Shown here piece by piece: positions 1 through 64,000 of a stretch of DNA of 64,000 nt (its first letter is position 1; the number at the start of each line of letters is the position of its first letter). Origin of the DNA: Bacillus pumilus (GTDB lineage Bacteria; Bacillota; Bacilli; Bacillales; Bacillaceae); contig NZ_CP046128.1 in the NCBI RefSeq assembly GCF_038738535.1, forward strand, positions 2,852,001 through 2,916,000, written 5' to 3'. A model generated the notes under the pieces. It did not search any database. It saw nothing but the letters and a program-made list of their open reading frames with translations, and was not told the DNA's origin. Made by a program: the position numbers and the translations under genes.

Positions 1-392
1 CCATGTTTTCGTCCATTTTGCGGATGAATTTCATCAGAGAGATTTCATCGCCTTCTTCTCTGCGAGCGTTAATAGCAGAACGAAGGAAGTCCGCATTTGT
101 GACACCACTAATTTCAGATGGGTATTGCATCGCAAGGAAAAGACCTGCTTGAGCGCGCTCATCTACTTCCATTTCAAGTACATCTTCGCCATCTAGCAAA
201 ATGCTGCCTTTTGTTACTTCATATTTAGGGTGTCCCATAATTGCAGCAGATAAAGTTGATTTACCTGTACCGTTTGGTCCCATTACTGCGTGGAATTCTC
301 CACCTTTTATCTCGAGGTTTACACCCTTTAAGATTTCTTTCCCTTCAATCTCAACGTGCAAGTCCTTAATTGTTAATGTCGAAGCAGTCATA
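1..392 (-). CDS. sufC: SufC, Fe-S cluster assembly ATPase (partial, N-terminal part)
   Basis: Cytosolic ABC-type ATPase of the SUF iron-sulfur assembly system, which works with SufB and SufD as scaffold. About 130 N-terminal residues are visible; the rest lies off the left edge. The Walker A motif GPNGTGKST is at residues 38-46, and the following helix and the Q-loop region (MQYPSEISGV) match SufC. The ATG at 392 has a GGAGG Shine-Dalgarno site at 402-406. In Bacillus the gene heads the sufCDSUB operon, consistent with transcription leaving the window. A Fur/PerR-like palindrome overlaps the leader (see 408-422). The family call is secure; nothing can be said about the missing C-terminus with signature and Walker B motifs. 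Confidence 0.95.
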
Positions 393-407
393 TATCGATA
401 CCTCCAA

Positions 408-436
408 AATAATCATTATTCTCAATTTATTCTCAT
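408..436 (-). promoter_or_regulatory. Candidate Fur/PerR-type operator in the sufC leader
   Basis: The palindrome AATAATCATTATT (409-421) has the core of a 7-1-7 Fur box, matching 11 of the 15 positions of TGATAATNATTATCA. It is followed by two ATTCTCA direct repeats at 419-425 and 430-436, exactly 11 bp apart. The site lies next to the sufC ribosome binding site, downstream of an AT-rich possible -10 region. Binding by Fur or PerR is an inference from the pattern. Confidence 0.35.
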
Positions 437-562
437 TCTAATTTTATAACAAATTAAAAGTGAATACAACACATTCACGATATACGTGAGAGGATGCTCT
501 CAAAATTCTAACAAAAAAAGCCGGTAGATAAAAGGATTTATGTCGAAAAGACTGTTTTCATA

Positions 563-593
563 AAGAAAGGACGGGAAACTGTTCTCCCCGTCC
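563..593 (-). terminator. Intrinsic terminator of the small ORF at 603-800
   Basis: On the minus strand a GGACGGG/CCCGTCC stem (arms 569-575 and 587-593) is followed by TTTCTTT. It lies 10 bases after the stop of the small gene and helps mark that gene as its own transcription unit. Confidence 0.7.
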
Positions 594-602
594 CTGAGCT
601 AT

Positions 603-800
603 TTAATAGCCTCGTATATTCATTTTTGCGAGCTGTCTTTTCTCATCTCGATAGGACTGCTCTCGTTTATATTCCACTTTCATCCGTAAGTCATGGTCTC
701 TTTCGTACTCTGCATAGCTCATGCCATGAGCTTTATGCATGGCCTTTTCCATCTCGGCGGTATAATCCAATCCCAGTGTACTATGGTCCGAACAAATAAT
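603..800 (-). CDS. Small protein of about 65 aa with apparent ATT start (unknown function)
   Basis: I do not recognise this protein. The product is highly charged (many Glu, Lys, Arg and Tyr, e.g. SYAEYERDHDLRMKVEYKRE), has no membrane segment, and is probably cytosolic. The unit has its own promoter (-35 TTGAGT at 859-854, -10 TATAAT at 835-830, 18 bp apart), a Shine-Dalgarno AGAAGGG at 815-809 and a terminator directly after the stop. The only in-frame codon at good spacing (8 nt) is ATT at 800; later possible starts are TTG at 770 and ATG at 752. An ATG at 807 is in another frame and opens only an 8-residue ORF. Coding status is supported by context, not by homology. Confidence 0.5.
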   Translation of the reverse strand: MICSDHSTLGLDYTAEMEKAMHKAHGMSYAEYERDHDLRMKVEYKREQSYRDEKRQLAKMNIRGY

Positions 801-829
801 AAACCATTCCCTTCTTTGAGTGTAGCTTT

Positions 830-859
830 ATTATATCAAAGACATGCGGCTTCACTCAA
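830..859 (-). promoter_or_regulatory. SigA-type promoter of the small ORF
   Basis: On the minus strand, TTGAGT (859-854) and TATAAT (835-830) are separated by 18 bp, a good housekeeping promoter match. It points to the Shine-Dalgarno site and ATT codon downstream. Confidence 0.55.
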
Positions 860-955
860 AAGGGATATGACGTTCTATGCTGGCATATTTTCTCTCACAA
901 TCGGCTGAGAACGACTCAACTCCCTGTTATGGAAAAATACCGTCTTATCCTTCCC

Positions 956-1324
956 TTAATGCGTCTGTCCTCCAAATTCATCTATACATTGCTGAACGAC
1001 AGTAATCCCTTGACTCAGTGCTGCCCCGCCGCCAAATGCTGCCGCCACGCTGACAACCTCCAGCAAATTCTCTTCTGTCGCGCCTTGATCGAGCGCTCCC
1101 TTTGTATGATAAATCATGCAGTATTCATCCTGTGCATGAATACTGATGCCAAGGGCAATCATTTGCTTTTCCTTTTGCGTTAATGAATCGCTCTGAAAGC
1201 ATTGCTCCGTAAATTCATTGAATTTCTTCCCAAACACCGGCATTTTCTTCTGAAATTCACCCATTGCCGTTTTATAATCCGTCAGTGATTGCTGCATAGA
1301 TCCGCTCATATGCTGTTCATTCAT
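956..1324 (-). CDS. yurZ: YurZ, carboxymuconolactone decarboxylase/AhpD-like protein
   Basis: A 122-aa all-helical CMD-family protein, probably a cytosolic hydroperoxidase-like or decarboxylase-fold enzyme of unknown substrate. The family helix pair is visible, with the segment [13 protein letters not shown] carrying one Cys and the conserved His. AhpD proteins have CxxC; here the first Cys of that pair is absent, so a peroxiredoxin-reductase role is doubtful. The start has GAAGGGATGG upstream. Its place between suf and the met importer matches yurZ of B. subtilis. Confidence 0.85.
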
Positions 1325-1387
1325 CTTTATTCCATCCCTTCAGGTCATTTGTTCGTTTTTATTATGAGCGAGATTTGAAAAAATACA

Positions 1388-1418
1388 CAAAAAACCTCGC
1401 TTTGATGAAAGCAAGGTT
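1388..1418 (-). terminator. Terminator of metNPQ
   Basis: On the minus strand the stem AACCTTGCTTT/AAAGCGAGGTT is followed by a T-run, just after the metQ stop codon. Confidence 0.8.
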
Positions 1419-1427
1419 GAATCGTTG

Positions 1428-2249
1428 TTATTCAGATACCGGTAGAACTGCACCGTCGTATTTTTTGTCGATGAATTCTTTAATTTTATCAGAGTGAAGA
1501 ACTTCCATTAATGTCTTGATCTTCTCTGATTTTTCTTCACCTTTGCGAACAGCCACGATGTTTGCATACGGGTTGTTCTTTGTTTGCTCAAGTTCAATTG
1601 AATCTTTTTTCGGATTCAATTTATTTTGAATCGCATAGTTGACGTTGATAAACACAGCATCACCTTCACTGTTTTCATAAGCTTTCGCTGTTAGTTCAGG
1701 AGCGATTTTTTTGAACTTTAGGTTCTTTGGGTTTTCTTTGATGTTCTTGACCGTTGAGTTGATTGTATCAACCTTTGGATCAAGCTTAATGACACCGGCA
1801 TTTTGTAATAGAGCAAGCATACGTCCTTGCTCAGCTACGTTGTTTGTCATGATGATGATGCCGCCATTTGGAATATCTTTTACTGATTTGTATTTCTTAG
1901 AGTAGATACCGAAAGGCTCAAGGTGAACCGCACCAGCACTTACTAGGTTATAATCTTTGTTTGATTTGTTCTCTTCGTTCAAGTAAGGGATATGTTGGAA
2001 AAAGTTTGCATCCACTTCTTTTTCAGCTAACGCTTTGTTGTACATTTTATAATCACTAAGTACTTTCACTTTGAGATCGTAGCCTTTTTCTTTTAGAAGT
2101 GGTTTTGCTTCTTCAAGAATCTCGGCATGTGGTGTTTTTGAAGCCGCAACCGTAATGGTTTTGCTATCACTTGCGTTATTAGATGAACCGCATGCAGCTA
2201 AAATGCCTGCAAATGCTAGAAATAGTGCACTTAAAATCAATTTCTTCAT
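1428..2249 (-). CDS. metQ: MetQ, methionine-binding lipoprotein
   Basis: Substrate-binding lipoprotein of the methionine ABC importer, anchored outside the membrane. The N-terminus is a lipoprotein signal peptide with lipobox LAAC, Cys20 being the lipidated residue. The body matches the NlpA/MetQ family (TITVAASKTPHAEILE opening, LEPFGIYSKKYKSVKDIPNG in the middle), at the usual length of about 270 aa. It is the last gene of metN-metP-metQ, 14 bases after metP, and is followed by a terminator. The operon is controlled by the S-box at 4049-4215. Confidence 0.95.
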   Translation of the reverse strand: MKKLILSALFLAFAGILAACGSSNNASDSKTITVAASKTPHAEILEEAKPLLKEKGYDLKVKVLSDYKMYNKALAEKEVDANFFQHIPYLNEENKSNKDYNLVSAGAVHLEPFGIYSKKYKSVKDIPNGGIIIMTNNVAEQGRMLALLQNAGVIKLDPKVDTINSTVKNIKENPKNLKFKKIAPELTAKAYENSEGDAVFINVNYAIQNKLNPKKDSIELEQTKNNPYANIVAVRKGEEKSEKIKTLMEVLHSDKIKEFIDKKYDGAVLPVSE

Positions 2250-2263
2250 GAATAAATCCTCCC

Positions 2264-2932
2264 TTAACGTTTATCAATTTTATTTGTAATCAAATCACCG
2301 ATTATTTGAATAATAAAGACGATGATGAGAATAAACACAGTGGCAACAAGTGTGACATCTGTATTACCAGATTGGTATCCCTCTACATAAGCAAGGTCAC
2401 CAAGTCCGCCTGCTCCAATTGCACCTGCAATCGCAGTTGAGCCAATTAGAGCAATCGCTGTTACGGTAATACCTGAAATGAGGGCTGGCAATGATTCTGG
2501 CAGCAATACTTTGAAAATGATGGTCGACGTTTTCGCTCCCATTGATCGTGCTGCTTCAATGACTCCTTTGTCTACTTCACGCAGTGCAATTTCGACAAGG
2601 CGTGCATAGAATGGAGCTGACCCTATGACAAGGGCAGGGAGGGCTGCATTGGGACCTAGAATTGTGCCCATAATAAGTTTTGTAAACCCTAATAATAGAA
2701 TGATTAAAATGATAAAAGGAATCGATCTAAAAATGTTGACGACTGCCCCGATAACGGTGTTAATCGGTTTATTTTCCCAAAGACCGCCTTTACTAGTCAG
2801 AAAGAGCAATAGCCCAAGGATGATACCAATAATAAAAGCAAATGCTAGTGAAATGAGTGTCATGTACACCGTTTCACCCGTTGCATTCCAAATGACATCT
2901 AAATCAACGTTCGGAAACCATTTCTCAAACAT
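2264..2932 (-). CDS. metP: MetP, methionine ABC transporter permease
   Basis: A 222-aa inner-membrane permease with about five membrane segments and the ABC permease EAA loop (EAARSMGAKTSTIIFKVLLPE, roughly residues 125-145) that contacts MetN. Its ATG overlaps the end of metN by 8 bases, and a GAGGTGATG ribosome site lies inside metN, so the genes are translationally linked. The length equals that of its B. subtilis counterpart (YusB). Confidence 0.95.
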   Translation of the reverse strand: MFEKWFPNVDLDVIWNATGETVYMTLISLAFAFIIGIILGLLLFLTSKGGLWENKPINTVIGAVVNIFRSIPFIILIILLLGFTKLIMGTILGPNAALPALVIGSAPFYARLVEIALREVDKGVIEAARSMGAKTSTIIFKVLLPESLPALISGITVTAIALIGSTAIAGAIGAGGLGDLAYVEGYQSGNTDVTLVATVFILIIVFIIQIIGDLITNKIDKR

Positions 2933-3950
2933 GTGTCATCACCTCGATTTCAACCTGTTTGCTTTGGATATAGGCGATGGCTTTTTCTACCTCGGTCTCT
3001 TCTCCATTAATATGGATAAAGAGTGTTCCAAACGCGCCTTCCTGCGTTTGAGAAATCTTCCCTTGAAGGATGTTCACATCGACCTTGAAGGATCGAATGA
3101 TTTCAGTGATCAGCGGCTGCTCGGCAGAATCGCCAATAAAGGACAACCGTACGACCTGACCTTCTTTTACTCGCTCTAAGACGTGCTCGATTGTTTCTTT
3201 CGCTTCCTCTGGTTCAGCAAGCTGTTTCACAAATCGCTTCGTCATTTCTTCCTTTGGCTGTCTGAACACGCGTAATACTTCGCCTTCTTCGACAATACGT
3301 CCATTCTCCATGACCGCCACGCGATGACAAATTTTGCGAATGACGTGCATTTCGTGTGTAATCAGCACAATCGTGAGCCCTAGTCGTTTATTGATATCCG
3401 CCAAAAGCTCAAGGATGGAATCGGTTGTTTGCGGATCAAGCGCAGACGTCGCTTCGTCACAAAGAAGAACCTTTGGATCATTTGCTAATGCTCTCGCAAT
3501 CCCCACACGCTGCTTTTGTCCGCCGCTTAGCTGAGACGGATACGCATTTTCTTTTCCTTCTAAACCGACTAATTTAATCAGTTCATTCGCACGTTCTCTC
3601 CGTTTTGATGCCTTTACACCTGCGATCTCAAGCGGGAACATAATATTTTGTCTCACCGTTCTTGACCAAAGTAGGTTGAAGTGCTGGAAGATCATACTGA
3701 TTTCTTGTCTTGCTTTCCGAAGTTTCGCATTCGATACTTCATTGATCCGGTTGCCTGCCACTTCAACAATTCCTGCTGTTGGCAGCTCCAGACCGTTTAA
3801 TAGGCGAATAAGCGAGCTTTTTCCGGCACCGCTATACCCGATAATTCCGAATATTTCACCTTTATCGATATCCAAGTTAACTTCTTTCACGGCATCAACA
3901 TTTCCGCTTTTAGAGTGGTACGTTTTTGATACATTCTGTAAATGGATCAC
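2925..3950 (-). CDS. metN: MetN, methionine ABC transporter ATPase
   Basis: ATP-binding subunit of the methionine importer, on the cytosolic face of the membrane. Walker A GYSGAGKSS is at residues 38-46, followed by LSGGQKQR and Walker B VLLCDEATSALDP. The C-terminal 75 or so residues form the NIL domain that senses methionine in this family. The GTG at 3950 is chosen over an upstream ATG at 3995 because AGGTG lies 8 nt before it and it gives 341 aa, the family length. First gene of the operon, below an S-box riboswitch. Confidence 0.95.
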   Translation of the reverse strand: MIHLQNVSKTYHSKSGNVDAVKEVNLDIDKGEIFGIIGYSGAGKSSLIRLLNGLELPTAGIVEVAGNRINEVSNAKLRKARQEISMIFQHFNLLWSRTVRQNIMFPLEIAGVKASKRRERANELIKLVGLEGKENAYPSQLSGGQKQRVGIARALANDPKVLLCDEATSALDPQTTDSILELLADINKRLGLTIVLITHEMHVIRKICHRVAVMENGRIVEEGEVLRVFRQPKEEMTKRFVKQLAEPEEAKETIEHVLERVKEGQVVRLSFIGDSAEQPLITEIIRSFKVDVNILQGKISQTQEGAFGTLFIHINGEETEVEKAIAYIQSKQVEIEVMTHV

Positions 3951-4048
3951 AGTCTGTTCACCTGCTTTCTTGCTGAATCTATAGGTTGCCATCACATACG
4001 TTATTTATTCTTCCTGCTGTCATGCCTCTAGCCTGACACCAGGTCAGT

Positions 4049-4215
4049 AAAAAAGACCTAACTGCAACGCAAGCAGAAAGGCCTTTTATGTTCAATACGC
4101 CTTTCTCTCATCTTTCAAAGCATTGCGGCTTTGAGTGAATTGGCACCAATTTCAGCTATGCTGACGGTTGCCGGGTTTCATAGGGCACGTCCCTCCACCT
4201 CTCTTAATAAGAGAA
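4049..4215 (-). promoter_or_regulatory. SAM riboswitch (S-box) controlling metNPQ
   Basis: The minus strand shows the classic S-box: P1/P2 start with AAGAGAGGTGGAGGGA, then CCCTATGAAACCCGGCAACC, GGTGCCAATT, a hairpin and GATGAGAGAAAGG. An expression platform follows with a GGCC...GCAG terminator stem and a run of six T ending near 4049. Binding of SAM should favour termination and shut off methionine uptake. Confidence 0.95.
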
Positions 4216-4315
4216 AATATGTTGTTTTATGTGATGTTCATGTTTTTACTAACGTAGAATATCATGCTACCCGAGATATGTCAACGCTGTAAATCGCTAA
4301 TTTCCAAGTAAACGA

Positions 4316-4657
4316 CTACGTTATCATTTTTCGAAAAAAACCGTTCGTCAGCCAAAGCACAGCCTCTAGTCTTAAGAGCGCACGGAATGACCCTTTTACT
4401 TTTACTTGTCCTCTGCTAATTAACTGCTGTAAGGACATATCTCCATCTAATAATTGAAGTATTTCTTTTCTCTCACCATAAAAGATGAGATCCGATAACT
4501 CAATTGCAGGTAGTTTCTTCACTTCACCACGCTCATCCACAATCAATGTACAAGAGTCAGTTTCCGCCTCAAATGTAATCTTCAAGGATGATGATGAGAG
4601 CAGCGGTTTTAATAATAAACGCTGCCCTGTGTTCCCATGGGTTTTCACATTTTCCAC
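4316..4657 (-). CDS. yusD: YusD, SCP2-like domain protein
   Basis: A 113-aa cytosolic protein of unknown role. The second half (SDLIFYGERKEILQLLDGDMSLQQLISRGQVKVKG...) has the pattern of SCP2 sterol-carrier-like domains. The GTG at 4657 follows AGGGAGG by 8 nt. Position before yusE, and size close to B. subtilis YusD, support the name. It stands apart from both the riboswitch upstream and yusE downstream by about 100 bases, and no operon partner is evident. Confidence 0.7.
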   Translation of the reverse strand: MENVKTHGNTGQRLLLKPLLSSSSLKITFEAETDSCTLIVDERGEVKKLPAIELSDLIFYGERKEILQLLDGDMSLQQLISRGQVKVKGSFRALLRLEAVLWLTNGFFRKMIT

Positions 4658-4765
4658 ATGTATAACCTCCCTGTCATTTGGTTATACATAACATTTCTCT
4701 ACAAACATTGGCTTGTCCTTTATAAATAACTCGACAAATTTTCAGACGAATTGCTTGAAATATGA

Positions 4766-4790
4766 CAAAAAACCGCTTTATTTAGCGGTT
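4766..4790 (-). terminator. Terminator after yusE
   Basis: AACCGCT/AGCGGTT stem plus T-run on the minus strand. The yusE stop codon lies within the loop. Confidence 0.8.
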
Positions 4791-5080
4791 TCAATCATTT
4801 CATGAAGATATGGAACGGAGTGAAAGGCATAGCCTTTTTGCACCAGCTCACCTTTTTTAAACAGTATAAAGCAAGGAACGCTTTCGATCTCAAAAGCTTT
4901 TGCAAAGCCTGGTGAGTAGTTTAAATTGTTTTCATAAAATGGTACATCCGGCTGCATGGTGTCTACGACTGTCAGCATTTTCTTTGCCAGCTGACATGTC
5001 CCGCAAAACGGTGTATATAAATATAAAAGAAATAAATCGTCCTTTATTTCCTTGAATTCGTGTTCTTCAATCTCTTTCAT
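4778..5080 (-). CDS. yusE: YusE, thioredoxin-like protein
   Basis: A 100-aa cytosolic thioredoxin-fold protein with an active-site pair Cys26-Gly-Thr-Cys29 in TPFCGTC and the cis-Pro loop SVPCFILF. It lacks a signal peptide, so it probably acts as a disulfide reductase inside the cell. Partner and substrate are unknown. It is 12 bases downstream of yusF and likely cotranscribed with it. Confidence 0.85.
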   Translation of the reverse strand: MKEIEEHEFKEIKDDLFLLYLYTPFCGTCQLAKKMLTVVDTMQPDVPFYENNLNYSPGFAKAFEIESVPCFILFKKGELVQKGYAFHSVPYLHEMIETAK

Positions 5081-5092
5081 ATACGTCCACCC

Positions 5093-5446
5093 TCATAAAT
5101 ATTTCGAATGAACATCAATGTTTGCAGCTAATAGGATAGATGCAATGTGGGCTGACGGTGAAGCGGCCACTTCGCGGTATGTTCTGTCGACAAAAAGATG
5201 AAGTGCTTCAGGGAATTCTTTTCGAAATTGCTTCCGCAGTTTGTCGCCTGCATCGTCACTGTCTGCTAATATGTAAACGTCTTTCCCCAATAATTCGTCT
5301 ACGAGCTGATCCAGCTTCGATGTACTGATCGTGCCATTGGTGCAAATGATGGTAACAGGTTCACTTATGACTTCTTTTAGCTTTTGTTTGTCTGTTTTAC
5401 CTTCTACAATGATGACCTTTTCTACCTCTACATTCAACACGATCAC
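5093..5446 (-). CDS. yusF: YusF, stand-alone Toprim domain protein
   Basis: A 117-aa Toprim-domain protein related to the OLD/RNase M5-like small Toprims. Motif 1 (VIIVEGKTDKQKL, Glu near residue 15) and motif 2 (YILADSDDAGDKLR, DxD near residues 62-64) bind metal in this family. The role is probably nucleic-acid processing, but none is established here. GTG start at 5446 with AAAAGGG upstream. Forms a pair with yusE. Confidence 0.8.
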   Translation of the reverse strand: MIVLNVEVEKVIIVEGKTDKQKLKEVISEPVTIICTNGTISTSKLDQLVDELLGKDVYILADSDDAGDKLRKQFRKEFPEALHLFVDRTYREVAASPSAHIASILLAANIDVHSKYL

Positions 5447-5524
5447 CCGGCCCTTTTGACATTGTTCACTTCTCCCTTAGATTACAATCTTTCATCGAGG
5501 TTGTAAAGATTGGGCACTTGCACT

Positions 5525-5555
5525 AAAAAGACTGCAGCTTATGCTCACTGCAGCC
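5525..5555 (-). terminator. Terminator after yusG
   Basis: GGCTGCAG/CTGCAGTC stem followed by TTTTTAG on the minus strand. Confidence 0.75.
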
Positions 5556-5565
5556 TCATCTGTGA

Positions 5566-5817
5566 TTAGCACCAGCCATTTTCATCATCACAGTCTACAT
5601 ATTTTTCTGTCCCGTGGGTCAATGTATCCGTCAGACGATAAAAACGATTTTGATCATAGGAATAACCTGATTTTAACTCATATTGGTTTTCACTAATCAT
5701 CGTGCCAATCTCTTCATTTTGATGATACAGCACCATGCCGCTTTCTTTGAATCGTCCAGTGACATGATCTGTTATATCCACCTGTTCTTTTTGAAAAGAC
5801 AAATTGGACACCCCCAT
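5566..5817 (-). CDS. yusG: YusG, DUF2553 family small protein
   Basis: An 83-aa soluble protein of unknown function, matching YusG by position and size. The C-terminus is acidic and ends DCDDENGWC. The ATG at 5817 sits in the loop of a perfect 11-bp inverted repeat (5801-5837) and has no clear Shine-Dalgarno site directly before it. The same structure ends the gcvH transcript, so a downstream start (TTG at codon 6) cannot be excluded. Confidence 0.7.
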   Translation of the reverse strand: MGVSNLSFQKEQVDITDHVTGRFKESGMVLYHQNEEIGTMISENQYELKSGYSYDQNRFYRLTDTLTHGTEKYVDCDDENGWC

Positions 5818-5837
5818 AAAGGTAGAGTGTCCAATTT
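5801..5837 (-). repeat. Perfect 11-bp inverted repeat around the yusG start codon
   Basis: The arms AAATTGGACAC (5801-5811) and GTGTCCAATTT (5827-5837) enclose a 15-nt loop that contains the yusG ATG. On the minus strand the stem is followed by GTCTTTTC. It could serve as gcvH terminator, as a translational switch for yusG, or both. Confidence 0.7.
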
Positions 5838-5845
5838 CACGTGAA

Positions 5846-6229
5846 TTAGTCTTCTTTTGTCATTTCTTCATATTGCTCAGCAGTCATCAAGTTCTCGATT
5901 TCAGATGCATCAGCTGGCTCTACCACGATCATCCATGCTTTTTCGTATGGAGAGTCGTTGACGAATTCAGGGCTGTCATCCAGCTCATCGTTCACTTCGA
6001 CGATTGTGCCGTTGATCGGTGCGTAAAGCTCAGAAACTGTTTTCACTGATTCTACACTTCCGAAAGGCTCGTCCGCTGTGATTTTGTCTCCTACTTCAGG
6101 AAGCTCAACGAACACGATATCGCCTAGCTCAGATTGAGCAAAATGCGTAATACCGATACGCACCTTATCCCCTTCTACTTTGACCCATTCATGTTCTTCT
6201 GAATAACGTAAATCTTTTGGTGTGCTCAT
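5846..6229 (-). CDS. gcvH: GcvH, glycine cleavage system H protein
   Basis: Lipoyl carrier protein of the glycine cleavage complex. In Firmicutes it is also the entry point for lipoate transfer to other complexes. The lipoylation site is Lys63 in the segment [15 protein letters not shown]. The length of 127 aa is normal. It is not with gcvT/gcvP genes, the same solitary arrangement as in B. subtilis. The start has GGAGGGG upstream. Confidence 0.97.
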
Positions 6230-6295
6230 TCAATACCCCTCCAGTCTTTTCTTTCAATCTATATTGAAGATACCACAATCTGAATGAAAGTTACA

Positions 6296-6655
6296 TCATT
6301 TCCAGACGCTTTTAAATGTATCTTCATTAAATCCAACTGTGACTCGTTTACCGTCTGTTGTAATCGGACGCTTGATCAGCATTCCGTTAGACGCGAGTAA
6401 TTCTAGCTGCTCGTCCTCTGACATTGCAGGAAGTTGATCTTTCAGCTGTAGCTCCCGGTATTTCTGTCCGCTTGTATTAAAGAACTTCTTCAGCTCTAAG
6501 CCGCTTTTTTCGTAAAGGGCTTTTAATGTTTCTTTATCAGGCGTCTCTTCGACGATATGTATGCTGTTGATGTCTTTATTGTGTTCTTCCAGCCATTTTT
6601 TTGCTTTTCGGCATGTACCGCAAGATGGGTATTCATAAAAATCTAAAGCCACCAT
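6296..6655 (-). CDS. yusI: YusI, ArsC/Spx-family protein
   Basis: A 119-aa thioredoxin-fold protein of the arsenate reductase/Spx superfamily, with Cys12-Gly-Thr-Cys15 near the N-terminus and the family features NTSGQKYRE and LIKRPI. It lacks an obvious reason to be a transcription regulator like Spx, and its role is unknown. The ATG at 6655 follows GGAGGTG. A longer reading frame upstream to 6742 runs through the fadE terminator and is not the start. Confidence 0.85.
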   Translation of the reverse strand: MVALDFYEYPSCGTCRKAKKWLEEHNKDINSIHIVEETPDKETLKALYEKSGLELKKFFNTSGQKYRELQLKDQLPAMSEDEQLELLASNGMLIKRPITTDGKRVTVGFNEDTFKSVWK

Positions 6656-6723
6656 TTTCACCTCCTGCAAATTGTGAGAACATTTTATCACAAAATATTT
6701 TAAAAACCTAAATGTATGCTTAC

Positions 6724-6754
6724 AAAAAGGTGCGGATATCACTCCGCACCTTTT
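6724..6754 (-). terminator. Terminator of the fadNAE operon
   Basis: The stem AAAAGGTGCGGA/TCCGCACCTTTTT lies 10 bases after the fadE stop, with a T-run on the minus strand. Confidence 0.9.
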
Positions 6755-6763
6755 AAGCTGTCC

Positions 6764-8545
6764 TTATACGATATATTTCTCTGCTTCAAAGATTCGTTTC
6801 GCCACTTCGCGCTTTTTGGCGATGACATTGATCGGGGTGAATCTTGTCAGTTTGCGAAGAGCTGACAGACTCATGCGGAGTGAATCTCCTTCTTCCATCG
6901 CGATCAAGGATTCTTTTGCATGGGCTTCAATTTTTAAGAAGGCTTCCTGCGTGAAAATTTGTGTGTAGGCAAGCTTTTGAGCGTTCTTTTCTAGCCCTGA
7001 TGAAGCGATTGCCTTTTCGGTACGCAGAATCGCCGATTCAGCAGCAAAAATTTCATTGACGATATCCGCTATGTTCACAAGGATTTCTTGCTCTTTGTCT
7101 AAAGCTTTTCCATACTTCATCGCTGCCATACCAGATACCATAAGGGCGGTCTTTTTCGCATGGGCGAGTAAATATTTTTCTTGATCGAGCGGCTGATCAC
7201 CCGGCTCTTCCGGCATCATCATCATGAGCTCTTCCTGTAAGGTTTGCGCTTTTTGAAGCAGCGGAAGCTCCCCTTTCATCGCTTTCTTCAGGAATGTGCC
7301 TGGTACAAGCAGACGGTTGATTTCGTTTGTCCCTTCAAAAATACGGTTAATCCGCGAGTCACGATAGGCTCTTTCGACCTCGTATTCTTGCATGAATCCA
7401 TATCCGCCGTGAATCTGCACGCCTTCATCTGCAATATAATCTAAAGTTTCAGAGCCAAGCACTTTACAAAGAGAGCATTCAATCGCATATTCTGCAATGG
7501 ACTGGGCAATTTGTTTGCCGTCCTTTTGCTCTTCTTCACTTAATAGACCCATGCGCTGTTCAAATAATCCGACTGTGCGGTAAACAGCACTTTCCATCGC
7601 ATAGAGCTTTGCCGACATGTTGGCTGCTTTTTCACCAATTAAGCTGAATCGAGAAATTGGTGTTTGGAACTGCTTACGCTGGTTTGCATATTCTGCCGAT
7701 AATTGAATGACACGTTTTGACGCACCAATTGTCCCGACTGCCAGCTTGTAGCGTCCGATATTCAAAATGTTAAAGGCAATGACATGACCTCTGCCAGCTT
7801 CACCTAGTAAATTCTCCTTTGGCACTTGAGCATCTTCAAGAATTAACGTTCTCGTCGAGGACCCTTTAATGCCCATCTTTTTCTCTTCAGGTCCAGTTTT
7901 GACACCTGGAAAATCCTTTTCTACGATAAAAGCAGAGAAGTGTTCACCATCAATCTTCGCATATACGACAAAGACGTCGGCAAATGCGGAGTTTGTAATC
8001 CATTGTTTTTCCCCATTAAGCACATAATGGGTTCCAGCTTCATTCAGGACTGCCGTCGTTTTTGCTCCAAGAGCGTCAGAGCCTGATCCTGGCTCAGTTA
8101 GGGCGTACGCCGCAATCGTTTCTCCAGAAGCGAGTCCAGGCAGGTATGCTTCCTTTTGCGCTTGATTTCCAAACAGCACGATTGGCAGAGATCCAATGCC
8201 GACATGGGCGCCATAGGAAAGTGAGAAACTCCCTGCTCTGGAGAATTTCTCGGTAATGATGGCTGAACTGATTTTATCTAATCCGAGTCCGCCGAATTCT
8301 TCAGGCACATCAGCTCCTAGAAGTCCAAGCTCTCCAGCCTTTTTGAGAAGCCTGACGGAATGCTCGAATTCATGATTTTCAATTTGATCTATATATGGAA
8401 CAACGTCTTGTAAAATATAATCCTCTGTTGTCTTTCCAATCATTTGATGCTCATCAGAGAAATCCTCTGGTGTAAAGATATGCTCATAATTCGTCTCATC
8501 AATTAAGAAGCTTCCACCCTTTTTTACATCTTCCATTGCTTTCAT
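6764..8545 (-). CDS. fadE: FadE, acyl-CoA dehydrogenase
   Basis: FAD-dependent acyl-CoA dehydrogenase that makes the trans-2-enoyl-CoA in beta-oxidation. It is 593 aa, the long form with a C-terminal extension typical of YusJ. The FAD/substrate signature [13 protein letters not shown] is near residue 145. The segment [15 protein letters not shown] carries the catalytic Glu expected in this position for long-chain enzymes. The ATG at 8545 follows GGGGGAA. It is the third gene of fadN-fadA-fadE, 14 bases after fadA, and is followed by a strong terminator. Confidence 0.95.
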
Positions 8546-8559
8546 CCTGATTTCCCCCT

Positions 8560-9735
8560 TTAGATCAATTCAAAAATTCCTGCTGCTCCCATGCCCCCGC
8601 CGATACACATTGTGACGATGCCAAATTGCTCGTTTCGCCGTTTCATTTCATGAATGAGTGACAGTGTAAGTTTCGTTCCTGTACAGCCGAGCGGATGCCC
8701 TAGCGCGATTGCCCCGCCATTGACATTCACTTTCTCTTCATCGATCCCTAAATGACGAATGACTTGAATTGCCTGAGAGGCAAACGCTTCGTTTAATTCA
8801 AACAGCCCGATATCCTTCAGCTCAAGTCCAGCGATTTTCAGCGCACGCGGAATGGCTTCAATCGGACCGATTCCCATCACCTCAGGCGGTACACCGCCAA
8901 CAGCAAACGCCCGGAACTTGGCGAGCGGCTGAAGGGAGAGTGAGGATGCTTTCTCACGGTCCATCATCATCACACACGCAGCGCCGTCACTTGTTTGAGA
9001 AGAGTTCCCTGCAGTCACCGTGCCTTTTGTTGAGAAAGCCGGACGCAAAGTGGAAAGAATCTCCTCCGTTGTGCCCGCTCTCACGCCTTCATCCTGTGAG
9101 AAGGTGAATGAATGCTCTTCTAATTGATATTGCTCCCCTACCCGCCGCTCTGTTACATCAACGGATACGATTTCATCTGAAAATTTCCCTTCCTGCAATG
9201 CTTTGGCTGCCTTTTGATGACTTCTTACCGCAAAGGCGTCCTGATCTTGACGTGTGACCTGATACTTTTGCGCCACTTGCTCTGCCGTGTGGCCCATGCT
9301 CATATAATATTCAGGCGCTTGCTCTGCCAATTGAGCATTCGGACGAATGGAATGACCCATCATCGGCACCTGTGACATCGATTCGACTCCTCCGGCTAAG
9401 ATCGTTTCTGCCTGGCCGAGCATAATCCGTTCACCCGCATAAGCGATTGACTGAAGACCAGATGAGCAGTAGCGGTTGATGGTGATGGCAGGTACTGTAT
9501 ACGGAAGCCCTGCTAACGCCCCAATATTCCGAGCCACATTTAACCCCTGCTCTGCTTCTGGTGTTGCACACCCGATGATCAAATCATCTATCTGTCCGTC
9601 GTAATTACCGGCACGCTTTAATGTTTCTTTTACACACAATGCGCCCATATCATCAGGCCGAACATGTTTTAACGATCCTTTTTTCGCCTTCCCTACTGGT
9701 GTTCTCGCGCCAGCGACAATGACTGCTTCTCTCAT
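8560..9735 (-). CDS. fadA: FadA, acetyl-CoA acyltransferase (3-ketoacyl-CoA thiolase)
   Basis: Thiolase of 391 aa that cleaves 3-ketoacyl-CoA in beta-oxidation. The nucleophile Cys90 is in NRYCSSGLQSIA, the catalytic His is in NVNGGAIALGHPLGCTG, and the second Cys is in TMCIGGGMGAAG. The ATG at 9735 follows GGGGGAGT. Middle gene of the fad operon, 12 bases after fadN. Confidence 0.96.
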   Translation of the reverse strand: MREAVIVAGARTPVGKAKKGSLKHVRPDDMGALCVKETLKRAGNYDGQIDDLIIGCATPEAEQGLNVARNIGALAGLPYTVPAITINRYCSSGLQSIAYAGERIMLGQAETILAGGVESMSQVPMMGHSIRPNAQLAEQAPEYYMSMGHTAEQVAQKYQVTRQDQDAFAVRSHQKAAKALQEGKFSDEIVSVDVTERRVGEQYQLEEHSFTFSQDEGVRAGTTEEILSTLRPAFSTKGTVTAGNSSQTSDGAACVMMMDREKASSLSLQPLAKFRAFAVGGVPPEVMGIGPIEAIPRALKIAGLELKDIGLFELNEAFASQAIQVIRHLGIDEEKVNVNGGAIALGHPLGCTGTKLTLSLIHEMKRRNEQFGIVTMCIGGGMGAAGIFELI

Positions 9736-9747
9736 TTTGACTCCCCC

Positions 9748-12135
9748 TTAGTTACGTAAAGGTTTTCCTTTGACGAGCATGTGCTGCATGCGTGCCTGTG
9801 ATTTCACTTCTCCTACAAGACTTAAAAAGGCTTCCCTTTCAAGCTCTAATAAGTATTGCTCCTCTACCTCTGTTCCAAATGGCAGTTTCCCGCCGGAAAT
9901 GACATGAGCTAATTTTTTGACAATGGTCATGTCATGCTCTGAAATGTATCCAGACAGTCTCATATTTTCAGCAGCCAATATCATTGCTGCATAGCCTGTT
10001 TCTCCCATGACGGGCACCTTCTGCTTGAGCGGTGCACGATAACCCGCTTCATCAAGAGAGAGCACGAGTTGTTTCGCATCATAGATCAGGTGGTCCCCGT
10101 TCATACTGATTCGGTCACTCACGCGGAGCATGTTCATATCCCGCGCTTCCTCAGCCGAAGTGGATACTTTAGCCATTGCAATCGTTTCAAATGTTTTCAG
10201 CGTGGCATCTTGTATAGCGGTCTGCGTCGGCTTAGCTGATCCTTGCAGATGGCGAAGGTATAATTCTTTGTTTCCACCACCGCCCGGAATCAGTCCAACT
10301 CCCGCTTCAACAAGACCCATGTATGCTTCACTGGACGCTTGAATAGCTGCTGCCGGCAGACAAACCTCTGTTCCGCCTCCGAGTGTCATGCCAAACGGTG
10401 CAGCAACGACTGGACGGTCGCTATATTTCACCTTCATCATTGCCTGCTGGAAGCGGCGGATCACAAAGTCAATTTCAAAGAAATTATCGTCCTGAGCTTC
10501 CATTAAAATCAGAGCAAGGTTGGCACCAACACAGAAGTTCTTCCCTTGGTTTCCGATGACAAGCCCTCTATAATTCTGTTCCACCTCATCGACAGCGCGA
10601 TTGATCATGTCAATGACATCTAGTCCAATGGCATTGCTTTTGGAGTGAAATTCGAGCAAGGCGACATCATCACCGATATCAATCAAGCTCGCACCAGAAT
10701 TTTTAAAAATCACGCCCTGCTTCTTTTTCAATTTCGCTAAAGAAATATTCTTTTCGTTTCCTTTTTCCTGTTCATAAGCCCCATTGTGATAAAACGCACG
10801 CTCTCCATCAGCATTCACTTGATAGAATGTGTCGTGTCCTTCTGACAGCATGTCTTGCACCCACTGCGGGATGCAGTGACCTTCTGCTTCCATGCGCTCA
10901 GCTGCTTTTTTCACACCGATTGCATCCCAGAGCTCAAATGGACCGTGCTGCCAGCCAAATCCCCATTTCATTGCGTTATCGATGGACTGAATATCATCCG
11001 CAATTTCACCTTTTAACTGAGCTGAATAAAGGAGCACAGGTGCCGTCATGTTCCAAAGCAATTGTCCTGCACGGCCATCTTGATAAATAAGCGCTTTCAA
11101 TTTCGCTTTCGTCCCCTTTTGCTGCTTCGCCATCTCAATGCCTGGATCTTTAAGCTTCGTTCGTTCTCCATACGTGAGCGTCACAGGATCAAGTTCTAAA
11201 ATGCCCTTTCCATTTTTTTGATAAAATCCTTGCCCTGCCTTGCTGCCAATCCATCCTTTTTCAAGCATTGTTTCAATAAACTCAGGCAGCTGGAAAATAT
11301 CTTTTTCCTTTCCTTCTACTTGGTCATATACGTTGCGGGCTACATGGGAAAACGTGTCGAGCCCTACGACATCAAGTGTACGGAAGGTCGCACTTTTCGG
11401 TCTTCCAATGAGGGGTCCTGTGACCGAGTCCACCTCTCCAATGGTGTATTTGTTTTCAAGCATTTCACGCACTGTCACAAGGAGTCCATAAGTACCAATA
11501 CGATTGGCAATAAAGTTCGGCGTATCTTTCGCTTCAACGACGCCTTTGCCAAGTACATCCTCACCAAACGTTTTCATGAATGCAAGTACTTCTGGATCTG
11601 TTTCTTGAATAGGAATGATTTCTAAAAGCTTTAAATAACGGGCTGGGTTAAAAAAGTGTGTGCCTAAAAAGTGGCGTTTAAAATCATCTGATCGGCCTTC
11701 TGCCATTTTTTCAACCGAAATACCGGATGTGTTACTTGATACGATGCTGCCTTCTTTGCGGTGTTCGTCGATGAGAGAGAATACGTGTTGTTTGATGCTG
11801 AGTTTTTCAGTGACGACTTCAATGATCCAGTCAGCATCATGTAATAAGGAAAGGTGATCTGTGAGATTTCCCGGTGTGATGTATGATAGGTTTTTTGCTG
11901 ATGTAAGAGGTGCTGGCTTTTGCTTTAACAATTTTTTCATCGCTTCTTGACTTAATCTATTCCGAACACTAGGGTGATCAAGCGTTCTCTTTTTCGCCGT
12001 TTCTTCCTTTGTCAGTTCGTTTGGCACAATATCTAGCAATGTTACTGGTATCCCGATATTGGCTAGATGCGCAGCAATGCCTGAGCCCATGACACCTGAA
12101 CCAATGACAGCCGCCTTGCGAATATGTTTGCCCAT
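9748..12135 (-). CDS. fadN: FadN, enoyl-CoA hydratase/3-hydroxyacyl-CoA dehydrogenase
   Basis: Bifunctional beta-oxidation enzyme of 795 aa. The N-terminal half is the NAD-dependent 3-hydroxyacyl-CoA dehydrogenase (dinucleotide motif GSGVMGSG at residues 12-19, then HFFNPARYLKLLEI). The C-terminal part is a crotonase-fold hydratase (VIGNQGKNFCVGANL, GGGTEVCLPA). The ATG at 12135 with AGGGGG before it is preferred to an upstream in-frame ATG at 12237, which would place the FadR operator inside the gene. First gene of the operon and directly controlled by the FadR box at 12156-12173. Confidence 0.95.
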   Translation of the reverse strand: MGKHIRKAAVIGSGVMGSGIAAHLANIGIPVTLLDIVPNELTKEETAKKRTLDHPSVRNRLSQEAMKKLLKQKPAPLTSAKNLSYITPGNLTDHLSLLHDADWIIEVVTEKLSIKQHVFSLIDEHRKEGSIVSSNTSGISVEKMAEGRSDDFKRHFLGTHFFNPARYLKLLEIIPIQETDPEVLAFMKTFGEDVLGKGVVEAKDTPNFIANRIGTYGLLVTVREMLENKYTIGEVDSVTGPLIGRPKSATFRTLDVVGLDTFSHVARNVYDQVEGKEKDIFQLPEFIETMLEKGWIGSKAGQGFYQKNGKGILELDPVTLTYGERTKLKDPGIEMAKQQKGTKAKLKALIYQDGRAGQLLWNMTAPVLLYSAQLKGEIADDIQSIDNAMKWGFGWQHGPFELWDAIGVKKAAERMEAEGHCIPQWVQDMLSEGHDTFYQVNADGERAFYHNGAYEQEKGNEKNISLAKLKKKQGVIFKNSGASLIDIGDDVALLEFHSKSNAIGLDVIDMINRAVDEVEQNYRGLVIGNQGKNFCVGANLALILMEAQDDNFFEIDFVIRRFQQAMMKVKYSDRPVVAAPFGMTLGGGTEVCLPAAAIQASSEAYMGLVEAGVGLIPGGGGNKELYLRHLQGSAKPTQTAIQDATLKTFETIAMAKVSTSAEEARDMNMLRVSDRISMNGDHLIYDAKQLVLSLDEAGYRAPLKQKVPVMGETGYAAMILAAENMRLSGYISEHDMTIVKKLAHVISGGKLPFGTEVEEQYLLELEREAFLSLVGEVKSQARMQHMLVKGKPLRN

Positions 12136-12155
12136 AAATATCCCCCTAAACATTT

Positions 12156-12173
12156 TGAATGAACAGTCATTCA
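12156..12173 (-). promoter_or_regulatory. FadR operator upstream of fadN
   Basis: The 18-bp near-perfect palindrome TGAATGACTGTTCATTCA fits the Bacillus FadR (YsiA) consensus TGAATGAMTANTCATTCA with one deviation. It lies 21 bases before the fadN start. FadR is expected to release it when bound by long-chain acyl-CoA. No fadR gene is in this window. Confidence 0.85.
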
Positions 12174-12334
12174 TTTTTTGTCCAAAAAAAAGCAATGCCT
12201 CTTTCTTTATCTTAAAAGATTTTCCGAAACAGTTCAAGAGCGGATTTCAAAAATTTACACATTCTGATGTGCCTTACTTTGCGGCGTATGAATTAAAGAT
12301 GAGAGGGCATTGTAAGAATGGAGGTGATGTCCAC

Positions 12335-12472
12335 ATGTCTCGTTTGAAGAAAAACCCATCGAAAGCAGGCGTAAGTGCTGCAAGTGTAAAAGGAAACGCA
12401 GGTCCATCACAGGAAGCAGACCTAGGCGGTAAAAAGACCAGTCAAAATCAGCAATATAAAAAGAATCAGTAA
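12335..12472 (+). CDS. yuzL: YuzL-family small acid-soluble spore protein
   Basis: A 45-aa basic, Asn/Gln/Lys-rich protein (MSRLKKNPSKAGVSAASVKG...) that I recognise as the YuzL family of minor spore proteins. The ATG at 12335 is preceded by GGAGGTGATG. Upstream, CATTGTA at 12309-12315 matches the sigma-G -10 motif CATNNTA, although no good -35 is placed correctly. It begins a run of three small genes likely expressed in sporulation. Confidence 0.75.
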   Translation: MSRLKKNPSKAGVSAASVKGNAGPSQEADLGGKKTSQNQQYKKNQ

Positions 12473-12501
12473 GGAAACAAAATCGTAAGGAGGAACACAT
12501 C

Positions 12502-12750
12502 TTGAACAATCAGCAAATGAATATGCCCCCGCAAGTCATTTCAGTGAAAGATTCCTTGTACTTAGAGGATATGCTGAATTGGAACTTGATCGCTATGAAA
12601 AAGGCTCACTTTATGGCCGAGCACTGCCAAGACCAGACTTTGAAACAAGAATTAAATCAAGTGGGCCAAATGCATCATCAGCATTACACACAAATTCTTC
12701 AGCATTTAGGCAGCTCAGGGCAAGGCCAGTCTACTGGCTTTATGCAATAG
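12502..12750 (+). CDS. YusN-like small spore-coat-type protein
   Basis: An 82-aa protein with a Met/Gln-rich start and the helical segment DSLYLEDMLNWNLIAMKKAH, the pattern of CotF-related coat proteins that carry a ferritin-like helical hairpin. TTG start at 12502 with AGGAGG 6 nt before it. It lies 29 bases after yuzL and 11 before a second CotF-like gene, so all three are probably one transcript. The role is inferred from family resemblance only. Confidence 0.65.
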   Translation: MNNQQMNMPPQVISVKDSLYLEDMLNWNLIAMKKAHFMAEHCQDQTLKQELNQVGQMHHQHYTQILQHLGSSGQGQSTGFMQ

Positions 12751-12761
12751 GAGGAAAAAAC

Positions 12762-13109
12762 ATGGAACAACAAAACCAACAAAAAATCGGGAATCCACAA
12801 ACTCCGGTTCCCACGACAACAAACATGAATGATCGCGATTTTGTCACAGACCTTTTGTCGACTGAAAAATATATGACAAGCGGTTACAACACAGCGCTCA
12901 ATGAATTCAGTCATGAATCTCTTTACCAAGATATTCAGCGAATTGCGCTAGAAACTCAGAAAACCCAAAGACATTTATATGATGTCATGTTCCGATATGG
13001 CTGGTATTCTGTTGAAGCCGCTGAACAGCAAAAGCTCCAGCAGGCACACCAGAAATTCCAGCAAACACTGACAGATCAATCTCCATACGGACCATCACAG
13101 ATGTCATAA
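12762..13109 (+). CDS. yusN: CotF-like spore coat protein (YusN family)
   Basis: A 115-aa CotF-domain protein: the helical pairs DRDFVTDLLSTEKYMTSGYN and ETQKTQRHLYDVMFRYGWYSVEAA are characteristic of the family. The Asn/Gln/Pro-rich N-terminus and the acidic core suit a coat or inner-spore location. The ATG at 12762 follows AGGAGG. A longer frame from 12579 overlaps the preceding gene and is not the start. The transcript ends at the bidirectional terminator 13112-13143. Confidence 0.75.
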   Translation: MEQQNQQKIGNPQTPVPTTTNMNDRDFVTDLLSTEKYMTSGYNTALNEFSHESLYQDIQRIALETQKTQRHLYDVMFRYGWYSVEAAEQQKLQQAHQKFQQTLTDQSPYGPSQMS

Positions 13110-13111
13110 AG

Positions 13112-13143
13112 AAAAACTGCCAGTGTAGTGCTGGCAGTTTTTT
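13112..13143. terminator. Bidirectional terminator between the CotF-like gene and yusU
   Basis: The stem AAAAACTGCCAG/CTGGCAGTTTTTT carries T-runs on both strands and serves the two converging transcripts. Confidence 0.9.
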
Positions 13144-13393
13144 AACGGTCTTGATTGGCTCGATGAGCTTCGTTCATTTGTTTGATCCGCTGAATTGTTT
13201 CTTTGATTTCTTCCTTCGCTTCTGGATACGTTTCATTAAAGTGCTTGGCTAGAGGCGGCATGCTTTTTGCAATATGAGAATAGATCACCCACTGTTTCAC
13301 ATCTTGTTTCAGTGCGTCTGTTGATTCACCAAGCAGCAGCTCTGTATATTTATCAAGCAAGCCCTCAAGCTTTTCATCTAATTCATTTCCCAT
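13142..13393 (-). CDS. yusU: YusU, DUF2573 family protein
   Basis: An 83-aa acidic helical protein with no signal peptide and no known function. The segments KLEGLLDKYTELLLGES and VKQWVIYSHIAKSMPPLAKHFNETYPEA fit YusU. Position next to yusV supports the name. It reads towards the bidirectional terminator. Confidence 0.75.
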   Translation of the reverse strand: MGNELDEKLEGLLDKYTELLLGESTDALKQDVKQWVIYSHIAKSMPPLAKHFNETYPEAKEEIKETIQRIKQMNEAHRANQDR

Positions 13394-13414
13394 TGAGTTT
13401 CCGCTCCCTTTTTA

Positions 13415-13456
13415 AGAAAAAAGCCTGACTCTGTGCGTAACAGATGTCAGGCTTTT
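13415..13456 (-). terminator. Terminator of yusV
   Basis: AAAAGCCTGAC/GTCAGGCTTTTTT stem with T-run on the minus strand, about 10 bases after the yusV stop. Confidence 0.85.
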
Positions 13457-13465
13457 GACATACGA

Positions 13466-14296
13466 TTATCTTGCAGCAAGAAATGTCTCCGCTTGCGCTT
13501 GCTGTACAATACAGCGTCCTCTACCGTGCGGAATACATAATGGTGTCCCGAATAAAGGATCTGTCGTCACTTGGCAGTTCATATCAAAGACATTTTTCAC
13601 AAGATCACAATTAATGACTGTTTCTGGTCTTCCTTCTGCATAAATCGTCTTGTCTTTAATCGCCACAAGGTGATGAGCATATCTGCATGCGAGATTCAGG
13701 TCATGAAGAACCATGACAATCGTGCGCTGCTCTTTTTCATTTAAGTCAAACAGAAGGTCTAGAATTTCAATTTGATGCGTCATGTCTAAATACGTCGTCG
13801 GCTCATCTAACAAGATAATATCCGTCTCCTGTGCTAACGTCATCGCAATCCATGCACGCTGCCTTTGTCCACCTGATAATGAATCGACCGTTCGATCAGC
13901 GAGGTCTTCCATCTTTGTTGACTTCAGTGCGCGATTCACCGCTTCCTCGTCTTGCTTCGACCACTGCTTCAGCCAATTTTGATAAGGATATCTGCCTTGC
14001 TTCACTAATTGATGCACCGTCAATCCTTCTGGCGCTTCTGGTCCTTGCGGAAGAATGGCGAGCTGTTTCGCTACTTCCTTTGTTGGTAATTTGGCAATGG
14101 AATGACCTTCAAGCAGGACAGAACCACCCATTGGCTTCATGAGACGGGCCAAAGAGCGAAGTAGCGTGGATTTACCGCATCCATTGCTGCCAATAAATAC
14201 TGTGATTTCACCCTTAGGGATTGATACATTTAGTTCATCTATGATCATTGTTTCTCCGTAGCCTAAGCTTAAACCTTCAGTAGAAATGGCACTCAT
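13466..14296 (-). CDS. yusV: YusV, iron-siderophore ABC transporter ATPase
   Basis: FecE/FhuC-type ATPase of 276 aa. In B. subtilis the homologue energises several siderophore permeases (bacillibactin and schizokinen types) that lack their own ATPase. Walker [10 protein letters not shown] is at residues 36-44, signature LSGGQRQR and Walker [13 protein letters not shown] follow. The start is ATG 14296 or TTG 14305: the TTG is only 3 nt from AAAGGAG, so the ATG is preferred. A Fur box at 14405-14419 explains iron control. Closely similar to FhuC at 45341-46156, so the two are paralogues. Confidence 0.92.
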
Positions 14297-14404
14297 TCCG
14301 CTCAAACGCTCCTTTTCTCATGCAAATTTTTATATGAAATATCGTCTATGTATAGACGGAAAAGATCACTTATCTCAATTTAGTGTATCAGATTTAAGTG
14401 ATCT

Positions 14405-14419
14405 TGAAAATCATTTTCA
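14405..14419 (-). promoter_or_regulatory. Fur box upstream of yusV
   Basis: TGAAAATCATTTTCA is a perfect 7-1-7 palindrome and differs from the Bacillus Fur consensus TGATAATNATTATCA by one symmetric pair. It lies about 110 bases upstream of yusV. Confidence 0.75.
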
Positions 14420-14443
14420 ATTAAAAAATGAGAAAGTCTCGTT

Positions 14444-14893
14444 TTACTTCTTCTTTTGGAATGTACGTTTGGTCCCATCTTCAAGCTTAATATTGACCTG
14501 AATCCGCTGATAATCATCGTCTAGATTAAAAGCGGCTAATAGCTCATTTACATACGCATCATTGATCTTCTCACTAGGAATAGACATATCATTTAGCTTC
14601 ATCTTCATCTCGCGTAATGCTTCTTCACCTTCATAGCGGACACCGTTCATATGATCACGGATAAGTGCTTCTTCTTTGCCTTTCGCCTGACGATAGGTGG
14701 CTTCGTATAATTCGCTTTTCTGCCCGTATTGAACATGCAGGTGGAGATGCTCAAATGGAAGTTCCTTCATTTGAACCGCTGAGAGACTCTCTGCTTCTGC
14801 TTCCTTTGTTTGCTGCAGCGGTTCGATTGATTGGCAGCCAGACAGCATAAAAAGCAGCACTCCTATTTGTCCCGCCTTCTTCCAACACATCAT
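14444..14893 (-). CDS. yusW: YusW, putative lipoprotein
   Basis: A 149-aa secreted lipoprotein of unknown function. The N-terminus MMCWKKAGQIGVLLFMLSGCQS is a lipoprotein signal with lipobox LSGC. The rest carries two similar beta-rich stretches (ELPFEHLHLHVQYG, YQRIQVNIKLEDGTKR). The ATG at 14893 follows AGGAGG; a frame extending to 14917 is not needed. It sits upstream of yusV but is separated from it by the Fur box. Confidence 0.75.
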   Translation of the reverse strand: MMCWKKAGQIGVLLFMLSGCQSIEPLQQTKEAEAESLSAVQMKELPFEHLHLHVQYGQKSELYEATYRQAKGKEEALIRDHMNGVRYEGEEALREMKMKLNDMSIPSEKINDAYVNELLAAFNLDDDYQRIQVNIKLEDGTKRTFQKKK

Positions 14894-15000
14894 GTGCTTC
14901 CTCCTATTTCTTATCATCGCTTTTTATTCTTCTCCATCCTGCTTTTCGTTATTCAATAAAACAGCGGACTATGGTAGATTGAAACAAAAAGGAGAACGAG

Positions 15001-15846
15001 ATGATGAAAAGAACAGCCATTGTAACTGGCGCCAATAGCGGCTTTGGCAAGCTCATCACGATAGGTCTCGCCAAGCAAGGCTATACAGTGATTGCAGGGG
15101 TCAGGCAGGAAGCCAATGCGAAAAAGCTTGCCGAAGAGATCAAGCAAGCCTCTTTATCCGAAGCGATACATATTGAAGCATTAGATGTGACAGATACGCA
15201 GTCGATTCAAGCATTTCAGAAAAAGCTACATGCTTACGCCCTCATTACCTTGCTTGTCAACAATGCGGGAACAGCATATGCGGGTTTTGCTGAAGAGGTT
15301 CCTGTTGACACGTACCGCCAGCAATTTGATGTAAACGTCTTCGGAGTCATGGAAATGACACAAGCCGTCCTTCCGTTTATGACAAATGGTGCAAAGATAT
15401 TCAATATGAGCAGCATCAGCGGATTAATGGGAATGCCCGCGCTTTCTCCATATGTATCCTCCAAGTTTGCTTTGGAGGGCTATACAGAGAGCTTGCGCAT
15501 TGAACTGGCCTCGTTCGGTATACAGGCAGCCTTGATCGAGCCAGGCTCTTTCCAAACAAATATTTGGAACACGTCTATGAACGAGCACATGTTGCAGCCA
15601 GGGGAAGGATCGAAATACACAAGCATCTATCAAAAGATGATGGTTTATATCAATGCCCAGAAAACCAACTACGGTGACCCGAGTGAAGTCGCAGAGCTTG
15701 TGATTCGATTAGCCGAGAAGAAACGGCTGAAAAAGTTGAGATATCCGATTGGGAAAGGGGTGCGACTTTCATTCACAGCAAAGCAGCTCTTGCCTTGGAG
15801 CATGTGGGAAAAGATCATATTACGTACACTCTCTTCAAAAAAATAA
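15001..15846 (+). CDS. yusZ: YusZ, short-chain dehydrogenase/reductase
   Basis: A 281-aa classical SDR oxidoreductase. The cofactor motif TGANSGFG is at residues 9-16, NNAG is in LLVNNAGTAYAG, and the catalytic SYK set is in SSISGLMGMPALSPYVSSKFALEGY. The Asp at the end of strand 2 is absent (VIAGVRQ), which suggests NADPH. Substrate unknown. The ATG follows AAAAGGAG, and the gene ends at a bidirectional terminator shared with htrB. Confidence 0.88.
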   Translation: MMKRTAIVTGANSGFGKLITIGLAKQGYTVIAGVRQEANAKKLAEEIKQASLSEAIHIEALDVTDTQSIQAFQKKLHAYALITLLVNNAGTAYAGFAEEVPVDTYRQQFDVNVFGVMEMTQAVLPFMTNGAKIFNMSSISGLMGMPALSPYVSSKFALEGYTESLRIELASFGIQAALIEPGSFQTNIWNTSMNEHMLQPGEGSKYTSIYQKMMVYINAQKTNYGDPSEVAELVIRLAEKKRLKKLRYPIGKGVRLSFTAKQLLPWSMWEKIILRTLSSKK

Positions 15847-15850
15847 GCAT

Positions 15851-15888
15851 AAAAAAACAGGTAGACCTTTAACGTCCACCTGTTTTTT
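15851..15888. terminator. Bidirectional terminator between yusZ and htrB
   Basis: The stem ACAGGTAGAC/GTCCACCTGT is flanked by an A-run on the left and a T-run on the right, so it can end both converging transcripts. Confidence 0.9.
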
Positions 15889-15891
15889 CAT

Positions 15892-17262
15892 TTATTCGGT
15901 TTCAGACTGTCCAAGGGTAATGTCTAGATTTTTATTTTTCCCTTCACGAATGACAGTCATTGTCGTTTTATCGCCGACTTTTGTTTCTTTGTACAAAATT
16001 TCTTTCAGCTGAGAGCTGTTTGCCACGTTTTTCCCTTTGAATTTGATGATGACATCTCCAGATTTCAAGCCTGCTTTTTGTGCAGGTGATCCTTTTGATA
16101 CATCTTTTACATAAATCCCTTTGCCGATTTGTTTATCAAATAAGCCGAGCGTATTTTCTTGATACGTTTCAGGCACTTGCTCAAGGTCAATCATTTGTAC
16201 GCCAAGGTAAGGACGTTCAACCTTTCCATTTTTCAACAGCTCATCTACAATCGGTTTGACATCGTTACTTGGAATCGCAAAGCCAAGTGATTCCACACCG
16301 CTTTCGCTAATTTTTAAACTGTTGATGCCAATGACTTGACCATCTGTATTGATAAGCGGTCCCCCGCTGTTCCCGGGGTTAATCGCTGCATCTGTTTGCA
16401 GTACATTCATTTCCACCGTACCAGATGATGTGTTCGCTTCAACTGTACGATCAAGACCACTAATAATCCCTTCTGTCACAGTACCAGAGAACTGTGCACC
16501 GAGCGGGTTCCCAATTGCGATCACTTTGTCTCCAGCACGGAGCTTAGAAGAATCACCAAAGCTCGCCACTTTATCAATGCCGTCTGCATTGATTTCAACA
16601 ACAGCTAAATCTGTCATCACATCATTGCCGACCAGCTTTGCGTCTTTTGTTTTCCCATCATAAAGTGTGACCTTCAGTTTATTGGCACCCTCGACTACGT
16701 GGTTATTTGTAATAATGTACGCTTTTTTGCCATCTTTTTTAAAGACGACACCAGAACCCGTTCCAGCTTCAGCTTCTGTTGAGTCACCGCTAAGGCCAAA
16801 CGAATTTTGTGTAGATTGATAGTTTGAGACTCCTACAATGGTTGGCTCTAAATCTTCTACCATATCAGCGACATTCGTGGCATTGGTGATTTGTTTTGTT
16901 GAGAAATTATCAGAAGCTGCCGGCTCACTTGAAGCTGTTTGCGTTTGTGTGTTTGCAGCTGTGTCCTGTGACTGCGGCAAAAGCGGTGTAATGCCAAGCA
17001 CAAGGCCTCCGCCAATAATCCCTCCAAGGATCGGACTGAGCCATGCCGCTTTCCGCTTTTTCTCCTTTTTCGACGCACGGTCATCCTCCATTTGAGGAGA
17101 ATGGTTTGTCACACTCTCCTGAGTGGCAGATGCTTCGTTTTCATGAGGTTGATAAACGAGTTCCTTTTCTTTTTCTGGTTCGTCTATTTGTTTCTCATTC
17201 TCTTGATGCACATCTTCTTGATGATTCATCTTCTTCTCTTCATCTTCTCTTCGGAAATCCAT
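15892..17262 (-). CDS. htrB: HtrB, membrane-anchored HtrA-type serine protease
   Basis: DegP/HtrA-like quality-control protease of the extracytoplasmic face, 456 aa. After an acidic cytosolic tail there is one membrane segment (about residues 73-95, AAWLSPILGGIIGGGLVLGI). The trypsin-like domain has His188 (ITNNHVVEG), Asp218 (TDLAVVEI) and Ser299 (GNSGGPL). A single PDZ domain is at the C-terminus. The ATG at 17262 is 8 nt from AAAGGAG. It is divergent from cssRS, its expected regulators, the same arrangement as in B. subtilis. Confidence 0.95.
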   Translation of the reverse strand: MDFRREDEEKKMNHQEDVHQENEKQIDEPEKEKELVYQPHENEASATQESVTNHSPQMEDDRASKKEKKRKAAWLSPILGGIIGGGLVLGITPLLPQSQDTAANTQTQTASSEPAASDNFSTKQITNATNVADMVEDLEPTIVGVSNYQSTQNSFGLSGDSTEAEAGTGSGVVFKKDGKKAYIITNNHVVEGANKLKVTLYDGKTKDAKLVGNDVMTDLAVVEINADGIDKVASFGDSSKLRAGDKVIAIGNPLGAQFSGTVTEGIISGLDRTVEANTSSGTVEMNVLQTDAAINPGNSGGPLINTDGQVIGINSLKISESGVESLGFAIPSNDVKPIVDELLKNGKVERPYLGVQMIDLEQVPETYQENTLGLFDKQIGKGIYVKDVSKGSPAQKAGLKSGDVIIKFKGKNVANSSQLKEILYKETKVGDKTTMTVIREGKNKNLDITLGQSETE

Positions 17263-17598
17263 CGCTTGCACTCCTTTACATCGTGTTCATGACTTGCTTG
17301 ATTCATATGTTTAGATAGGACTCATGTCCTCTTAATGGCAATATCATTGAAGATACTTCATGACAATATGTCAAATTATATAATACTTATTGATAGAAAA
17401 AAAGCAAGGTGCGCACATTCGTGAAAAGCACCTATTTATCTACCTTTTGTCTATGCCCTTTTTTCCCTTGAGCTTATCATAAACAAACATTATGGGATAA
17501 TGATGAGAAGAATATGTGAAATTGTGAAAAAAGCATGTGATTGTTGACATGCCGCCTTTGTATCCCGTTATAATGACGTTGAGAGGATGTGGAAGACT
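17263..17598. promoter_or_regulatory. Divergent htrB/cssRS control region
   Basis: A 336-base AT-rich gap without a gene. For cssRS, TTGACA (17544-17549) and TATAAT (17569-17574) are 19 bp apart, a slightly long but recognisable SigA promoter. For htrB the minus strand offers TTGACA near 17371-17376, but no convincing -10. CssR binding sites are expected here from the B. subtilis system; I could not place them with confidence. Confidence 0.5.
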
Positions 17599-18276
17599 TT
17601 GTCGTACACCATTTATTTAGTGGAAGATGAACAAAACTTAAACGAACTTTTAACCAAATATTTAGAAAGTGAAAATTGGAATGTCTCCTCTTTTTTAACC
17701 GGAGAAGCGGCACGCCGGGCAATGAACAAGCCGCCGCATCTATGGATTTTAGATATCATGCTGCCTGATACAGATGGCTACACACTCATTAAAGAAATCA
17801 AAGCCGCATCACCTGATATACCGGTCATTTTCATTTCGGCACGCGATGCAGATATCGACCGTGTCCTCGGCTTAGAGCTGGGAAGCAGTGATTATATTGC
17901 GAAGCCATTTCTTCCGCGCGAGCTGATCATTCGGGTGCAAAAGCTGCTTGAGCTTGTGTACAAAAATAGCGATACTCCGCAGCAGAAAAGCGTCACACCC
18001 GTCTCCTCCTATGTCATTCATGAGGATGTAAGAGAGGTGTATGAAGGAGATCAGCTGATTAACTTAACTTCTAAGGAATTTGACTTGCTGCTTTTATTTA
18101 CACATCATCAGGGACATGCTTTTTCTCGTGAAGATATCCTCGTCAAAATTTGGGGACACGATTACTTCGGAACAGATCGTGTGGTCGACGACCTTGTCAG
18201 ACGGCTACGCAAAAAAATGCCCGACTTAAAGGTCGAGACCATCTATGGATTTGGCTATAGGATGCTAAAAGGATGA
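17599..18276 (+). CDS. cssR: CssR, secretion-stress response regulator
   Basis: OmpR-type response regulator of 225 aa that controls htrA and htrB. Receiver domain with acidic pocket VEDE and phosphoacceptor Asp52 (WILDIMLPD), conserved Lys in IAKPFLPREL, and a C-terminal winged helix ending IYGFGYRML. The protein opens as SYTIYLVEDE, so the TTG at 17599 is the likely start. An in-frame ATG at 17587 abuts the Shine-Dalgarno AGAGG and would add four residues. The stop overlaps the cssS start (ATGA). Confidence 0.92.
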   Translation: MSYTIYLVEDEQNLNELLTKYLESENWNVSSFLTGEAARRAMNKPPHLWILDIMLPDTDGYTLIKEIKAASPDIPVIFISARDADIDRVLGLELGSSDYIAKPFLPRELIIRVQKLLELVYKNSDTPQQKSVTPVSSYVIHEDVREVYEGDQLINLTSKEFDLLLLFTHHQGHAFSREDILVKIWGHDYFGTDRVVDDLVRRLRKKMPDLKVETIYGFGYRMLKG

Positions 18277-19604
18277 AGAACAAACCGCTCGCTTTTCAAA
18301 TTTGGGTCGTCATCTCTGGTATTTTGCTCACGATCTCGATTGTCCTGATCATCCTATTTTCTAATACATTACGAAACTTTTTCACGAATGAAATTTATAA
18401 AAATATCGAAAATGAACAGCAGGTGCTCACAGAATATCCGTTGAACCGAGACGGCTCGCCAAAGTCGACACCGGAAAACCGCTCGGTGCAGCACATTCTG
18501 ATTCCGTCAGATGAATTAAACCAAATGGCGCAGTTTTTCCCGCACGCCTTTATTGAGAAAATCCAAGCCTTTGTGAAAAAACAAAAAAGTGCAACGAAAC
18601 GCTATTCTGAAGAGGTGAATGGCCAGCACATCTTTTTTGTCATCAAAAAAGTATCAACAGACAATACACAATATATTCTTCTGTCCTATGCACCAGACTC
18701 TTATCGAGACGACCTGTCCTTTACGCTGTTTAAACAGCTGATATTTATCCTTGGCACCGTTATTTTATTAAGCTGGATTCCATCGATTTGGCTTGCCCGC
18801 TACTTATCCCGTCCAATCGTTGCGTTTGAAAAGCACGTGAAGCGGATTGCGCAAGAGGACTGGGACGACCCTGTCATCGTTGACCGGCAAGATGAGATCG
18901 GGAAGCTTGGTCATACCATTGAAGAAATGAGACAAAAGCTCATTCAAAAGGATGAAACAGAACGGACTCTTTTGCAAAATATATCACATGACTTAAAGAC
19001 ACCCGTCATGGTCATCCGCGGCTATACGCAGTCGATTAAAGATGGTATTTTTCCTAAGGGAGATCTTGAACAAACGGTGGAAGTCATTGAAGGTGAAGCG
19101 GAAAAACTTGAGAAGAAAATCAAGGATTTGCTGTACTTAACAAAGCTTGATTATTTATCAAAACAACACCCCGCACATGCTTCCTTCCTACTCAGTAATA
19201 CGATGCTGGAAGTGGTCGACCGAATACGCTGGTCGAAAAATGAATTGCAGTGGAACGTGGACTTAGATGATGAGGCTGCTCTTGAAGGCGATCCAGAACA
19301 ATGGAGCAAATTATTTGAGAATGTACTAGAAAATCAACTCCGCTACGCAAAAAGTAAAATTGATATCCAAATGAAACAGGAAGAGGATCAAATACGCATT
19401 GTCATTCGTAACGACGGTCCTCCCATTGAAGAACATATGCTATCCAACCTATACGAACCTTTTAGTAAGGGAAAAAAGGGCGAATTCGGTATTGGATTAA
19501 GCATTGTCAAAAAAATTCTCTCCATGCATCAAGCGTCTATATCAATTGAAAATGATGATCTAGGTGTACGTTATACGATCACGGTTCCAAAGAAGAGACT
19601 GTAG
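18273..19604 (+). CDS. cssS: CssS, secretion-stress sensor histidine kinase
   Basis: Membrane histidine kinase of 443 aa that senses misfolded secreted protein and quality-control proteases. Two membrane segments (about residues 9-31 and 153-176) enclose an extracellular sensor of about 120 residues. HAMP follows, then the HisKA box with His239 (NISHDLKTPV) and a short ATPase domain (VLENQLRYAKS, GEFGIGLSIV). Start and preceding stop overlap (ATGA), so CssR and CssS are translationally coupled. A terminator follows. Confidence 0.94.
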   Translation: MKNKPLAFQIWVVISGILLTISIVLIILFSNTLRNFFTNEIYKNIENEQQVLTEYPLNRDGSPKSTPENRSVQHILIPSDELNQMAQFFPHAFIEKIQAFVKKQKSATKRYSEEVNGQHIFFVIKKVSTDNTQYILLSYAPDSYRDDLSFTLFKQLIFILGTVILLSWIPSIWLARYLSRPIVAFEKHVKRIAQEDWDDPVIVDRQDEIGKLGHTIEEMRQKLIQKDETERTLLQNISHDLKTPVMVIRGYTQSIKDGIFPKGDLEQTVEVIEGEAEKLEKKIKDLLYLTKLDYLSKQHPAHASFLLSNTMLEVVDRIRWSKNELQWNVDLDDEAALEGDPEQWSKLFENVLENQLRYAKSKIDIQMKQEEDQIRIVIRNDGPPIEEHMLSNLYEPFSKGKKGEFGIGLSIVKKILSMHQASISIENDDLGVRYTITVPKKRL

Positions 19605-19626
19605 GTTTTTGACCGCAGTCTTTTTT
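19595..19626 (+). terminator. Terminator of cssRS
   Basis: AGACTG/CAGTCT stem followed by TTTTTT, beginning inside the last codons of cssS. Confidence 0.7.
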
Positions 19627-19789
19627 AGATGAATGAATACCCATTGAAATCACGGTATGTGGCTTTGATTTTCTTGCCAGCTTGATACATCCATTTCTTT
19701 TCAATGGTTGTCTCTTTCGGCATTTTGACTTTTTCTACTTGTATTCCTTTTGTTCGCAAGCGTCTCATCATATCATCGATTTCTCTCAT
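19625..19789 (-). CDS. Small basic protein of 54 aa (unknown function)
   Basis: Not recognised by name. The product begins MREIDDMMRRLRTKGIQVEK and ends with an aromatic stretch (KATYRDFNGYSFI). It is basic and probably soluble. A good ribosome site (AAAGGATGAT) lies before the ATG at 19789. It converges on cssS, so its 3' end abuts the cssRS terminator. Support is the ribosome site and an uninterrupted frame filling the gap; no homologue can be stated. Confidence 0.55.
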   Translation of the reverse strand: MREIDDMMRRLRTKGIQVEKVKMPKETTIEKKWMYQAGKKIKATYRDFNGYSFI

Positions 19790-19981
19790 GGAACATCATC
19801 CTTTCACATTTTTTGACCAGTTGGTCACCTTACTTTATAATATAAAGAATTACACTGTAAAAAACAAGTTACAATCTGATTAATTTTTGAAAACTTTCGT
19901 CGTTTATGACCGATAAGTCACATCTCTTTGCGCACGTTTCCTAAGACATTTGTCTCTCGGTAAGAAAGGATGACATTCATA

Positions 19982-20860
19982 TTGAAAAAGAAAGAAAAAA
20001 TGATCATTGAGGCCGGCATGAAATTGTTTGCCAGCAAAGGCTACAATACAACGTCTGTTCAGGAAATTGCGGATGAATGCCACATGTCAAAGGGTGCTTT
20101 TTATCTTTATTTCAAATCAAAGGAAGCACTGCTCATTTCAATCTTGCACTACTATTATGATAAGGTATTTACCCGGATTCACGAGGTTCAAACAGAGGGC
20201 GGCACACCAAAGGAAGCCTACCGCAAACAGCTCACTGTCTACTACGATAATATTTTGCAGCAAAAGGATTTTATTAAAATGCAGCTGAGCGATCGAGCAC
20301 TGCCAATGAATGAAGAAACGCAGCAGCTCGCAAAACAAATCAGACTTGCCACCATTCAGCTTCACATTGATAACATTAAGCAGGTATATGGAGATGCAGC
20401 GATTCCTTATATGGCTGATCTTTGTTTGACGATTGAGGGCATGAGCCACGTTTATTTCGAGCTTGCGATTTTATATGATTTTCAGCTGGAGGCTGAGGAG
20501 CTAGCTGCAACGATGATTCACCGTATCGATGATTTGATGGGCGGTATGATGGAGCGAAATGATTTTCCGCTCATCTCTGTAGATCAAGCGAGCGATTGGT
20601 TTGGTCCTATTTACGAACGGTCATTCGACCCGCTGACAGAATCTCTTTTAAAAGAATTAAGAGAGCAGGCTGAAGCACACTATGAAGTGAAAGATGAGCC
20701 AGATTTATTTGAAGCGCTTGGCATTTTAGAAAATGAATTAAACAAACAAAAACCAAGACAAGTCATCGTAAAAGGCATGCTGTATCAATTAAAATTATAC
20801 GCACCGCTCCAAACCAACTCTGAATCACTTATGCGTATTTTGAAAGAGGATCATTTGTAG
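19982..20860 (+). CDS. yuxN: YuxN, TetR-family regulator
   Basis: DNA-binding regulator of 292 aa, longer than typical TetR proteins. The N-terminal HTH lies at about residues 20-50 (NTTSVQEIADECHMSKGAFYLYFKSKEALL). The C-terminal domain of over 200 residues is unassigned and may bind an effector. TTG at 19982 is chosen because the ATG at 19970 touches the AAAGG ribosome site with no spacing. Position next to fumC matches B. subtilis YuxN. Target genes are unknown. Confidence 0.82.
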   Translation: MKKKEKMIIEAGMKLFASKGYNTTSVQEIADECHMSKGAFYLYFKSKEALLISILHYYYDKVFTRIHEVQTEGGTPKEAYRKQLTVYYDNILQQKDFIKMQLSDRALPMNEETQQLAKQIRLATIQLHIDNIKQVYGDAAIPYMADLCLTIEGMSHVYFELAILYDFQLEAEELAATMIHRIDDLMGGMMERNDFPLISVDQASDWFGPIYERSFDPLTESLLKELREQAEAHYEVKDEPDLFEALGILENELNKQKPRQVIVKGMLYQLKLYAPLQTNSESLMRILKEDHL

Positions 20861-20863
20861 AAC

Positions 20864-20888
20864 CCAGGGCAGTCCCTGGACTTTCATT
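20864..20888 (+). terminator. Terminator of yuxN
   Basis: CCAGGG/CCCTGG stem with a CAGT loop, followed by ACTTTCATTTT, just after the yuxN stop. Confidence 0.65.
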
Positions 20889-20907
20889 TTGTTCGATACT
20901 CTCAATG

Positions 20908-20940
20908 AAAAAAACCAGGGGCTGCTGCCCCTGGTTTCTT
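20908..20940. terminator. Terminator of fumC, bidirectional
   Basis: CCAGGGG/CCCCTGG stem at 20915-20934, with an A-run on the left and TTTCTT on the right. It ends fumC on the minus strand and backs up the yuxN terminator on the plus strand. Confidence 0.9.
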
Positions 20941-22333
20941 ATTTTGCTTTCGGTGTCACCATTTCTTCTGGTTTCACAAACTCTTCAAACTGCTCTTCTG
21001 TTAGCAGCTCTAATTGAAGTGCTGCTTCTTTTAATGTTAAACCTTCTTTGTGAGCAAGCTTTGCAATTTTCGCTGCATTTTCATATCCGATGTGCGGGTT
21101 GAGTGCCGTCACAAGCATCAATGAATTGTTCAAGTTTTTCTCGATTGTTTCTAGATTTGGTTCGATTCCAACTGCACACTTGTCATGGAATGAGTTCATG
21201 CCGTCAGCAAGTAATTCAACTGATTGTAAGAAGTTATAAATGATGACCGGCTTAAATACGTTCAGCTCAAAGTTTCCTTGGCTAGCGGCAAAACCGATTG
21301 TTGCATCATTCCCCATGATTTGTGCTGCAATCATTGTTAAAGCTTCACTTTGAGTTGGGTTGACTTTACCTGGCATAATGGAGCTTCCTGGTTCATTTTC
21401 AGGAATGATCAATTCACCAATTCCGCAGCGCGGACCACTTGCCAGCCATCTCACATCATTGGCAATTTTCATTAAATCAGCTGCAAGTGCTTTTAGGGCA
21501 CCGTGTGCATACGTAATTTCATCATGGCTTGTCAGCGCATGGAATTTGTTTGGTGAAGAATTGAATGTTTGACCTGTCAGTTGGCTGATTTCCTCAGCGA
21601 CATATTGTCCGAACTCAGGATGTGCGTTAATCCCTGTACCAACAGCTGTTCCGCCAATCGCAAGCTCTCTCATTTTTTCAGTTGATTCTAGGATCATTTC
21701 TTTTGAACGATCCAGCATGTACACCCAGCCGCTAATCTCTTGACCTACTGTCAGTGGTGTTGCGTCTTGTAAGTGCGTACGGCCGATTTTAACAATCTCT
21801 TGATACGCTTTTGCTTTTTCATCAAGAGTGGCTCTTAATTGATCAATCGCCGGCAATAATTTTTTGTACACAGCTAAAACAGCTGCCACGTGCATAGCAG
21901 TTGGGAATGTGTCGTTTGAGCTTTGGCTGCGGTTGACATCATCATTCGGATGAATGCTGAACTCACTATTTTTATCTTTCAAGTAAGCAGTTGCTCTATT
22001 TGCAACAACTTCGTTCATATTCATGTTACTTTGCGTTCCACTGCCTGTCTGCCATACAACAAGCGGGAAATGCTCGTCATACTTTCCGCTGATGATGTCA
22101 TCACATACAGCAGCAATTGCTTCTGCTTTTTCGCTTTCAAGGTTGCCAAGACGTTCGTTGGCAATCGCTGTGCTACGTTTCAAAATTGCAAACGCATTCA
22201 CAACTTCCTTTGGCATTTTCTCAGAACCGATTTTGAAATTTTCTTTGCTTCGTTGTGTTTGTGCACCCCAGAACTTGTCCTTTGGCACCTTGATTTCGCC
22301 CATTGTATCTTTTTCGATTCTAAATTCCGTCAT
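20939..22333 (-). CDS. fumC: FumC (CitG), class II fumarase
   Basis: Fumarate hydratase of the TCA cycle, 464 aa, class II (oxygen-stable, no Fe-S). The superfamily signature [13 protein letters not shown] carries the catalytic Ser loop, and the region with His in [15 protein letters not shown] is also present. ATG at 22333 with GGAGGGATACATA before it; an upstream ATG at 22348 is too close to that site. The neighbourhood yuxN-fumC-gerA is the same as in B. subtilis, where the gene is citG. Confidence 0.96.
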
Positions 22334-22422
22334 TATGTATCCCTCCATAGCTTCTCATCACTCAACTCTATTCTATACAAAAAACCAAAATCCTTTAAGC
22401 GTTTTCAATTAAAATTTTATCT

Positions 22423-22590
22423 TTATTTTAATTTTAGTTCAATATAAACGCGGACATCTTTCGAATATTTGTATTTTGGGTTCGTTTTTCCGTAATCCTT
22501 TGATGTATATGTCACTTCATAATGCTTGTCAAACGACTGTAGAATACGGTCAATCTCCTCTTTTGTTCCTGCTAAACGAATTTGCGCCAT
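22423..22590 (-). CDS. yvzF: YvzF-family small protein (DUF3970)
   Basis: A 55-aa basic protein (MAQIRLAGTKEEIDRILQSF..., ending RVYIELKLK). I recognise it as the YvzF/DUF3970 family of unknown function, which looks like a small alpha-beta domain. The ATG at 22590 is preceded by GGAGGAAACAAG. It sits between fumC and gerA. Confidence 0.7.
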   Translation of the reverse strand: MAQIRLAGTKEEIDRILQSFDKHYEVTYTSKDYGKTNPKYKYSKDVRVYIELKLK

Positions 22591-22643
22591 CTTGTTTCCT
22601 CCAAAACCCTCATTCTTTCTTTTACCACAAAATAATGTAACAC

Positions 22644-22674
22644 AGAATATTGTTTTTTCAAGCAGGTAATGCTA
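22644..22674 (+). promoter_or_regulatory. Candidate sigma-G promoter of gerA
   Basis: AGAATA (22644-22649) and AATGCTA (22668-22674) are 18 bp apart and resemble the sigma-G elements TGNATA and CATNNTA. GerA-type operons are transcribed in the forespore, which fits. The -35 and -10 each deviate from consensus by one base. Confidence 0.4.
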
Positions 22675-22703
22675 AGAAAAAGTTATTGAGGCGGGTGATC
22701 CTT

Positions 22704-24128
22704 TTGAATCAGACTCCATTGAAAGAGCACTTATACGATAATCTCTCCGTCATTCTCCCGCAATTAAAGGAAATGGACGATTTGGTTCATGAGAAAAAAA
22801 CGCTGCCTCACGGGCAAGTCGTTTACTATTTATACATAAAAGAAATGAACGAAAAGATGGAGATTCAAACCTTTTTGAAGCTGCTTCTCCAAGATCATAC
22901 GTCTCTCACAAAAGAGAAGCTGGAATCCAATTTATCGATGATGACCACACGTTCGGTGAAGACCTCTGAACAATTGGTCGATGCGATTTTTGAAGGGCAT
23001 TGCGTGGTGCTCATTAATGGATTTCAGCATGCTTATATTTTAGAAACGCATGGAACGAAGAAACGCAGTTTAGGGGATGCTACCTCTGAAACAGTCGTAA
23101 GAGGACCAAAAATTGGCTTTATTGAAGATTTAAATACGAATTTAGCGCTTGTAAGACAGCGCTTGAAAAACCCCGATCTTAAAACCGTCGATATGAAGAT
23201 TGGTCTACAGAAATACACTCAGGTGACCATCATGTACATCGACGGTATCGTTCAAGTGCCTGTTTTAAAGGAAGTCAAAAAACGGCTCAAGCAAGTCACC
23301 ATTGATGATATACAAGACTCTGGTGTTCTTGAGGAGCTGATTGAAGACAATGTGTATTCTCCTTTTCCACAAATTCAAAACACAGAACGGCCGGATAAAG
23401 TGGCGTCTGCTTTAAATAATGGCCGGGTCGCCATCTTTGTCGATCATTCACCTTTTGTGTTAATTGTACCTGCATCCCTTGCGACGATTATGCAATCACC
23501 CGATGATTATTATGAAAGATGGATCGCCGCCTCTCTTATTCGTTTGCTGAGATTTACCTCGATCTTTCTGACGTTATTTTTATCAGCCATTTATATTGCG
23601 CTTGTGTCGTTCCATCAAGGTCTTTTGCCAACCACTCTGGCTATTACGATCTCGAGCACAAGGGAAAATGTCCCGTTTTCACCCATTGTCGAGGCACTCA
23701 TCATGGAGATAACCATTGAGCTGCTGCGGGAAGCTGGCTTAAGGCTGCCAAACCCGCTCGGTCAAACGATCGGACTTGTTGGCGGGGTTGTCATTGGACA
23801 GGCTGCCGTTCAGGCACATATTGTCAGCTCAATCATGGTGATTATCGTTAGTGTCATTGCACTTGCATCCTTTACTGTTCCTCAATATGGGATGGGCATG
23901 TCCTTTCGTGTGCTCCGCTTTGTGTCCATGTTTACTGCGGCTACCTTTGGTTTATATGGGATTGTGCTGTTTATGCTTGTACTCCTTACTCATCTCACGC
24001 GGCAAAAAAGTTTTGGCACGCCTTATTTCTCACCAGATTTTGTGTTCAGCTATAAAAACGAAGACAATTCCATTATTCGATTGCCTTTAAAAAATCAAAA
24101 GAAAGGAGAACGACATGGTCAATCATAA
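22704..24128 (+). CDS. gerAA: GerAA, germinant receptor A subunit
   Basis: A-subunit of the GerA nutrient germinant receptor in the spore inner membrane (L-alanine in B. subtilis). It is about 474 aa: a long soluble N-terminal domain, then five or so membrane segments from about residue 275 (FTSIFLTLFLSAIYIALVSF), the conserved TTLAITISSTRENVPFSPIVEALIMEI region, and a charged tail. TTG at 22704, behind GGCGGGTGATC, is the preferred start; the frame is open to 22650. It overlaps gerAB by 14 bases. Confidence 0.93.
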   Translation: MNQTPLKEHLYDNLSVILPQLKEMDDLVHEKKTLPHGQVVYYLYIKEMNEKMEIQTFLKLLLQDHTSLTKEKLESNLSMMTTRSVKTSEQLVDAIFEGHCVVLINGFQHAYILETHGTKKRSLGDATSETVVRGPKIGFIEDLNTNLALVRQRLKNPDLKTVDMKIGLQKYTQVTIMYIDGIVQVPVLKEVKKRLKQVTIDDIQDSGVLEELIEDNVYSPFPQIQNTERPDKVASALNNGRVAIFVDHSPFVLIVPASLATIMQSPDDYYERWIAASLIRLLRFTSIFLTLFLSAIYIALVSFHQGLLPTTLAITISSTRENVPFSPIVEALIMEITIELLREAGLRLPNPLGQTIGLVGGVVIGQAAVQAHIVSSIMVIIVSVIALASFTVPQYGMGMSFRVLRFVSMFTAATFGLYGIVLFMLVLLTHLTRQKSFGTPYFSPDFVFSYKNEDNSIIRLPLKNQKKGERHGQS

Positions 24129-25209
24129 AGAGTCGATTACCAGCTATCAGGCAAGTGCCATTATTGCCAATACAACACTAGGCGCAAGTATGATGATTCT
24201 ACCAAGATCAATGGCTCAGGCTGCGGCTACACCTGACGGCTGGATTGCACTCTTACTCGTGAGTGTCATTTACATTGTGTTTATTTTTGCAAATGTCCTC
24301 ATGATGAAAAAAGTCCCCTTCTCCTCTTATTATGATTATACGAACGAGGGGCTTGGAAAATGGATTGGCGCTCTTGCCAACCTCTTGATTATTATTTATT
24401 TTCTTGGCGTCGCCAGCTATGAAGTACGAGCGATGTCGGAAATGGTGAAATTCTTTCTGCTTCAAAACACGCCTGTAGCGGTGACAATGATCAGCTTTAT
24501 TATAGTTGGTTTTTATCTTGTGATTGGCGGGATTGGTGATTTAGCCAGGCTTTTTCCTTTTATTTTGATTGTGACGCTCATCATCTTATTTGTCGCTTAC
24601 GGACTTAGCTTGCAAGAATTTAAGTTAGATAACCTCCGGCCCGTTTTAGGAGAGGGGTTCTCCCCTGTCTTCAATTCCTTTAATGCATCAGCCATATCGT
24701 TTGTCGGCATTGAAATGATGCTGTTTATGCCTGCTTATATGAACACGCAAAAACACACTTTTGCTTATGGAACAGTCGGCTTTTTGATTCCTGCGATTAT
24801 TTATATTTTCACTTATATTCTTGTGATAGGTGCGCTGACGGTCAAAGAAACGGCGGCTTTGACTTGGCCGACCATTGCCTTATTCCAATCGTTTGATATT
24901 CAGGGGATTTTTATTGAACGAATTGAATCATTTTTGCTTATCGTTTGGCTGGTTCAGCTGTATACAAGCTTTGTCGGATATACATTTTTTGCCGCAATCG
25001 GGGTATCCAGACTGACCAAGTTTCCTAAAAAGGTAGTCGTCGCTCTAATGGGAATTGTCATTTACTTTGCAGCGATTTTCCCAAAGGATGTCGATACAGT
25101 GCGAGATTATTTAACCTATGTGAACAACCTCTTTTTCCTGCTGTTCGGCATTCTCCCGTTTCTCTTATTTATAATCGTTTTTTTCAAAAGGAGGCGGAAA
25201 ACAGCATGA
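24115..25209 (+). CDS. gerAB: GerAB, germinant receptor B subunit
   Basis: Ten-helix APC-superfamily membrane protein of 364 aa, the likely germinant-binding subunit. Typical features are the N-terminal SYQASAIIANTTLGASMMILPR and a Pro-rich, aromatic helix set, followed by a KRRRK end. AAGAAAGGAGAACG precedes the ATG inside gerAA. Overlaps gerAC by 4 bases. Confidence 0.94.
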   Translation: MVNHKESITSYQASAIIANTTLGASMMILPRSMAQAAATPDGWIALLLVSVIYIVFIFANVLMMKKVPFSSYYDYTNEGLGKWIGALANLLIIIYFLGVASYEVRAMSEMVKFFLLQNTPVAVTMISFIIVGFYLVIGGIGDLARLFPFILIVTLIILFVAYGLSLQEFKLDNLRPVLGEGFSPVFNSFNASAISFVGIEMMLFMPAYMNTQKHTFAYGTVGFLIPAIIYIFTYILVIGALTVKETAALTWPTIALFQSFDIQGIFIERIESFLLIVWLVQLYTSFVGYTFFAAIGVSRLTKFPKKVVVALMGIVIYFAAIFPKDVDTVRDYLTYVNNLFFLLFGILPFLLFIIVFFKRRRKTA

Positions 25210-26324
25210 AAAAGAAGGCAGCTTGTGCTCTTTTGATGCTGGTTCTATTAAGTGGTTGCTGGGATAGTACAAATATTGAGGAGCTCAACATGGCGATTGG
25301 GTTTGCAGTAGATAAAGGGGACCAAGGACATAAATTAAAGGTGTCTATGCAAGTCCTCGTTCCTCAAAAGATTGATCAGGAAGCAAGCGTCAAAGACCCT
25401 ACGAAAATCATTGAAACAAGCGGGGATTCTATGCATCAAATTTTCCGCACAACGGCGCTGAAAAGCCACCGCATTTTCGCCCAGCAGCTAAGGGTGTATT
25501 TGTTTTCTGAGGAGCTCATCAATGAGAATAATTTCGACCTCGTCATTAATCAATTCATTCGAGACAATGAAACGCGGAGAGGAAGCCTCGTCTTTATGAC
25601 CTCTGAGAAACCTGGGGACATGCTGAAAATCAATGACGACGGACAGCCAGCCTCTTCGACCTTATACGATCTTTCAGAAAACAGAAAAACGACCATTTCC
25701 CTGTTCAAGACGGTCTCATTAGGAGATATTTCTTCTGCCATGCAAAACAATGTATCTTTTGCTCTTCCGAAAGTCAGCGTCGATCAAGGAAAATTAATAC
25801 TCGACGGTGCCTCTATTATTAAGAATAGACGATTTCTCACCAATATCTCTCCGTCAGCAGTGGAGTCATATAATTTGTTAACAGGGGACGGAGAAGGCGG
25901 AGTCATACAATTTGAATATGATCACAGCCTCTACTCTTTTGAGATTTTCAAAATCAAGCACCATATCAAAACGCATAAATCAGCCAGTGGAAAATATCAA
26001 TTTGATGTGTCAGTGGAGCTTGATGGGCGATTGTCTGAGGATTGGAATGAACGCGAAAACGCTTTTAATGAAAAGTATCTCAGAGAAATCGAAGGCGCTG
26101 TCAAGCGTCGATTAGAGAAAAGCGTTAAAGATTTCATCGAGGAATTACAGCATGAGATCAAAGCAGATATTTGCGGGTTTTATCAAAAGGCGAGTATTGC
26201 CTACCCAAAGGACTTTCGAAAAGAAGCAAAACATTGGGATGAGATTTTTAGTGAATCAGATATTCGTTACAAAGCAAATGTGAAAATCCGTGACTTCGGG
26301 ACTAAGGGCGCAACACAATCCTGA
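25206..26324 (+). CDS. gerAC: GerAC, germinant receptor lipoprotein C subunit
   Basis: Lipoprotein subunit of the GerA receptor, 372 aa, on the outer face of the spore inner membrane. The signal MKKKAACALLMLVLLSGCWD has the lipobox LSGC with Cys18. The following DSTNIEELNMAIGFAVDKG is the family opening, and the C-terminal third is the helical domain rich in Lys and Glu. Overlaps gerAB (ATGA), completing the A-B-C operon. Confidence 0.95.
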   Translation: MKKKAACALLMLVLLSGCWDSTNIEELNMAIGFAVDKGDQGHKLKVSMQVLVPQKIDQEASVKDPTKIIETSGDSMHQIFRTTALKSHRIFAQQLRVYLFSEELINENNFDLVINQFIRDNETRRGSLVFMTSEKPGDMLKINDDGQPASSTLYDLSENRKTTISLFKTVSLGDISSAMQNNVSFALPKVSVDQGKLILDGASIIKNRRFLTNISPSAVESYNLLTGDGEGGVIQFEYDHSLYSFEIFKIKHHIKTHKSASGKYQFDVSVELDGRLSEDWNERENAFNEKYLREIEGAVKRRLEKSVKDFIEELQHEIKADICGFYQKASIAYPKDFRKEAKHWDEIFSESDIRYKANVKIRDFGTKGATQS

Positions 26325-26364
26325 TAGAGTATGTTAAAATGGTAAGAAAAAAAGGGTGTCAATC

Positions 26365-26733
26365 ATGAAACGAGCTTTACTTTCGGCCGGCATTCTATTT
26401 TTGATTCTAGGAATACTCCTGTTAGTCGTTGTATTCATGCAATCAAAAGAAGATTTCTTCATTGAAGCCGACAGCTTTTCGAGCACATTTTTGATCGTGA
26501 TTTATTATGGACAAACCCCTGCGCTCCTTCTTATTGGAGGCGGTTTATTCGTCGGACTTTCACAGATCATTGGTTTGCAGGAGAAAAAAGCAGCAGTGGC
26601 AAAGGAGAGCGTACAGCTATTATCCGAGATGAAGAAAGCCCTAGAAGACAAATCGGCCGAGGAGCAGGAGGCTTTTCCAGTTCCTGAGCTCCATCAACTA
26701 TCCGAACGTCCGATCACAGGACAGAAGGACTAA
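26365..26733 (+). CDS. Small membrane protein of 122 aa (unknown)
   Basis: Not recognised. Two membrane segments are visible (about residues 4-26, LLSAGILFLILGILLLVVVF, and about 46-68, FLIVIYYGQTPALLLIGGGLFVG). An acidic, helical cytosolic tail follows (KKALEDKSAEEQEAFPVPE). ATG at 26365 with AAAGGGTG 7 nt before it. It is 40 bases after gerAC in the same direction, possibly on the same transcript, and is followed by a terminator. Confidence 0.65.
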   Translation: MKRALLSAGILFLILGILLLVVVFMQSKEDFFIEADSFSSTFLIVIYYGQTPALLLIGGGLFVGLSQIIGLQEKKAAVAKESVQLLSEMKKALEDKSAEEQEAFPVPELHQLSERPITGQKD

Positions 26734-26750
26734 TTTTACGCATGTTCTAG

Positions 26751-26777
26751 CAGCTTTCATTTGAAAGCTGTTTTTTT
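26751..26777 (+). terminator. Terminator after the gerA cluster
   Basis: CAGCTTTCA/TTGAAAGCTG stem followed by seven T on the plus strand. Confidence 0.85.
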
Positions 26778-26780
26778 ATT

Positions 26781-27416
26781 TTATTGAATCAGCTTATGAC
26801 GATGCGCATACACAGCCGCTTGCGTCCGGTCTTCTACATCGAGTTTGGAAAGAATGTTGGTAATGTGTGTCTTCACTGTTTTAATTGTAATAAATAGTTC
26901 CTCGGCAATGACCTTATTCGATTTTCCATCCGCAATCAGCTTCAAGATTTCCATTTCTCTTGCTGTTAATGCATCATGAAGGATCGATCCATTTGAGGAA
27001 TGACGGAGTTTATTCATGACCTTTCCAGCCACTTTTGATTCAAGTCTTGGTTCGCCGATACTTGCAGACCGAATGGCATCCGCAATTTCTCCTGCCTTGG
27101 ATGTTTTTAATAAATAGCTTAAAGCACCTGCCTCAATCACTGGATAGACTTTATCATCGTCAATAAAGCTCGTCAGAACGATAATTCGAGCATCTTCAAT
27201 TTCTTGGCAAATTCTTTTCGTTGCTTCGATGCCATCCATTCCTTCCATGACAAGATCCATTAAAATCACATCTGGCTTTAATTCAACCGCAAGCTCTACA
27301 CCTTTTTGTCCATCTGACGCTTCACCAATGACTTCAATATCAGCCTGCGCCTCTAAAAAGGCAGCAAGCCCCATTCTCACCATTTCGTGATCGTCGATTA
27401 AAAGTACTCGAATCAT
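26781..27416 (-). CDS. liaR: LiaR, cell-envelope stress response regulator
   Basis: NarL-type response regulator of 211 aa that activates liaIH when lipid II-cycle antibiotics are present. Receiver domain with phosphoacceptor Asp54 (ILMDLVMEG); LuxR-type HTH at about residues 145-205 (LTAREMEILKLIADGKSNKVIAEELFIT). The start overlaps liaS by 4 bases. Last gene of liaIHGFSR. Confidence 0.95.
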   Translation of the reverse strand: MIRVLLIDDHEMVRMGLAAFLEAQADIEVIGEASDGQKGVELAVELKPDVILMDLVMEGMDGIEATKRICQEIEDARIIVLTSFIDDDKVYPVIEAGALSYLLKTSKAGEIADAIRSASIGEPRLESKVAGKVMNKLRHSSNGSILHDALTAREMEILKLIADGKSNKVIAEELFITIKTVKTHITNILSKLDVEDRTQAAVYAHRHKLIQ

Positions 27417-28477
27417 CGAACGTTCTCTCCTTTTCCTTCATCAAAAATGGGGACCTTCACATCGATTTGTGTTCCTTTTCCCTCAAATGACATAATCTCT
27501 GCGACACCGCCTACTTCACTTGTTCTTTCACGAATCGATTCAAGTCCGTAGGAAGCTGTCTTCACATGATCTGTTTGAAAACCGATCCCATTGTCGATAA
27601 TCTTCAGCTGCACCTGCCGATTTCGAATGAGCAGACGTACCGTCACCTTTGTCGCCTTTGCATGCCTGAACACATTTGACAGGGCTTCCTGTACAATTCG
27701 GAAGAGGTGATCCTCTACTCCTTTAGACAGCGGAACATCATCTTCTATTTCCCAATCAATATCAATCGGCTGCTTTGCTTGAAATTCATTTAGGAGTTCA
27801 ATCAAGCCTTTTTTCAAGTCTTTTCCTTCAAGGGTGATCGGTCTTAGATGAAGCAAAAGCGCACGCATTTCATTTTGTGCATCGCCAGCCATTCGTTCGA
27901 CTAGGCGCATTTGCTTTAAAATCTTTTCATCCTTTTCCTTCATGCCTTCAAGAATCGCAGAGGTCATCATCGAAATCGCAAACAACTGCTGGCTGACCGC
28001 ATCATGCAGTTCTCGTGCTAGACGCTGGCGTTCTTCTGAGACGACGGATTTCTTCATTTGCACCTGCCATTCAGCCCGTTCATTCGAGAGCTTTTGCAAA
28101 GAAGCTACTTGCCCTTCAACTCGTTTCGCCATTTCATTTAATTGATCTGCCGCTAAGCCAATTTCATCGTCGCCAAGAGACGGCAGTCTGTATGCAAAGT
28201 TCCCATTTTCAAACTTTAAAATCGACTCTACAAGCTGATCGAGACGCTTCTTATGCTGATAGCCAAATACATGCGAGGCAGAAACCCCAATGACAAGACT
28301 AATGATCAGTAAAATACAAAAAAACGGAATGCCGAACCAGCGGGTAGAGAGGAGAATCATCGGATCAAGCTGATAATAAAAAAACATGGGCAGCATCGTC
28401 ATGATGACAACACCAAGCGAGATCCCTACTCCAAGACGAATAGATTGCCACTGGATACCTAGATGGAGTTTCCTCAT
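27413..28477 (-). CDS. liaS: LiaS, cell-envelope stress sensor kinase
   Basis: Histidine kinase/phosphatase of 354 aa, intramembrane-sensing type. Two membrane segments (about 16-34 and 47-69) are joined by a very short extracellular loop. HAMP follows, then the HisKA_3 box with His158 (RLARELHDAVSQQ) and an ATPase domain (YGLESIRERTSEVGG). Signal detection depends on LiaF in the family. Overlaps liaF and liaR by 4 bases each. Confidence 0.95.
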   Translation of the reverse strand: MRKLHLGIQWQSIRLGVGISLGVVIMTMLPMFFYYQLDPMILLSTRWFGIPFFCILLIISLVIGVSASHVFGYQHKKRLDQLVESILKFENGNFAYRLPSLGDDEIGLAADQLNEMAKRVEGQVASLQKLSNERAEWQVQMKKSVVSEERQRLARELHDAVSQQLFAISMMTSAILEGMKEKDEKILKQMRLVERMAGDAQNEMRALLLHLRPITLEGKDLKKGLIELLNEFQAKQPIDIDWEIEDDVPLSKGVEDHLFRIVQEALSNVFRHAKATKVTVRLLIRNRQVQLKIIDNGIGFQTDHVKTASYGLESIRERTSEVGGVAEIMSFEGKGTQIDVKVPIFDEGKGENVR

Positions 28478-29265
28478 AAGTATCTCACATCCACATCTCC
28501 AATCAGTAAAGAGATGGAGATTTTCACTTTTCGTTTGCTCTCATCGTAATTGTTGGTCATCACATACACTTTACTGCCGAATCCGCTTCTTTTTTCATCA
28601 ATAATTTTCATATCACCAATTGCAGCTGAAGCACTCACACATACTTCAATATCCTGCGGTACGTAAATATCCACATCTCCGATGAGCCCGCTAATCACGA
28701 TCGTGCTCTCTTCTTCTGCGATAATGGCCTTTGATAAGTCGATTTTGACATCCCCGATAAACCCTGAAATCGTCAAATCACTTAATTGAAACGGCTTTTT
28801 CATCAGCCTGACTTCACCGATAAAAAAGTCATGCTCTTTGCGCGGCTTTGTCTGGCTCTTTGTTTTCTTTTGCTCGCTCTCTTTATCAAGATTGACTTTC
28901 AGTGAAGGCTTTCCATCGTCCGATGCTTCCTTTTTATCGACATCAAAAACAGGTTTATTCTTCAATAAGCGATAGCCGGCATATATCAAAAAGGCCGCAA
29001 ATAAATATCCTGTGAGACTAAATGTAATATTGAGCAGGAATTTTAAAAAGAGAAAGCCGGCAAAAATATAGGAAACTGAACCGAGCCAACGTTTGGATCT
29101 TGAGTGCAGCCAATAGCCAGCCAGCGCAAAAAATACAGGCCAAAACAAATCGGCTCCGATCCCAATAATTTTGAGAAATAGATTAATACCAAAAATCACG
29201 ACAATGATGCCTAAAATTTGATTCCTTGAAAAACGCAGTTGACTCGCCTCCTTCCTTTCTTCCAT
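28474..29265 (-). CDS. liaF: LiaF, inhibitor of LiaRS signalling
   Basis: Membrane protein that keeps LiaS in phosphatase mode. About four membrane helices lie in the first 100 residues, then a linker, then the C-terminal beta-rich LiaF-like domain with repeated GDVKIDLS/GDVDIYVP stretches. The ATG at 29265 gives 263 aa. An AAGGAGG at 29253-29247 lies inside this frame, 8 nt before a CTG at 29238, and B. subtilis LiaF aligns from just after that codon. A CTG start giving 254 aa is therefore possible. Confidence 0.92.
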   Translation of the reverse strand: MEERKEASQLRFSRNQILGIIVVIFGINLFLKIIGIGADLFWPVFFALAGYWLHSRSKRWLGSVSYIFAGFLFLKFLLNITFSLTGYLFAAFLIYAGYRLLKNKPVFDVDKKEASDDGKPSLKVNLDKESEQKKTKSQTKPRKEHDFFIGEVRLMKKPFQLSDLTISGFIGDVKIDLSKAIIAEEESTIVISGLIGDVDIYVPQDIEVCVSASAAIGDMKIIDEKRSGFGSKVYVMTNNYDESKRKVKISISLLIGDVDVRYL

Positions 29266-29268
29266 TCA

Positions 29269-30138
29269 TTACCGCAGCTTTAAGTTTCCACTTGTCATTT
29301 CAATATCGACTAAGTGTGTTCCTTTTCCCCGCGTGCCTTTAAAGCCTCGCCCTTCACTATCCGCTTGATCAAAGTGATAGGAGTGATCGACACTTCCACT
29401 TGTTTTTTTCACTTGGACGTTAAAGTCTCCTTCATCCGGCAGGTTAAGTTTTGCACTGCCTGATGTCATATGGAAGGAGACAGGTGATGCAATGGTATCA
29501 AAACTTGCCGTTAATCTACCGCTTGTCATGCCTAGTTGCAGCTCCCCTTTGACATCTTTAATATCGGCACGTCCCGAGGTTGCCCCAATATCACTATTTT
29601 TCGCATCGATTTGAGACACGGAGAGTCTGCCCGATGTCGCTTTGATTTCTACATTTTTTGCTGAAAAATTCTCGGCTTTGAGGTTTCCGCTTGTTGATTT
29701 GAGCGTCACATCTTGAAGAGACAGCTTCCCTTCACCATCCACCTCACTGACCCCGCTTCCACCTGTAATCTTCACATTTTTATGATAATCTGTTGGAATT
29801 TTGACTAAGAGCTCTCCTTTTTCAAATGAGGAGAAAAATAAGAATCCTTTATTTTCAGCACGGACGTTGAATGTACTGCCTGTTTGGTCCGCATACATTT
29901 TCCCTTTTCCATTAACGACAATCACGGAAATATCGGAACGATTTTCAGGCTTTACCTTCACGCGAAACCCAGAAAGAGAGATATCTAATTGATCAATTTC
30001 ATCTTTTTTCGCTGAAGCTGTTGTGACTGCTTTTTCACGGGAGAAACTCAAATGAAAGAGATCTTCATTTTTGAAAAGCATCCCAATCATTAAAAAGACA
30101 CCTACAAGTATACAAATTAGACCGATTAACCGCTTCAT
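29269..30138 (-). CDS. liaG: LiaG, membrane-anchored DUF4097-type protein
   Basis: Protein of 289 aa with one N-terminal membrane segment and a long extracellular beta-helix-like domain. This domain has repeats such as VEIKATSGRLSVSQI and LQLGMTSGRLTASF, typical of DUF4097. Role unknown. ATG at 30138, with AAAAGGATGG before it, is chosen; it gives the B. subtilis length. An upstream frame reaches 30171. It lies downstream of the attenuator after liaH and is expected to be expressed constitutively with liaFSR. Confidence 0.9.
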   Translation of the reverse strand: MKRLIGLICILVGVFLMIGMLFKNEDLFHLSFSREKAVTTASAKKDEIDQLDISLSGFRVKVKPENRSDISVIVVNGKGKMYADQTGSTFNVRAENKGFLFFSSFEKGELLVKIPTDYHKNVKITGGSGVSEVDGEGKLSLQDVTLKSTSGNLKAENFSAKNVEIKATSGRLSVSQIDAKNSDIGATSGRADIKDVKGELQLGMTSGRLTASFDTIASPVSFHMTSGSAKLNLPDEGDFNVQVKKTSGSVDHSYHFDQADSEGRGFKGTRGKGTHLVDIEMTSGNLKLR

Positions 30139-30204
30139 TCGTACCATCCTTTTATCTTCTGACCTTTTCATTATAAGGAAAAGCGAAACAGAAAGAAATC
30201 AAAT

Positions 30205-30235
30205 ATCGGAAGAAAAATCCTGCTTTTCTTCCGAT
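30205..30235 (-). terminator. Attenuating terminator between liaH and liaG
   Basis: A perfect 12-bp stem ATCGGAAGAAAA/TTTTCTTCCGAT sits just after the liaH stop, with a T-rich tail on the minus strand. In the B. subtilis operon most induced transcripts stop at this position, keeping liaIH high and liaGFSR low. Confidence 0.8.
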
Positions 30236-30249
30236 CTGACATCGATTCC

Positions 30250-30912
30250 TTAGTTTGCTTGCTGCTCAGGCTTCTTCTCCAGCTTGAGCTTCTGCCATTC
30301 TTTTTCAACCTCATCCGCATAGTCTAGATGAGCATATGCTCCTTGATCGGCAAATTGTGCATAGCTGCCCGCTTTTGTCTCCATTTCTTCGATACGGTTC
30401 TCCATTCGAAGAAATTCCTTATATGCACTTTCACTATCTACTTTGTTCATGGATTCGTTCATATGCTGCTTTGCCTGTGCAGCATTTGCTCTTGCAATCA
30501 GAGCCTGCTTCTTGTCTTTAATATCACGCAGCTTCGTTTCTAACTGCTGCAATTGCTCTTTCAGCTCTTTCAATTGTTTCACAGAGTGCTGATAAGCTTC
30601 CTGATATTCCTGGTGCTTTTCTTCAAAATACTTCATTTCTGTGAGCGCTTTTCGTGCTAATTCTTCTTCTCCTGCATGAAATGCCAGCTCAGCCTGCTTC
30701 TTTCTTTTATCAGCAAATGCTTCTGTCTCTTCTGCTTTGTGCAGGAAGCCTTGTTGAATCGTTTGCTGTTTGATGATCGCATGTTTCGCTTTGGCAATAT
30801 CGTCCTCCATATCACGAACGTACTGATTCAGCATGACACGCGGATTCTCCAATTTATCTAAGCCTTCATTGACCGTTGCAACAAACATATCTCTTACTCT
30901 TCTGAATACCAT
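30250..30912 (-). CDS. liaH: LiaH, PspA/IM30-family envelope stress protein
   Basis: A 220-aa phage-shock protein A homologue, nearly all coiled coil (heptads from about residue 20 to 200). It forms membrane-associated oligomers and protects against cell-envelope damage. The N-terminal amphipathic start MVFRRVRDMFVATVNEGLDKLENP is conserved. GGAGGAATATCAA precedes the ATG. Cotranscribed with liaI, 15 bases upstream, under LiaR. Confidence 0.96.
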   Translation of the reverse strand: MVFRRVRDMFVATVNEGLDKLENPRVMLNQYVRDMEDDIAKAKHAIIKQQTIQQGFLHKAEETEAFADKRKKQAELAFHAGEEELARKALTEMKYFEEKHQEYQEAYQHSVKQLKELKEQLQQLETKLRDIKDKKQALIARANAAQAKQHMNESMNKVDSESAYKEFLRMENRIEEMETKAGSYAQFADQGAYAHLDYADEVEKEWQKLKLEKKPEQQAN

Positions 30913-30927
30913 TTGATATTCCTCCTC

Positions 30928-31320
30928 TTATTTTTTCTTTAAAAAGTCTTCCCATTCTTGATCAAATGACGTGTGAATAGGTTCTTCCATTTTCGGTGCC
31001 GTGTTTGGCTCCATATATGATCTGCTTGATGATTCTTTTGCCTGTTCACCATTGATCATTGTCCAGCCGAAGTAGAGAAGCCCTCCAGCCAATGCGATTC
31101 CAAGGATAAATGGCAGAGATTGCACAACAATCAGTACACCAATGACCGCTAGAATGACACCGAAGGTTTGACTGCCTTTCTCATATTTCTTTACACCTAC
31201 ATAGATGAGCCACGCCCCAATCAGAATCGGGATCAGCCCTCCTAGTGAACCACCGAAGAAGATGGATAGACCGACAAACATTAAAATCGAACCGATGATG
31301 GTTTTACTTGTTATTTTCAT
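30928..31320 (-). CDS. liaI: LiaI, membrane anchor of LiaH
   Basis: Small membrane protein of 130 aa that recruits LiaH to the membrane. Three to four hydrophobic segments lie between residues 7 and 95, then an acidic tail ending FDQEWEDFLKKK. ATG 31320 is chosen because AGGAGG ends 7 nt before it; the ATG two codons earlier is only 1 nt away. First gene of the lia operon, below the palindrome at 31403-31420. Confidence 0.92.
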   Translation of the reverse strand: MKITSKTIIGSILMFVGLSIFFGGSLGGLIPILIGAWLIYVGVKKYEKGSQTFGVILAVIGVLIVVQSLPFILGIALAGGLLYFGWTMINGEQAKESSSRSYMEPNTAPKMEEPIHTSFDQEWEDFLKKK

Positions 31321-31402
31321 CTTCATGCCTCCTTTCTTGCTCCTTGCTTTTACTTTAGTCAAAAAAGAGAGCTGGCAAAACGTGTCGCAGATTGATCTTT
31401 CA

Positions 31403-31420
31403 TTGCGACCAGAGTCGTAA
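31403..31420 (-). promoter_or_regulatory. Candidate LiaR operator upstream of liaI
   Basis: TTACGAC-TCTG-GTCGCAA is a 7-4-7 inverted repeat with one mismatch. It lies 83 bases before the liaI start, where a LiaR site is expected. I rely on its symmetry and position, not on a remembered consensus. Confidence 0.5.
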
Positions 31421-31450
31421 CTTCACTCAGACTAAGCGATAGAACCCAAT

Positions 31451-31484
31451 AAAAAAGCACTCTTCTCATTCGAAGAGTGCTTTT
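31451..31484 (-). terminator. Terminator of the cobalamin operon (after yvqK)
   Basis: AAAAGCACTCTTC/GAAGAGTGCTTTT stem with T-run on the minus strand immediately after yvqK. The A/T flanks also allow action on the plus strand. Confidence 0.9.
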
Positions 31485-31486
31485 CT

Positions 31487-32056
31487 TTATTTAGACCGAA
31501 ACACGTCTGCGCTTCGTTCATATTCAACATCAGCTTCACCGAGCCGATGATTCACGACTCGTGCGGCTGCAAATAAATAGTCGGATAGACGGTTCACATA
31601 GGTGAGTGTAACCGGTGGAATCTCCTCCTGCTTCGCAAGCGTCACAATATGCCTCTCTGCTCTTCTGACGACTGTCCGCGCCACATGTAAGAGAGCAGCG
31701 CCTTCCTGGCCGCCCGGCAAAATAAACTTTGTGAGAGGCGTGGCTTCTTCTACATAGACATCCATTCTTTGTTCAAGGACTGCTACAGAAGCATCAGTTA
31801 ATTTGCCTTCTTTCCGTGGTTTGACTGCTGCCAAATCACCGCCGCAGTCAAAGAGCTCGTGCTGTATCACAATCAGCTCTGACAAAATGTCTTGAAACAA
31901 TTCGCCATGCTGACGTAAATTTGCATGTGCGAGTCCAATGAAGCTATTCGCCTCATCTAACGTGCCGTATGCCTCTACTCTCACATCATCCTTATCGGCT
32001 CTCCCGCCGATCAAGCCTGTTTGACCTTGATCCCCTGTTTTTGTATAAAGTTTCAT
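31487..32056 (-). CDS. yvqK: YvqK, ATP:cob(I)alamin adenosyltransferase (PduO type)
   Basis: Converts cob(I)alamin to adenosylcobalamin in the cytosol, 189 aa, five-helix bundle. The N-terminal ATP-binding segment KLYTKTGDQGQTGLIGGRADKDD and the motif VARTVVRRAERHIV are diagnostic of the PduO type. ATG follows GGAGGAAAACC. It is the last gene of the yvrC-yvrB-yvrA-yvqK block, though separated from yvrA by its own terminator at 32160-32184. Confidence 0.93.
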   Translation of the reverse strand: MKLYTKTGDQGQTGLIGGRADKDDVRVEAYGTLDEANSFIGLAHANLRQHGELFQDILSELIVIQHELFDCGGDLAAVKPRKEGKLTDASVAVLEQRMDVYVEEATPLTKFILPGGQEGAALLHVARTVVRRAERHIVTLAKQEEIPPVTLTYVNRLSDYLFAAARVVNHRLGEADVEYERSADVFRSK

Positions 32057-32159
32057 CGGTTTTCCTCCTAGTCTATTGCTTTGTCCTTTTAGTATAACCT
32101 GAAGTGGAAATGATGTATTTGTTTAACTAAAGCACTGTGATTTTCATCGCATCATAAAC

Positions 32160-32184
32160 AAAAAAAGCGAACCCCTTGGTTCAC
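32160..32184 (-). terminator. Terminator of yvrA
   Basis: AGTGAACC/GGTTCGCT stem followed by seven T on the minus strand. The yvrA TGA stop is part of the stem. Confidence 0.85.
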
Positions 32185-33467
32185 TTTTGAATGGCATTCA
32201 GTGTATAAAGAAGACGGTGCACTTTCTGCCTTAATCTTTCGTGTAAATGCTTATCATCTTCTGTTTCTTTCATATTGGCAGCAGCGATACAAAGATGATG
32301 AATGGACATGCTCGTCTCCTGTTTAATCATGTGGGCAAGCTGCCCCATGAGCTGAACAGACGATCCGTCTGATAAAGATTCTTTCAGTACAAGCCAAATG
32401 GTCAGCTCTTCTTGATGACGCATGCCGTAAAGCACCATGTCGTTTTCTGTGTCTTCAGCAGCAAATTGGTTTGGTCCACTCGGTTGGTCGTAAAACAATA
32501 TTCCTTCACAATCATCCAGCTCGTCACGAAGTATCTCAGTTCCTGTTCTGAGAGATCTTTTCCAAAAGAAGCCGCCCCTTTTCTGATGTGAGGAAAGGAC
32601 GCGGAGCGGCTGTTTGAGGGAAAACGTCATTCCTTCTGAGCCATACGTTTTCCAGCCATCCGCTAACTTTGTATTTGATGCTATAGAAGCCCCCGCAGGC
32701 TCAATGATCAGCTGAGGGTTTGCTCTTCGCGGGTGTTGGAGCGGCGTTACCTCTGTTTCATACACACGGTTGATTCGCTCAGGCGTCAAGACGTGATGCG
32801 GCAGTCCTATCATTTCCGTCTTTCCTTCATCAAGCAGCAGCAGCCGGTCACAATATAAACTGGCGATGTTCACATCATGAAACACGCCGATCACCGTCAG
32901 CCTAGAGGAAGTGGTCTCTTCTTTAATTAAATCAAGCAAGTCTTTTTGATAGGCCAAATCAAGAAAACTGGTTGGTTCATCCAGCAATAAATATTCAGGC
33001 TGCTGGGCTAATGCCTGTGCCAAGTACACACGCTGCTGTTCTCCCCCGCTCAACTCATGAATGGATTGATCCTTAAATTGTGCAACATCCGTTTGTTCCA
33101 TTACTTTGTTTACGACCTGCATATCTTCTCGCGTAACAGATTGCAGCCATCCTTTTTGATATGGGTAACGACCGAATTGAACTGTTTCTTCCACTGTAAA
33201 TGAGAAGGCTTGGTCCGTTTTCTGCGGTAGAACAGCCATTTTTTGCGCAAGCGCCTTTGGACGGTAGGATTGAACCAGTTGGCCGCTCAGGCGTACCTCG
33301 CCACTGTCAGGTGCCAGCATCCCAGAAATCATTTTAAGCAAGGTCGACTTACCGCTCCCATTTGGACCAAGTATACCGAGAAATTCTCCTTGCTTTACCT
33401 CAAGGCTGATGCCACGTATGACCTCTTTCTCTCCATATCCACCTCTGATTTCCTTCACTTGAATCAT
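32181..33467 (-). CDS. yvrA: YvrA (BtuD), cobalamin ABC transporter ATPase with C-terminal extension
   Basis: ATPase of the vitamin B12 importer, 428 aa. The ABC part covers about residues 1-255: Walker A GPNGSGKST at 34-42, LSGGEQQR, and Walker B YLLLDEPTSFLD. About 170 further residues form a separate domain of unclear function, which recalls the CbiZ-type extension reported in some BtuD proteins (LSSHQKRGGFFWKR region), though the match is weak. The start overlaps yvrB by 4 bases. Confidence 0.9.
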   Translation of the reverse strand: MIQVKEIRGGYGEKEVIRGISLEVKQGEFLGILGPNGSGKSTLLKMISGMLAPDSGEVRLSGQLVQSYRPKALAQKMAVLPQKTDQAFSFTVEETVQFGRYPYQKGWLQSVTREDMQVVNKVMEQTDVAQFKDQSIHELSGGEQQRVYLAQALAQQPEYLLLDEPTSFLDLAYQKDLLDLIKEETTSSRLTVIGVFHDVNIASLYCDRLLLLDEGKTEMIGLPHHVLTPERINRVYETEVTPLQHPRRANPQLIIEPAGASIASNTKLADGWKTYGSEGMTFSLKQPLRVLSSHQKRGGFFWKRSLRTGTEILRDELDDCEGILFYDQPSGPNQFAAEDTENDMVLYGMRHQEELTIWLVLKESLSDGSSVQLMGQLAHMIKQETSMSIHHLCIAAANMKETEDDKHLHERLRQKVHRLLYTLNAIQK

Positions 33468-34522
33468 AGATGCGTCCCTCCTCTATATTTACGGATGAGG
33501 ATGATGCCGAATACAGGGGCACCAATTAACGCAGTAATGATGCCAATCGGTAATTCAGTCGGTTCAATGATCGTACGGGATAACACATCTGCTAAAACGA
33601 GAAAGGAAGCGCCGTTCAGCATAGACAAAGGCAGGAGGTGCCGGTGGTCTGTGATGGCTAAGAGGCGAATAAAATGCGGAATCACAAGTCCCACAAATCC
33701 GATCGTCCCTGACACCGCTACCGCACTACCAGTCAGAATCGAGCCAGCAAGCAGCACTATATATTTGCTCCTTCTCACATGAACACCTAATAGCTTTGCC
33801 TTCTCCTCGCCATACGTCATGACATTCAAATCTCGTCCCATCAGCATTAATGCAAAGGTCCCGACAAGAAAGAAAGGAAGGAAAAGCGCAATATAGCGCC
33901 AGCCCCTCATGGACACACTGCCGAGTAGCCAATGAATAATCTCTTTTAGATCATCACCTGTTAAAGCAATCATCAATGATATAAGCGCACCCAAAAAAGA
34001 GCTGAAAATCACCCCTGTTAAAATTAAAGAAGAGATGCTCATCCCCCGATGAACAAGACGCGCAAAAAAGAGGACGAGACATAGGGTCACAAGCGCTGTT
34101 GCCATACTGAAAAAAGGCAGTGTGAAACTGCCGAGCAAAGGGAGCTGCAAGCTGAAAAATAGTGTGGCGACGGCTCCAACTGATGCCCCTTGAGATACAC
34201 CCAGCGTATATGGGTCAGCAAGGGGATTTTTTAATAAACCTTGAAAGGCTGCACCTGATAACGACAGCGCTGCTCCGACTAGTGCCGCTAATATCACTCT
34301 CGGCAGCCGGATATTCATCATAATATTGCGATCAATTGAATCTATTGTGCCAATCTGCACCCCGAATAGTTCATGAACAAATATACGGAGAATAGAAGGA
34401 ATGGGAATCCCTAAGCTTCCAAAGGAGATTCCCATTCCAATGCTCACCACAAGAAGTAAAACACTTAGTGTGTATGCGATGATGAATTTATTTGAACGTG
34501 TCAGGATAGATGCTTTTCGCAA
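33464..34522 (-). CDS. yvrB: YvrB (BtuC), cobalamin ABC transporter permease
   Basis: FecCD/BtuC-type permease of about 352 aa with around ten membrane helices. Family motifs RLPRVILAALVGAALSLSGAAFQGLLKNPLADPYTLGVSQGA and GTIGFVGLVIPHFIR are present. TTG at 34522, 9 nt after AAGGAG, is the likely start; an earlier TTG at 34540 has no such site. Either start lies inside the end of yvrC, so expression is coupled. Confidence 0.92.
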   Translation of the reverse strand: MRKASILTRSNKFIIAYTLSVLLLVVSIGMGISFGSLGIPIPSILRIFVHELFGVQIGTIDSIDRNIMMNIRLPRVILAALVGAALSLSGAAFQGLLKNPLADPYTLGVSQGASVGAVATLFFSLQLPLLGSFTLPFFSMATALVTLCLVLFFARLVHRGMSISSLILTGVIFSSFLGALISLMIALTGDDLKEIIHWLLGSVSMRGWRYIALFLPFFLVGTFALMLMGRDLNVMTYGEEKAKLLGVHVRRSKYIVLLAGSILTGSAVAVSGTIGFVGLVIPHFIRLLAITDHRHLLPLSMLNGASFLVLADVLSRTIIEPTELPIGIITALIGAPVFGIILIRKYRGGTHL

Positions 34523-35438
34523 GAGCCTCGACTCCTTCAACCAATCGCGGTCCCGGTCTTGATGCGAGATCCGTATTCAATTGAAAGACTTGTTTTTCCT
34601 TCACTGCTTTGATCGCATTCCAGCCGTCTCTCTTTTTCAGATCAGCTAAGCTGGAACCATCAATTGTGACGATCACATCAGGATTTCGTTTGATAATCGC
34701 TTCTTCTGTCATTTGCACCCAGCCAGTTTGATCGCCAGCAGCATTTTTCGCATGGATAACAGAAAGCATTTCGTCCATAAATGTATTTGTACCTGTTGTA
34801 TAGATTTCAGGCGCACCTGATACTTCGACAAAGACTGTTTTTTGTTCGTCTTTGGAGATCGCCTCTGCTTGTTTCTTGATGTCATTCAATTTTGTTTTCA
34901 TCTCATCTACAAGCTTTGTTGATGCTTCTTTTACACCTGTTGCTTCACCGATCATATTGATCGATTTGTACACATCCTTAAAGGAGGTGGCATCATTTAC
35001 AGTCAGTACTTGAATTCCTGCATCTTCAAGCTGTTTAAATCCATCTTTTGATCCCATCTGCGATGCATGAGCTAATACTAGATCAGGCTTTAAGGAAATG
35101 ACCTTCTCGACATTGAATTCAAGTCCGCCAATCTTCTCTACCTTTTCAACTTCCTTTGGATAATTGTCAAAATCTGATCGTCCAACCATTTTATCGCCAA
35201 GACCAAGCGCATAGGCAACCTCTGTATTACTTGGAATTAATGAAACAATACGCTTAGGCTGCTCTTTGATTTCGACTGTTTTACCAGCTGCATCTTTAAT
35301 CGAGACAGGAAATGCCGCAGCCGCTGTTTCGTTATTTTGTGAACTCTTTGCTTTATGATCTGTCTCAGCACCTGTACATCCTGCTAAAACACCCATCACA
35401 AGCAATAGCGATAGCCAAATGGCCGTTAACTTTTTCAT
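34488..35438 (-). CDS. yvrC: YvrC (BtuF), cobalamin-binding lipoprotein
   Basis: Substrate-binding lipoprotein of the B12 importer, 316 aa. Signal MKKLTAIWLSLLLVMGVLAG with lipobox Cys21, then the BtuF/FecB fold (PKRIVSLIPSNTEVAYALGLGDKMVG). ATG after AGGGGGTTCATTC. First gene of the unit. Its leader has a promoter at 35509-35537 but no cobalamin riboswitch, unlike B. subtilis. Confidence 0.92.
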   Translation of the reverse strand: MKKLTAIWLSLLLVMGVLAGCTGAETDHKAKSSQNNETAAAAFPVSIKDAAGKTVEIKEQPKRIVSLIPSNTEVAYALGLGDKMVGRSDFDNYPKEVEKVEKIGGLEFNVEKVISLKPDLVLAHASQMGSKDGFKQLEDAGIQVLTVNDATSFKDVYKSINMIGEATGVKEASTKLVDEMKTKLNDIKKQAEAISKDEQKTVFVEVSGAPEIYTTGTNTFMDEMLSVIHAKNAAGDQTGWVQMTEEAIIKRNPDVIVTIDGSSLADLKKRDGWNAIKAVKEKQVFQLNTDLASRPGPRLVEGVEALAKSIYPDTFK

Positions 35439-35465
35439 GAATGAACCCCCTGGTTTATGTACTGC

Positions 35466-35537
35466 TTGACGACATCTCTTCCGTCAATTCTTTTCTAATT
35501 TCGGGAATATTATACTACAGTGCAGATAGGTTGTATA
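35466..35537 (-). promoter_or_regulatory. yvrC promoter and short leader hairpin
   Basis: On the minus strand, TATACA (35537-35532) and TATAAT (35514-35509) are 17 bp apart. The leader of about 65 nt contains a small hairpin TTGACG/CGTCAA (35466-35471 with 35482-35487). No B12-box is present. Confidence 0.55.
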
Positions 35538-35573
35538 TGTGATTTCTAAAAGCGTCTTTTTCGTTCTTACTAA

Positions 35574-35607
35574 AAGAAAAACAGCCTCCGAAAAGACTGT
35601 TTTTCAC
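35574..35607 (-). terminator. Terminator of the galacturonate operon
   Basis: AAAAACAG/CTGTTTTT stem with T-run on the minus strand, just downstream of the GH28 gene. Confidence 0.8.
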
Positions 35608-35614
35608 TCATCTA

Positions 35615-37003
35615 TCAATTGATTTGTTCCCCATTGATGACGACTTTCTGAAAAGAAGGAGATACTGCATGCTCCAAAGAAAGTGGATACGTCACATGAT
35701 CTATGACACAATTTTTCATATTGAAGTGTGTAACGGGGGAATGTGAGTAGGCGGCTATTTTCACACCATATCGTCCGCCGCTGCTTTTCAATCCTTCTAC
35801 TTCAATATGACGCACAACAGGACGATGTGGACCCGCATCCCCTTCCTCATACATCATGTCGATACAGACCACTTCATGCTTTAAGCTTTTGACTGTGTTG
35901 TTTTTAAAGTAAATATGTTCAATGGTACCGCCTCTGACAGAGTTGGTTTTAATACGCAGTGCCCGGTCAAGGTTCGGACTATCCATTACATTATTCTCTG
36001 CATATACATACCTGACCCCGCCAGAGATTTCACTCCCGATCGTCACTCCGCCGTGTCCATCACGCATCTCATTTCTACGAATGACAATGTTTTCAGATGA
36101 AACCCCTATTCTCCGCCCGTCCTCGTTTCTGCCAGATTTGATGGCAATACAATCGTCTCCATTATCAAAATAACAATCTTCAATGAGCACATTCCGGCAA
36201 GACTCCGGATTAACACCATCTGTATTTGGTCCATGCCCGATGATATGGACTCCACGGACGATGACATTTTCACTTAGCACAGGATGAATTTGCCACATCG
36301 GTGAATCCTTCACTGTCACTCCTTCAATGAGAACTTGCTGGCATTGGTAGGGCTGGATAAAGCTTGACCTTAAATAATGGCCTTCTCCAAACACTCTTTC
36401 TTCTACTGGTATCCTCTTTTCAGCCATTTCAAATAGAAGCTGCCGATCCCGGTCCTGAGACGGCTGGCCATTCGTGCCATACTTCCAAGGCCACCAATGA
36501 TGTTCATCCCCTCTGCCATCAAGCGTTCCAGCTCCTGTGATGGCGATATTTTCTGCATGGTGTGCATAAATGAGAGGTGAATAATTATAAAGCTCAATCC
36601 CTTCATATCTTGTCAGTACAATCGGCAGATAATCCTTTGGATCTTGGCTGAATGCCACATAGGCTTTCTCATGCAAATGCAGCTCTACATGACTCTTCAA
36701 TTCTAGAGCACCTGTCACAAACGTCCCTTCTGGAATCAGCACACGTCCCCCTTTCAAACGGTGCGCATCATCAATCGCAGACTGGATAGCATCTGTTGAA
36801 AGCTCTATCCCTTTCCCATCTGCACCATAATGAACCACATTAAATTCACGATCAGGGAACAGCGGCGCTTTTATCTGCTTTAACACTTGATCGATTCCGT
36901 TTGCTTTTTTGTCTTTCTTCTCTTGCCTTGCTAAACGCGTGAGTCCGATTCCTGTGAGTACCGTTCCTGCTGTGATATACATCAAATCCCGCATTTTAAA
37001 CAC
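35615..37003 (-). CDS. Glycoside hydrolase family 28 (polygalacturonase-like)
   Basis: A 462-aa right-handed beta-helix enzyme that hydrolyses galacturonan or galacturonides. The GH28 catalytic signature is visible: HIIGHGPNTDGVNPESC (NTD), then NGDDCIAIKSG (DD), then RDGHGGVTIGSE (GHG) and ALRIKTN (RIK). The N-terminus MFKMRDLMYITAGTVLTGIGLTRLARQ is a short hydrophobic stretch, more like a membrane anchor than a cleavable signal, so the enzyme may stay with the cell and act on oligomers. GTG at 37003, 8 nt after GGGGG. Last gene of the uxa block, 20 bases after uxaA. Confidence 0.88.
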   Translation of the reverse strand: MFKMRDLMYITAGTVLTGIGLTRLARQEKKDKKANGIDQVLKQIKAPLFPDREFNVVHYGADGKGIELSTDAIQSAIDDAHRLKGGRVLIPEGTFVTGALELKSHVELHLHEKAYVAFSQDPKDYLPIVLTRYEGIELYNYSPLIYAHHAENIAITGAGTLDGRGDEHHWWPWKYGTNGQPSQDRDRQLLFEMAEKRIPVEERVFGEGHYLRSSFIQPYQCQQVLIEGVTVKDSPMWQIHPVLSENVIVRGVHIIGHGPNTDGVNPESCRNVLIEDCYFDNGDDCIAIKSGRNEDGRRIGVSSENIVIRRNEMRDGHGGVTIGSEISGGVRYVYAENNVMDSPNLDRALRIKTNSVRGGTIEHIYFKNNTVKSLKHEVVCIDMMYEEGDAGPHRPVVRHIEVEGLKSSGGRYGVKIAAYSHSPVTHFNMKNCVIDHVTYPLSLEHAVSPSFQKVVINGEQIN

Positions 37004-37023
37004 GTTCTCATCCCCCAGTCGCC

Positions 37024-38517
37024 TTAAAGTGTGACACCTGTTTTGAAAATAGCCAGCTCTCTAAAATTGTTTTTTTCATGATTTAATAGCTTTCCGCTCG
37101 CCACATCAATGACAGTTGAAATGAATTTTTCTAATACAACATCTTCTGGTACATCTTCAAGCAGTTCTCCCGCATTAAAGTCAATCCAGTGCTTTTTTGT
37201 TTCATATAAGGCTGTATTCGTCGAGACTTTCATTGTAGGGACAAACGTACCAAATGGTGTCCCTCTGCCTGTTGTAAAAAGGACCAACTGACAGCCGGAA
37301 GCAGCAAGTGCGGATGAAGCAACCAAATCATTACCTGGCGCACTTAATAAATTCAGGCCCTTTCGCTTCAGCAATTCCCCGTATCTCAATACATCTTGAA
37401 TTTCAGAAGTCCCTGCTTTTTGTGTACAGCCGAGAGATTTATCCTCTAATGTCGAAATTCCACCAGCTTTATTTCCCGGGGAAGGATTTTCATATACTGG
37501 CTGTCGATGATCCATGAAGTATTGTTTAAAGTCATTGATCATTTGCACAATATTGTCGAAAGTCGCTTCTGATTCCGCTCTCTCCATTAAAATCGTTTCA
37601 GCTCCAAACATCTCGGGCACTTCTGTTAACACTGTCGTGCCGTCTTGAGCAACAATAAAATCGGACAGCCTTCCTAAAAGCGGATTTGCGGTAATGCCGG
37701 AGAATCCATCTGATCCTCCGCACTTCAAGCCGATTTTCAGCTCAGATAACGGGATCTCTTCACGGTGATCTTCTTTCGCCGCATCATAAATTTCCTTGAG
37801 TAAAGCGACTCCCGTCTCAATCTCATCTCCTACTTCTTGGCTTCTTAAAAATTTCACTCTCTCACGGTCATATTCACCTAATGTGGACTGAAAATCTTCA
37901 ATATCATTATTTTCACAACCAAGTCCAAGGACGAGCACCCCTCCAGCGTTAGGATGCTTCACGGCATTTTGTAAAATGGTTTTTGTATTTTCATGATCGT
38001 CCCCAAGCTGGGAGCATCCATAATTGTGCTTTAATACGAGAGCTGTTTCAAACGGATGGATGTTTCCGCCCATTTCAGCGGTGAATATTTGGATGATTTG
38101 ATCGGCAATGCCATTCACGCATCCAACGGTTGGGACAATCCAAAGCTCATTGCGAATCCCGCTTTCCCCATTTTTTCGTTTATATCCTTTAAATGTAAGA
38201 TTCGTTTTTTCATAGGGGTTGTCTGTGAATGAAGGCTCGTATTCGTAATCGAGCTTTCCTGATAGATTGGTTTTGATATTATGCGTATGCACCCATTCTC
38301 CAGCAGAAATAGCAGTCGTTGCATGCCCAATGGGGTAGCCATATTTCATGATATTCTCTCTTTGCTTGATATCAGCCAAAGCAAACTTATGACCTTTGGG
38401 AACGTTCTCTTTTAAGACAACAGAGTGTCCTTGATGGCGCAGCTCATCCCCTTGCTCAAGCACTTTTAAAGCAATACCGACATTATCTGAAGGGTGAATC
38501 ACAATAAAATCTTTCAT
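37024..38517 (-). CDS. uxaA: UxaA, altronate dehydratase
   Basis: Dehydrates D-altronate to 2-keto-3-deoxygluconate in galacturonate breakdown, 497 aa. The small N-terminal SAF-like domain (residues 1-90, ALKVLEQGDELRHQGHSVVL) precedes the large domain with GYKRKNGESGIRNELWIVPTVGCVN, KHNYGCSQLGDDHENT and LKCGGSDGFSGITANP, the latter holding metal-ligand Cys and His residues. Starts within the uxaB stop (4-base overlap). Confidence 0.95.
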   Translation of the reverse strand: MKDFIVIHPSDNVGIALKVLEQGDELRHQGHSVVLKENVPKGHKFALADIKQRENIMKYGYPIGHATTAISAGEWVHTHNIKTNLSGKLDYEYEPSFTDNPYEKTNLTFKGYKRKNGESGIRNELWIVPTVGCVNGIADQIIQIFTAEMGGNIHPFETALVLKHNYGCSQLGDDHENTKTILQNAVKHPNAGGVLVLGLGCENNDIEDFQSTLGEYDRERVKFLRSQEVGDEIETGVALLKEIYDAAKEDHREEIPLSELKIGLKCGGSDGFSGITANPLLGRLSDFIVAQDGTTVLTEVPEMFGAETILMERAESEATFDNIVQMINDFKQYFMDHRQPVYENPSPGNKAGGISTLEDKSLGCTQKAGTSEIQDVLRYGELLKRKGLNLLSAPGNDLVASSALAASGCQLVLFTTGRGTPFGTFVPTMKVSTNTALYETKKHWIDFNAGELLEDVPEDVVLEKFISTVIDVASGKLLNHEKNNFRELAIFKTGVTL

Positions 38518-39971
38518 GCCTTCTCCCCCTGACTTTCATATTGATGATGCAGCATTCGTTGAACAGCCGCTCTCATCCCTTGCTCCTGTATGAAGGTAAG
38601 CTGATCAGCTACAGCGTGACTCAAATCATCTACATCCGTTAAATTTCTCCCCCATAATGGCTCACATGATAGAATCCTGGCTGCGATCGCTTCATTGGAT
38701 TGGTTCTCCCCTTCCCAGGCTTCCTTCATGAATGCCATTACTGTCTCATCATCCTTTATCCTTTCTGCATATGCTCTGTAAAAATAAATGAGACTGCTGA
38801 GTGAAAACACGAGTTTCATTGGCAGCTGTTTCTTTTGCTCAACATAATCAAGCAATGACGGAAGAACTCGGGTTCGGAACTTGGATATACCATTGAGCGC
38901 AATATCGAGCAATTGATGCTTCACAAATGGATTGCAAAAACGATCCCAAACCGATTGTGTATAAAGAAGAAGCTCATCTTGAGAGAGCTCAAGCCCTGGC
39001 AGTACTTCCTCCTCCAGCATACGCCGGATGAACGGACCAACATGCTTGTCATCCACAGCTTCTTTTACAGTTTCTATACCACATGAGTAAGCGATTGGCA
39101 CCATTGCTGTATGTGCACCATTTAAAATTCGTACCTTGCTCATGCGATAAGGCGCAATATCTTCTACAAAAAGGACATTTAATCCTGCTTTTTGAAAGGG
39201 AAGCTCTTTTTGTACGAAGGCAGGTGCTTCAATAACAAAGAGGTGATAATATTCTGCCGTGACAAGCAACTCGTCGATATACCCATCTTCCTTTTGGACA
39301 ATTTCAGCTGCTTCCTTAGAAAACCCAGGAACAATCCGATCCACAAGCGTATTACAAAACGTGTTGGCTTCCTTGATCCATGTGATAAACGCAGGCGGCA
39401 GGTTCCACTCAGCTGCCATGTCTATCACATATTCCTTCAAGCGGTCACCGTTAAGTTCGACCAGTTCACATGGAAGGATGATCAGCCCTTTTTGTTCATC
39501 TCCAGTAAATGCTTTAAACCGGTGATATAAGAACGCCGTCAGCTTTCCTGGAAAACTGGCTTGCGGTCGATCCTCCAAGCGATCCTCCTTTCTGAGCATA
39601 AGTCCTGCCTCTGTCGTGTTTGAGAAGACAAAGCGGAGATCGGGGTTTTCAGCTACGTATAAAAAACCATCGTAATCCGTATACGTACTGATTCCTCTGC
39701 TGATCGATTGAATGATCATGCGCTCATTCATTTCTTGCTGGTCATGATAGCCCTGTATACATAAAGTATATAAGCCATCTTGTTCATTTAAAGCCGCAAC
39801 GGATCCTTTTCGCGGAGGAACAACAACAGCTCTTCCTTTAAAATCTGTGCAGTCGTTCAGCTTCTGGATGTGCCAATTAATAAATCCTCGCATAAAATTC
39901 CCTTCACCAATCTGTAAAATCGTTTCCGGATATTCAGGCACAGGGTACATGGCTTTTGATAAACGTTTCAA
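38514..39971 (-). CDS. uxaB: UxaB, tagaturonate reductase (altronate oxidoreductase)
   Basis: NADH-dependent reduction of D-tagaturonate to D-altronate; 485 aa, long-chain mannitol dehydrogenase family. Features: VLQIGEGNFMRGFINWHIQKLN-type cofactor region near the N-terminus and KVRILNGAHTAMVPIAYSCG with the catalytic Lys and His. ATG at 39971 (LKRLSKAMYP...) is preferred to the upstream frame to 40010; GAGGGGAATCC lies before it. Between exuR and uxaA. Confidence 0.93.
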   Translation of the reverse strand: MKRLSKAMYPVPEYPETILQIGEGNFMRGFINWHIQKLNDCTDFKGRAVVVPPRKGSVAALNEQDGLYTLCIQGYHDQQEMNERMIIQSISRGISTYTDYDGFLYVAENPDLRFVFSNTTEAGLMLRKEDRLEDRPQASFPGKLTAFLYHRFKAFTGDEQKGLIILPCELVELNGDRLKEYVIDMAAEWNLPPAFITWIKEANTFCNTLVDRIVPGFSKEAAEIVQKEDGYIDELLVTAEYYHLFVIEAPAFVQKELPFQKAGLNVLFVEDIAPYRMSKVRILNGAHTAMVPIAYSCGIETVKEAVDDKHVGPFIRRMLEEEVLPGLELSQDELLLYTQSVWDRFCNPFVKHQLLDIALNGISKFRTRVLPSLLDYVEQKKQLPMKLVFSLSSLIYFYRAYAERIKDDETVMAFMKEAWEGENQSNEAIAARILSCEPLWGRNLTDVDDLSHAVADQLTFIQEQGMRAAVQRMLHHQYESQGEKA

Positions 39972-40030
39972 ATGGATTCCCCTCTCTTCGTGATATGCAC
40001 ACGTGAACATTTATCTTTAAAAGGTGCTGA

Positions 40031-41041
40031 TTACTGCACCTTTTTGACTGAATCTCTGATCATCAGCTCTGTGTGGACATAGATTTTTTCCATATGATCT
40101 TCTTCCTGCTCTTCACCGTTTATGACTGATAGGATGGCTTCTGCTCCAAGTGCACACATTTTTTCGATAGGCTTTTTTACCGTTGTCAGTGCAGGCGTGG
40201 TGTAGGATGAGAATGCTATATCATCAAAACCGATAATAGAGATATCACCTGGACACGTCTTGCCTTTTGCATATAAAGCATTCATCGCACCAATGGCCAT
40301 GTCATCGTTAGAGCAAAAAAGCGCTGTTGGCGGATGATCAAGGGTCAGCAGGGATTCCATTGATTCATAGCCGCTTTTCATGTGGTAGTCACCTGTGATC
40401 ATATATTCTTTCTTCATAGGAATATGGTGATCAATTAACGCTTGGAGAAAGCCGGCTTTTCTCTCCTGAGTCGATTTAAAGCCTTCTTTTCCTTCAATGA
40501 TGGCGATTTGATGATGGCCTTGCTGAATGAAATAGTGCGCTGCCTGATATGCTCCTTGACTATCATCTGCTAATATATTCATCACTTCATTACTTTCTAC
40601 ACGGCGATTCAGCACAATGATTGGAATGCCCTGTTTCTTGACATGATGGATAAACGCTTCATCGTGCTCGCTTTGACTCATAAGCAAAATGCCATCGTAG
40701 CGCTGTTTATGAATGGTTGTGTAATCGTGAAAGTCGTCAATTCCCCTTACAAACAGATTATAATGCTCAGTCATCACGCTATTGACGCCCTTTAACGCAT
40801 CTACAAAGAAGCTTGAAGATGTGCCTTCTGTTAAACTCGTAAAAAACAGACCGATTGTAAACGATTTTTGTGATACAAGGCCTCTGGCATGGACATTCGG
40901 TGAATAATTCAGCTGTTTTGCAATCGACAAAATCTTTTGTTTTGTCTTCTCTTTAATAAAAGGACTATTATTCAAAGCCCTTGATACCGTAGTATGAGAG
41001 ACGTTTGCCAATTTTGCTATGTCTTTAATTGTGACTGTCAT
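40031..41041 (-). CDS. exuR: ExuR, LacI-family repressor of galacturonate genes
   Basis: Repressor of 336 aa. N-terminal LacI HTH (MTVTIKDIAKLANVSHTTVSRALNN), then the hinge helix and a periplasmic-binding-like effector domain (IGLFFTSLTEGTSSSFFVDAL, CSNDDMAIGAMNALYAKG). Very similar throughout to B. subtilis ExuR as I recall it. ATG at 41041 is preferred to 41071. It lies inside the operon it is expected to control, between uxaC and uxaB, and the palindromes at 42584-42620 are its likely operators. Confidence 0.92.
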   Translation of the reverse strand: MTVTIKDIAKLANVSHTTVSRALNNSPFIKEKTKQKILSIAKQLNYSPNVHARGLVSQKSFTIGLFFTSLTEGTSSSFFVDALKGVNSVMTEHYNLFVRGIDDFHDYTTIHKQRYDGILLMSQSEHDEAFIHHVKKQGIPIIVLNRRVESNEVMNILADDSQGAYQAAHYFIQQGHHQIAIIEGKEGFKSTQERKAGFLQALIDHHIPMKKEYMITGDYHMKSGYESMESLLTLDHPPTALFCSNDDMAIGAMNALYAKGKTCPGDISIIGFDDIAFSSYTTPALTTVKKPIEKMCALGAEAILSVINGEEQEEDHMEKIYVHTELMIRDSVKKVQ

Positions 41042-41109
41042 GCTATTCCGCCTTTTATGATTTTTTTCCATCTTATCATAAAACCGCTTTCATTTTCTTA
41101 CCTTTTTCC

Positions 41110-42546
41110 TCATGTGATTTTACTTTGATGCTGGAGCTGCTTTGCCCGGTCAAATTGAAAATATTGCTTGGCATTTTCATAGCTGATTCCTTTCACGATC
41201 CCCCCTAACAGCTCAAGGTCATAGGGGACTTCTCCTTTTTCTACCCAATCTCCGATGATATCACAAAGCAGTCTTCGGAAATATTCATGCCTTGTATACG
41301 ACAAAAAGCTTCGTGAATCAGTCAGCATCCCGATGAAACGGCTGATCAGTCCAATACTGGAAAGAGCCATCATCTGCTCTGTCATTCCTTGCTTCGTATC
41401 ATTAAACCACCAGGCTGTGCCGTGCTGCATCTTCCCCGGTGTCTTCCCGTCTTGAAAGCTTCCAGCCAATGTTGATATCACCACATTGTCCCTAGGATTC
41501 AAGGAATAGAGAATGGTGTTTGGCAAAGCATCTTCTTGTTCTAAACGATCTAATATTCGGCAAAGCGGCTTTGCAATGTCCTCATCATTCATCGCATCAT
41601 ACCCCGTATCTGGTCCGAGCCGCTCAAACATTTTTGTATTGTTGTTTCTAAGCGCATTGATATGAAGCTGCATCGCCCAGCCACGCTCACAGTATGCCTG
41701 ACCTAGCATAATGAATGTCTCTGTTTTAAACTTGATCTTCTCTTCTTCCGTCAATGGATGACCAGACATTCTTTTATGAAAGATGGTCTCCACTTCTTCT
41801 TCTGTCGTTTCTTCATATGTCATTTCATTTATAGCATGATCTGAGATCAAACAGCCGTGTTCATGGAAGAAATCAATTCTTGCACGGAGTGCTTTTAAGA
41901 AGTCTTGGTAGGATTGTATTGGAGTAGCTGAAACCTCTGCCAGCTCGTGAACATATTTTGCAAACAGATCATTCGCTATATCGAGTGCTTTATCAGGTCG
42001 AAACCCTGGGAGCACTTGTACAGAGAATTCCTCTTCCCGCAGTTTTTGATGATAGTGAAGCGAATCGACCGGATCATCTGTTGTCACAACGGTTTCAACG
42101 TTTGATTTCACAATGAAGTCCCTCGCACCAAATCCCTCTCCTTGCAGCTTTTCATTGACTTTCCGCCAAATAATGTCTGCGTTTTTTTCGTTTAATAGGT
42201 CTTCGGCTTCAAAATATCGTCTCAGCTCTAGATGAGTCCAGTGATAGAGTGGATTTCCAATGGTCATGGGTACGGTCTTCGCCCACGCCAAAAATTTCTC
42301 ATGATCTGATGCATCCCCCGTAATGTGCGTTTCAGGGATGCCATTTGCTCTCATGGCACGCCATTTGTAATGATCTCCATAAAGCCATGCTTCGGTGATA
42401 TTTTGGAAGGTTTTATTTTCATAGATGTCTTTAGGACTTAAATGACAATGGTAATCTATAATTGGAAGGTCCTTTGCAAACTCATAGTAAAGCTTTTCCG
42501 CCGTTGGACTGTTTAGTAAAAACTGCTCATCTAAAAAGGCTCTCAT
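41110..42546 (-). CDS. uxaC: UxaC, uronate isomerase
   Basis: Isomerises D-galacturonate to tagaturonate and D-glucuronate to fructuronate; 478 aa, amidohydrolase fold. The metal-binding PIIDYHCHLSPKDI is near residue 30, and LMGNPLYHWTHLELRRYF-type and MQLHINALRNNNTKMF segments are typical. ATG at 42546 follows GGGGGAG. First gene of the uxa operon. Confidence 0.95.
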   Translation of the reverse strand: MRAFLDEQFLLNSPTAEKLYYEFAKDLPIIDYHCHLSPKDIYENKTFQNITEAWLYGDHYKWRAMRANGIPETHITGDASDHEKFLAWAKTVPMTIGNPLYHWTHLELRRYFEAEDLLNEKNADIIWRKVNEKLQGEGFGARDFIVKSNVETVVTTDDPVDSLHYHQKLREEEFSVQVLPGFRPDKALDIANDLFAKYVHELAEVSATPIQSYQDFLKALRARIDFFHEHGCLISDHAINEMTYEETTEEEVETIFHKRMSGHPLTEEEKIKFKTETFIMLGQAYCERGWAMQLHINALRNNNTKMFERLGPDTGYDAMNDEDIAKPLCRILDRLEQEDALPNTILYSLNPRDNVVISTLAGSFQDGKTPGKMQHGTAWWFNDTKQGMTEQMMALSSIGLISRFIGMLTDSRSFLSYTRHEYFRRLLCDIIGDWVEKGEVPYDLELLGGIVKGISYENAKQYFQFDRAKQLQHQSKIT

Positions 42547-42583
42547 CAAACTCCCCCATCCCTCTTATCGTATGAAAAATAAT

Positions 42584-42620
42584 TTGTTCACGTTAACAAT
42601 TTAATTGTAATCGTTTACAA
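42584..42620. promoter_or_regulatory. Paired LacI-type operators upstream of uxaC
   Basis: Two 16-bp palindromes, TTGTTCACGTTAACAA (42584-42599) and TTGTAATCGTTTACAA (42605-42620), begin exactly 21 bp apart, two helical turns. The second also meets every position of the CcpA cre consensus WTGNAANCGNWWNCAW. ExuR and/or CcpA binding is inferred. Confidence 0.65.
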
Positions 42621-42644
42621 AGTTGATTTCAATCCTAAAACAGG

Positions 42645-42681
42645 AAAAAACGATCTCCTTAAGAAAGGAAAATCGTTTTTT
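42645..42681 (-). terminator. Terminator of yvrG/yvrH
   Basis: AAAAAACGAT/ATCGTTTTTT stem with T-run on the minus strand, 3 bases after the yvrG stop. Confidence 0.8.
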
Positions 42682-42683
42682 GC

Positions 42684-44438
42684 CTATTTTACAGAAGGTG
42701 ATTTTTTTAGGATAATCGCAATAGTTGTTCCAGCACCTAGTTCGCTTTCCACTTGAATATCACCGTCATGCAGCAAAACAAGCTCTTTTGCTATTGCCAG
42801 CCCAAGTCCTGTTCCATTCGTTGGGTCATTTGTATTTGTCCCTCTGTAGTAGCGGTTAAATAAGTGATCTACCGTTTCTTGTGCCATTCCGCATCCGTTG
42901 TCTTTCATTTCGATCCGAACTTCTTCATTTGTTTCAGATAAAACAGCTGTAATATGAGTGCCTTTTTGGTTATGCTTGACTGCATTCGCCAGCAGGTTCT
43001 CAATCACTCGTCTGAACCAGGCTTTGTCGATCTCAAACATGACACCGTTTGTTTGATCTTCAAAAGAGGATGAAAAATCCTCAGAAAAGGAGCTTCTTGA
43101 AAACTCGTCCATAATAGAGGCTAAAAATTCACCCAGCTCGACCGGCTTTCGATTAATAGGCAAGGCCCCATTTTTCAATCTGTACGTGAGGTTTAAATCC
43201 TCAATCAAGGTCGACATGTATTCTGATTTCTCACGAATCACCTGTCCCATTTCCATGACTTCTTCCTTGGACCATTGATATTGATCAGATTCAAGCATGA
43301 GCCCATAACCGTAAATCGTACTAAGAGGTGTTTTCAAATCATGCGACAATCCTGCAATCCATTCTTCCCTTGTGGTTTGAATTTTTCTTCGGTTTGCTTC
43401 ATTCTCTTTTAATGTAAGCGTGAGCTGATCCATTGTTTTTAGGATATCCTCAAATAATCGGTATTCCCGCTTAATACGACCTTTTTTATTTTTACTGATT
43501 GGAATTCCTTTTCTATTTGTTGGTTCCTGCAATTTATTTCTAGATAAGAAAATCAGCCAGCGGATAATGTGATAGATCGGCAGACCATAGCGATACGAGT
43601 ACCATAATGTCATGACGATAATAATAGTGAGTGCAAGACCTGCAATCAAGATGGTTCTATATTGATTTAAAGCATCTGTCTCTTTATCATACAATTCGTC
43701 TGGACTATATACTTTGTTTGGTACCGAAACGATCAAATATAGACTTTTATTCACTCTGATATAAGATAGGTCACTTCTAAACTCCCAAGGCTTCGATTGG
43801 TACTTAAGCAATTCAACATCTGTTACGTTATGTTTCAAATCGTTTTTGGCTCGAATGCCTTTTAAGTATTTTCCTTCTTCATTAAACAGGTGTACCGATC
43901 CATTCATTCTTTTCAAGAATTCTATCGTTTCAAGCGAATATTGAGAAAGTGCAGCCAGATTTTTCTCATGCTGCTTAAGATAATTGGCTACCTTTGTGCT
44001 GTTCGTTTTGAACCCATATAACACGATAAAGCTTTCTTGATCAATCTCAATTGGCCAGAAGTACATCTTGTAATCTTTAAATTGTCTTTTTTCAAAGATC
44101 TTGATCATTTCATCCTTTTGATAGGATGTCGGAATATTTTTAGGAAGGTGATAGCTATATACGTTATGTTTTTTTGAATCAATCACTTGCAGCCAGCCGT
44201 CACGTTTTTTCACTGCTTGCTTGAGTTGATCTTCGGCTTCCATTTTGCCATCCTCGTTAAAATAGAGCCAGCTCATGAGTGTGTCCCCATCAGCCTTTGT
44301 TAAACCAGTTTCGGTCATATTCTCATAGTATTTTTTATAATATAGATTCTCAGTAAACGTATTCCCGATCAGCAGAATCGCAATGACGATAAACATCTGT
44401 CCGACAAAGTGAAAGAAAAGTTTTGTTCGTAAATTCAT
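42684..44438 (-). CDS. yvrG: YvrG, sensor histidine kinase
   Basis: Two-component kinase of 584 aa involved in cell-surface maintenance in B. subtilis. Two membrane segments (about 8-27 and 275-297) bound an extracellular domain of about 245 residues. The HisKA box is GLSHDLKTPLSTIYGYG, and the ATPase domain has NLLANAVKHN, NGCGMA and GTGLGLAIAKEL. Located 3 bases after yvrH, so they form one transcript ending at the terminator below. Confidence 0.9.
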   Translation of the reverse strand: MNLRTKLFFHFVGQMFIVIAILLIGNTFTENLYYKKYYENMTETGLTKADGDTLMSWLYFNEDGKMEAEDQLKQAVKKRDGWLQVIDSKKHNVYSYHLPKNIPTSYQKDEMIKIFEKRQFKDYKMYFWPIEIDQESFIVLYGFKTNSTKVANYLKQHEKNLAALSQYSLETIEFLKRMNGSVHLFNEEGKYLKGIRAKNDLKHNVTDVELLKYQSKPWEFRSDLSYIRVNKSLYLIVSVPNKVYSPDELYDKETDALNQYRTILIAGLALTIIIVMTLWYSYRYGLPIYHIIRWLIFLSRNKLQEPTNRKGIPISKNKKGRIKREYRLFEDILKTMDQLTLTLKENEANRRKIQTTREEWIAGLSHDLKTPLSTIYGYGLMLESDQYQWSKEEVMEMGQVIREKSEYMSTLIEDLNLTYRLKNGALPINRKPVELGEFLASIMDEFSRSSFSEDFSSSFEDQTNGVMFEIDKAWFRRVIENLLANAVKHNQKGTHITAVLSETNEEVRIEMKDNGCGMAQETVDHLFNRYYRGTNTNDPTNGTGLGLAIAKELVLLHDGDIQVESELGAGTTIAIILKKSPSVK

Positions 44439-44441
44439 GAA

Positions 44442-45164
44442 TTAATTAAGAACCTTCACAGGGTGCGGAATAAATTTATATCCCATACCACGGATGGTCA
44501 CAATATATTCAGGCTGACTTGGATCTAATTCAATCTTTTCTCTCAGCTTTCGAATATGAACCATGACGGTGTTGTTATCACCATACGACGGGACGCCCCA
44601 TACTTTCTCATAGATTTGATCTTTTGAAAGAACCACATTCGGATGATCACAAAAGTACTTCAGCAAGGATAGAAGCTGAGCTGAGCATGCCGTCATCTCT
44701 CCTCTCACTTTCAGTTCGGCTGAATGAGGATGATATGAGAAATGGGCATATTCATATTGGTTTTGAGCCTCTTCTTGCTCTTCCTGTAAGGAGATATATG
44801 TTCGGTTTAAGTGAGCCTTAATTCTAGCCACAAGCTCTAGCGGATTAAATGGCTTTGTAATGTAATCATCTGCCCCCTGCGCAAAGCCGGTCAGTTTATC
44901 TACATCAGACGTTCTTGCAGTTAAATAGAAAATGGGTGCTTTCGTATATTTTCTCATTTCAGGAAGAACATCAAAGCCAGACTTACCGGGCATCATCACA
45001 TCTAGAAGTAAGAGGTGGATGTCCTCGTTTTTGACAACATCTAATGCTTCATCTGCATGGTAGGCTTTATAAATATGCTTGAATCCTTCTTTTTTTAATA
45101 CGCGTTCAACCATTTTTACAATTGCTTCTTCGTCATCTGCAATCAATATTTTTGCTGTTTCCAC
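44442..45164 (-). CDS. yvrH: YvrH, response regulator
   Basis: OmpR-type regulator of 240 aa and partner of YvrG. Acidic pocket IADDEEAI, phosphoacceptor Asp in LLLLDVMMPGKSG (about residue 55), Lys in YITKPFNPLEL, and a C-terminal winged helix (SKDQIYEKVWGVPSYGDNNTVMVHIRKLREKI). GAAAGGAAAGAGATGCGTG precedes the start. Targets are not in evidence here. Confidence 0.9.
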   Translation of the reverse strand: METAKILIADDEEAIVKMVERVLKKEGFKHIYKAYHADEALDVVKNEDIHLLLLDVMMPGKSGFDVLPEMRKYTKAPIFYLTARTSDVDKLTGFAQGADDYITKPFNPLELVARIKAHLNRTYISLQEEQEEAQNQYEYAHFSYHPHSAELKVRGEMTACSAQLLSLLKYFCDHPNVVLSKDQIYEKVWGVPSYGDNNTVMVHIRKLREKIELDPSQPEYIVTIRGMGYKFIPHPVKVLN

Positions 45165-45300
45165 GCATCTCTTTCCTTTCTAGCTATGATCTCTAACCGT
45201 ATATTACCATTGTCTAAAGTAAAAAAGTACCTCTTTTCTGCATAAAAGCGAAAAAATATCAACTGGAGAAAATGGCAGTACTAGGAAGTTTCAGAGACGC

Positions 45301-45330
45301 AAAAAAACTCGGCTATTCCACCGAGTTCCT
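45301..45330 (-). terminator. Terminator of fhuBGC
   Basis: AACTCGG/CCGAGTT stem with seven T on the minus strand, 10 bases beyond the fhuC stop. Confidence 0.9.
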
Positions 45331-45340
45331 TTTACTTCTA

Positions 45341-46156
45341 TTATCCATTCACAGCTTCTAGCTTTCTTTCATGATTCATTAAGTCATATGTTAAACAGAT
45401 CGGCTTATTTGTTCTAGGATCAAGTACAATTTCTGCATCAATGTGGAATACCTGACCAAGCACCTCTTTGGTCATGACCTCATGAGGCGTCCCATCTTTG
45501 ATGACTTTTCCTTGATTGAGGGCAATCATGTAATGAGAAAAACGTGCCGCATGATTCAAATCATGAATGACCATCAACACAGTTCGTCCCTGCTCTCTGT
45601 TTAACCGTTCTAACAGCTGAAGAATCTCGAGCTGATGTGCAAGATCCAAATACGTCGTTGGCTCATCTAATAGAAGCAGTTCTGTTTCCTGGGCAAGTGC
45701 CATCGCAATCCATACACGCTGACGCTGTCCACCGGAAAGTGCTTCAATTGGCCTATCATGAAAAGCGATCATGCCCGTTTCCTCAAGTGCCCATCTGATG
45801 ATTCGTTTATCTTCATTTGATAAGCGCCCAAATCCATTTTGATGCGGAAAACGTCCATATGACACAAGCTCATACACTGTCAGTCCGCTTGGTGCTTCGG
45901 GCGTTTGCGGTAAGATCGCCATTTGTTTTGAAATTTCTTTTGTAGGCGTTTGATGAATAGCCTGGCCATTTAAGTAAACAGCTCCTTGATGGGACTTCAT
46001 GATCCGGGACATTGTTTTTAAAATCGTTGATTTCCCGCATCCATTCGGCCCGATCAGTGTTGTCACCTTGCCTTTTGGGATACTGATATTTAAATCATCT
46101 ACAATCAAACGGTCCTGATAACCGATACAAAGTTTTTCTGTTTCGAGCGATTTCAT
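45341..46156 (-). CDS. fhuC: FhuC, ferric hydroxamate ABC transporter ATPase
   Basis: ATPase of the ferrichrome-type siderophore importer, 271 aa. Walker A GPNGCGKST at residues 36-44, LSGGQRQR, Walker [13 protein letters not shown]. Much like YusV at 13466-14296, including the C-terminal VLDPRTNKPICLTYDL against [29 protein letters not shown] before the ATG. Third gene after fhuB and fhuG. Confidence 0.93.
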   Translation of the reverse strand: MKSLETEKLCIGYQDRLIVDDLNISIPKGKVTTLIGPNGCGKSTILKTMSRIMKSHQGAVYLNGQAIHQTPTKEISKQMAILPQTPEAPSGLTVYELVSYGRFPHQNGFGRLSNEDKRIIRWALEETGMIAFHDRPIEALSGGQRQRVWIAMALAQETELLLLDEPTTYLDLAHQLEILQLLERLNREQGRTVLMVIHDLNHAARFSHYMIALNQGKVIKDGTPHEVMTKEVLGQVFHIDAEIVLDPRTNKPICLTYDLMNHERKLEAVNG

Positions 46157-46175
46157 ATGTTTTTCTCCTTCCTCA

Positions 46176-47198
46176 TTAGTTCGTTTTCATCAATAAGTAA
46201 ATGAAGTAAGGTGCGCCTAAAGCAGAAACAACAAGACCAACTGGTACCTCTGATGGTGCAAGTATGACGCGGCCAAGTGTATCTGCCAGTAATAATAACA
46301 GTGCGCCAATCAATGCGGAGGCCGGTATCATTCCTTGATGCTTTGGCCCAACAAGCTTTCTCGCCAAGTGCGGTGCGGCTAACCCTAGGAACGAGATACT
46401 ACCTGCAACAGCGACACTTGCACCTGCTAATGCAACGGCAATCAGCATCAGAAAGCTTCTTTCTTTATGAACCGAAATCCCTAAGCCATAGGACAGCTGG
46501 TCACCTAAATTCATGATATTTAAGTAGCGTGCTCTCACAAGCGCTAACACAAGGAAAATGAGCATCCATGGCAGAACAGAAAGGACATACGTCCAGCTTG
46601 AGCCCCAAATGCTTCCTGATAACCACACGATGGCTTGGTTAAAATCATTTGGGCTCATTTTTAATTGAATGACCACAATTGCTGCTGAAAACGCAGCATT
46701 AACGCCAATTCCCGTTAAAATCAATCGAACAGGTGTGATGCCTTTTTTCCACGCTAACACATAGATGAGAAATGCAGCAAAGCCTGCACCTGCAAATGCG
46801 AAAAGCGGCAGTACAAAAATCGTCAAATTACCTAAGTTCGACATCGTGCCTTGGAATGCAAAGATAAAGAGCACAACGGCAAATCCTGCGCCCGCATTCA
46901 CACCAAGAATACCGGGATCAGCCAAGCCATTTTGAGAAACACCTTGCCAGATAGCTCCTGATACAGCGATGGAAGCACCAACAAGTAAAGCGATGATCAT
47001 TCTTGGAAGTCTGAATTCGAACAGCACCAGCTCATCCATTTCACTTCCGAATCCAAAAAATGTTTTCAATGTATCTATCGGAGAAATACGAATTTCTCCG
47101 GTATTTAAACTAATCAGAAATACCGCGACGATGGCTAAAAAGATCATGAGCATCGTTCGTTTATATTTCTTTTTCTTTGCCTGCTGCACCATTTCCAT
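46176..47198 (-). CDS. fhuG: FhuG, ferric hydroxamate permease subunit
   Basis: FecCD-type permease of 340 aa, about nine to ten membrane helices, pairing with FhuB to make the channel. Family segments RLPRMIIALLVGASIAVSGAIWQGVSQNGLADPGILGVNAGAG and GSISFLGLAAPHLARKLVG are present. The start abuts the fhuB stop. Ends 20 bases before fhuC. Confidence 0.93.
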   Translation of the reverse strand: MEMVQQAKKKKYKRTMLMIFLAIVAVFLISLNTGEIRISPIDTLKTFFGFGSEMDELVLFEFRLPRMIIALLVGASIAVSGAIWQGVSQNGLADPGILGVNAGAGFAVVLFIFAFQGTMSNLGNLTIFVLPLFAFAGAGFAAFLIYVLAWKKGITPVRLILTGIGVNAAFSAAIVVIQLKMSPNDFNQAIVWLSGSIWGSSWTYVLSVLPWMLIFLVLALVRARYLNIMNLGDQLSYGLGISVHKERSFLMLIAVALAGASVAVAGSISFLGLAAPHLARKLVGPKHQGMIPASALIGALLLLLADTLGRVILAPSEVPVGLVVSALGAPYFIYLLMKTN

Positions 47199-48251
47199 TT
47201 AAATTCCGCTCCTTTCACGTCTAGCTAAATATAAGAAGAAAGGAACGCCTATAATCGCAGTAATGGCACCGACTGGCGTTTCAAATGGAGCATTGACCAG
47301 CCTTGCAGCAATGTCTGCATAAATTAACAAAATGGCACCTAAAATAGCTGAGCAAGGGATAATCCATCGATAGTCCACTCCGACCAAGAATCTAGTGACA
47401 TGGGGAATGACAAGCCCGATAAAACCAATTGAGCCTGCCACCGACACAGCAGCACCGGTTAAAAGAATTACGACCAATATTCCTAGCACCTTGACCGTTT
47501 TCGTATACTGCCCGAGCCCTTTAGCCAATTCATCACCTAAGCTCAGTACAGTGATCGAGCGAGCAAGGATCATCGCAATCAAAAGTCCTGCAATGGCGAC
47601 TGGAATAATGACCTGAATGTTGCTCCAATTCACACCTGCCACGCCGCCCGCATACCAAAAGCTCATGTCCTGAGCGACGTCAAACCGGATGGCAATAGCT
47701 GAAGAGATGGAGCTTAAAAGTGCCCCAACCGCCGTACCCGCTAGTGCGAGCTTCACTGGGGTCAGTCCTCCCTTAGACAGAGTACCGACACCAAACACAA
47801 TAGATGCACCGAGTGCGGCTCCAGCAAATGACCAAAGAATTAATGTGAAAGAAGATTGGCCTGGGAAAAACGCAAATGCTATAGCAATCGCAAATGCAGA
47901 GCCATTTGTCACGCCCATAATTTCAGGAGACGCAAGCGCATTTCTTGTCATCCCTTGCATAATGGCACCTGATACGGCTAAAAAGGCACCGACGAGTGCA
48001 GCCCCAACTGTACGCGGCAGCCTCAATTCCCGGATGATTTGATGTGAAGTTTTCTGTGGATCAAAATGAAAAATGGCTTCCCATACAGTGTGTAGATGAA
48101 TGTTTGCCGCTCCTAATGATACCGATAAAAAAAGACCAAATGCTAAAGCGACGATTCCTATGATGACAACAGCTGCTGTTCCAAAGGGCTTCGTGACAAT
48201 ATCCATTGCATCGTCCTTGGCTGGCAGCTGTTTATTCGATTGTGAGCCCAA
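47199..48251 (-). CDS. fhuB: FhuB, ferric hydroxamate permease subunit
   Basis: FecCD-type permease of 350 aa. Motifs RLPRTVGAALVGAFLAVSGAIMQGMTRNALASPEIMGVTNGSA and GSIGFIGLVIPHVTRFLVG. The apparent TTG start at 48251 is about 12 nt from GGAAAGGAAGAG; an internal ATG (codon 16) has no good ribosome site. First gene of fhuBGC and divergent from fhuD, with a Fur box in between. Confidence 0.92.
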   Translation of the reverse strand: MGSQSNKQLPAKDDAMDIVTKPFGTAAVVIIGIVALAFGLFLSVSLGAANIHLHTVWEAIFHFDPQKTSHQIIRELRLPRTVGAALVGAFLAVSGAIMQGMTRNALASPEIMGVTNGSAFAIAIAFAFFPGQSSFTLILWSFAGAALGASIVFGVGTLSKGGLTPVKLALAGTAVGALLSSISSAIAIRFDVAQDMSFWYAGGVAGVNWSNIQVIIPVAIAGLLIAMILARSITVLSLGDELAKGLGQYTKTVKVLGILVVILLTGAAVSVAGSIGFIGLVIPHVTRFLVGVDYRWIIPCSAILGAILLIYADIAARLVNAPFETPVGAITAIIGVPFFLYLARRERSGI

Positions 48252-48292
48252 AACCAGTCTCTTCCTTTCCGTTCATATCTATTTCTTATCAG

Positions 48293-48307
48293 TGATAATG
48301 ATTATCA
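48293..48307. promoter_or_regulatory. Fur box (fhuB side)
   Basis: TGATAATGATTATCA is a perfect match to the 7-1-7 Bacillus Fur consensus, 42 bases upstream of fhuB. Confidence 0.92.
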
Positions 48308-48456
48308 ATCTCGAAGTCTAGTATATCATTTTCTTTTCTTTTTGAAATCATTGTTCTGAACATTTTCTTTATTTTCATCAAAAAACCGGGAGAAATTCAC
48401 CATTTTTCTTTAGGTCCTAAAATAGCCGATGCAATTTTCATCCCATCATGTTACGA

Positions 48457-48483
48457 TATAATTGAAATTGAGAATCATTATCA
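48457..48483 (+). promoter_or_regulatory. fhuD promoter -10 and Fur box
   Basis: TATAAT at 48457-48462 is followed by TGAGAATCATTATCA (48469-48483), a Fur box with one deviation from consensus. The box would cover the transcription start of fhuD. Confidence 0.8.
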
Positions 48484-48510
48484 AAAGAAAGTGAATAGGA
48501 GAGAATCTTT

Positions 48511-49449
48511 GTGAAAAAACGATCTGGATTTCTTTTGATTTCCTTTGCCATTCTTATGCTTTTTACAGCTGCTTGCGGCAGCACTTCAAATAAAAAATCT
48601 GGCGCCAACCAGAATGACACAATCACCTATCAGGATGTCAAAGGTGAGGTCAAACTCCCTAAAGATCCGAAACGAATTGTGCTTCTGGCAGAAAGCTACT
48701 ACGGAGACCTCGTGACACTTGGCAAGACGCCAATTGCTGCAACTGCACCCATCTTTAAAAACCCTTTCTATAAGGGAAAAACGGATGGTGTCAAAAACCT
48801 TGGAACAACCCCTTCTGTCGAAAAGGTAGCCGCTTTGAAGCCAGATATGATTATCGCTTGGGGAGAAGACGAGAAATTTGATCAATACAAAAAAATTGCT
48901 CCAACCGTTGCAATTAAATACAATCAATATTCCTTTAAAGATCAGCTAAAAGAATTCGGTAAAATGACAGGGACACCGAAAAAAGCAGCAGAATGGATCA
49001 CAAAATGGGATACAAAAATAGCTGAGGTAAAGCCTAAAGTAACAAAAGCAGTCGGCAGCAAAACCGTTTCAATCGTGTCGCCTTTTGATAAAGGTATTTA
49101 TATCTTTGGAAACACCTTTGCGCGCGGAGGCGAAATCATTTATGACGAGCTGAAATTACGTGCGCCAAAGGCAGTTAAAAAAGACGCTATCGACAGCGGT
49201 GTCGGCTATGCAAATATTTCCCTTGAAAAGCTGCCAGAATACGCAGGCGACTATATTTTCACTAGTCCATGGAGTGGTTCAAAAAGTAAAGGAGACCAAG
49301 TGTATGAAAGCAGCATTTGGACATCACTGCCTGCTGTACAAAATAAACACGTATTTGAAATCGATCCTGTCGGGTACTTCTTTAATGACCCAGTGTCACT
49401 AGAAGGACAGCTTGAGTTTATTGTGGACCGATTAACATCCGCATCATAA
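48511..49449 (+). CDS. fhuD: FhuD, ferric hydroxamate-binding lipoprotein
   Basis: Siderophore-binding lipoprotein of 312 aa with lipobox TAAC (Cys about residue 22) and a FecB/FhuD fold (KDPKRIVLLAESYYGDLVTLG). GTG start at 48511 after TAGGAGAG. Divergent from fhuBGC and under Fur control. It supplies ligand to the FhuBGC importer. Confidence 0.92.
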   Translation: MKKRSGFLLISFAILMLFTAACGSTSNKKSGANQNDTITYQDVKGEVKLPKDPKRIVLLAESYYGDLVTLGKTPIAATAPIFKNPFYKGKTDGVKNLGTTPSVEKVAALKPDMIIAWGEDEKFDQYKKIAPTVAIKYNQYSFKDQLKEFGKMTGTPKKAAEWITKWDTKIAEVKPKVTKAVGSKTVSIVSPFDKGIYIFGNTFARGGEIIYDELKLRAPKAVKKDAIDSGVGYANISLEKLPEYAGDYIFTSPWSGSKSKGDQVYESSIWTSLPAVQNKHVFEIDPVGYFFNDPVSLEGQLEFIVDRLTSAS

Positions 49450-49481
49450 AAAAACGTTTCTCCATATGTGGAGAAACGTTT
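49447..49481 (-). terminator. Terminator between fhuD and yvsH
   Basis: ACGTTTCTCC/GGAGAAACGT stem; the long T-run is on the minus strand (yvsH side), with TTTCCC on the other. Confidence 0.85.
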
Positions 49482-49484
49482 CCC

Positions 49485-50891
49485 TTATTCCGTTCCTTTG
49501 GCGAATCCTTTTGACATGAATGGATAAAGCAAAATACCTACTAAGAACAGACCGATGCCAAGTCCAAATGTTTTCAAATCAGCTGTGCCTGAAATAATGA
49601 CCCAAGCGGAATACCCCATCGCAACAAGCGCAATGATTCCGTCTCTTGTTCGCTTCCCTTTTTGAAGATCATACGTGTCACCTTGCATGATGACCTTAAA
49701 ACTATAGATCGAAGACACAATATACGGAATGAGATACGCAAGTGTCGCTGATGTCGTTAAAAAGGTAAAAGCTTCATTAATCGTACGGGACATCACTGAG
49801 AAAATAAACAGTTGTGACATGATATTTGTAACCGTCAAAGCAAAAACAGGACTGCCTTTTTTGTTTGTTTTTGCAAATACTGCTGGGAAATCGCCAGCCT
49901 TTGCTGCTTGATACGGTACTTCTGAACCAAGTAAGATCCAGCCAAGCATCGAGCCAAATAAACAAATGATCGCAAGCAGTGCCATGACTATTCCGCCCGC
50001 CGGTCCAATAATGAGCTGAAGCACGTCAACGAATGGTTTATCTGAGCCTTGCAACTGATCATGCGGCAGGACGCCCATTGTAATCAATGTAATAATCATG
50101 TAGATGGAAAGTGCGATTAAAAGACCTGTAATCGTTGCACGTTTCACATCGCGCTGCGAGGATGCTCTCCCTGATAAAATCACAGCTGATTCGATGCCAA
50201 TAAATGCCCATAGTGTGGAAATGGCCGCATGATGAATTTGGCCTCCAAGTCCGAGCACTCCTTCGCCTTCTGCTGAAACTGGGAAGTAATAATGTTCAAA
50301 TAATGCCGTTTGGAATGCAAATAATCCCGCAACAATAAAAAGGACGAATCCAAGTACCTTTGAAAAGGTCGTAATAAAGTTTAATTTACTTGCAGCACTT
50401 AAGCTTGTAATTAAGATCGTATGTGTTCCCCAGAGAAGAATGGTACATACAATAAAGGTTGTCAGCTGACCAAGTGTGATCGCTTCTTTTCCAAAGGTGA
50501 AAATCTCCGTCTTCACGGTGAGAATAGGGAAAAATGTCGTTAAATAACCGGCAAGACTCGTAATAATTGCGACATTACTAATCCAGCTTGCCACCCAATA
50601 TCCCCAAACCATTGTAAAACCGGCTGCTTTCCCTTTTTTCGGATCGTTAAAAAGCGCTCTTGCATAACTTTGTGGTCCAGCCGTCAGCTGCGGCTTATGA
50701 ATGGACAAATGCCCAAAAACAAGTGCAATCATCAGCACACCGCCACCTGTGACAAGCCATGCCATCGTCACACCTAAAGGACTGGCATGCTGGGCAAGTG
50801 TACTTGGCAGCATAAAGATGCCTGACCCTACCATATTTCCGACGACAAAAGCCGTCAATAACCAAAAACCCCATTTTTTTGTCTGTTCCAT
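49485..50891 (-). CDS. yvsH: YvsH, APC-family amino-acid permease (probably lysine)
   Basis: Twelve-helix amino-acid/polyamine permease or antiporter, 468 aa. APC opening WLLTAFVVGNMVGSGIFMLPSTLA and WAFIGIESAVILSGRASSQRDVKRAT in the middle. ATG at 50891 with CGGAGG before it; the frame runs open to 50987 but the riboswitch and ribosome site favour the later start. A lysine riboswitch upstream makes lysine the likely substrate. Confidence 0.9.
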   Translation of the reverse strand: MEQTKKWGFWLLTAFVVGNMVGSGIFMLPSTLAQHASPLGVTMAWLVTGGGVLMIALVFGHLSIHKPQLTAGPQSYARALFNDPKKGKAAGFTMVWGYWVASWISNVAIITSLAGYLTTFFPILTVKTEIFTFGKEAITLGQLTTFIVCTILLWGTHTILITSLSAASKLNFITTFSKVLGFVLFIVAGLFAFQTALFEHYYFPVSAEGEGVLGLGGQIHHAAISTLWAFIGIESAVILSGRASSQRDVKRATITGLLIALSIYMIITLITMGVLPHDQLQGSDKPFVDVLQLIIGPAGGIVMALLAIICLFGSMLGWILLGSEVPYQAAKAGDFPAVFAKTNKKGSPVFALTVTNIMSQLFIFSVMSRTINEAFTFLTTSATLAYLIPYIVSSIYSFKVIMQGDTYDLQKGKRTRDGIIALVAMGYSAWVIISGTADLKTFGLGIGLFLVGILLYPFMSKGFAKGTE

Positions 50892-51033
50892 TTCCGTACC
50901 TCCGTTATATTCACTTCGGACCAGACCCGGCAGTATCTTCATTGATATATTTGTGAAGCAATGACTTGTATTCTTTATGTTCATCATGGGTCACTTTCTT
51001 AACAGCATACCCTTATCTTAGATACTCAGAACA

Positions 51034-51280
51034 TAAAAAAAAGCCTGAACAACAGTCCATGCTTTTCAAAACATACACCTTGATCTCCGGATAGCCCTCC
51101 ACGCTTCAAAGACGTGGCAGTCCTGCATTTATTCAATGCAGACCCAGCATAAAGAAAGTTGGAGCTCTCTCTACACTTCGGCGCTGATGCCTTTTTTCTC
51201 ATGATCTTCGATTCCATCTCTCCCATGAGTGACTCATCATCCGCGCAACCTCTACCTCACTGAGACATAGCGTGAGGATT
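51034..51280 (-). promoter_or_regulatory. Lysine riboswitch (L-box) controlling yvsH
   Basis: The minus strand carries L-box landmarks in order: GTGAGGTAGAGGTTGCGC, GATGAGTCACTC, GGCATCAGCGCCGAAG, GCTGGGTCTGCATT and GACTGCCACG. They are followed by a terminator stem (AAGCATGGAC/GTTCAGGCTT) with eight T ending at 51035. In B. subtilis yvsH is also under lysine control. Confidence 0.9.
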
Positions 51281-51344
51281 TCTATTCATTTTTACTACAC
51301 GAAGGTTATCAAACATTCTCACATCTGTCAAAGGGAAAAACATA

Positions 51345-51373
51345 GAAAAAAGGCAGAGGATCATTTCTCTGCC
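51345..51373 (-). terminator. Terminator of the 47-aa gene
   Basis: GGCAGAG/CTCTGCC stem followed by six T on the minus strand. Confidence 0.85.
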
Positions 51374-51383
51374 TATTACCTGC

Positions 51384-51527
51384 TTATTGATCGTTGTTTT
51401 TCTTCTTTTGTACAGCTTCCTGAAGCGGATCGCCTGCTAGCTCTTTGCTTGCTTCTTCTAACAGCTGATCTACTTGCTTGTGGTCTTGCTCGCTTTTCGC
51501 CTTTTTATCCTTTTGGAAAAATGACAT
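51384..51527 (-). CDS. Small hydrophilic protein of 47 aa (unknown)
   Basis: Not recognised. MSFFQKDKKAKSEQDHKQVD... is Lys/Gln/Asp-rich with a short amphipathic segment QLLEEASKELAGDPLQEAVQ, probably helical and soluble. GGGAGGAAACAGCG precedes the ATG, and a strong terminator follows the stop by 10 bases. These bracket a real small gene. It lies downstream of a MarR gene in the same direction, with an inverted repeat (51563-51597) between them. Confidence 0.7.
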   Translation of the reverse strand: MSFFQKDKKAKSEQDHKQVDQLLEEASKELAGDPLQEAVQKKKNNDQ

Positions 51528-51562
51528 CGCTGTTTCCTCCCTTTTCATAAAATGCGGTTGCC

Positions 51563-51597
51563 TGTATAATTTGTGCTACAGTGCGCCGCATTATACA
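51563..51597. repeat. Inverted repeat TGTATAAT...ATTATACA
   Basis: 8-bp arms at 51563-51570 and 51590-51597, 19 bp apart, each containing TATAAT on opposite strands. It may hold the -10 of the 47-aa gene or an operator for the adjacent MarR protein. Confidence 0.4.
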
Positions 51598-51609
51598 AGG
51601 TGGAAAGGC

Positions 51610-52038
51610 TCAATCATCATGAAAGGTCTGTCTCATTTTTTGCAAATACGTCAAAAAGGTCTTTAAGTCTTCCTTTGTGAAGTCTGACATCATATGCTGA
51701 ATCACCTTTCCGAAAAGACGTGTATGCTTTTCATAAATCGCTACCCCTTTTTCCGTAGCTTCTAACCGGACTAGCGTGGGGTCGTCTTTGTCACGTTCTC
51801 TCTGAATATAGCCCTGCTCACATAATTTATTGAGTGCAATGGAGGCTGCACCTGGGTTTAAGGAGAGTCTTTGTTTCAGCTCTTCGGCATGTGATACTTT
51901 GCCTTGTATCAAAATAGAAAGAGCATATATCTGCGGTGGCGTGATGTCTTTTTCTAACTCAAGTAACTTGCGGTTTAATTTACGGCTGACTTCATAATGT
52001 ACGAGAACAATTTCTTTTAAAATGTCTGCATTACTCAT
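51610..52038 (-). CDS. MarR-family transcription regulator
   Basis: A 142-aa winged-helix regulator. DNA-binding region about residues 45-100 (SHAEELKQRLSLNPGAASIALNKLCEQGYIQRERDKDDPTLVRLEATEKG), with dimerisation helices at both ends. Target unknown; the neighbouring inverted repeat and small gene are candidates. The start has AAGGATGCGATTCGG upstream. Confidence 0.82.
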   Translation of the reverse strand: MSNADILKEIVLVHYEVSRKLNRKLLELEKDITPPQIYALSILIQGKVSHAEELKQRLSLNPGAASIALNKLCEQGYIQRERDKDDPTLVRLEATEKGVAIYEKHTRLFGKVIQHMMSDFTKEDLKTFLTYLQKMRQTFHDD

Positions 52039-52209
52039 CCGAATCGCATCCTTATCGTTAGTATCAACATGACTTCCCCCTTATTATAGAATGTTTTTCC
52101 AATCAGCCAACCCTTTTGTCCTCTTTTTCTTTAGAAATAAGCCTTGCTGAATGAATTGACCCTTGATATAGTGAGTACTTGAACAAAAGATAGAACAGGA
52201 GTACGCATC

Positions 52210-52701
52210 ATGACAGGAAAAACACACATTATGGGCGGAATCGCCGCCTCAGCGGCCGTCGCCTACTACTACGGACTCGACCCAGTCATCATGGCTGCAG
52301 CTGGATCAGCAGGTGCTCTGATCCCCGATCTTTGCCATACAAAAAGTAAAATCGGCAGAAAATTTCCGCTGCTCTCGGCACTGATCAGCAGCGTGTTCGG
52401 TCATCGCACATTTACACACAGTTTATTATTCCTACTGATCATTTATTTTCTCGCGACAACATACATTCCAAATGACAGCTTAAGTACCGGTTTACTCGTT
52501 GGAATGGCGAGCCACCTTATCCTTGATGCAGGAACAGTGAACGGCATTAAATTTTTATTTCCAGCTTCCATTAAAGTGCGTCTCCCCTTCTATGTCAAAA
52601 CAGGCAGCACAGGAGAACAAGTCGTACTAGCTGCTCTCACCGTCGTCACCTGCTATTACATCGCCGTCATCTGCGGCATATCCATCCCAATCCAGTTCTA
52701 A
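52210..52701 (+). CDS. yvsG: YvsG, DUF457/LexA-regulated-type membrane metal hydrolase
   Basis: A 163-aa membrane protein of the YdjM/YvsG family of predicted metal-dependent hydrolases. MTGKTHIMGGIAASAAVAYYY opens the family; the conserved His/Asp set LIPDLCHTKSKIGRK, GHRTFTHSLLF and ASHLILDAGTVNGIKFLFP follows, on about four helices. CAGGAGTACGCATC precedes the ATG. Activity not known. Confidence 0.88.
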   Translation: MTGKTHIMGGIAASAAVAYYYGLDPVIMAAAGSAGALIPDLCHTKSKIGRKFPLLSALISSVFGHRTFTHSLLFLLIIYFLATTYIPNDSLSTGLLVGMASHLILDAGTVNGIKFLFPASIKVRLPFYVKTGSTGEQVVLAALTVVTCYYIAVICGISIPIQF

Positions 52702-52826
52702 CAGAATAAAAAAAGAGTTTTGCGAAAAAGACAGGATATGAATTGATCATTCCTCATTTTTTTAGTAGGTTTAAGATAAGTGTTTTTGCCTTGCAGCTGA
52801 ATACAGAATGGTGAGGAGATACATAA

Positions 52827-54677
52827 ATGAAAGCGTTTTTCAAAAACCACTGGTTTTTAGTGTATTCCATCCTTTTCATGTGGATGAAAACATACATCAT
52901 TTATCAATTCGGATTTCACATACGAACGGCCAATCTGTTTCATGAATGGCTGCTTTTGATCAATCCACTTAGCTTTTTGCTCCCTTTGTTTGGGATTGCT
53001 CTTTTTTTAAATGAAACCAACCAAAAGTTTTTTTTATTGACCGCAAATTTTATTCTAACGGCGATTCTCATCTCGAATACGATCTTTTATGGTTTTTATA
53101 TTGATTTCATTACCATTCCCGTGTTATTCCAAGCGAAGAACATGGGAGATATGGGCAGCAGTATGACGGAATTATTCCACCCGCTCTTTGTGCTGATGCT
53201 CATTGATTTTGTGGTACTGGCATGGCTGCTCAAGCGCAAACCATTAGCCCCAAAAGCGTCATTCAAGACGATCAAAACGTATTATGCGGTCTGCTGCAGC
53301 TTCTTATTGTTTCATGTCAGCTCAGCTATGATGGATCACCCTCGATTTCTGACAAGCTCTTATGATCGTGAAGTCATTGTCAGAAACCTCGGGCTTTTCC
53401 AATTTCATCTGTATGACGGTGCTGCCCAAACGGCACGCATTGGACAAAAGGCCTTTGCAGATGAAGATACGCTTTCTACTGTAGCAAACTACACAAAGGC
53501 TGATTACAGCGCACCAAACGAAGAGTATTTTGGACTTGCTAAAGGCAAGAACGTTGTGTTCATTTCACTTGAATCGACGCAGCAATTTGTCATGAATCAA
53601 AAGGTGAATGGACAATCCATCACTCCCTTTTTAAATCAACTGGCTAAAAAGAGTTTTTATTTTGATGAATTTTATCAACAAACAGAGCAGGGGAAGACGT
53701 CGGATTCAGAGTTTATTGTCGCTAATTCCCTCTACCCTTCTAGCAGCGGCGCTGTCTTTTTCACAGCGAGTGACAACGAATATGACACGTTATACAAGCA
53801 GTTGAAAAAGGAAAACTATCAAGCCGTCCAATTTCATGCGAATAATAAAACGTTTTGGAATCGTGATGTGATGTATGAATCGCTGGGAATTGATCGTTTT
53901 TATGATGTCGATTCATATCATGTCAATGAACGGAATTCAACTGGCTGGGGCTTAAAAGATATCGACTTCTTTGATCAATCCATTGATCATTTAAAAAAGT
54001 TGAAGCAACCTTATTACAGCACATTCATTACACTGACCAATCATTTTCCATTTGAAATTGACCCGAAGGATCAGTTTATTGATGAATATGATTCGTCCAG
54101 TACCATTTTAAACCGCTATGTGACGACCGTCCGCTATCAAGATGAAGCGATTAAGATGTTTTTTGACCGTATGAAAGAAGAAGGATTGTATGACAATACG
54201 ATGTTTGTCCTTATGGGTGACCACTATGGCATCTCAGAGGCACATCATGAGGCAATGGCACAGCTGCTCAATAAAGAGGAAATTACGCCGTTTGATGCGG
54301 TCAAACTACAGCGGGTACCCTTTTTGATTTACATTCCAGGTGTCACGGATCAAGCACCGCAGACCATTTCTGAAACAGCTGGTCAAATGGACGTAAAGCC
54401 GACACTTCTTCACTTACTTGGGATTGAAACGAAGGATGCCATTCAATTCGGCAATGATTTATTTTCAAATGAACGGACGCCTTTCGCTGTACTGAGAAAC
54501 GGGAACTTTATTACAGATGATTATCTCTATACAAAGAACACCTGCTATGATCAAAAAACAAAAGAACCCGTGAAGCAGGATGAGGTATGTCAGCCTTATA
54601 TAGAAAAAGCCAATAAAGAGCTCTCCTTATCAGACAAGTTGATCAATGGGAATTTGCTGCGTTTTTATCAGAAGTAA
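52827..54677 (+). CDS. yvgJ: YvgJ, lipoteichoic acid primase (LtaS family)
   Basis: LtaS-type enzyme of 616 aa that transfers glycerol phosphate from phosphatidylglycerol to the glycolipid anchor. Five membrane helices lie in the first 170 residues, followed by an extracellular sulfatase-fold domain. Metal and nucleophile residues are visible: Glu249 (SLEST), Thr291 in GKTSDSEF, and MGDHYG with the catalytic Asp-His near residue 470. GGTGAGGAGATAC before the ATG. Followed by a terminator, so it is monocistronic. Confidence 0.92.
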   Translation: MKAFFKNHWFLVYSILFMWMKTYIIYQFGFHIRTANLFHEWLLLINPLSFLLPLFGIALFLNETNQKFFLLTANFILTAILISNTIFYGFYIDFITIPVLFQAKNMGDMGSSMTELFHPLFVLMLIDFVVLAWLLKRKPLAPKASFKTIKTYYAVCCSFLLFHVSSAMMDHPRFLTSSYDREVIVRNLGLFQFHLYDGAAQTARIGQKAFADEDTLSTVANYTKADYSAPNEEYFGLAKGKNVVFISLESTQQFVMNQKVNGQSITPFLNQLAKKSFYFDEFYQQTEQGKTSDSEFIVANSLYPSSSGAVFFTASDNEYDTLYKQLKKENYQAVQFHANNKTFWNRDVMYESLGIDRFYDVDSYHVNERNSTGWGLKDIDFFDQSIDHLKKLKQPYYSTFITLTNHFPFEIDPKDQFIDEYDSSSTILNRYVTTVRYQDEAIKMFFDRMKEEGLYDNTMFVLMGDHYGISEAHHEAMAQLLNKEEITPFDAVKLQRVPFLIYIPGVTDQAPQTISETAGQMDVKPTLLHLLGIETKDAIQFGNDLFSNERTPFAVLRNGNFITDDYLYTKNTCYDQKTKEPVKQDEVCQPYIEKANKELSLSDKLINGNLLRFYQK

Positions 54678-54711
54678 ACAGGATAAAACGATCCCTTTTA
54701 TCTTCACGCTG

Positions 54712-54742
54712 AAAGTCGCCATTTGGCGGCTTTTTCTTTTCT
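54712..54742 (+). terminator. Terminator of yvgJ
   Basis: GTCGCC/GGCGGC stem followed by TTTTTCTTTTC. Confidence 0.85.
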
Positions 54743-54828
54743 CTTTTTACTGAAAGCCTATGAATGCTCAAATAAGTTTGCTTATAATAAAGGGAACCAC
54801 ATGATATTGAATGATAAGAGGTGTGAAC

Positions 54829-55605
54829 ATGAAGTATACATTCTTAGCCTTCATCTCCATATGTTTGCTCCTGAGTGGATGCCAAACAGAGATGAAGCCA
54901 TCTAATTCGAATAAAAAAACAGAGCTTGTGATTTCAGCAGCGGCAAGCCTTCAGGATGCACTAAAGGAAATTGAAGCCTCCTTTCACAAGCAGCATCCGA
55001 ATGTGACCTTAACGAATAATTTCGGGTCATCTGGCGCATTGAAGCAGCAAATCGCTCAAGGAGCAAAAGCGGATCTTTTTTTCTCAGCAGCTGAGGAGCC
55101 CTTCGATGAACTTGTTCAATCTGGAGACATTGATCAAGATTATATCAAGGACGCTATACAAAATGAGCTAGTCCTTATTGTGCCAAAAGATGGCTCTTCC
55201 TCTATTAAAAGCTTTCAAGACGTCCGGCACGTAAAAGGAAAGATTGCTCTTGGCACACCTGAATCGGTTCCTGCTGGTACATATGGCAAAGAGATCTTCA
55301 CACAACTGAACATATGGGACCAAGTGAAAAAGAATGCTGTCTACGGCAAGGATGTGCGGCAAGTCCTAAGCTACGTCGAAACAGGAAATGTAGAAGCAGG
55401 TGTTGTGTATAAAACAGACGCCCTCGTTTCCAAAAAAGTAAAGATTGCAGCTGAGGCAAATCCGGACATGCACTCCCCGGTTATATATCCAGTAGGGATT
55501 GTAAAAGGGACAGAACATCTAACGGAAGCCAAGACCTTTTTTCAATTTCTTCAATCAGATACAGCCACATCGATTTTTAAGAAATACGGCTTTCAAGTGT
55601 CATAA
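54829..55605 (+). CDS. modA: ModA (YvgL), molybdate-binding lipoprotein
   Basis: Molybdate/tungstate-binding lipoprotein of 258 aa. Lipobox LSGC at about Cys17, then the ModA opening LVISAAASLQDALKEIEASFHK and the anion-binding NNFGSSGALKQQIAQGAKADLFFSA. ATG at 54829 follows AAGAGGTGTGAAC; the frame runs open from 54811. Overlaps modB by one base. Confidence 0.92.
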   Translation: MKYTFLAFISICLLLSGCQTEMKPSNSNKKTELVISAAASLQDALKEIEASFHKQHPNVTLTNNFGSSGALKQQIAQGAKADLFFSAAEEPFDELVQSGDIDQDYIKDAIQNELVLIVPKDGSSSIKSFQDVRHVKGKIALGTPESVPAGTYGKEIFTQLNIWDQVKKNAVYGKDVRQVLSYVETGNVEAGVVYKTDALVSKKVKIAAEANPDMHSPVIYPVGIVKGTEHLTEAKTFFQFLQSDTATSIFKKYGFQVS

Positions 55606-56270
55606 TGCTTATGCTGACTGAAGAATTTCTATCTCCCATTTGGCTGTCCGTTCAAGTTGCCATCGTCAGCGGGCTGTTGGCCACTGTTTTTGGCACAACG
55701 GTCGGCTTTTGGATGGCGCGAACAACTTTTAAGGGGAAAATGATTGTGGAAACGTTCCTGATGATGCCACTCGTTCTCCCGCCAACAGTCGTTGGCTTTT
55801 TATTGCTCGTCGTATTCGGAAAGCATAGTGTAATAGGGGGCGCGATTGAATGGATCTTCCATCAGCCGGTCATTTTCACATGGTGGGCGGCGGTCATTGC
55901 ATCGACAGTTGTGGCATTCCCGCTCATGTATCAATCAGCAAAGGCTGGCTTTTCTACGATTGAGTCAGATATAGAAGGGGCTGCAAAAGTAGATGGTGCA
56001 CATTCATTCCAAGTCTTTGCCTATATTACGGTACCTCTTGCCCTGCCTTCCCTGCTGTCTGGCAGCGTCCTCAGCTTTGCAAGAGCCCTTGGAGAATTCG
56101 GAGCGACCTTAATGTTTGCCGGCAACATCCCAGGAAAAACTCAAACACTCCCAACCGCTATCTATGTGGCGATTGATTCAGGACGAATGGAACTTGCTTG
56201 GTCCTGGACGATTTGTATTGTGATCTTATCTTTTATTATGCTTTTGGCTGTGCGAAGAAGCAGTACATAA
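55605..56270 (+). CDS. modB: ModB (YvgM), molybdate ABC transporter permease
   Basis: Permease of 221 aa with five helices and the EAA loop EGAAKVDGAHSFQVFAYITVPLALP. The ATG shares its A with the modA stop (TAATG), so translation is coupled. No modC ATPase follows; the next genes are convergent and unrelated, so an ATPase encoded elsewhere must be used. Confidence 0.92.
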   Translation: MLMLTEEFLSPIWLSVQVAIVSGLLATVFGTTVGFWMARTTFKGKMIVETFLMMPLVLPPTVVGFLLLVVFGKHSVIGGAIEWIFHQPVIFTWWAAVIASTVVAFPLMYQSAKAGFSTIESDIEGAAKVDGAHSFQVFAYITVPLALPSLLSGSVLSFARALGEFGATLMFAGNIPGKTQTLPTAIYVAIDSGRMELAWSWTICIVILSFIMLLAVRRSST

Positions 56271-56301
56271 AAAATCCCTCTATGTGAGAATAGGGGGATT
56301 T
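56271..56301. terminator. Terminator between modB and the ABC permease gene
   Basis: AATCCCTCTAT/ATAGGGGGATT stem with a T-run on the minus strand and GGATTTAT on the plus strand. It serves the converging transcripts. Confidence 0.75.
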
Positions 56302-57262
56302 ATACTACATATTTACTTTGCCGTTTTACCATAGTATAAGTCAGCAAGGATGACAAGCAGATAAGCAATGAAATGCAGATTAGAATTGTGGTTATATTCA
56401 TGGGAATAGGCACAAATAATTGGTAGTTCCCTTTAAAAGAAAACAGATGCAAAGCTAAGTTGGCGATCATGTTTTTTAAATCAAAGACACCTAAGTTTGG
56501 GATCAATAAAAAATAGACCATATAGATAACCACAGATAAAATAAAACTACGACATAAACTACCTAAATAAAAAACAAGTGTACTAAATAACCAGCTTGTA
56601 CATACAACAAACATTAATTGAAGCAGTATAGAATGTTCGGTACTATCTTTATATGTAAACAATTGAACAGATATATCTTTTGATATTACAGAATAAAAGA
56701 TATGGCTAGCCATATATGAAATAAGAGAAAGAATTGGAATTAAAAATAGAATGATTACATAAAGAGACAGTTGCTTTGAAAACAAAACATCGTTCCACTG
56801 ATATTGAACCGCTTTAATTTTCATCGTTTTATATTTCACATCATATGTCGCTAAATAGATCGCATATAAACCAAATACAAGTGGATAAAAGATAAAACCC
56901 ATCCATTCTAAATTAGTTGAAATGACTTGAGTTGGCTCCATCAAATGAAGTGATTGAATAAACTTCTCATAATCATATTTTAAGACATTTTCTACGACTT
57001 CTCCTTCAGCACCTGCTAATTCTCCTTCTTCTATGTTAACTGGCATCGTCAAAGCCTTTTTTATATCAATGCCGAGCTCCTTATATTCACTTTCTGTTTT
57101 TACATATTGGGCATAGTTGGATTTTGTTGTTTCATATTGTGCATAAACATTCCATAACGAAATCAGCATCAATGGAATAAACAAGATAAGAAATGTTTTA
57201 GCATAATATTGATATAAAAGCTCTTTTTTCATTAATTTAAAGATATGCTTGATAAATGTCAC
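56300..57262 (-). CDS. ABC-2-type permease of the secreted-protein cassette
   Basis: Membrane protein of about 320 aa, not recognised by name. One helix near the N-terminus (TFLILFIPLMLISLW) is followed by a long, probably extracellular loop of about 90 residues, then five to six helices. This is the shape of ABC-2 permeases in bacteriocin immunity and peptide export. GTG at 57262, 6 nt after GGAGAGG, is the likely start and overlaps the ATPase gene by 26 bases; ATG 57232 is an alternative without a ribosome site. The DNA here is AT-richer than its neighbours, suggesting transfer. Confidence 0.75.
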   Translation of the reverse strand: MTFIKHIFKLMKKELLYQYYAKTFLILFIPLMLISLWNVYAQYETTKSNYAQYVKTESEYKELGIDIKKALTMPVNIEEGELAGAEGEVVENVLKYDYEKFIQSLHLMEPTQVISTNLEWMGFIFYPLVFGLYAIYLATYDVKYKTMKIKAVQYQWNDVLFSKQLSLYVIILFLIPILSLISYMASHIFYSVISKDISVQLFTYKDSTEHSILLQLMFVVCTSWLFSTLVFYLGSLCRSFILSVVIYMVYFLLIPNLGVFDLKNMIANLALHLFSFKGNYQLFVPIPMNITTILICISLLICLSSLLTYTMVKRQSKYVV

Positions 57263-57899
57263 CCAAATCCTCTCCTTTTTCCTGAAAGTCATGGATTTGA
57301 ATCATTGATTTGTCTTTTAAAATAAACAATTCATCAACAATGGATGAATAAAATTCAAACTGATGACCTGTAGCTATAATGGTCATGTCTTTAGACCACT
57401 TCTTAATCATTGCTTTTAATTCCATCATTGTTCCATAATCTAAACCATTTGATATCTCATCTAAGAACAAATAAGTTGGTTTTGTTAATGCAATGAATAT
57501 GAAACTCAATTTCTTTTTTTGACCATAAGAGTAATGTTTGACCTTCTTTTTGAGGATCTCATGTGGTAGATATTCCCTTGCCAGTGTATCACACTTTTTT
57601 TGGTCAAAAGGGCTATTTAACAATAATCGTATATTTTGATAACCGTTTAGATTCAAATAGAGTGGTGAATCATCATACATAACCTGAATTTCATTTCTTA
57701 CTTGATCAATTGGCTGATGATTATACAAGATCTCCCCTTCATAATGTTCTAACTGGAGTAAACATTTCATAAAAGTTGTTTTACCAGATCCATTCTTCCC
57801 CATGATGAAATTTATTTTTTGATGTTTTATTTGAATATGTAAATCTTCAAATACAGGCTGATGTCGATATGTTTTTGTCAATCCTTTTACATGGATCAT
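57237..57899 (-). CDS. ABC transporter ATPase of the secreted-protein cassette
   Basis: A 220-aa ABC ATPase of the small exporter type. Walker A GKNGSGKTT at residues 34-42, signature HYSYGQKKKLSF (degenerate C-loop, SYGQ for SGGQ), Walker B TYLFLDEIS, and H-loop ATGHQFEFY. Coupled by overlap to the permease gene. It follows the secreted-protein gene after a hairpin (57951-57989), which may set the ratio of the products. Function in export or self-protection is inference. Confidence 0.85.
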   Translation of the reverse strand: MIHVKGLTKTYRHQPVFEDLHIQIKHQKINFIMGKNGSGKTTFMKCLLQLEHYEGEILYNHQPIDQVRNEIQVMYDDSPLYLNLNGYQNIRLLLNSPFDQKKCDTLAREYLPHEILKKKVKHYSYGQKKKLSFIFIALTKPTYLFLDEISNGLDYGTMMELKAMIKKWSKDMTIIATGHQFEFYSSIVDELFILKDKSMIQIHDFQEKGEDLGDIYQAYL

Positions 57900-57950
57900 T
57901 TTCCAAAAACTCCTCTTACTATTTTTTGAGATTATTTATAATATTTAAAC

Positions 57951-57989
57951 AGCGCTACTATGATTTGTAAATAGTTCTTAAGTAGCGCC
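57951..57989 (-). terminator. Hairpin between the secreted-protein gene and its ABC genes
   Basis: GGCGCTACT/AGTAGCGCT arms (57981-57989 with 57951-57959) on the minus strand, loop of 21 nt, followed by GTTTAAATATT. It is too weak in T for a full terminator, so partial read-through is likely. Confidence 0.55.
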
Positions 57990-58009
57990 TTTTCTATTAA
58001 TCTATAATA

Positions 58010-58513
58010 TTAATCCCAACCATGTTTCCCTTTTCCATTAACCCAAACTCGATCTGTAAAAGAGTTACTCACAAAGGTAACATCTCCCCACGGAGTGGGT
58101 GTTCCAAATTTAAGGGTTGTTTTATGTGCCCATTTATGAAGTTTAGATCCCTTATAGTATCTTTTAGAACCATTTTTTACTACTTTGTTAGGGAAGACAT
58201 AGCCCGCATCTTGAGAACCAGAACTCGATTTGACTTTACCCGAAGAATATTTCCAATCAACATATGATTTTGACCATGCCATAAAGCTCCCTCTAGATGT
58301 GGTTAGCCTTTTCGCATACACTTTCGATGCACTTGTAGACATCACACCTTTATTCGTTTCCTTTATTGTTTGTACATACATGGTACTACTAGAATAATCT
58401 TCTTGAATTACTTTTTGCTCCTTACTTAAATCAACATTTGTTGCTTCGGCAAATGTCGTAGGTAGGATCGTGGCACCCAAAGTTAACGACAAGCCAAGAA
58501 TGAATTTTTTCAT
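58010..58513 (-). CDS. Secreted tryptophan-rich cationic protein, possible bacteriocin
   Basis: A 167-aa exported protein that I do not recognise. Signal peptide about residues 1-24 (MKKFILGLSLTLGATILPTTFAEA). The mature part is rich in Lys, Ser, Trp and Tyr, has no Cys, and is strongly basic. The last 100 residues hold repeated Trp-containing beta-like stretches (MAWSKSYVDWKYSSG, LHKWAHKTTLKFG, TPWGDVTF, DRVWVNGKGKHGWD). AGGAGG lies 8 nt before the ATG. A following ABC ATPase/permease pair is the layout of class II bacteriocins and lactococcin-972-type systems, but motif identity to that family was not convincing. Confidence 0.75.
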   Translation of the reverse strand: MKKFILGLSLTLGATILPTTFAEATNVDLSKEQKVIQEDYSSSTMYVQTIKETNKGVMSTSASKVYAKRLTTSRGSFMAWSKSYVDWKYSSGKVKSSSGSQDAGYVFPNKVVKNGSKRYYKGSKLHKWAHKTTLKFGTPTPWGDVTFVSNSFTDRVWVNGKGKHGWD

Positions 58514-58742
58514 ATAATTAACCTCCTTTTATTTACAATTAATAATTTACCATCTAATTCTTTATTGTCCCATGAATTTCATGATATTTAAGGTAGATTT
58601 AAGGAGTTCTTCTCCTTTTTCAAGATAACTTAGGATCATAGAATGTCTTTCATTAATAGAAAAAACACCTTTCCATTAGTCATAGAAGTGTATCACTCCT
58701 ACGCCTATCGAAAGGTGTTCTTATAATTATTCTATTTCATTA
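58514..58742. other. Intergenic region between the cassette and yvgN
   Basis: It holds the AT-rich promoter area of the secreted-protein gene, a CATGAATTTCATG palindrome at 58571-58583, and the long-loop terminator of yvgN (58660-58722, AACACCTTTC/GAAAGGTGTT). No further gene is seen. Confidence 0.5.
58660..58722 (-). terminator. Terminator of yvgN
   Basis: GAACACCTTTC/GAAAGGTGTT stem with T-run on the minus strand. The loop is long and itself structured. Confidence 0.65.
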
Positions 58743-59588
58743 TTATTCAAACCCAACCGTCATCGTCTCTGGATTCGAGCCGACGCGCTCGTTGTTGTTT
58801 AATGCATCGATTTTTTCCATGTCTTCTTTGGATAGTTCGAAATCAAAAATATCTGCATTTTGTTTAATGCGTTCTTCGTTGATTGATTTAGGAATCGTCA
58901 CGACGCCGCTTTGCAGATCCCAGCGCAAGATGACTTGCGCAACAGATTTGTTGTAGCGTGCAGCAATGTCTTTCAATACGTCATGATCTAATAGCTTTCC
59001 TTGCATCAGCGGAGACCATGCTTCAATTTGAATGCCTTTTTCTTTTGCGTATTGACGCAGTTCGACAAGTGTCAGTTTCGGATGAAATTCAACTTGGTTC
59101 ACGGCTGGAACAACCTCAGCATCTTTTAACAGCTCTTCTAAATGCTGAATGTAGAAGTTGCTGACGCCTATGGCTCTAACTTTCCCATCCTTGTAAAGCG
59201 TCTCAAGCGCACGCCATGTGTCTTTAAATGTATCTGCATTTGGGCCAGGCCAATGAATCAAATAGAGGTCTAAGTAATCAAGACCTAATCGATTCAAGCT
59301 TGCGTCAAACGCAGCCAGCGCTTTGTCATAGCCTTGATCCGTGTTCCATACTTTAGACGTAATGAACAAGTCTTCTCGTTTCACGCCAGATTCTTTAATC
59401 GCTTTGCCTACGCCTGTCTCATTTTTATAAACGGCAGCTGTATCAATACTGCGGTATCCGTTTCGTATGGCTGCTTTTACGGCATCTACCACTTGATTGC
59501 CGTCCTCCACTTTGAATACACCTAAACCAAACCAAGGCATTTCCACTCCGTTATTCAGTGTTACGGTATCATTCAAGCTTTTGACCAT
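58743..59588 (-). CDS. yvgN: YvgN, aldo/keto reductase (glyoxal reductase)
   Basis: NADPH-dependent reductase of 281 aa that reduces glyoxal and methylglyoxal in its B. subtilis homologue. Catalytic Asp-Tyr in SIDTAAVYKNETGVG, Lys in FITSKVWN, His in LIHWPGPN. The C-terminal cofactor segment TIPKSINEERIKQNADIFDF is complete. ATG at 59588 is 8 nt after AAAGGTGG; the open frame to 59627 has no better site. Cytosolic and likely monocistronic. Confidence 0.93.
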   Translation of the reverse strand: MVKSLNDTVTLNNGVEMPWFGLGVFKVEDGNQVVDAVKAAIRNGYRSIDTAAVYKNETGVGKAIKESGVKREDLFITSKVWNTDQGYDKALAAFDASLNRLGLDYLDLYLIHWPGPNADTFKDTWRALETLYKDGKVRAIGVSNFYIQHLEELLKDAEVVPAVNQVEFHPKLTLVELRQYAKEKGIQIEAWSPLMQGKLLDHDVLKDIAARYNKSVAQVILRWDLQSGVVTIPKSINEERIKQNADIFDFELSKEDMEKIDALNNNERVGSNPETMTVGFE

Positions 59589-59657
59589 TTTAACAACCAC
59601 CTTTTTCATAGATTCCATCTTTTTCATTATCTCACGTTGTCCATTAAAACTCTATTA

Positions 59658-60527
59658 TCAGGCATTTTTCTTCGCTTCGATGGCTAACAGCAAAGCACCT
59701 GTCATGCCAGCCTTGTCCTCAAGTCCAGGAGAGACAATGTATGTATCAAGCGGCGGCAGGTCTACATAATCATTGAGATAAGCAGCAAGCTTCTCTCGAA
59801 TCAGTGGAAACAGCTGTTTTTGCTTCATGACGCCCCCGCCCATCATGATGCGCTCTGGGCTTAAAATGAGCGAGTACTGCATCAGCGCCTGCGCCAAATA
59901 ATCAGCTTCAAGTGCCCAAACTGATTCTTCCTCCGTGAGCTCTTTGGCAGATTTCCCCCACCTTTTCTCAATCGCTGGGCCAGCTGCCAGTCCTTCTAAA
60001 CACGTCCCATGCGCTGGGCAGACTCCTTCAAACGGGTCTGATTCATGCTGCCTGACAAGGATGTGCCCCATCTCTGGGTGCGAATGACCGTGAAGAAGTT
60101 CGTTTTTTACAACAGCGCCAGCACCGATACCCGTACCGACCGTGATATACATACAGCTATTCAGCCCTTTGGCTGCTCCTTTTGTTAATTCACCTAAGGC
60201 TGCCGCATTAACATCTGTTGTAAAGGATACTGGGACCCGTAATTGCTTCTCTAGCTCTGGAATGAACGGGTAATGCTTCCACTCTACTTTCGGCGTGTTC
60301 ATGATATAACCGTAAGAAGGATCGTCTTTTTGAACACAGATTGGTCCAAAGGAGCCGACCCCTAATGCTTCAATGTCATGCTGCTCGAAAAATGGAATGA
60401 GCTTTTGTAATGTTTTTTCTGGGTGCTCTGTCGGAATCGTCATTTCCTCGAGAATGTCCCCATGCTCATTGCCGATTGCACAACAAAACTTTGTACCGCC
60501 AGCTTCAATTGCTCCATAATACGCCAT
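59658..60527 (-). CDS. ROK-family fructokinase
   Basis: Sugar kinase of 289 aa, fructokinase type, like B. subtilis GmuE/ScrK. N-terminal AIEAGGTKFCCAIG holds the phosphate loop. The zinc-binding ROK motif covers HPEMGHILVRQH through CPAHGTCLEGLAAGPAI, and TTDVNAAALGE has the catalytic Asp. GGGGAGATCAATA before the ATG. It stands where B. subtilis has yvgO, with no sugar-transport gene next to it. Confidence 0.9.
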   Translation of the reverse strand: MAYYGAIEAGGTKFCCAIGNEHGDILEEMTIPTEHPEKTLQKLIPFFEQHDIEALGVGSFGPICVQKDDPSYGYIMNTPKVEWKHYPFIPELEKQLRVPVSFTTDVNAAALGELTKGAAKGLNSCMYITVGTGIGAGAVVKNELLHGHSHPEMGHILVRQHESDPFEGVCPAHGTCLEGLAAGPAIEKRWGKSAKELTEEESVWALEADYLAQALMQYSLILSPERIMMGGGVMKQKQLFPLIREKLAAYLNDYVDLPPLDTYIVSPGLEDKAGMTGALLLAIEAKKNA

Positions 60528-60590
60528 TATTGATCTCCCCCTGCTCGTTCTCTTTCCTCATCATAAAACATAGGGGAAAAGATGACAACA

Positions 60591-62606
60591 TTACGTATTG
60601 GTCAGGAGAACAGCTTCCATGTCATTGATATACTCCCTTAAATGATGGGCAATGTCACGATTGATTTCACCATCTTCATACAAAGTTTGAATTTCATTTC
60701 GTATTGTCTGTACAGCTTGGAAGTTAAGCTCTTTTTTCTTCCGGTCAAATGAACGGTCTTTTTGCTGAAAGAAGCTTGGACCGTGTTCACATCGATAAAT
60801 GACTTGGTTGTAAAAACCAATCACTTGATGACACGTTTGTTTATTTTCATCGGTCATATGCTGTTTGATCGAGTCCACAGCAGCCTCAGCCGTTTTCTTA
60901 CGGATTTGTTTGTACGAGCCCTCGTTTTCTAAAATGCCGCTGGAAACGTGCTGATTCGGCCGCCATAATTGGAGCCATTGAAGCAAGCGCAGAAACTTCA
61001 CTTTTGAAAAACGGATTTTGAAGGAGTTTGAATACAGCATTTCGAGCTCATGAAATCTTTCTTGCAGCTCATAGGCTTCTTCTTTATCGATTTTCTCTTC
61101 CTCAATGAGCTGTTGCAGCTTCATCTGCTCAGCTTTGATTCCGTGCAGCCTGATTTTTCTCTCTTGTTTTCTCATCCCGAATTGATACGGTTCACGCTGG
61201 ATATTGCGCAGCTTCATTCGGTAATCATTGATGAGTGCAAGAGACACTTCCCTGTTGTCTTCATTCATCCCTTCTCTTAAGGTTTTAATGGCACTTCTTA
61301 GCAGCTTCCGTTTCGCATGCTGAATCTTTGTATCCAAGTCCACGGCGATTTGCTTGTCTTTTTTCTCAGATAAAAGAGGCAGTAGCACACTAGCTAAAAT
61401 GAGTGTACATAAGATGACGCCTGCTGCGAGGAAAATAATCAAATGCCGTTCAGGAAACGGTGATCCGTCCGCAAGTGTAAATGGGATGGAGAAGGCACCG
61501 GCTAATGTCACAGCCCCACGAACACCAGAGAATGTCATGAGCATCGAGGCGCGAAGCTTCGGTTTTTTCACGTTTTGCTTTTTCGTTGCACTCCAATTCC
61601 CTGCCCAGAACAGCCATACCCATAAGAACCTCAGGATCATAAGACACAGCGTGATGATTAAGATGTAACTGATGACCTGCATATTATTAAAGGCTTCATC
61701 CTGGAAAATGACCGTCGATACATCAGGAATCTGCAATCCAAGGATAACGAAAACAAGTCCGTTTAAAATAAATAAAATAATATTCCATGTGTTTGACGAA
61801 GCAATTTGCAGTTTGGCTAAATTTGCTTCCATTCGATCCTGCTCAATGGCATGTGTCACACCGCCAGCAACAACCGCTAAAATACCGGATACACCAATTT
61901 CTTCCGCTGCTAAATAGATGACAAATGGTGTAAGAATTTGCAGGATGATGTGCATCGTGACATCGTCCATTCCTAGACGGCGGAGGAAATAGCGAAAACG
62001 AATGATAAAAAAGGATAGAATAAATCCAGTCAATAGACCACCTGCGGCAATCAGGACAAAGCTAAAGGATGCCTCAGCAATTGAAAAAGCGCCAGTTACT
62101 GTTGCTGCAATGGCAAATTTAAAGGCAACAAGTCCTGATGCATCGTTCATCAATCCCTCGCCTTCCAGCAGCCTCATGATACCCTTTGGCATGTTCACAC
62201 GGCTGGAAAGAGCACTGACTGCTACCACATCTGTCGGTGATAAAATCGCTGCAAGCGCAAATGCGGCTGGAAGCGGAATGCTTGGGATCATCCAATGGAT
62301 GGTATATCCTGCTACAATGACTGTCGCAAATACTAACCCTAGGGCTAACAGAAGAATCGGCGCTCTTAATTTCCACAGCTCGTCCCTTGGGGTACGCTTC
62401 CCGTCATTAAATAACAGCGGCGCAATGAATAAAACGAAGAATAGTTCGGGATTTAAAGAAATATGTAAACCTGAAGGAAAAGCTGCCACCAATATTCCTA
62501 AGCCCACTTGAATTAACGGGACTGGAATAAAGGGGACAAAACGATTGATAATATTAGATGATGCGATGAGTGCTAGTAATACGAGCACTGCCAAAAAAAT
62601 CTCCAC
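60591..62606 (-). CDS. nhaK: NhaK, Na+/H+ (K+) antiporter of the CPA1 family
   Basis: Monovalent cation/proton antiporter, 671 aa. About twelve helices in the first 430 residues; ion-binding motif [13 protein letters not shown] with the paired Asp region, and [15 protein letters not shown]. The C-terminal cytosolic part of some 240 residues is charged and coiled. GTG start at 62606 with GGAGGG. In B. subtilis NhaK exchanges Na+, K+, Li+ or Rb+ for H+. Confidence 0.94.
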
Positions 62607-62756
62607 TAGTACGTGTCCCTCCTATTTCAATTTTTTCGTCAAGTTTTGCTTACATGTAAAGATGTGTTCATTCCATGTTGATTCATCCGTCCGATCATAG
62701 GTGCTTCTTTAGTATTCCGCAAAATGTGAAACCAACACATAACAATCCATCTAGGC

Positions 62757-62785
62757 AAAAAAAGGCTGAATCCAGATATTCAGCC
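62757..62785 (-). terminator. Orphan intrinsic terminator
   Basis: GGCTGAAT/ATTCAGCC stem, T-run of seven on the minus strand. No clear coding gene ends here; it suggests a small RNA or very short gene. Confidence 0.75.
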
Positions 62786-62896
62786 AGCTGACAAAATTTT
62801 CATCACATGTATTGTTCTAATGATGAACAAAAAGACCCTGCTTTTATTTTACACGAAAACTCCATTACCTGCTGACATCCAGCTCGTATCAAACAC

Positions 62897-62922
62897 AAAA
62901 AAAAGAGCGAAACCGCTCTTTT
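62897..62922 (-). terminator. Terminator of yvgT
   Basis: AAAAGAGCG/CGCTCTTTT stem with eight T on the minus strand, directly after the yvgT stop. Confidence 0.9.
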
Positions 62923-62928
62923 CTCGTT

Positions 62929-63540
62929 TTACCCTTTATTTAAAAAATAAGACCTAGCGGGAAGCCGCCATTTGAATAGGTAGGAACAAACCCTGCATAC
63001 GACAAGGATGAGAAACAGCAAATACAAAGCAATCTCTCCTTGTGCTAAACCGAGTCCTACGAGTAAGCCGCCAAGTGCTGCCCAAACTGCGTAAATCTCC
63101 GCTTTTAGCACAAGCGGCTTTCGCCCTGCCAATAAATCACGCACAATTCCGCCTCCGCTTCCAGTCAAAATGGCTGCCACAATGACCGCACTGAGCGGAA
63201 GCTCTCTTTGCACAGCAAATAATGCACCTTGAATCGCAAACGCTGCTAAACCAATCGCATCCGAGAAATTCCCCCATGTGCTCCAGTGCTTGAGCAAAAG
63301 CTTTGGAAAAAGAAACACAATCGTAATGGATACAAGAGCAATGGTAAACATTTTGCCCTGTGACCATAAAGCAGACACCGGAAGACCGATTAATAGATTT
63401 CGAATCGCTCCACCGCCAAATGCTGTCACAATCCCTAAAATGTACACACCAAGAATATCGTACTCTTCCTCCATTGCTACTATCGCACCACTAATGGCGA
63501 ATGCGATAATACCAATGATACTTAAGACTTCCCATGCCAT
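62929..63540 (-). CDS. yvgT: YvgT, UPF0126 (TRIC-like) membrane protein
   Basis: A 203-aa membrane protein with seven helices in two similar halves: VLSIIGIIAFAISGAIVAMEEEYDILGVYILGIVTAFGGGAIRN and DAIGLAAFAIQGALFAVQRELPLSAVIVAAILTGSGGGIVRD. The conserved GGG-RD/RN motifs mark the UPF0126/TRIC-like cation channel family. Physiological role unknown. GGAGATAAGCGG precedes the ATG. Confidence 0.92.
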   Translation of the reverse strand: MAWEVLSIIGIIAFAISGAIVAMEEEYDILGVYILGIVTAFGGGAIRNLLIGLPVSALWSQGKMFTIALVSITIVFLFPKLLLKHWSTWGNFSDAIGLAAFAIQGALFAVQRELPLSAVIVAAILTGSGGGIVRDLLAGRKPLVLKAEIYAVWAALGGLLVGLGLAQGEIALYLLFLILVVCRVCSYLFKWRLPARSYFLNKG

Positions 63541-63650
63541 TTTCCGCTTATCTCCTTACATGATCTGATCATCTAACACTACTCCCTTAATGTATATCTG
63601 ACATAAGCGAAAAGCAATACAAATTTTCTTTAAATTTTATCTTTTTGCAA

Positions 63651-63684
63651 AAATAAAAAATAGCCCGCTTAAAAGCAGGCTATC
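63651..63684 (-). terminator. Terminator of bdbC
   Basis: ATAGCCTGCTT/AAGCGGGCTAT stem followed by TTTTTATTTT on the minus strand. Confidence 0.9.
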
Positions 63685-63686
63685 TC

Positions 63687-64000
63687 TCAATCTTCTTTTG
63701 CATTTAACAGCAGCATACTGATGATGATAAGAATAAATGCAATGAGAGCCAATAGTGGAATGGTAATAAAACCAAACCAGTTCAGATAATCAACGGAACA
63801 AGGAATGCCGCTTAGGCAAGGGCGAATCGACGCAAAGCCCGGGATCTTTTGTTCCATATAATGATAGATGGAAAAGCCAGCACCAATCACAGCCAAAGGC
63901 AGTACGTAATACTTCACTTTGACATCGCCCCGGAACGTAGCAATTCCAAGTAAGAGCACGAGCGGGTACATGAAAATGCGCTGAAACCAGCACATATCGC
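63687..64000 (-). CDS. bdbC: BdbC, thiol-disulfide oxidoreductase (C-terminal part)
   Basis: Membrane DsbB-like oxidoreductase that re-oxidises BdbD; about 103 C-terminal residues are visible. The segment DMCWFQRIFMYPL is the end of the first active-site CxxC loop and the next helix. The second extracellular pair is RPCLSGIPC. Two more helices follow before a short KED end. The start, and bdbD, lie beyond the right edge. An internal ATG at 63995 is not the true start. Confidence 0.9.
   Translation of the reverse strand, partial: DMCWFQRIFMYPLVLLLGIATFRGDVKVKYYVLPLAVIGAGFSIYHYMEQKIPGFASIRPCLSGIPCSVDYLNWFGFITIPLLALIAFILIIISMLLLNAKED

Follow-up and report, generated by a model that had tools for sequence, protein, structure and literature searches.

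A putative bacteriocin operon with its own ABC-2 type immunity transporter in Bacillus genomes and on lactococcal plasmids

Within the window, by which we mean the whole 64,000-nucleotide stretch of Bacillus pumilus DNA analysed here, a minus-strand cassette between the convergent genes modB and yvgN encodes a secreted protein, then an ABC transporter ATPase and then a permease. We interpret it as a bacteriocin operon equipped with its own immunity, a reading to which we assign a probability of about 0.7 and in which toxicity, maturation, target, the effect of an internal hairpin and the direction of pumping are all predicted from sequence. The cassette is a real feature and most likely represents a new bacteriocin family paired with ABC-2 type immunity. 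Its parts and flanks are as follows.

55605..56270, plus strand: flanking gene modB (PF00528), compared with the empty sites
56300..57292, minus strand: ABC-2 type permease (330 aa), presumed immunity pump subunit; its profile reaches generic ABC-2 permeases
57237..57899, minus strand: ABC transporter ATPase (220 aa); PF00005 at E 1e-19, with TIGR03740 the best NCBIfam model
57947..57993, minus strand: hairpin between the secreted-protein gene and the ATPase gene, presumed leaky terminator or attenuator; conserved pairing
58010..58513, minus strand: secreted protein, presumed bacteriocin precursor (167 aa); an ORF whose homologues have the same downstream genes
58442..58513, minus strand: signal peptide, residues 1–24, with predicted cleavage after AEA; read by eye from the translation
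58319..58441, minus strand: pro-segment, residues 25–65, pI 5.95, net charge 0, presumably removed; judged from its charge, from dN/dS and from its absence in the homologues of Lactococcus and of G287, a genome of another family
58013..58318, minus strand: conserved basic domain, residues 66–167, 11.6 kDa, pI 10.2, 6 Trp; presumed active toxin
58743..59627, minus strand: flanking gene yvgN, aldo/keto reductase (PF00248), which adjoins modB at empty sites

The initial annotation had described a signal-peptide-bearing, Cys-free, basic and Trp-rich protein followed by a coupled ATPase and permease pair, and both parts of that description stand: the 167-aa protein is free of Cys, contains 6 Trp and 22 Lys, has a pI of 9.94 and begins with what looks by eye like a signal peptide, and the ATPase and permease ORFs follow its gene and overlap by 56 bp. 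A profile search, which had been proposed as a check, found no family for the secreted protein in Pfam, NCBIfam, PHROGs or PADLOC, and for the permease no credible Pfam match and no family in NCBIfam, PHROGs or PADLOC. Purifying selection acts on each of the three genes (dN/dS 0.08–0.16). Within the secreted protein, dN/dS is higher over residues 1–65 (0.21 in one group, 0.12 in another) than over the remainder (0.05 and 0.06), and the presumed pro-segment is absent from the Lactococcus and G287 homologues. Because the protein carries its own signal peptide, the pump would not be needed for its export.

The cassette is AT-richer than its flanks, as had been judged by eye: its GC content (56271–58540) is 0.315 against a mean of 0.42 over 1,235 equal-size sliding windows in the 64-kb stretch. 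Five of these are as low, all five on the cassette itself, and the lowest value among the 1,144 that do not overlap it is 0.374. Third-position GC is 0.28–0.30 in the three cassette genes versus 0.41–0.48 in modA, modB and yvgN. Low GC alone is no proof of acquisition, since the same genes stand at a GC content of 0.40–0.47 in five licheniformis-group loci. Just past the modB stop lies a terminator-like inverted repeat that resembles the repeat at empty sites, and the cassette begins just behind it.

The ATPase is an ordinary member of the ABC ATPases (PF00005, E 1e-19), with Walker A, signature, Walker B and H-switch at residues 34, 123, 144 and 177 and a D-loop as well. The two NCBIfam models on which it scores best describe subunits of lantibiotic protection and of phenol-soluble-modulin export, and it stays far under the cut-off of each; the best, TIGR03740 (lantibiotic protection), scores 101.7 bits against a curated cut-off of 309.75, which leaves the ATPase outside that family. 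These motifs, together with a permease of roughly six helices (hydropathy segments) that its profile places in the ABC-2 superfamily, identify an ABC-2 type transporter; the permease is 330 aa by ORF, and its true start may lie further in. The permease profile also reaches weakly matching permeases in 17 of 398 genomes of the class outside the genus (E 5.7e-10 to 8.8e-5) and one paralogue in the window's own genome; the best outside-genus match and this paralogue, the two on which Pfam was run, both match PF12679/PF12730. In its best ATPase model and in having a permease of the ABC-2 superfamily, as BcrB is, the transporter resembles lantibiotic protection transporters and BcrAB, and it differs from them in the ATPase score far under the cut-off and in a permease without a Pfam match of its own; the window cassette contains no lanthipeptide or bacitracin gene.

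Two features that had been singled out as unusual turn out to be ordinary. By a simple hydropathy count, the loop between permease helices 1 and 2 spans about 76 residues, longer, though not by much, than the 53–67 or so in eight generic ABC-2 permeases (the own-genome paralogue among them); it has 61 residues in the Lactococcus relative, 65 in G287 and about 14 in a permease that we take to be BcrB-like. The SYGQ signature, which had been called degenerate, does not reflect decay: the ATPase reads YSYGQ where ATPases of like permeases read YSLGM, and its other motifs are present. A long permease loop and a non-LSGGQ signature are no oddities in this transporter superfamily.

Between the first gene and the ATPase gene, the hairpin aligns across 12 Bacillus sequences as 12 pairs with 143 of 143 cells paired, and no slid version of it exceeds 67%. 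Three of five measures exceed all of 500 shuffles. Not exceptional are the number of pairs changed on both sides (4 of 12, mostly coinciding with the single split between the pumilus and licheniformis groups), reached by 97 of the 500 shuffles, and the number of further pair types, reached by 489. Strong stems stand at the same place in Lactococcus (z −5.4), G287 (z −3.5) and a licheniformis-group example (z −3.6); the window's 113-nt stretch as a whole gives z −1.4, with 16 of 200 shuffles as good, and the stem is nonetheless there. Leaky terminators after the structural gene are familiar from bacteriocin operons.

A protein search found the secreted protein in 12 of 44 genomes of the genus, with ATPase and permease genes downstream in all 12: five pumilus-group genomes, the window's own included, carry it at 89–100% identity and seven licheniformis-group genomes at 53–57%. 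Universal conservation in pumilus-group genomes, which the initial annotation had named as an argument against its own reading, is not what the presence/absence comparison shows, the locus being intact at the modB–yvgN site in 5 of 17. The permease profile matches 15 of the 44 genomes of the genus, namely the 12 operon-bearing ones and 3 in which short remnants are left, and none of the 44 holds a complete transporter without the secreted protein. At least two chromosomal sites are occupied, modB/yvgN in five genomes and another region in the seven of the licheniformis group; nine loci include copies in B. safensis S-11, B. pumilus 36R, B. xiamenensis HYC-10, B. paralicheniformis KJ-16, B. haynesii, B. 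swezeyi, B. glycinifermentans and B. sonorensis, the last with a TAG within the aligned upstream part of the permease frame and an ORF of 321 aa from the next start. Outside the genus, one of 397 further genomes of the order is positive: G287 encodes a 132-aa secreted protein, then a like ATPase, then a permease that keeps the NLGxFDLKN motif. Its secreted protein matches the Bacillus profile weakly (hhalign 30%), and gene order is the main support for the relationship.

In the licheniformis group, BcrC-like and BcrB-like genes (PAP2 and ABC2_membrane_4 matches) lie just upstream of the cassette in five of seven genomes, and in four of these five the upstream run is what we take to be the end of a bacitracin synthetase gene followed by bacRS and bcrABC. 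At these loci (L020, L021, L022 and L024) the cassette comes directly after apparent bacitracin self-resistance genes, and two antagonism systems would stand side by side. B. glycinifermentans keeps merely a fused remnant of the bacitracin-like run: in strain GO-13, an ORF (L023:5038-5562) fuses a bacitracin-synthetase-like end with a portion of a BcrC-like phosphatase, as if the bacitracin region had collapsed by deletion beside an intact cassette. In genome G012, no BcrC- or BcrB-like gene lies within 1.5 kb of the cassette.

The history of the modB–yvgN site can be followed in the pumilus group, sampled as the 17 genomes with the closest modB (85% or more); modB itself is present in all 44 genus genomes. 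Five of the 17 sites are intact, three hold remnants and nine have no cassette. In these nine the two flanking genes are adjacent, with a gap of 44–46 bp in eight and 186 bp in one, in agreement with the earlier statement that the cassette splits this neighbourhood. The remnants are permease fragments at the same place in G034, G043 and G013, the first also with an ATPase scrap and the last matching over 38 residues at 55%. On a tree of the two flanking genes (FastTree, midpoint root, topology without support values), the genomes with intact copies lie scattered. Between the window and B. safensis S-11, dS is 0.057 for the secreted protein, 0.089 for the permease and 0.194 for the ATPase, compared with 0.242–0.543 in eight flanking genes; in the other nine genome pairs, cassette dS (0.211–0.557) lies close to or somewhat under the flank values (0.251–0.970).

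With permease remnants in 3 of 17 genomes, and with dS at or somewhat under the flank level in nine of ten pairs, the cassette seems to be old at this site and often lost, with repeated gain as a possible alternative. The low dS to B. safensis S-11 relative to the flanks suggests that the present allele was probably exchanged between lineages. The earlier description of the module as acquired is to be qualified: at the site itself the cassette seems old, and exchange between lineages is probable. Such a history of loss and exchange is in keeping with an antagonism locus.

Among 72,556 plasmid records searched at E up to 1, two carry the secreted protein and three the permease, all of them lactococcal. 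The 6078-bp plasmid pLLUC7005E carries, besides the cassette, one gene for replication, two for mobilization and one hypothetical gene, and its secreted protein aligns with the Bacillus profile over 97 columns at an hhalign probability of 97.9%. On pLLF72C, the first gene is missing its first 62 or so bases, which take with them the start codon and the greater part of the signal peptide; the remainder is 99.5% identical over 421 bases. On pUCCL630E, tblastn did not find the secreted-protein gene, the sequence downstream of that gene remains, and a transposase-like fragment lies upstream of the transporter. The ATPase and permease frames are open on both, and an intact first gene is missing from two of the three transporter plasmids; the transporter genes are nearly identical across the three, so these cases represent few independent events. 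Retention of the pump without an intact secreted protein is as expected of an immunity function. A separate observation on pUCCL630E is a gene (L015:4297-4581) that lies upstream of the orphan transporter and is parted from it by the transposase-like fragment; its 94-aa product starts like a signal peptide and matches DUF5648.

These plasmids bear on an alternative in which the transporter exports a lipid, a peptide or a cell-wall precursor and the secreted protein is an extracytoplasmic partner or surface protein rather than a toxin. ABC-2 permeases handle many substrates, and the three genes occur together in the 12 intact genus copies, all under purifying selection, both of which count in its favour. 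However, the transporter persists without an intact secreted-protein gene on two of the three lactococcal plasmids, and patchy presence (5 intact, 3 remnants and 9 without, n = 17) and exchange fit antagonism better than house-keeping, and we regard this alternative as unlikely. The earlier proposal of a bacteriocin plus self-protection module of no named family gains from the conserved three-gene unit, its place on a small plasmid, transporters that outlast the first gene and patchy occurrence.

Another comparison comes from three subtilis-group genomes (L106, L107 and L108), in which a secreted-protein gene that we take to be YvgO-like stands between yvgN and a Na+/H+ antiporter-like gene, a place that a ROK-family gene takes in the window. 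The cassette protein could be a secreted protein of defence, antifungal or otherwise, comparable to YvgO, with the pump shielding the cell envelope from it. The two are alike in size and secretion and are encoded in the same genomic region, the YvgO gene on the other side of yvgN in the subtilis group. Yet tblastn against the three subtilis-group loci returned no similarity to the YvgO-like protein (sole match E 2.6, on the opposite strand), and occurrence on lactococcal plasmids points to competition among bacteria, so that we give this explanation a slim chance.

Judged from profiles and alignments, the cassette is lactococcin 972-like in layout and unrelated to it in sequence. PF09683 does not match the window protein at E up to 1 or three homologues at E up to 5, in a library in which two known Lcn972 members do match, and hhalign against Lcn972 members gives 5.8% and 11.3% with the signal peptide alone aligned. 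Beyond the signal peptide no sequence relation is shared, and the conserved domain has about 102 residues compared with the 66 of lactococcin 972. Lcn972 family genes occur above the Pfam cut-off in 8 of the 44 genus genomes (L092–L099), with none in the window genome, and four of the eight are followed by a gene for a different, larger protein of at least 457–501 aa, unlike the cassette with its ABC-2 permease of about 330 aa. A distant lactococcin 972 family member that binds lipid II would agree with the shared gene layout and signal peptide, with the Cys-free, basic, Trp/Tyr-rich domain and with family members in eight genus genomes; the missing PF09683 match, the lack of a family gene in the window genome, the profile–profile alignment confined to the signal peptide and the larger adjoining protein leave it the slimmest chance of the readings considered here.

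The lactococcin 972 system is described in the consulted portions of two papers: lcn972-orf2-orf3 of pBL1, like the cassette, comprises a gene for a secreted, Cys-free, unmodified protein followed by an ABC pair and is found on a small lactococcal plasmid (PMC4055356, PMC8538875). In those portions, the two genes after lcn972 could encode an ABC transporter, proposed for immunity, and results support post-segregational killing (PMC4055356), and lactococcin 972 binds lipid II (PMC8538875). Streptococcin A-M57 and dysgalacticin appear in the consulted portions of their descriptions as plasmid-encoded large (>10 kDa) non-lytic class IIIb bacteriocins, dysgalacticin with a Sec-type leader (PMC8308785, PMC10086258). 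They resemble the present system as large proteins with plasmid copies, a likeness drawn from description rather than sequence, and differ from it in that the same portions mention no three-gene ABC cassette (PMC8308785, PMC10086258). The consulted portions of a Bacillales antimicrobial genome-mining survey (PMC5100339) do not mention the cassette, and the titles and abstract openings of open-access papers yielded no description of it.

In the reading we favour, a bacteriocin with dedicated immunity, the precursor encoded by the first gene would be exported by the general Sec pathway and would lose its signal peptide and, probably, a neutral pro-segment of some 41 residues. The domain set free, some 100 residues long, without Cys, rich in Trp, strongly basic and probably of mostly beta structure, would attack the envelope of related Gram-positive bacteria. 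The hairpin may let part of the transcripts continue, which would yield more toxin than pump, and the ABC-2 transporter would keep the producer safe, most likely by driving the toxin, alone or in complex with its membrane target, away from the membrane. Arguing for a bacteriocin are the same gene order, with the permease gene overlapping that of the ATPase, in different surroundings (modB/yvgN, the licheniformis-group region, pLLUC7005E and G287), the transporter-only plasmids, the protein's own signal peptide, a domain dN/dS of 0.05–0.06, the conserved hairpin, the best NCBIfam models of the ATPase and the same layout in lactococcin 972, as given in the consulted portions of PMC4055356.

More broadly, we think it fairly likely that these proteins form an unrecognised group of Sec-secreted, pro-peptide-bearing, Trp-rich, beta-structured bacteriocins with dedicated ABC-2 immunity pumps, carried on chromosomes of Bacillus and on plasmids of lactococci, that arrived at the lactococcin 972 plan independently; a lipid-linked precursor of the cell wall is a possible target, and the plasmid copies may be able to act as a post-segregational killing system. 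If the bacteriocin reading is true, a toxin family has been missed by the profile libraries searched, in species used as probiotics and plant-growth agents, and its transporter would provide a ready immunity marker. One species group offers intact, remnant and empty sites, from which close relatives could be paired as producer and sensitive strain. Plasmids of dairy lactococci that keep the transporter alone would, in turn, be natural resistance elements against an undescribed bacteriocin.
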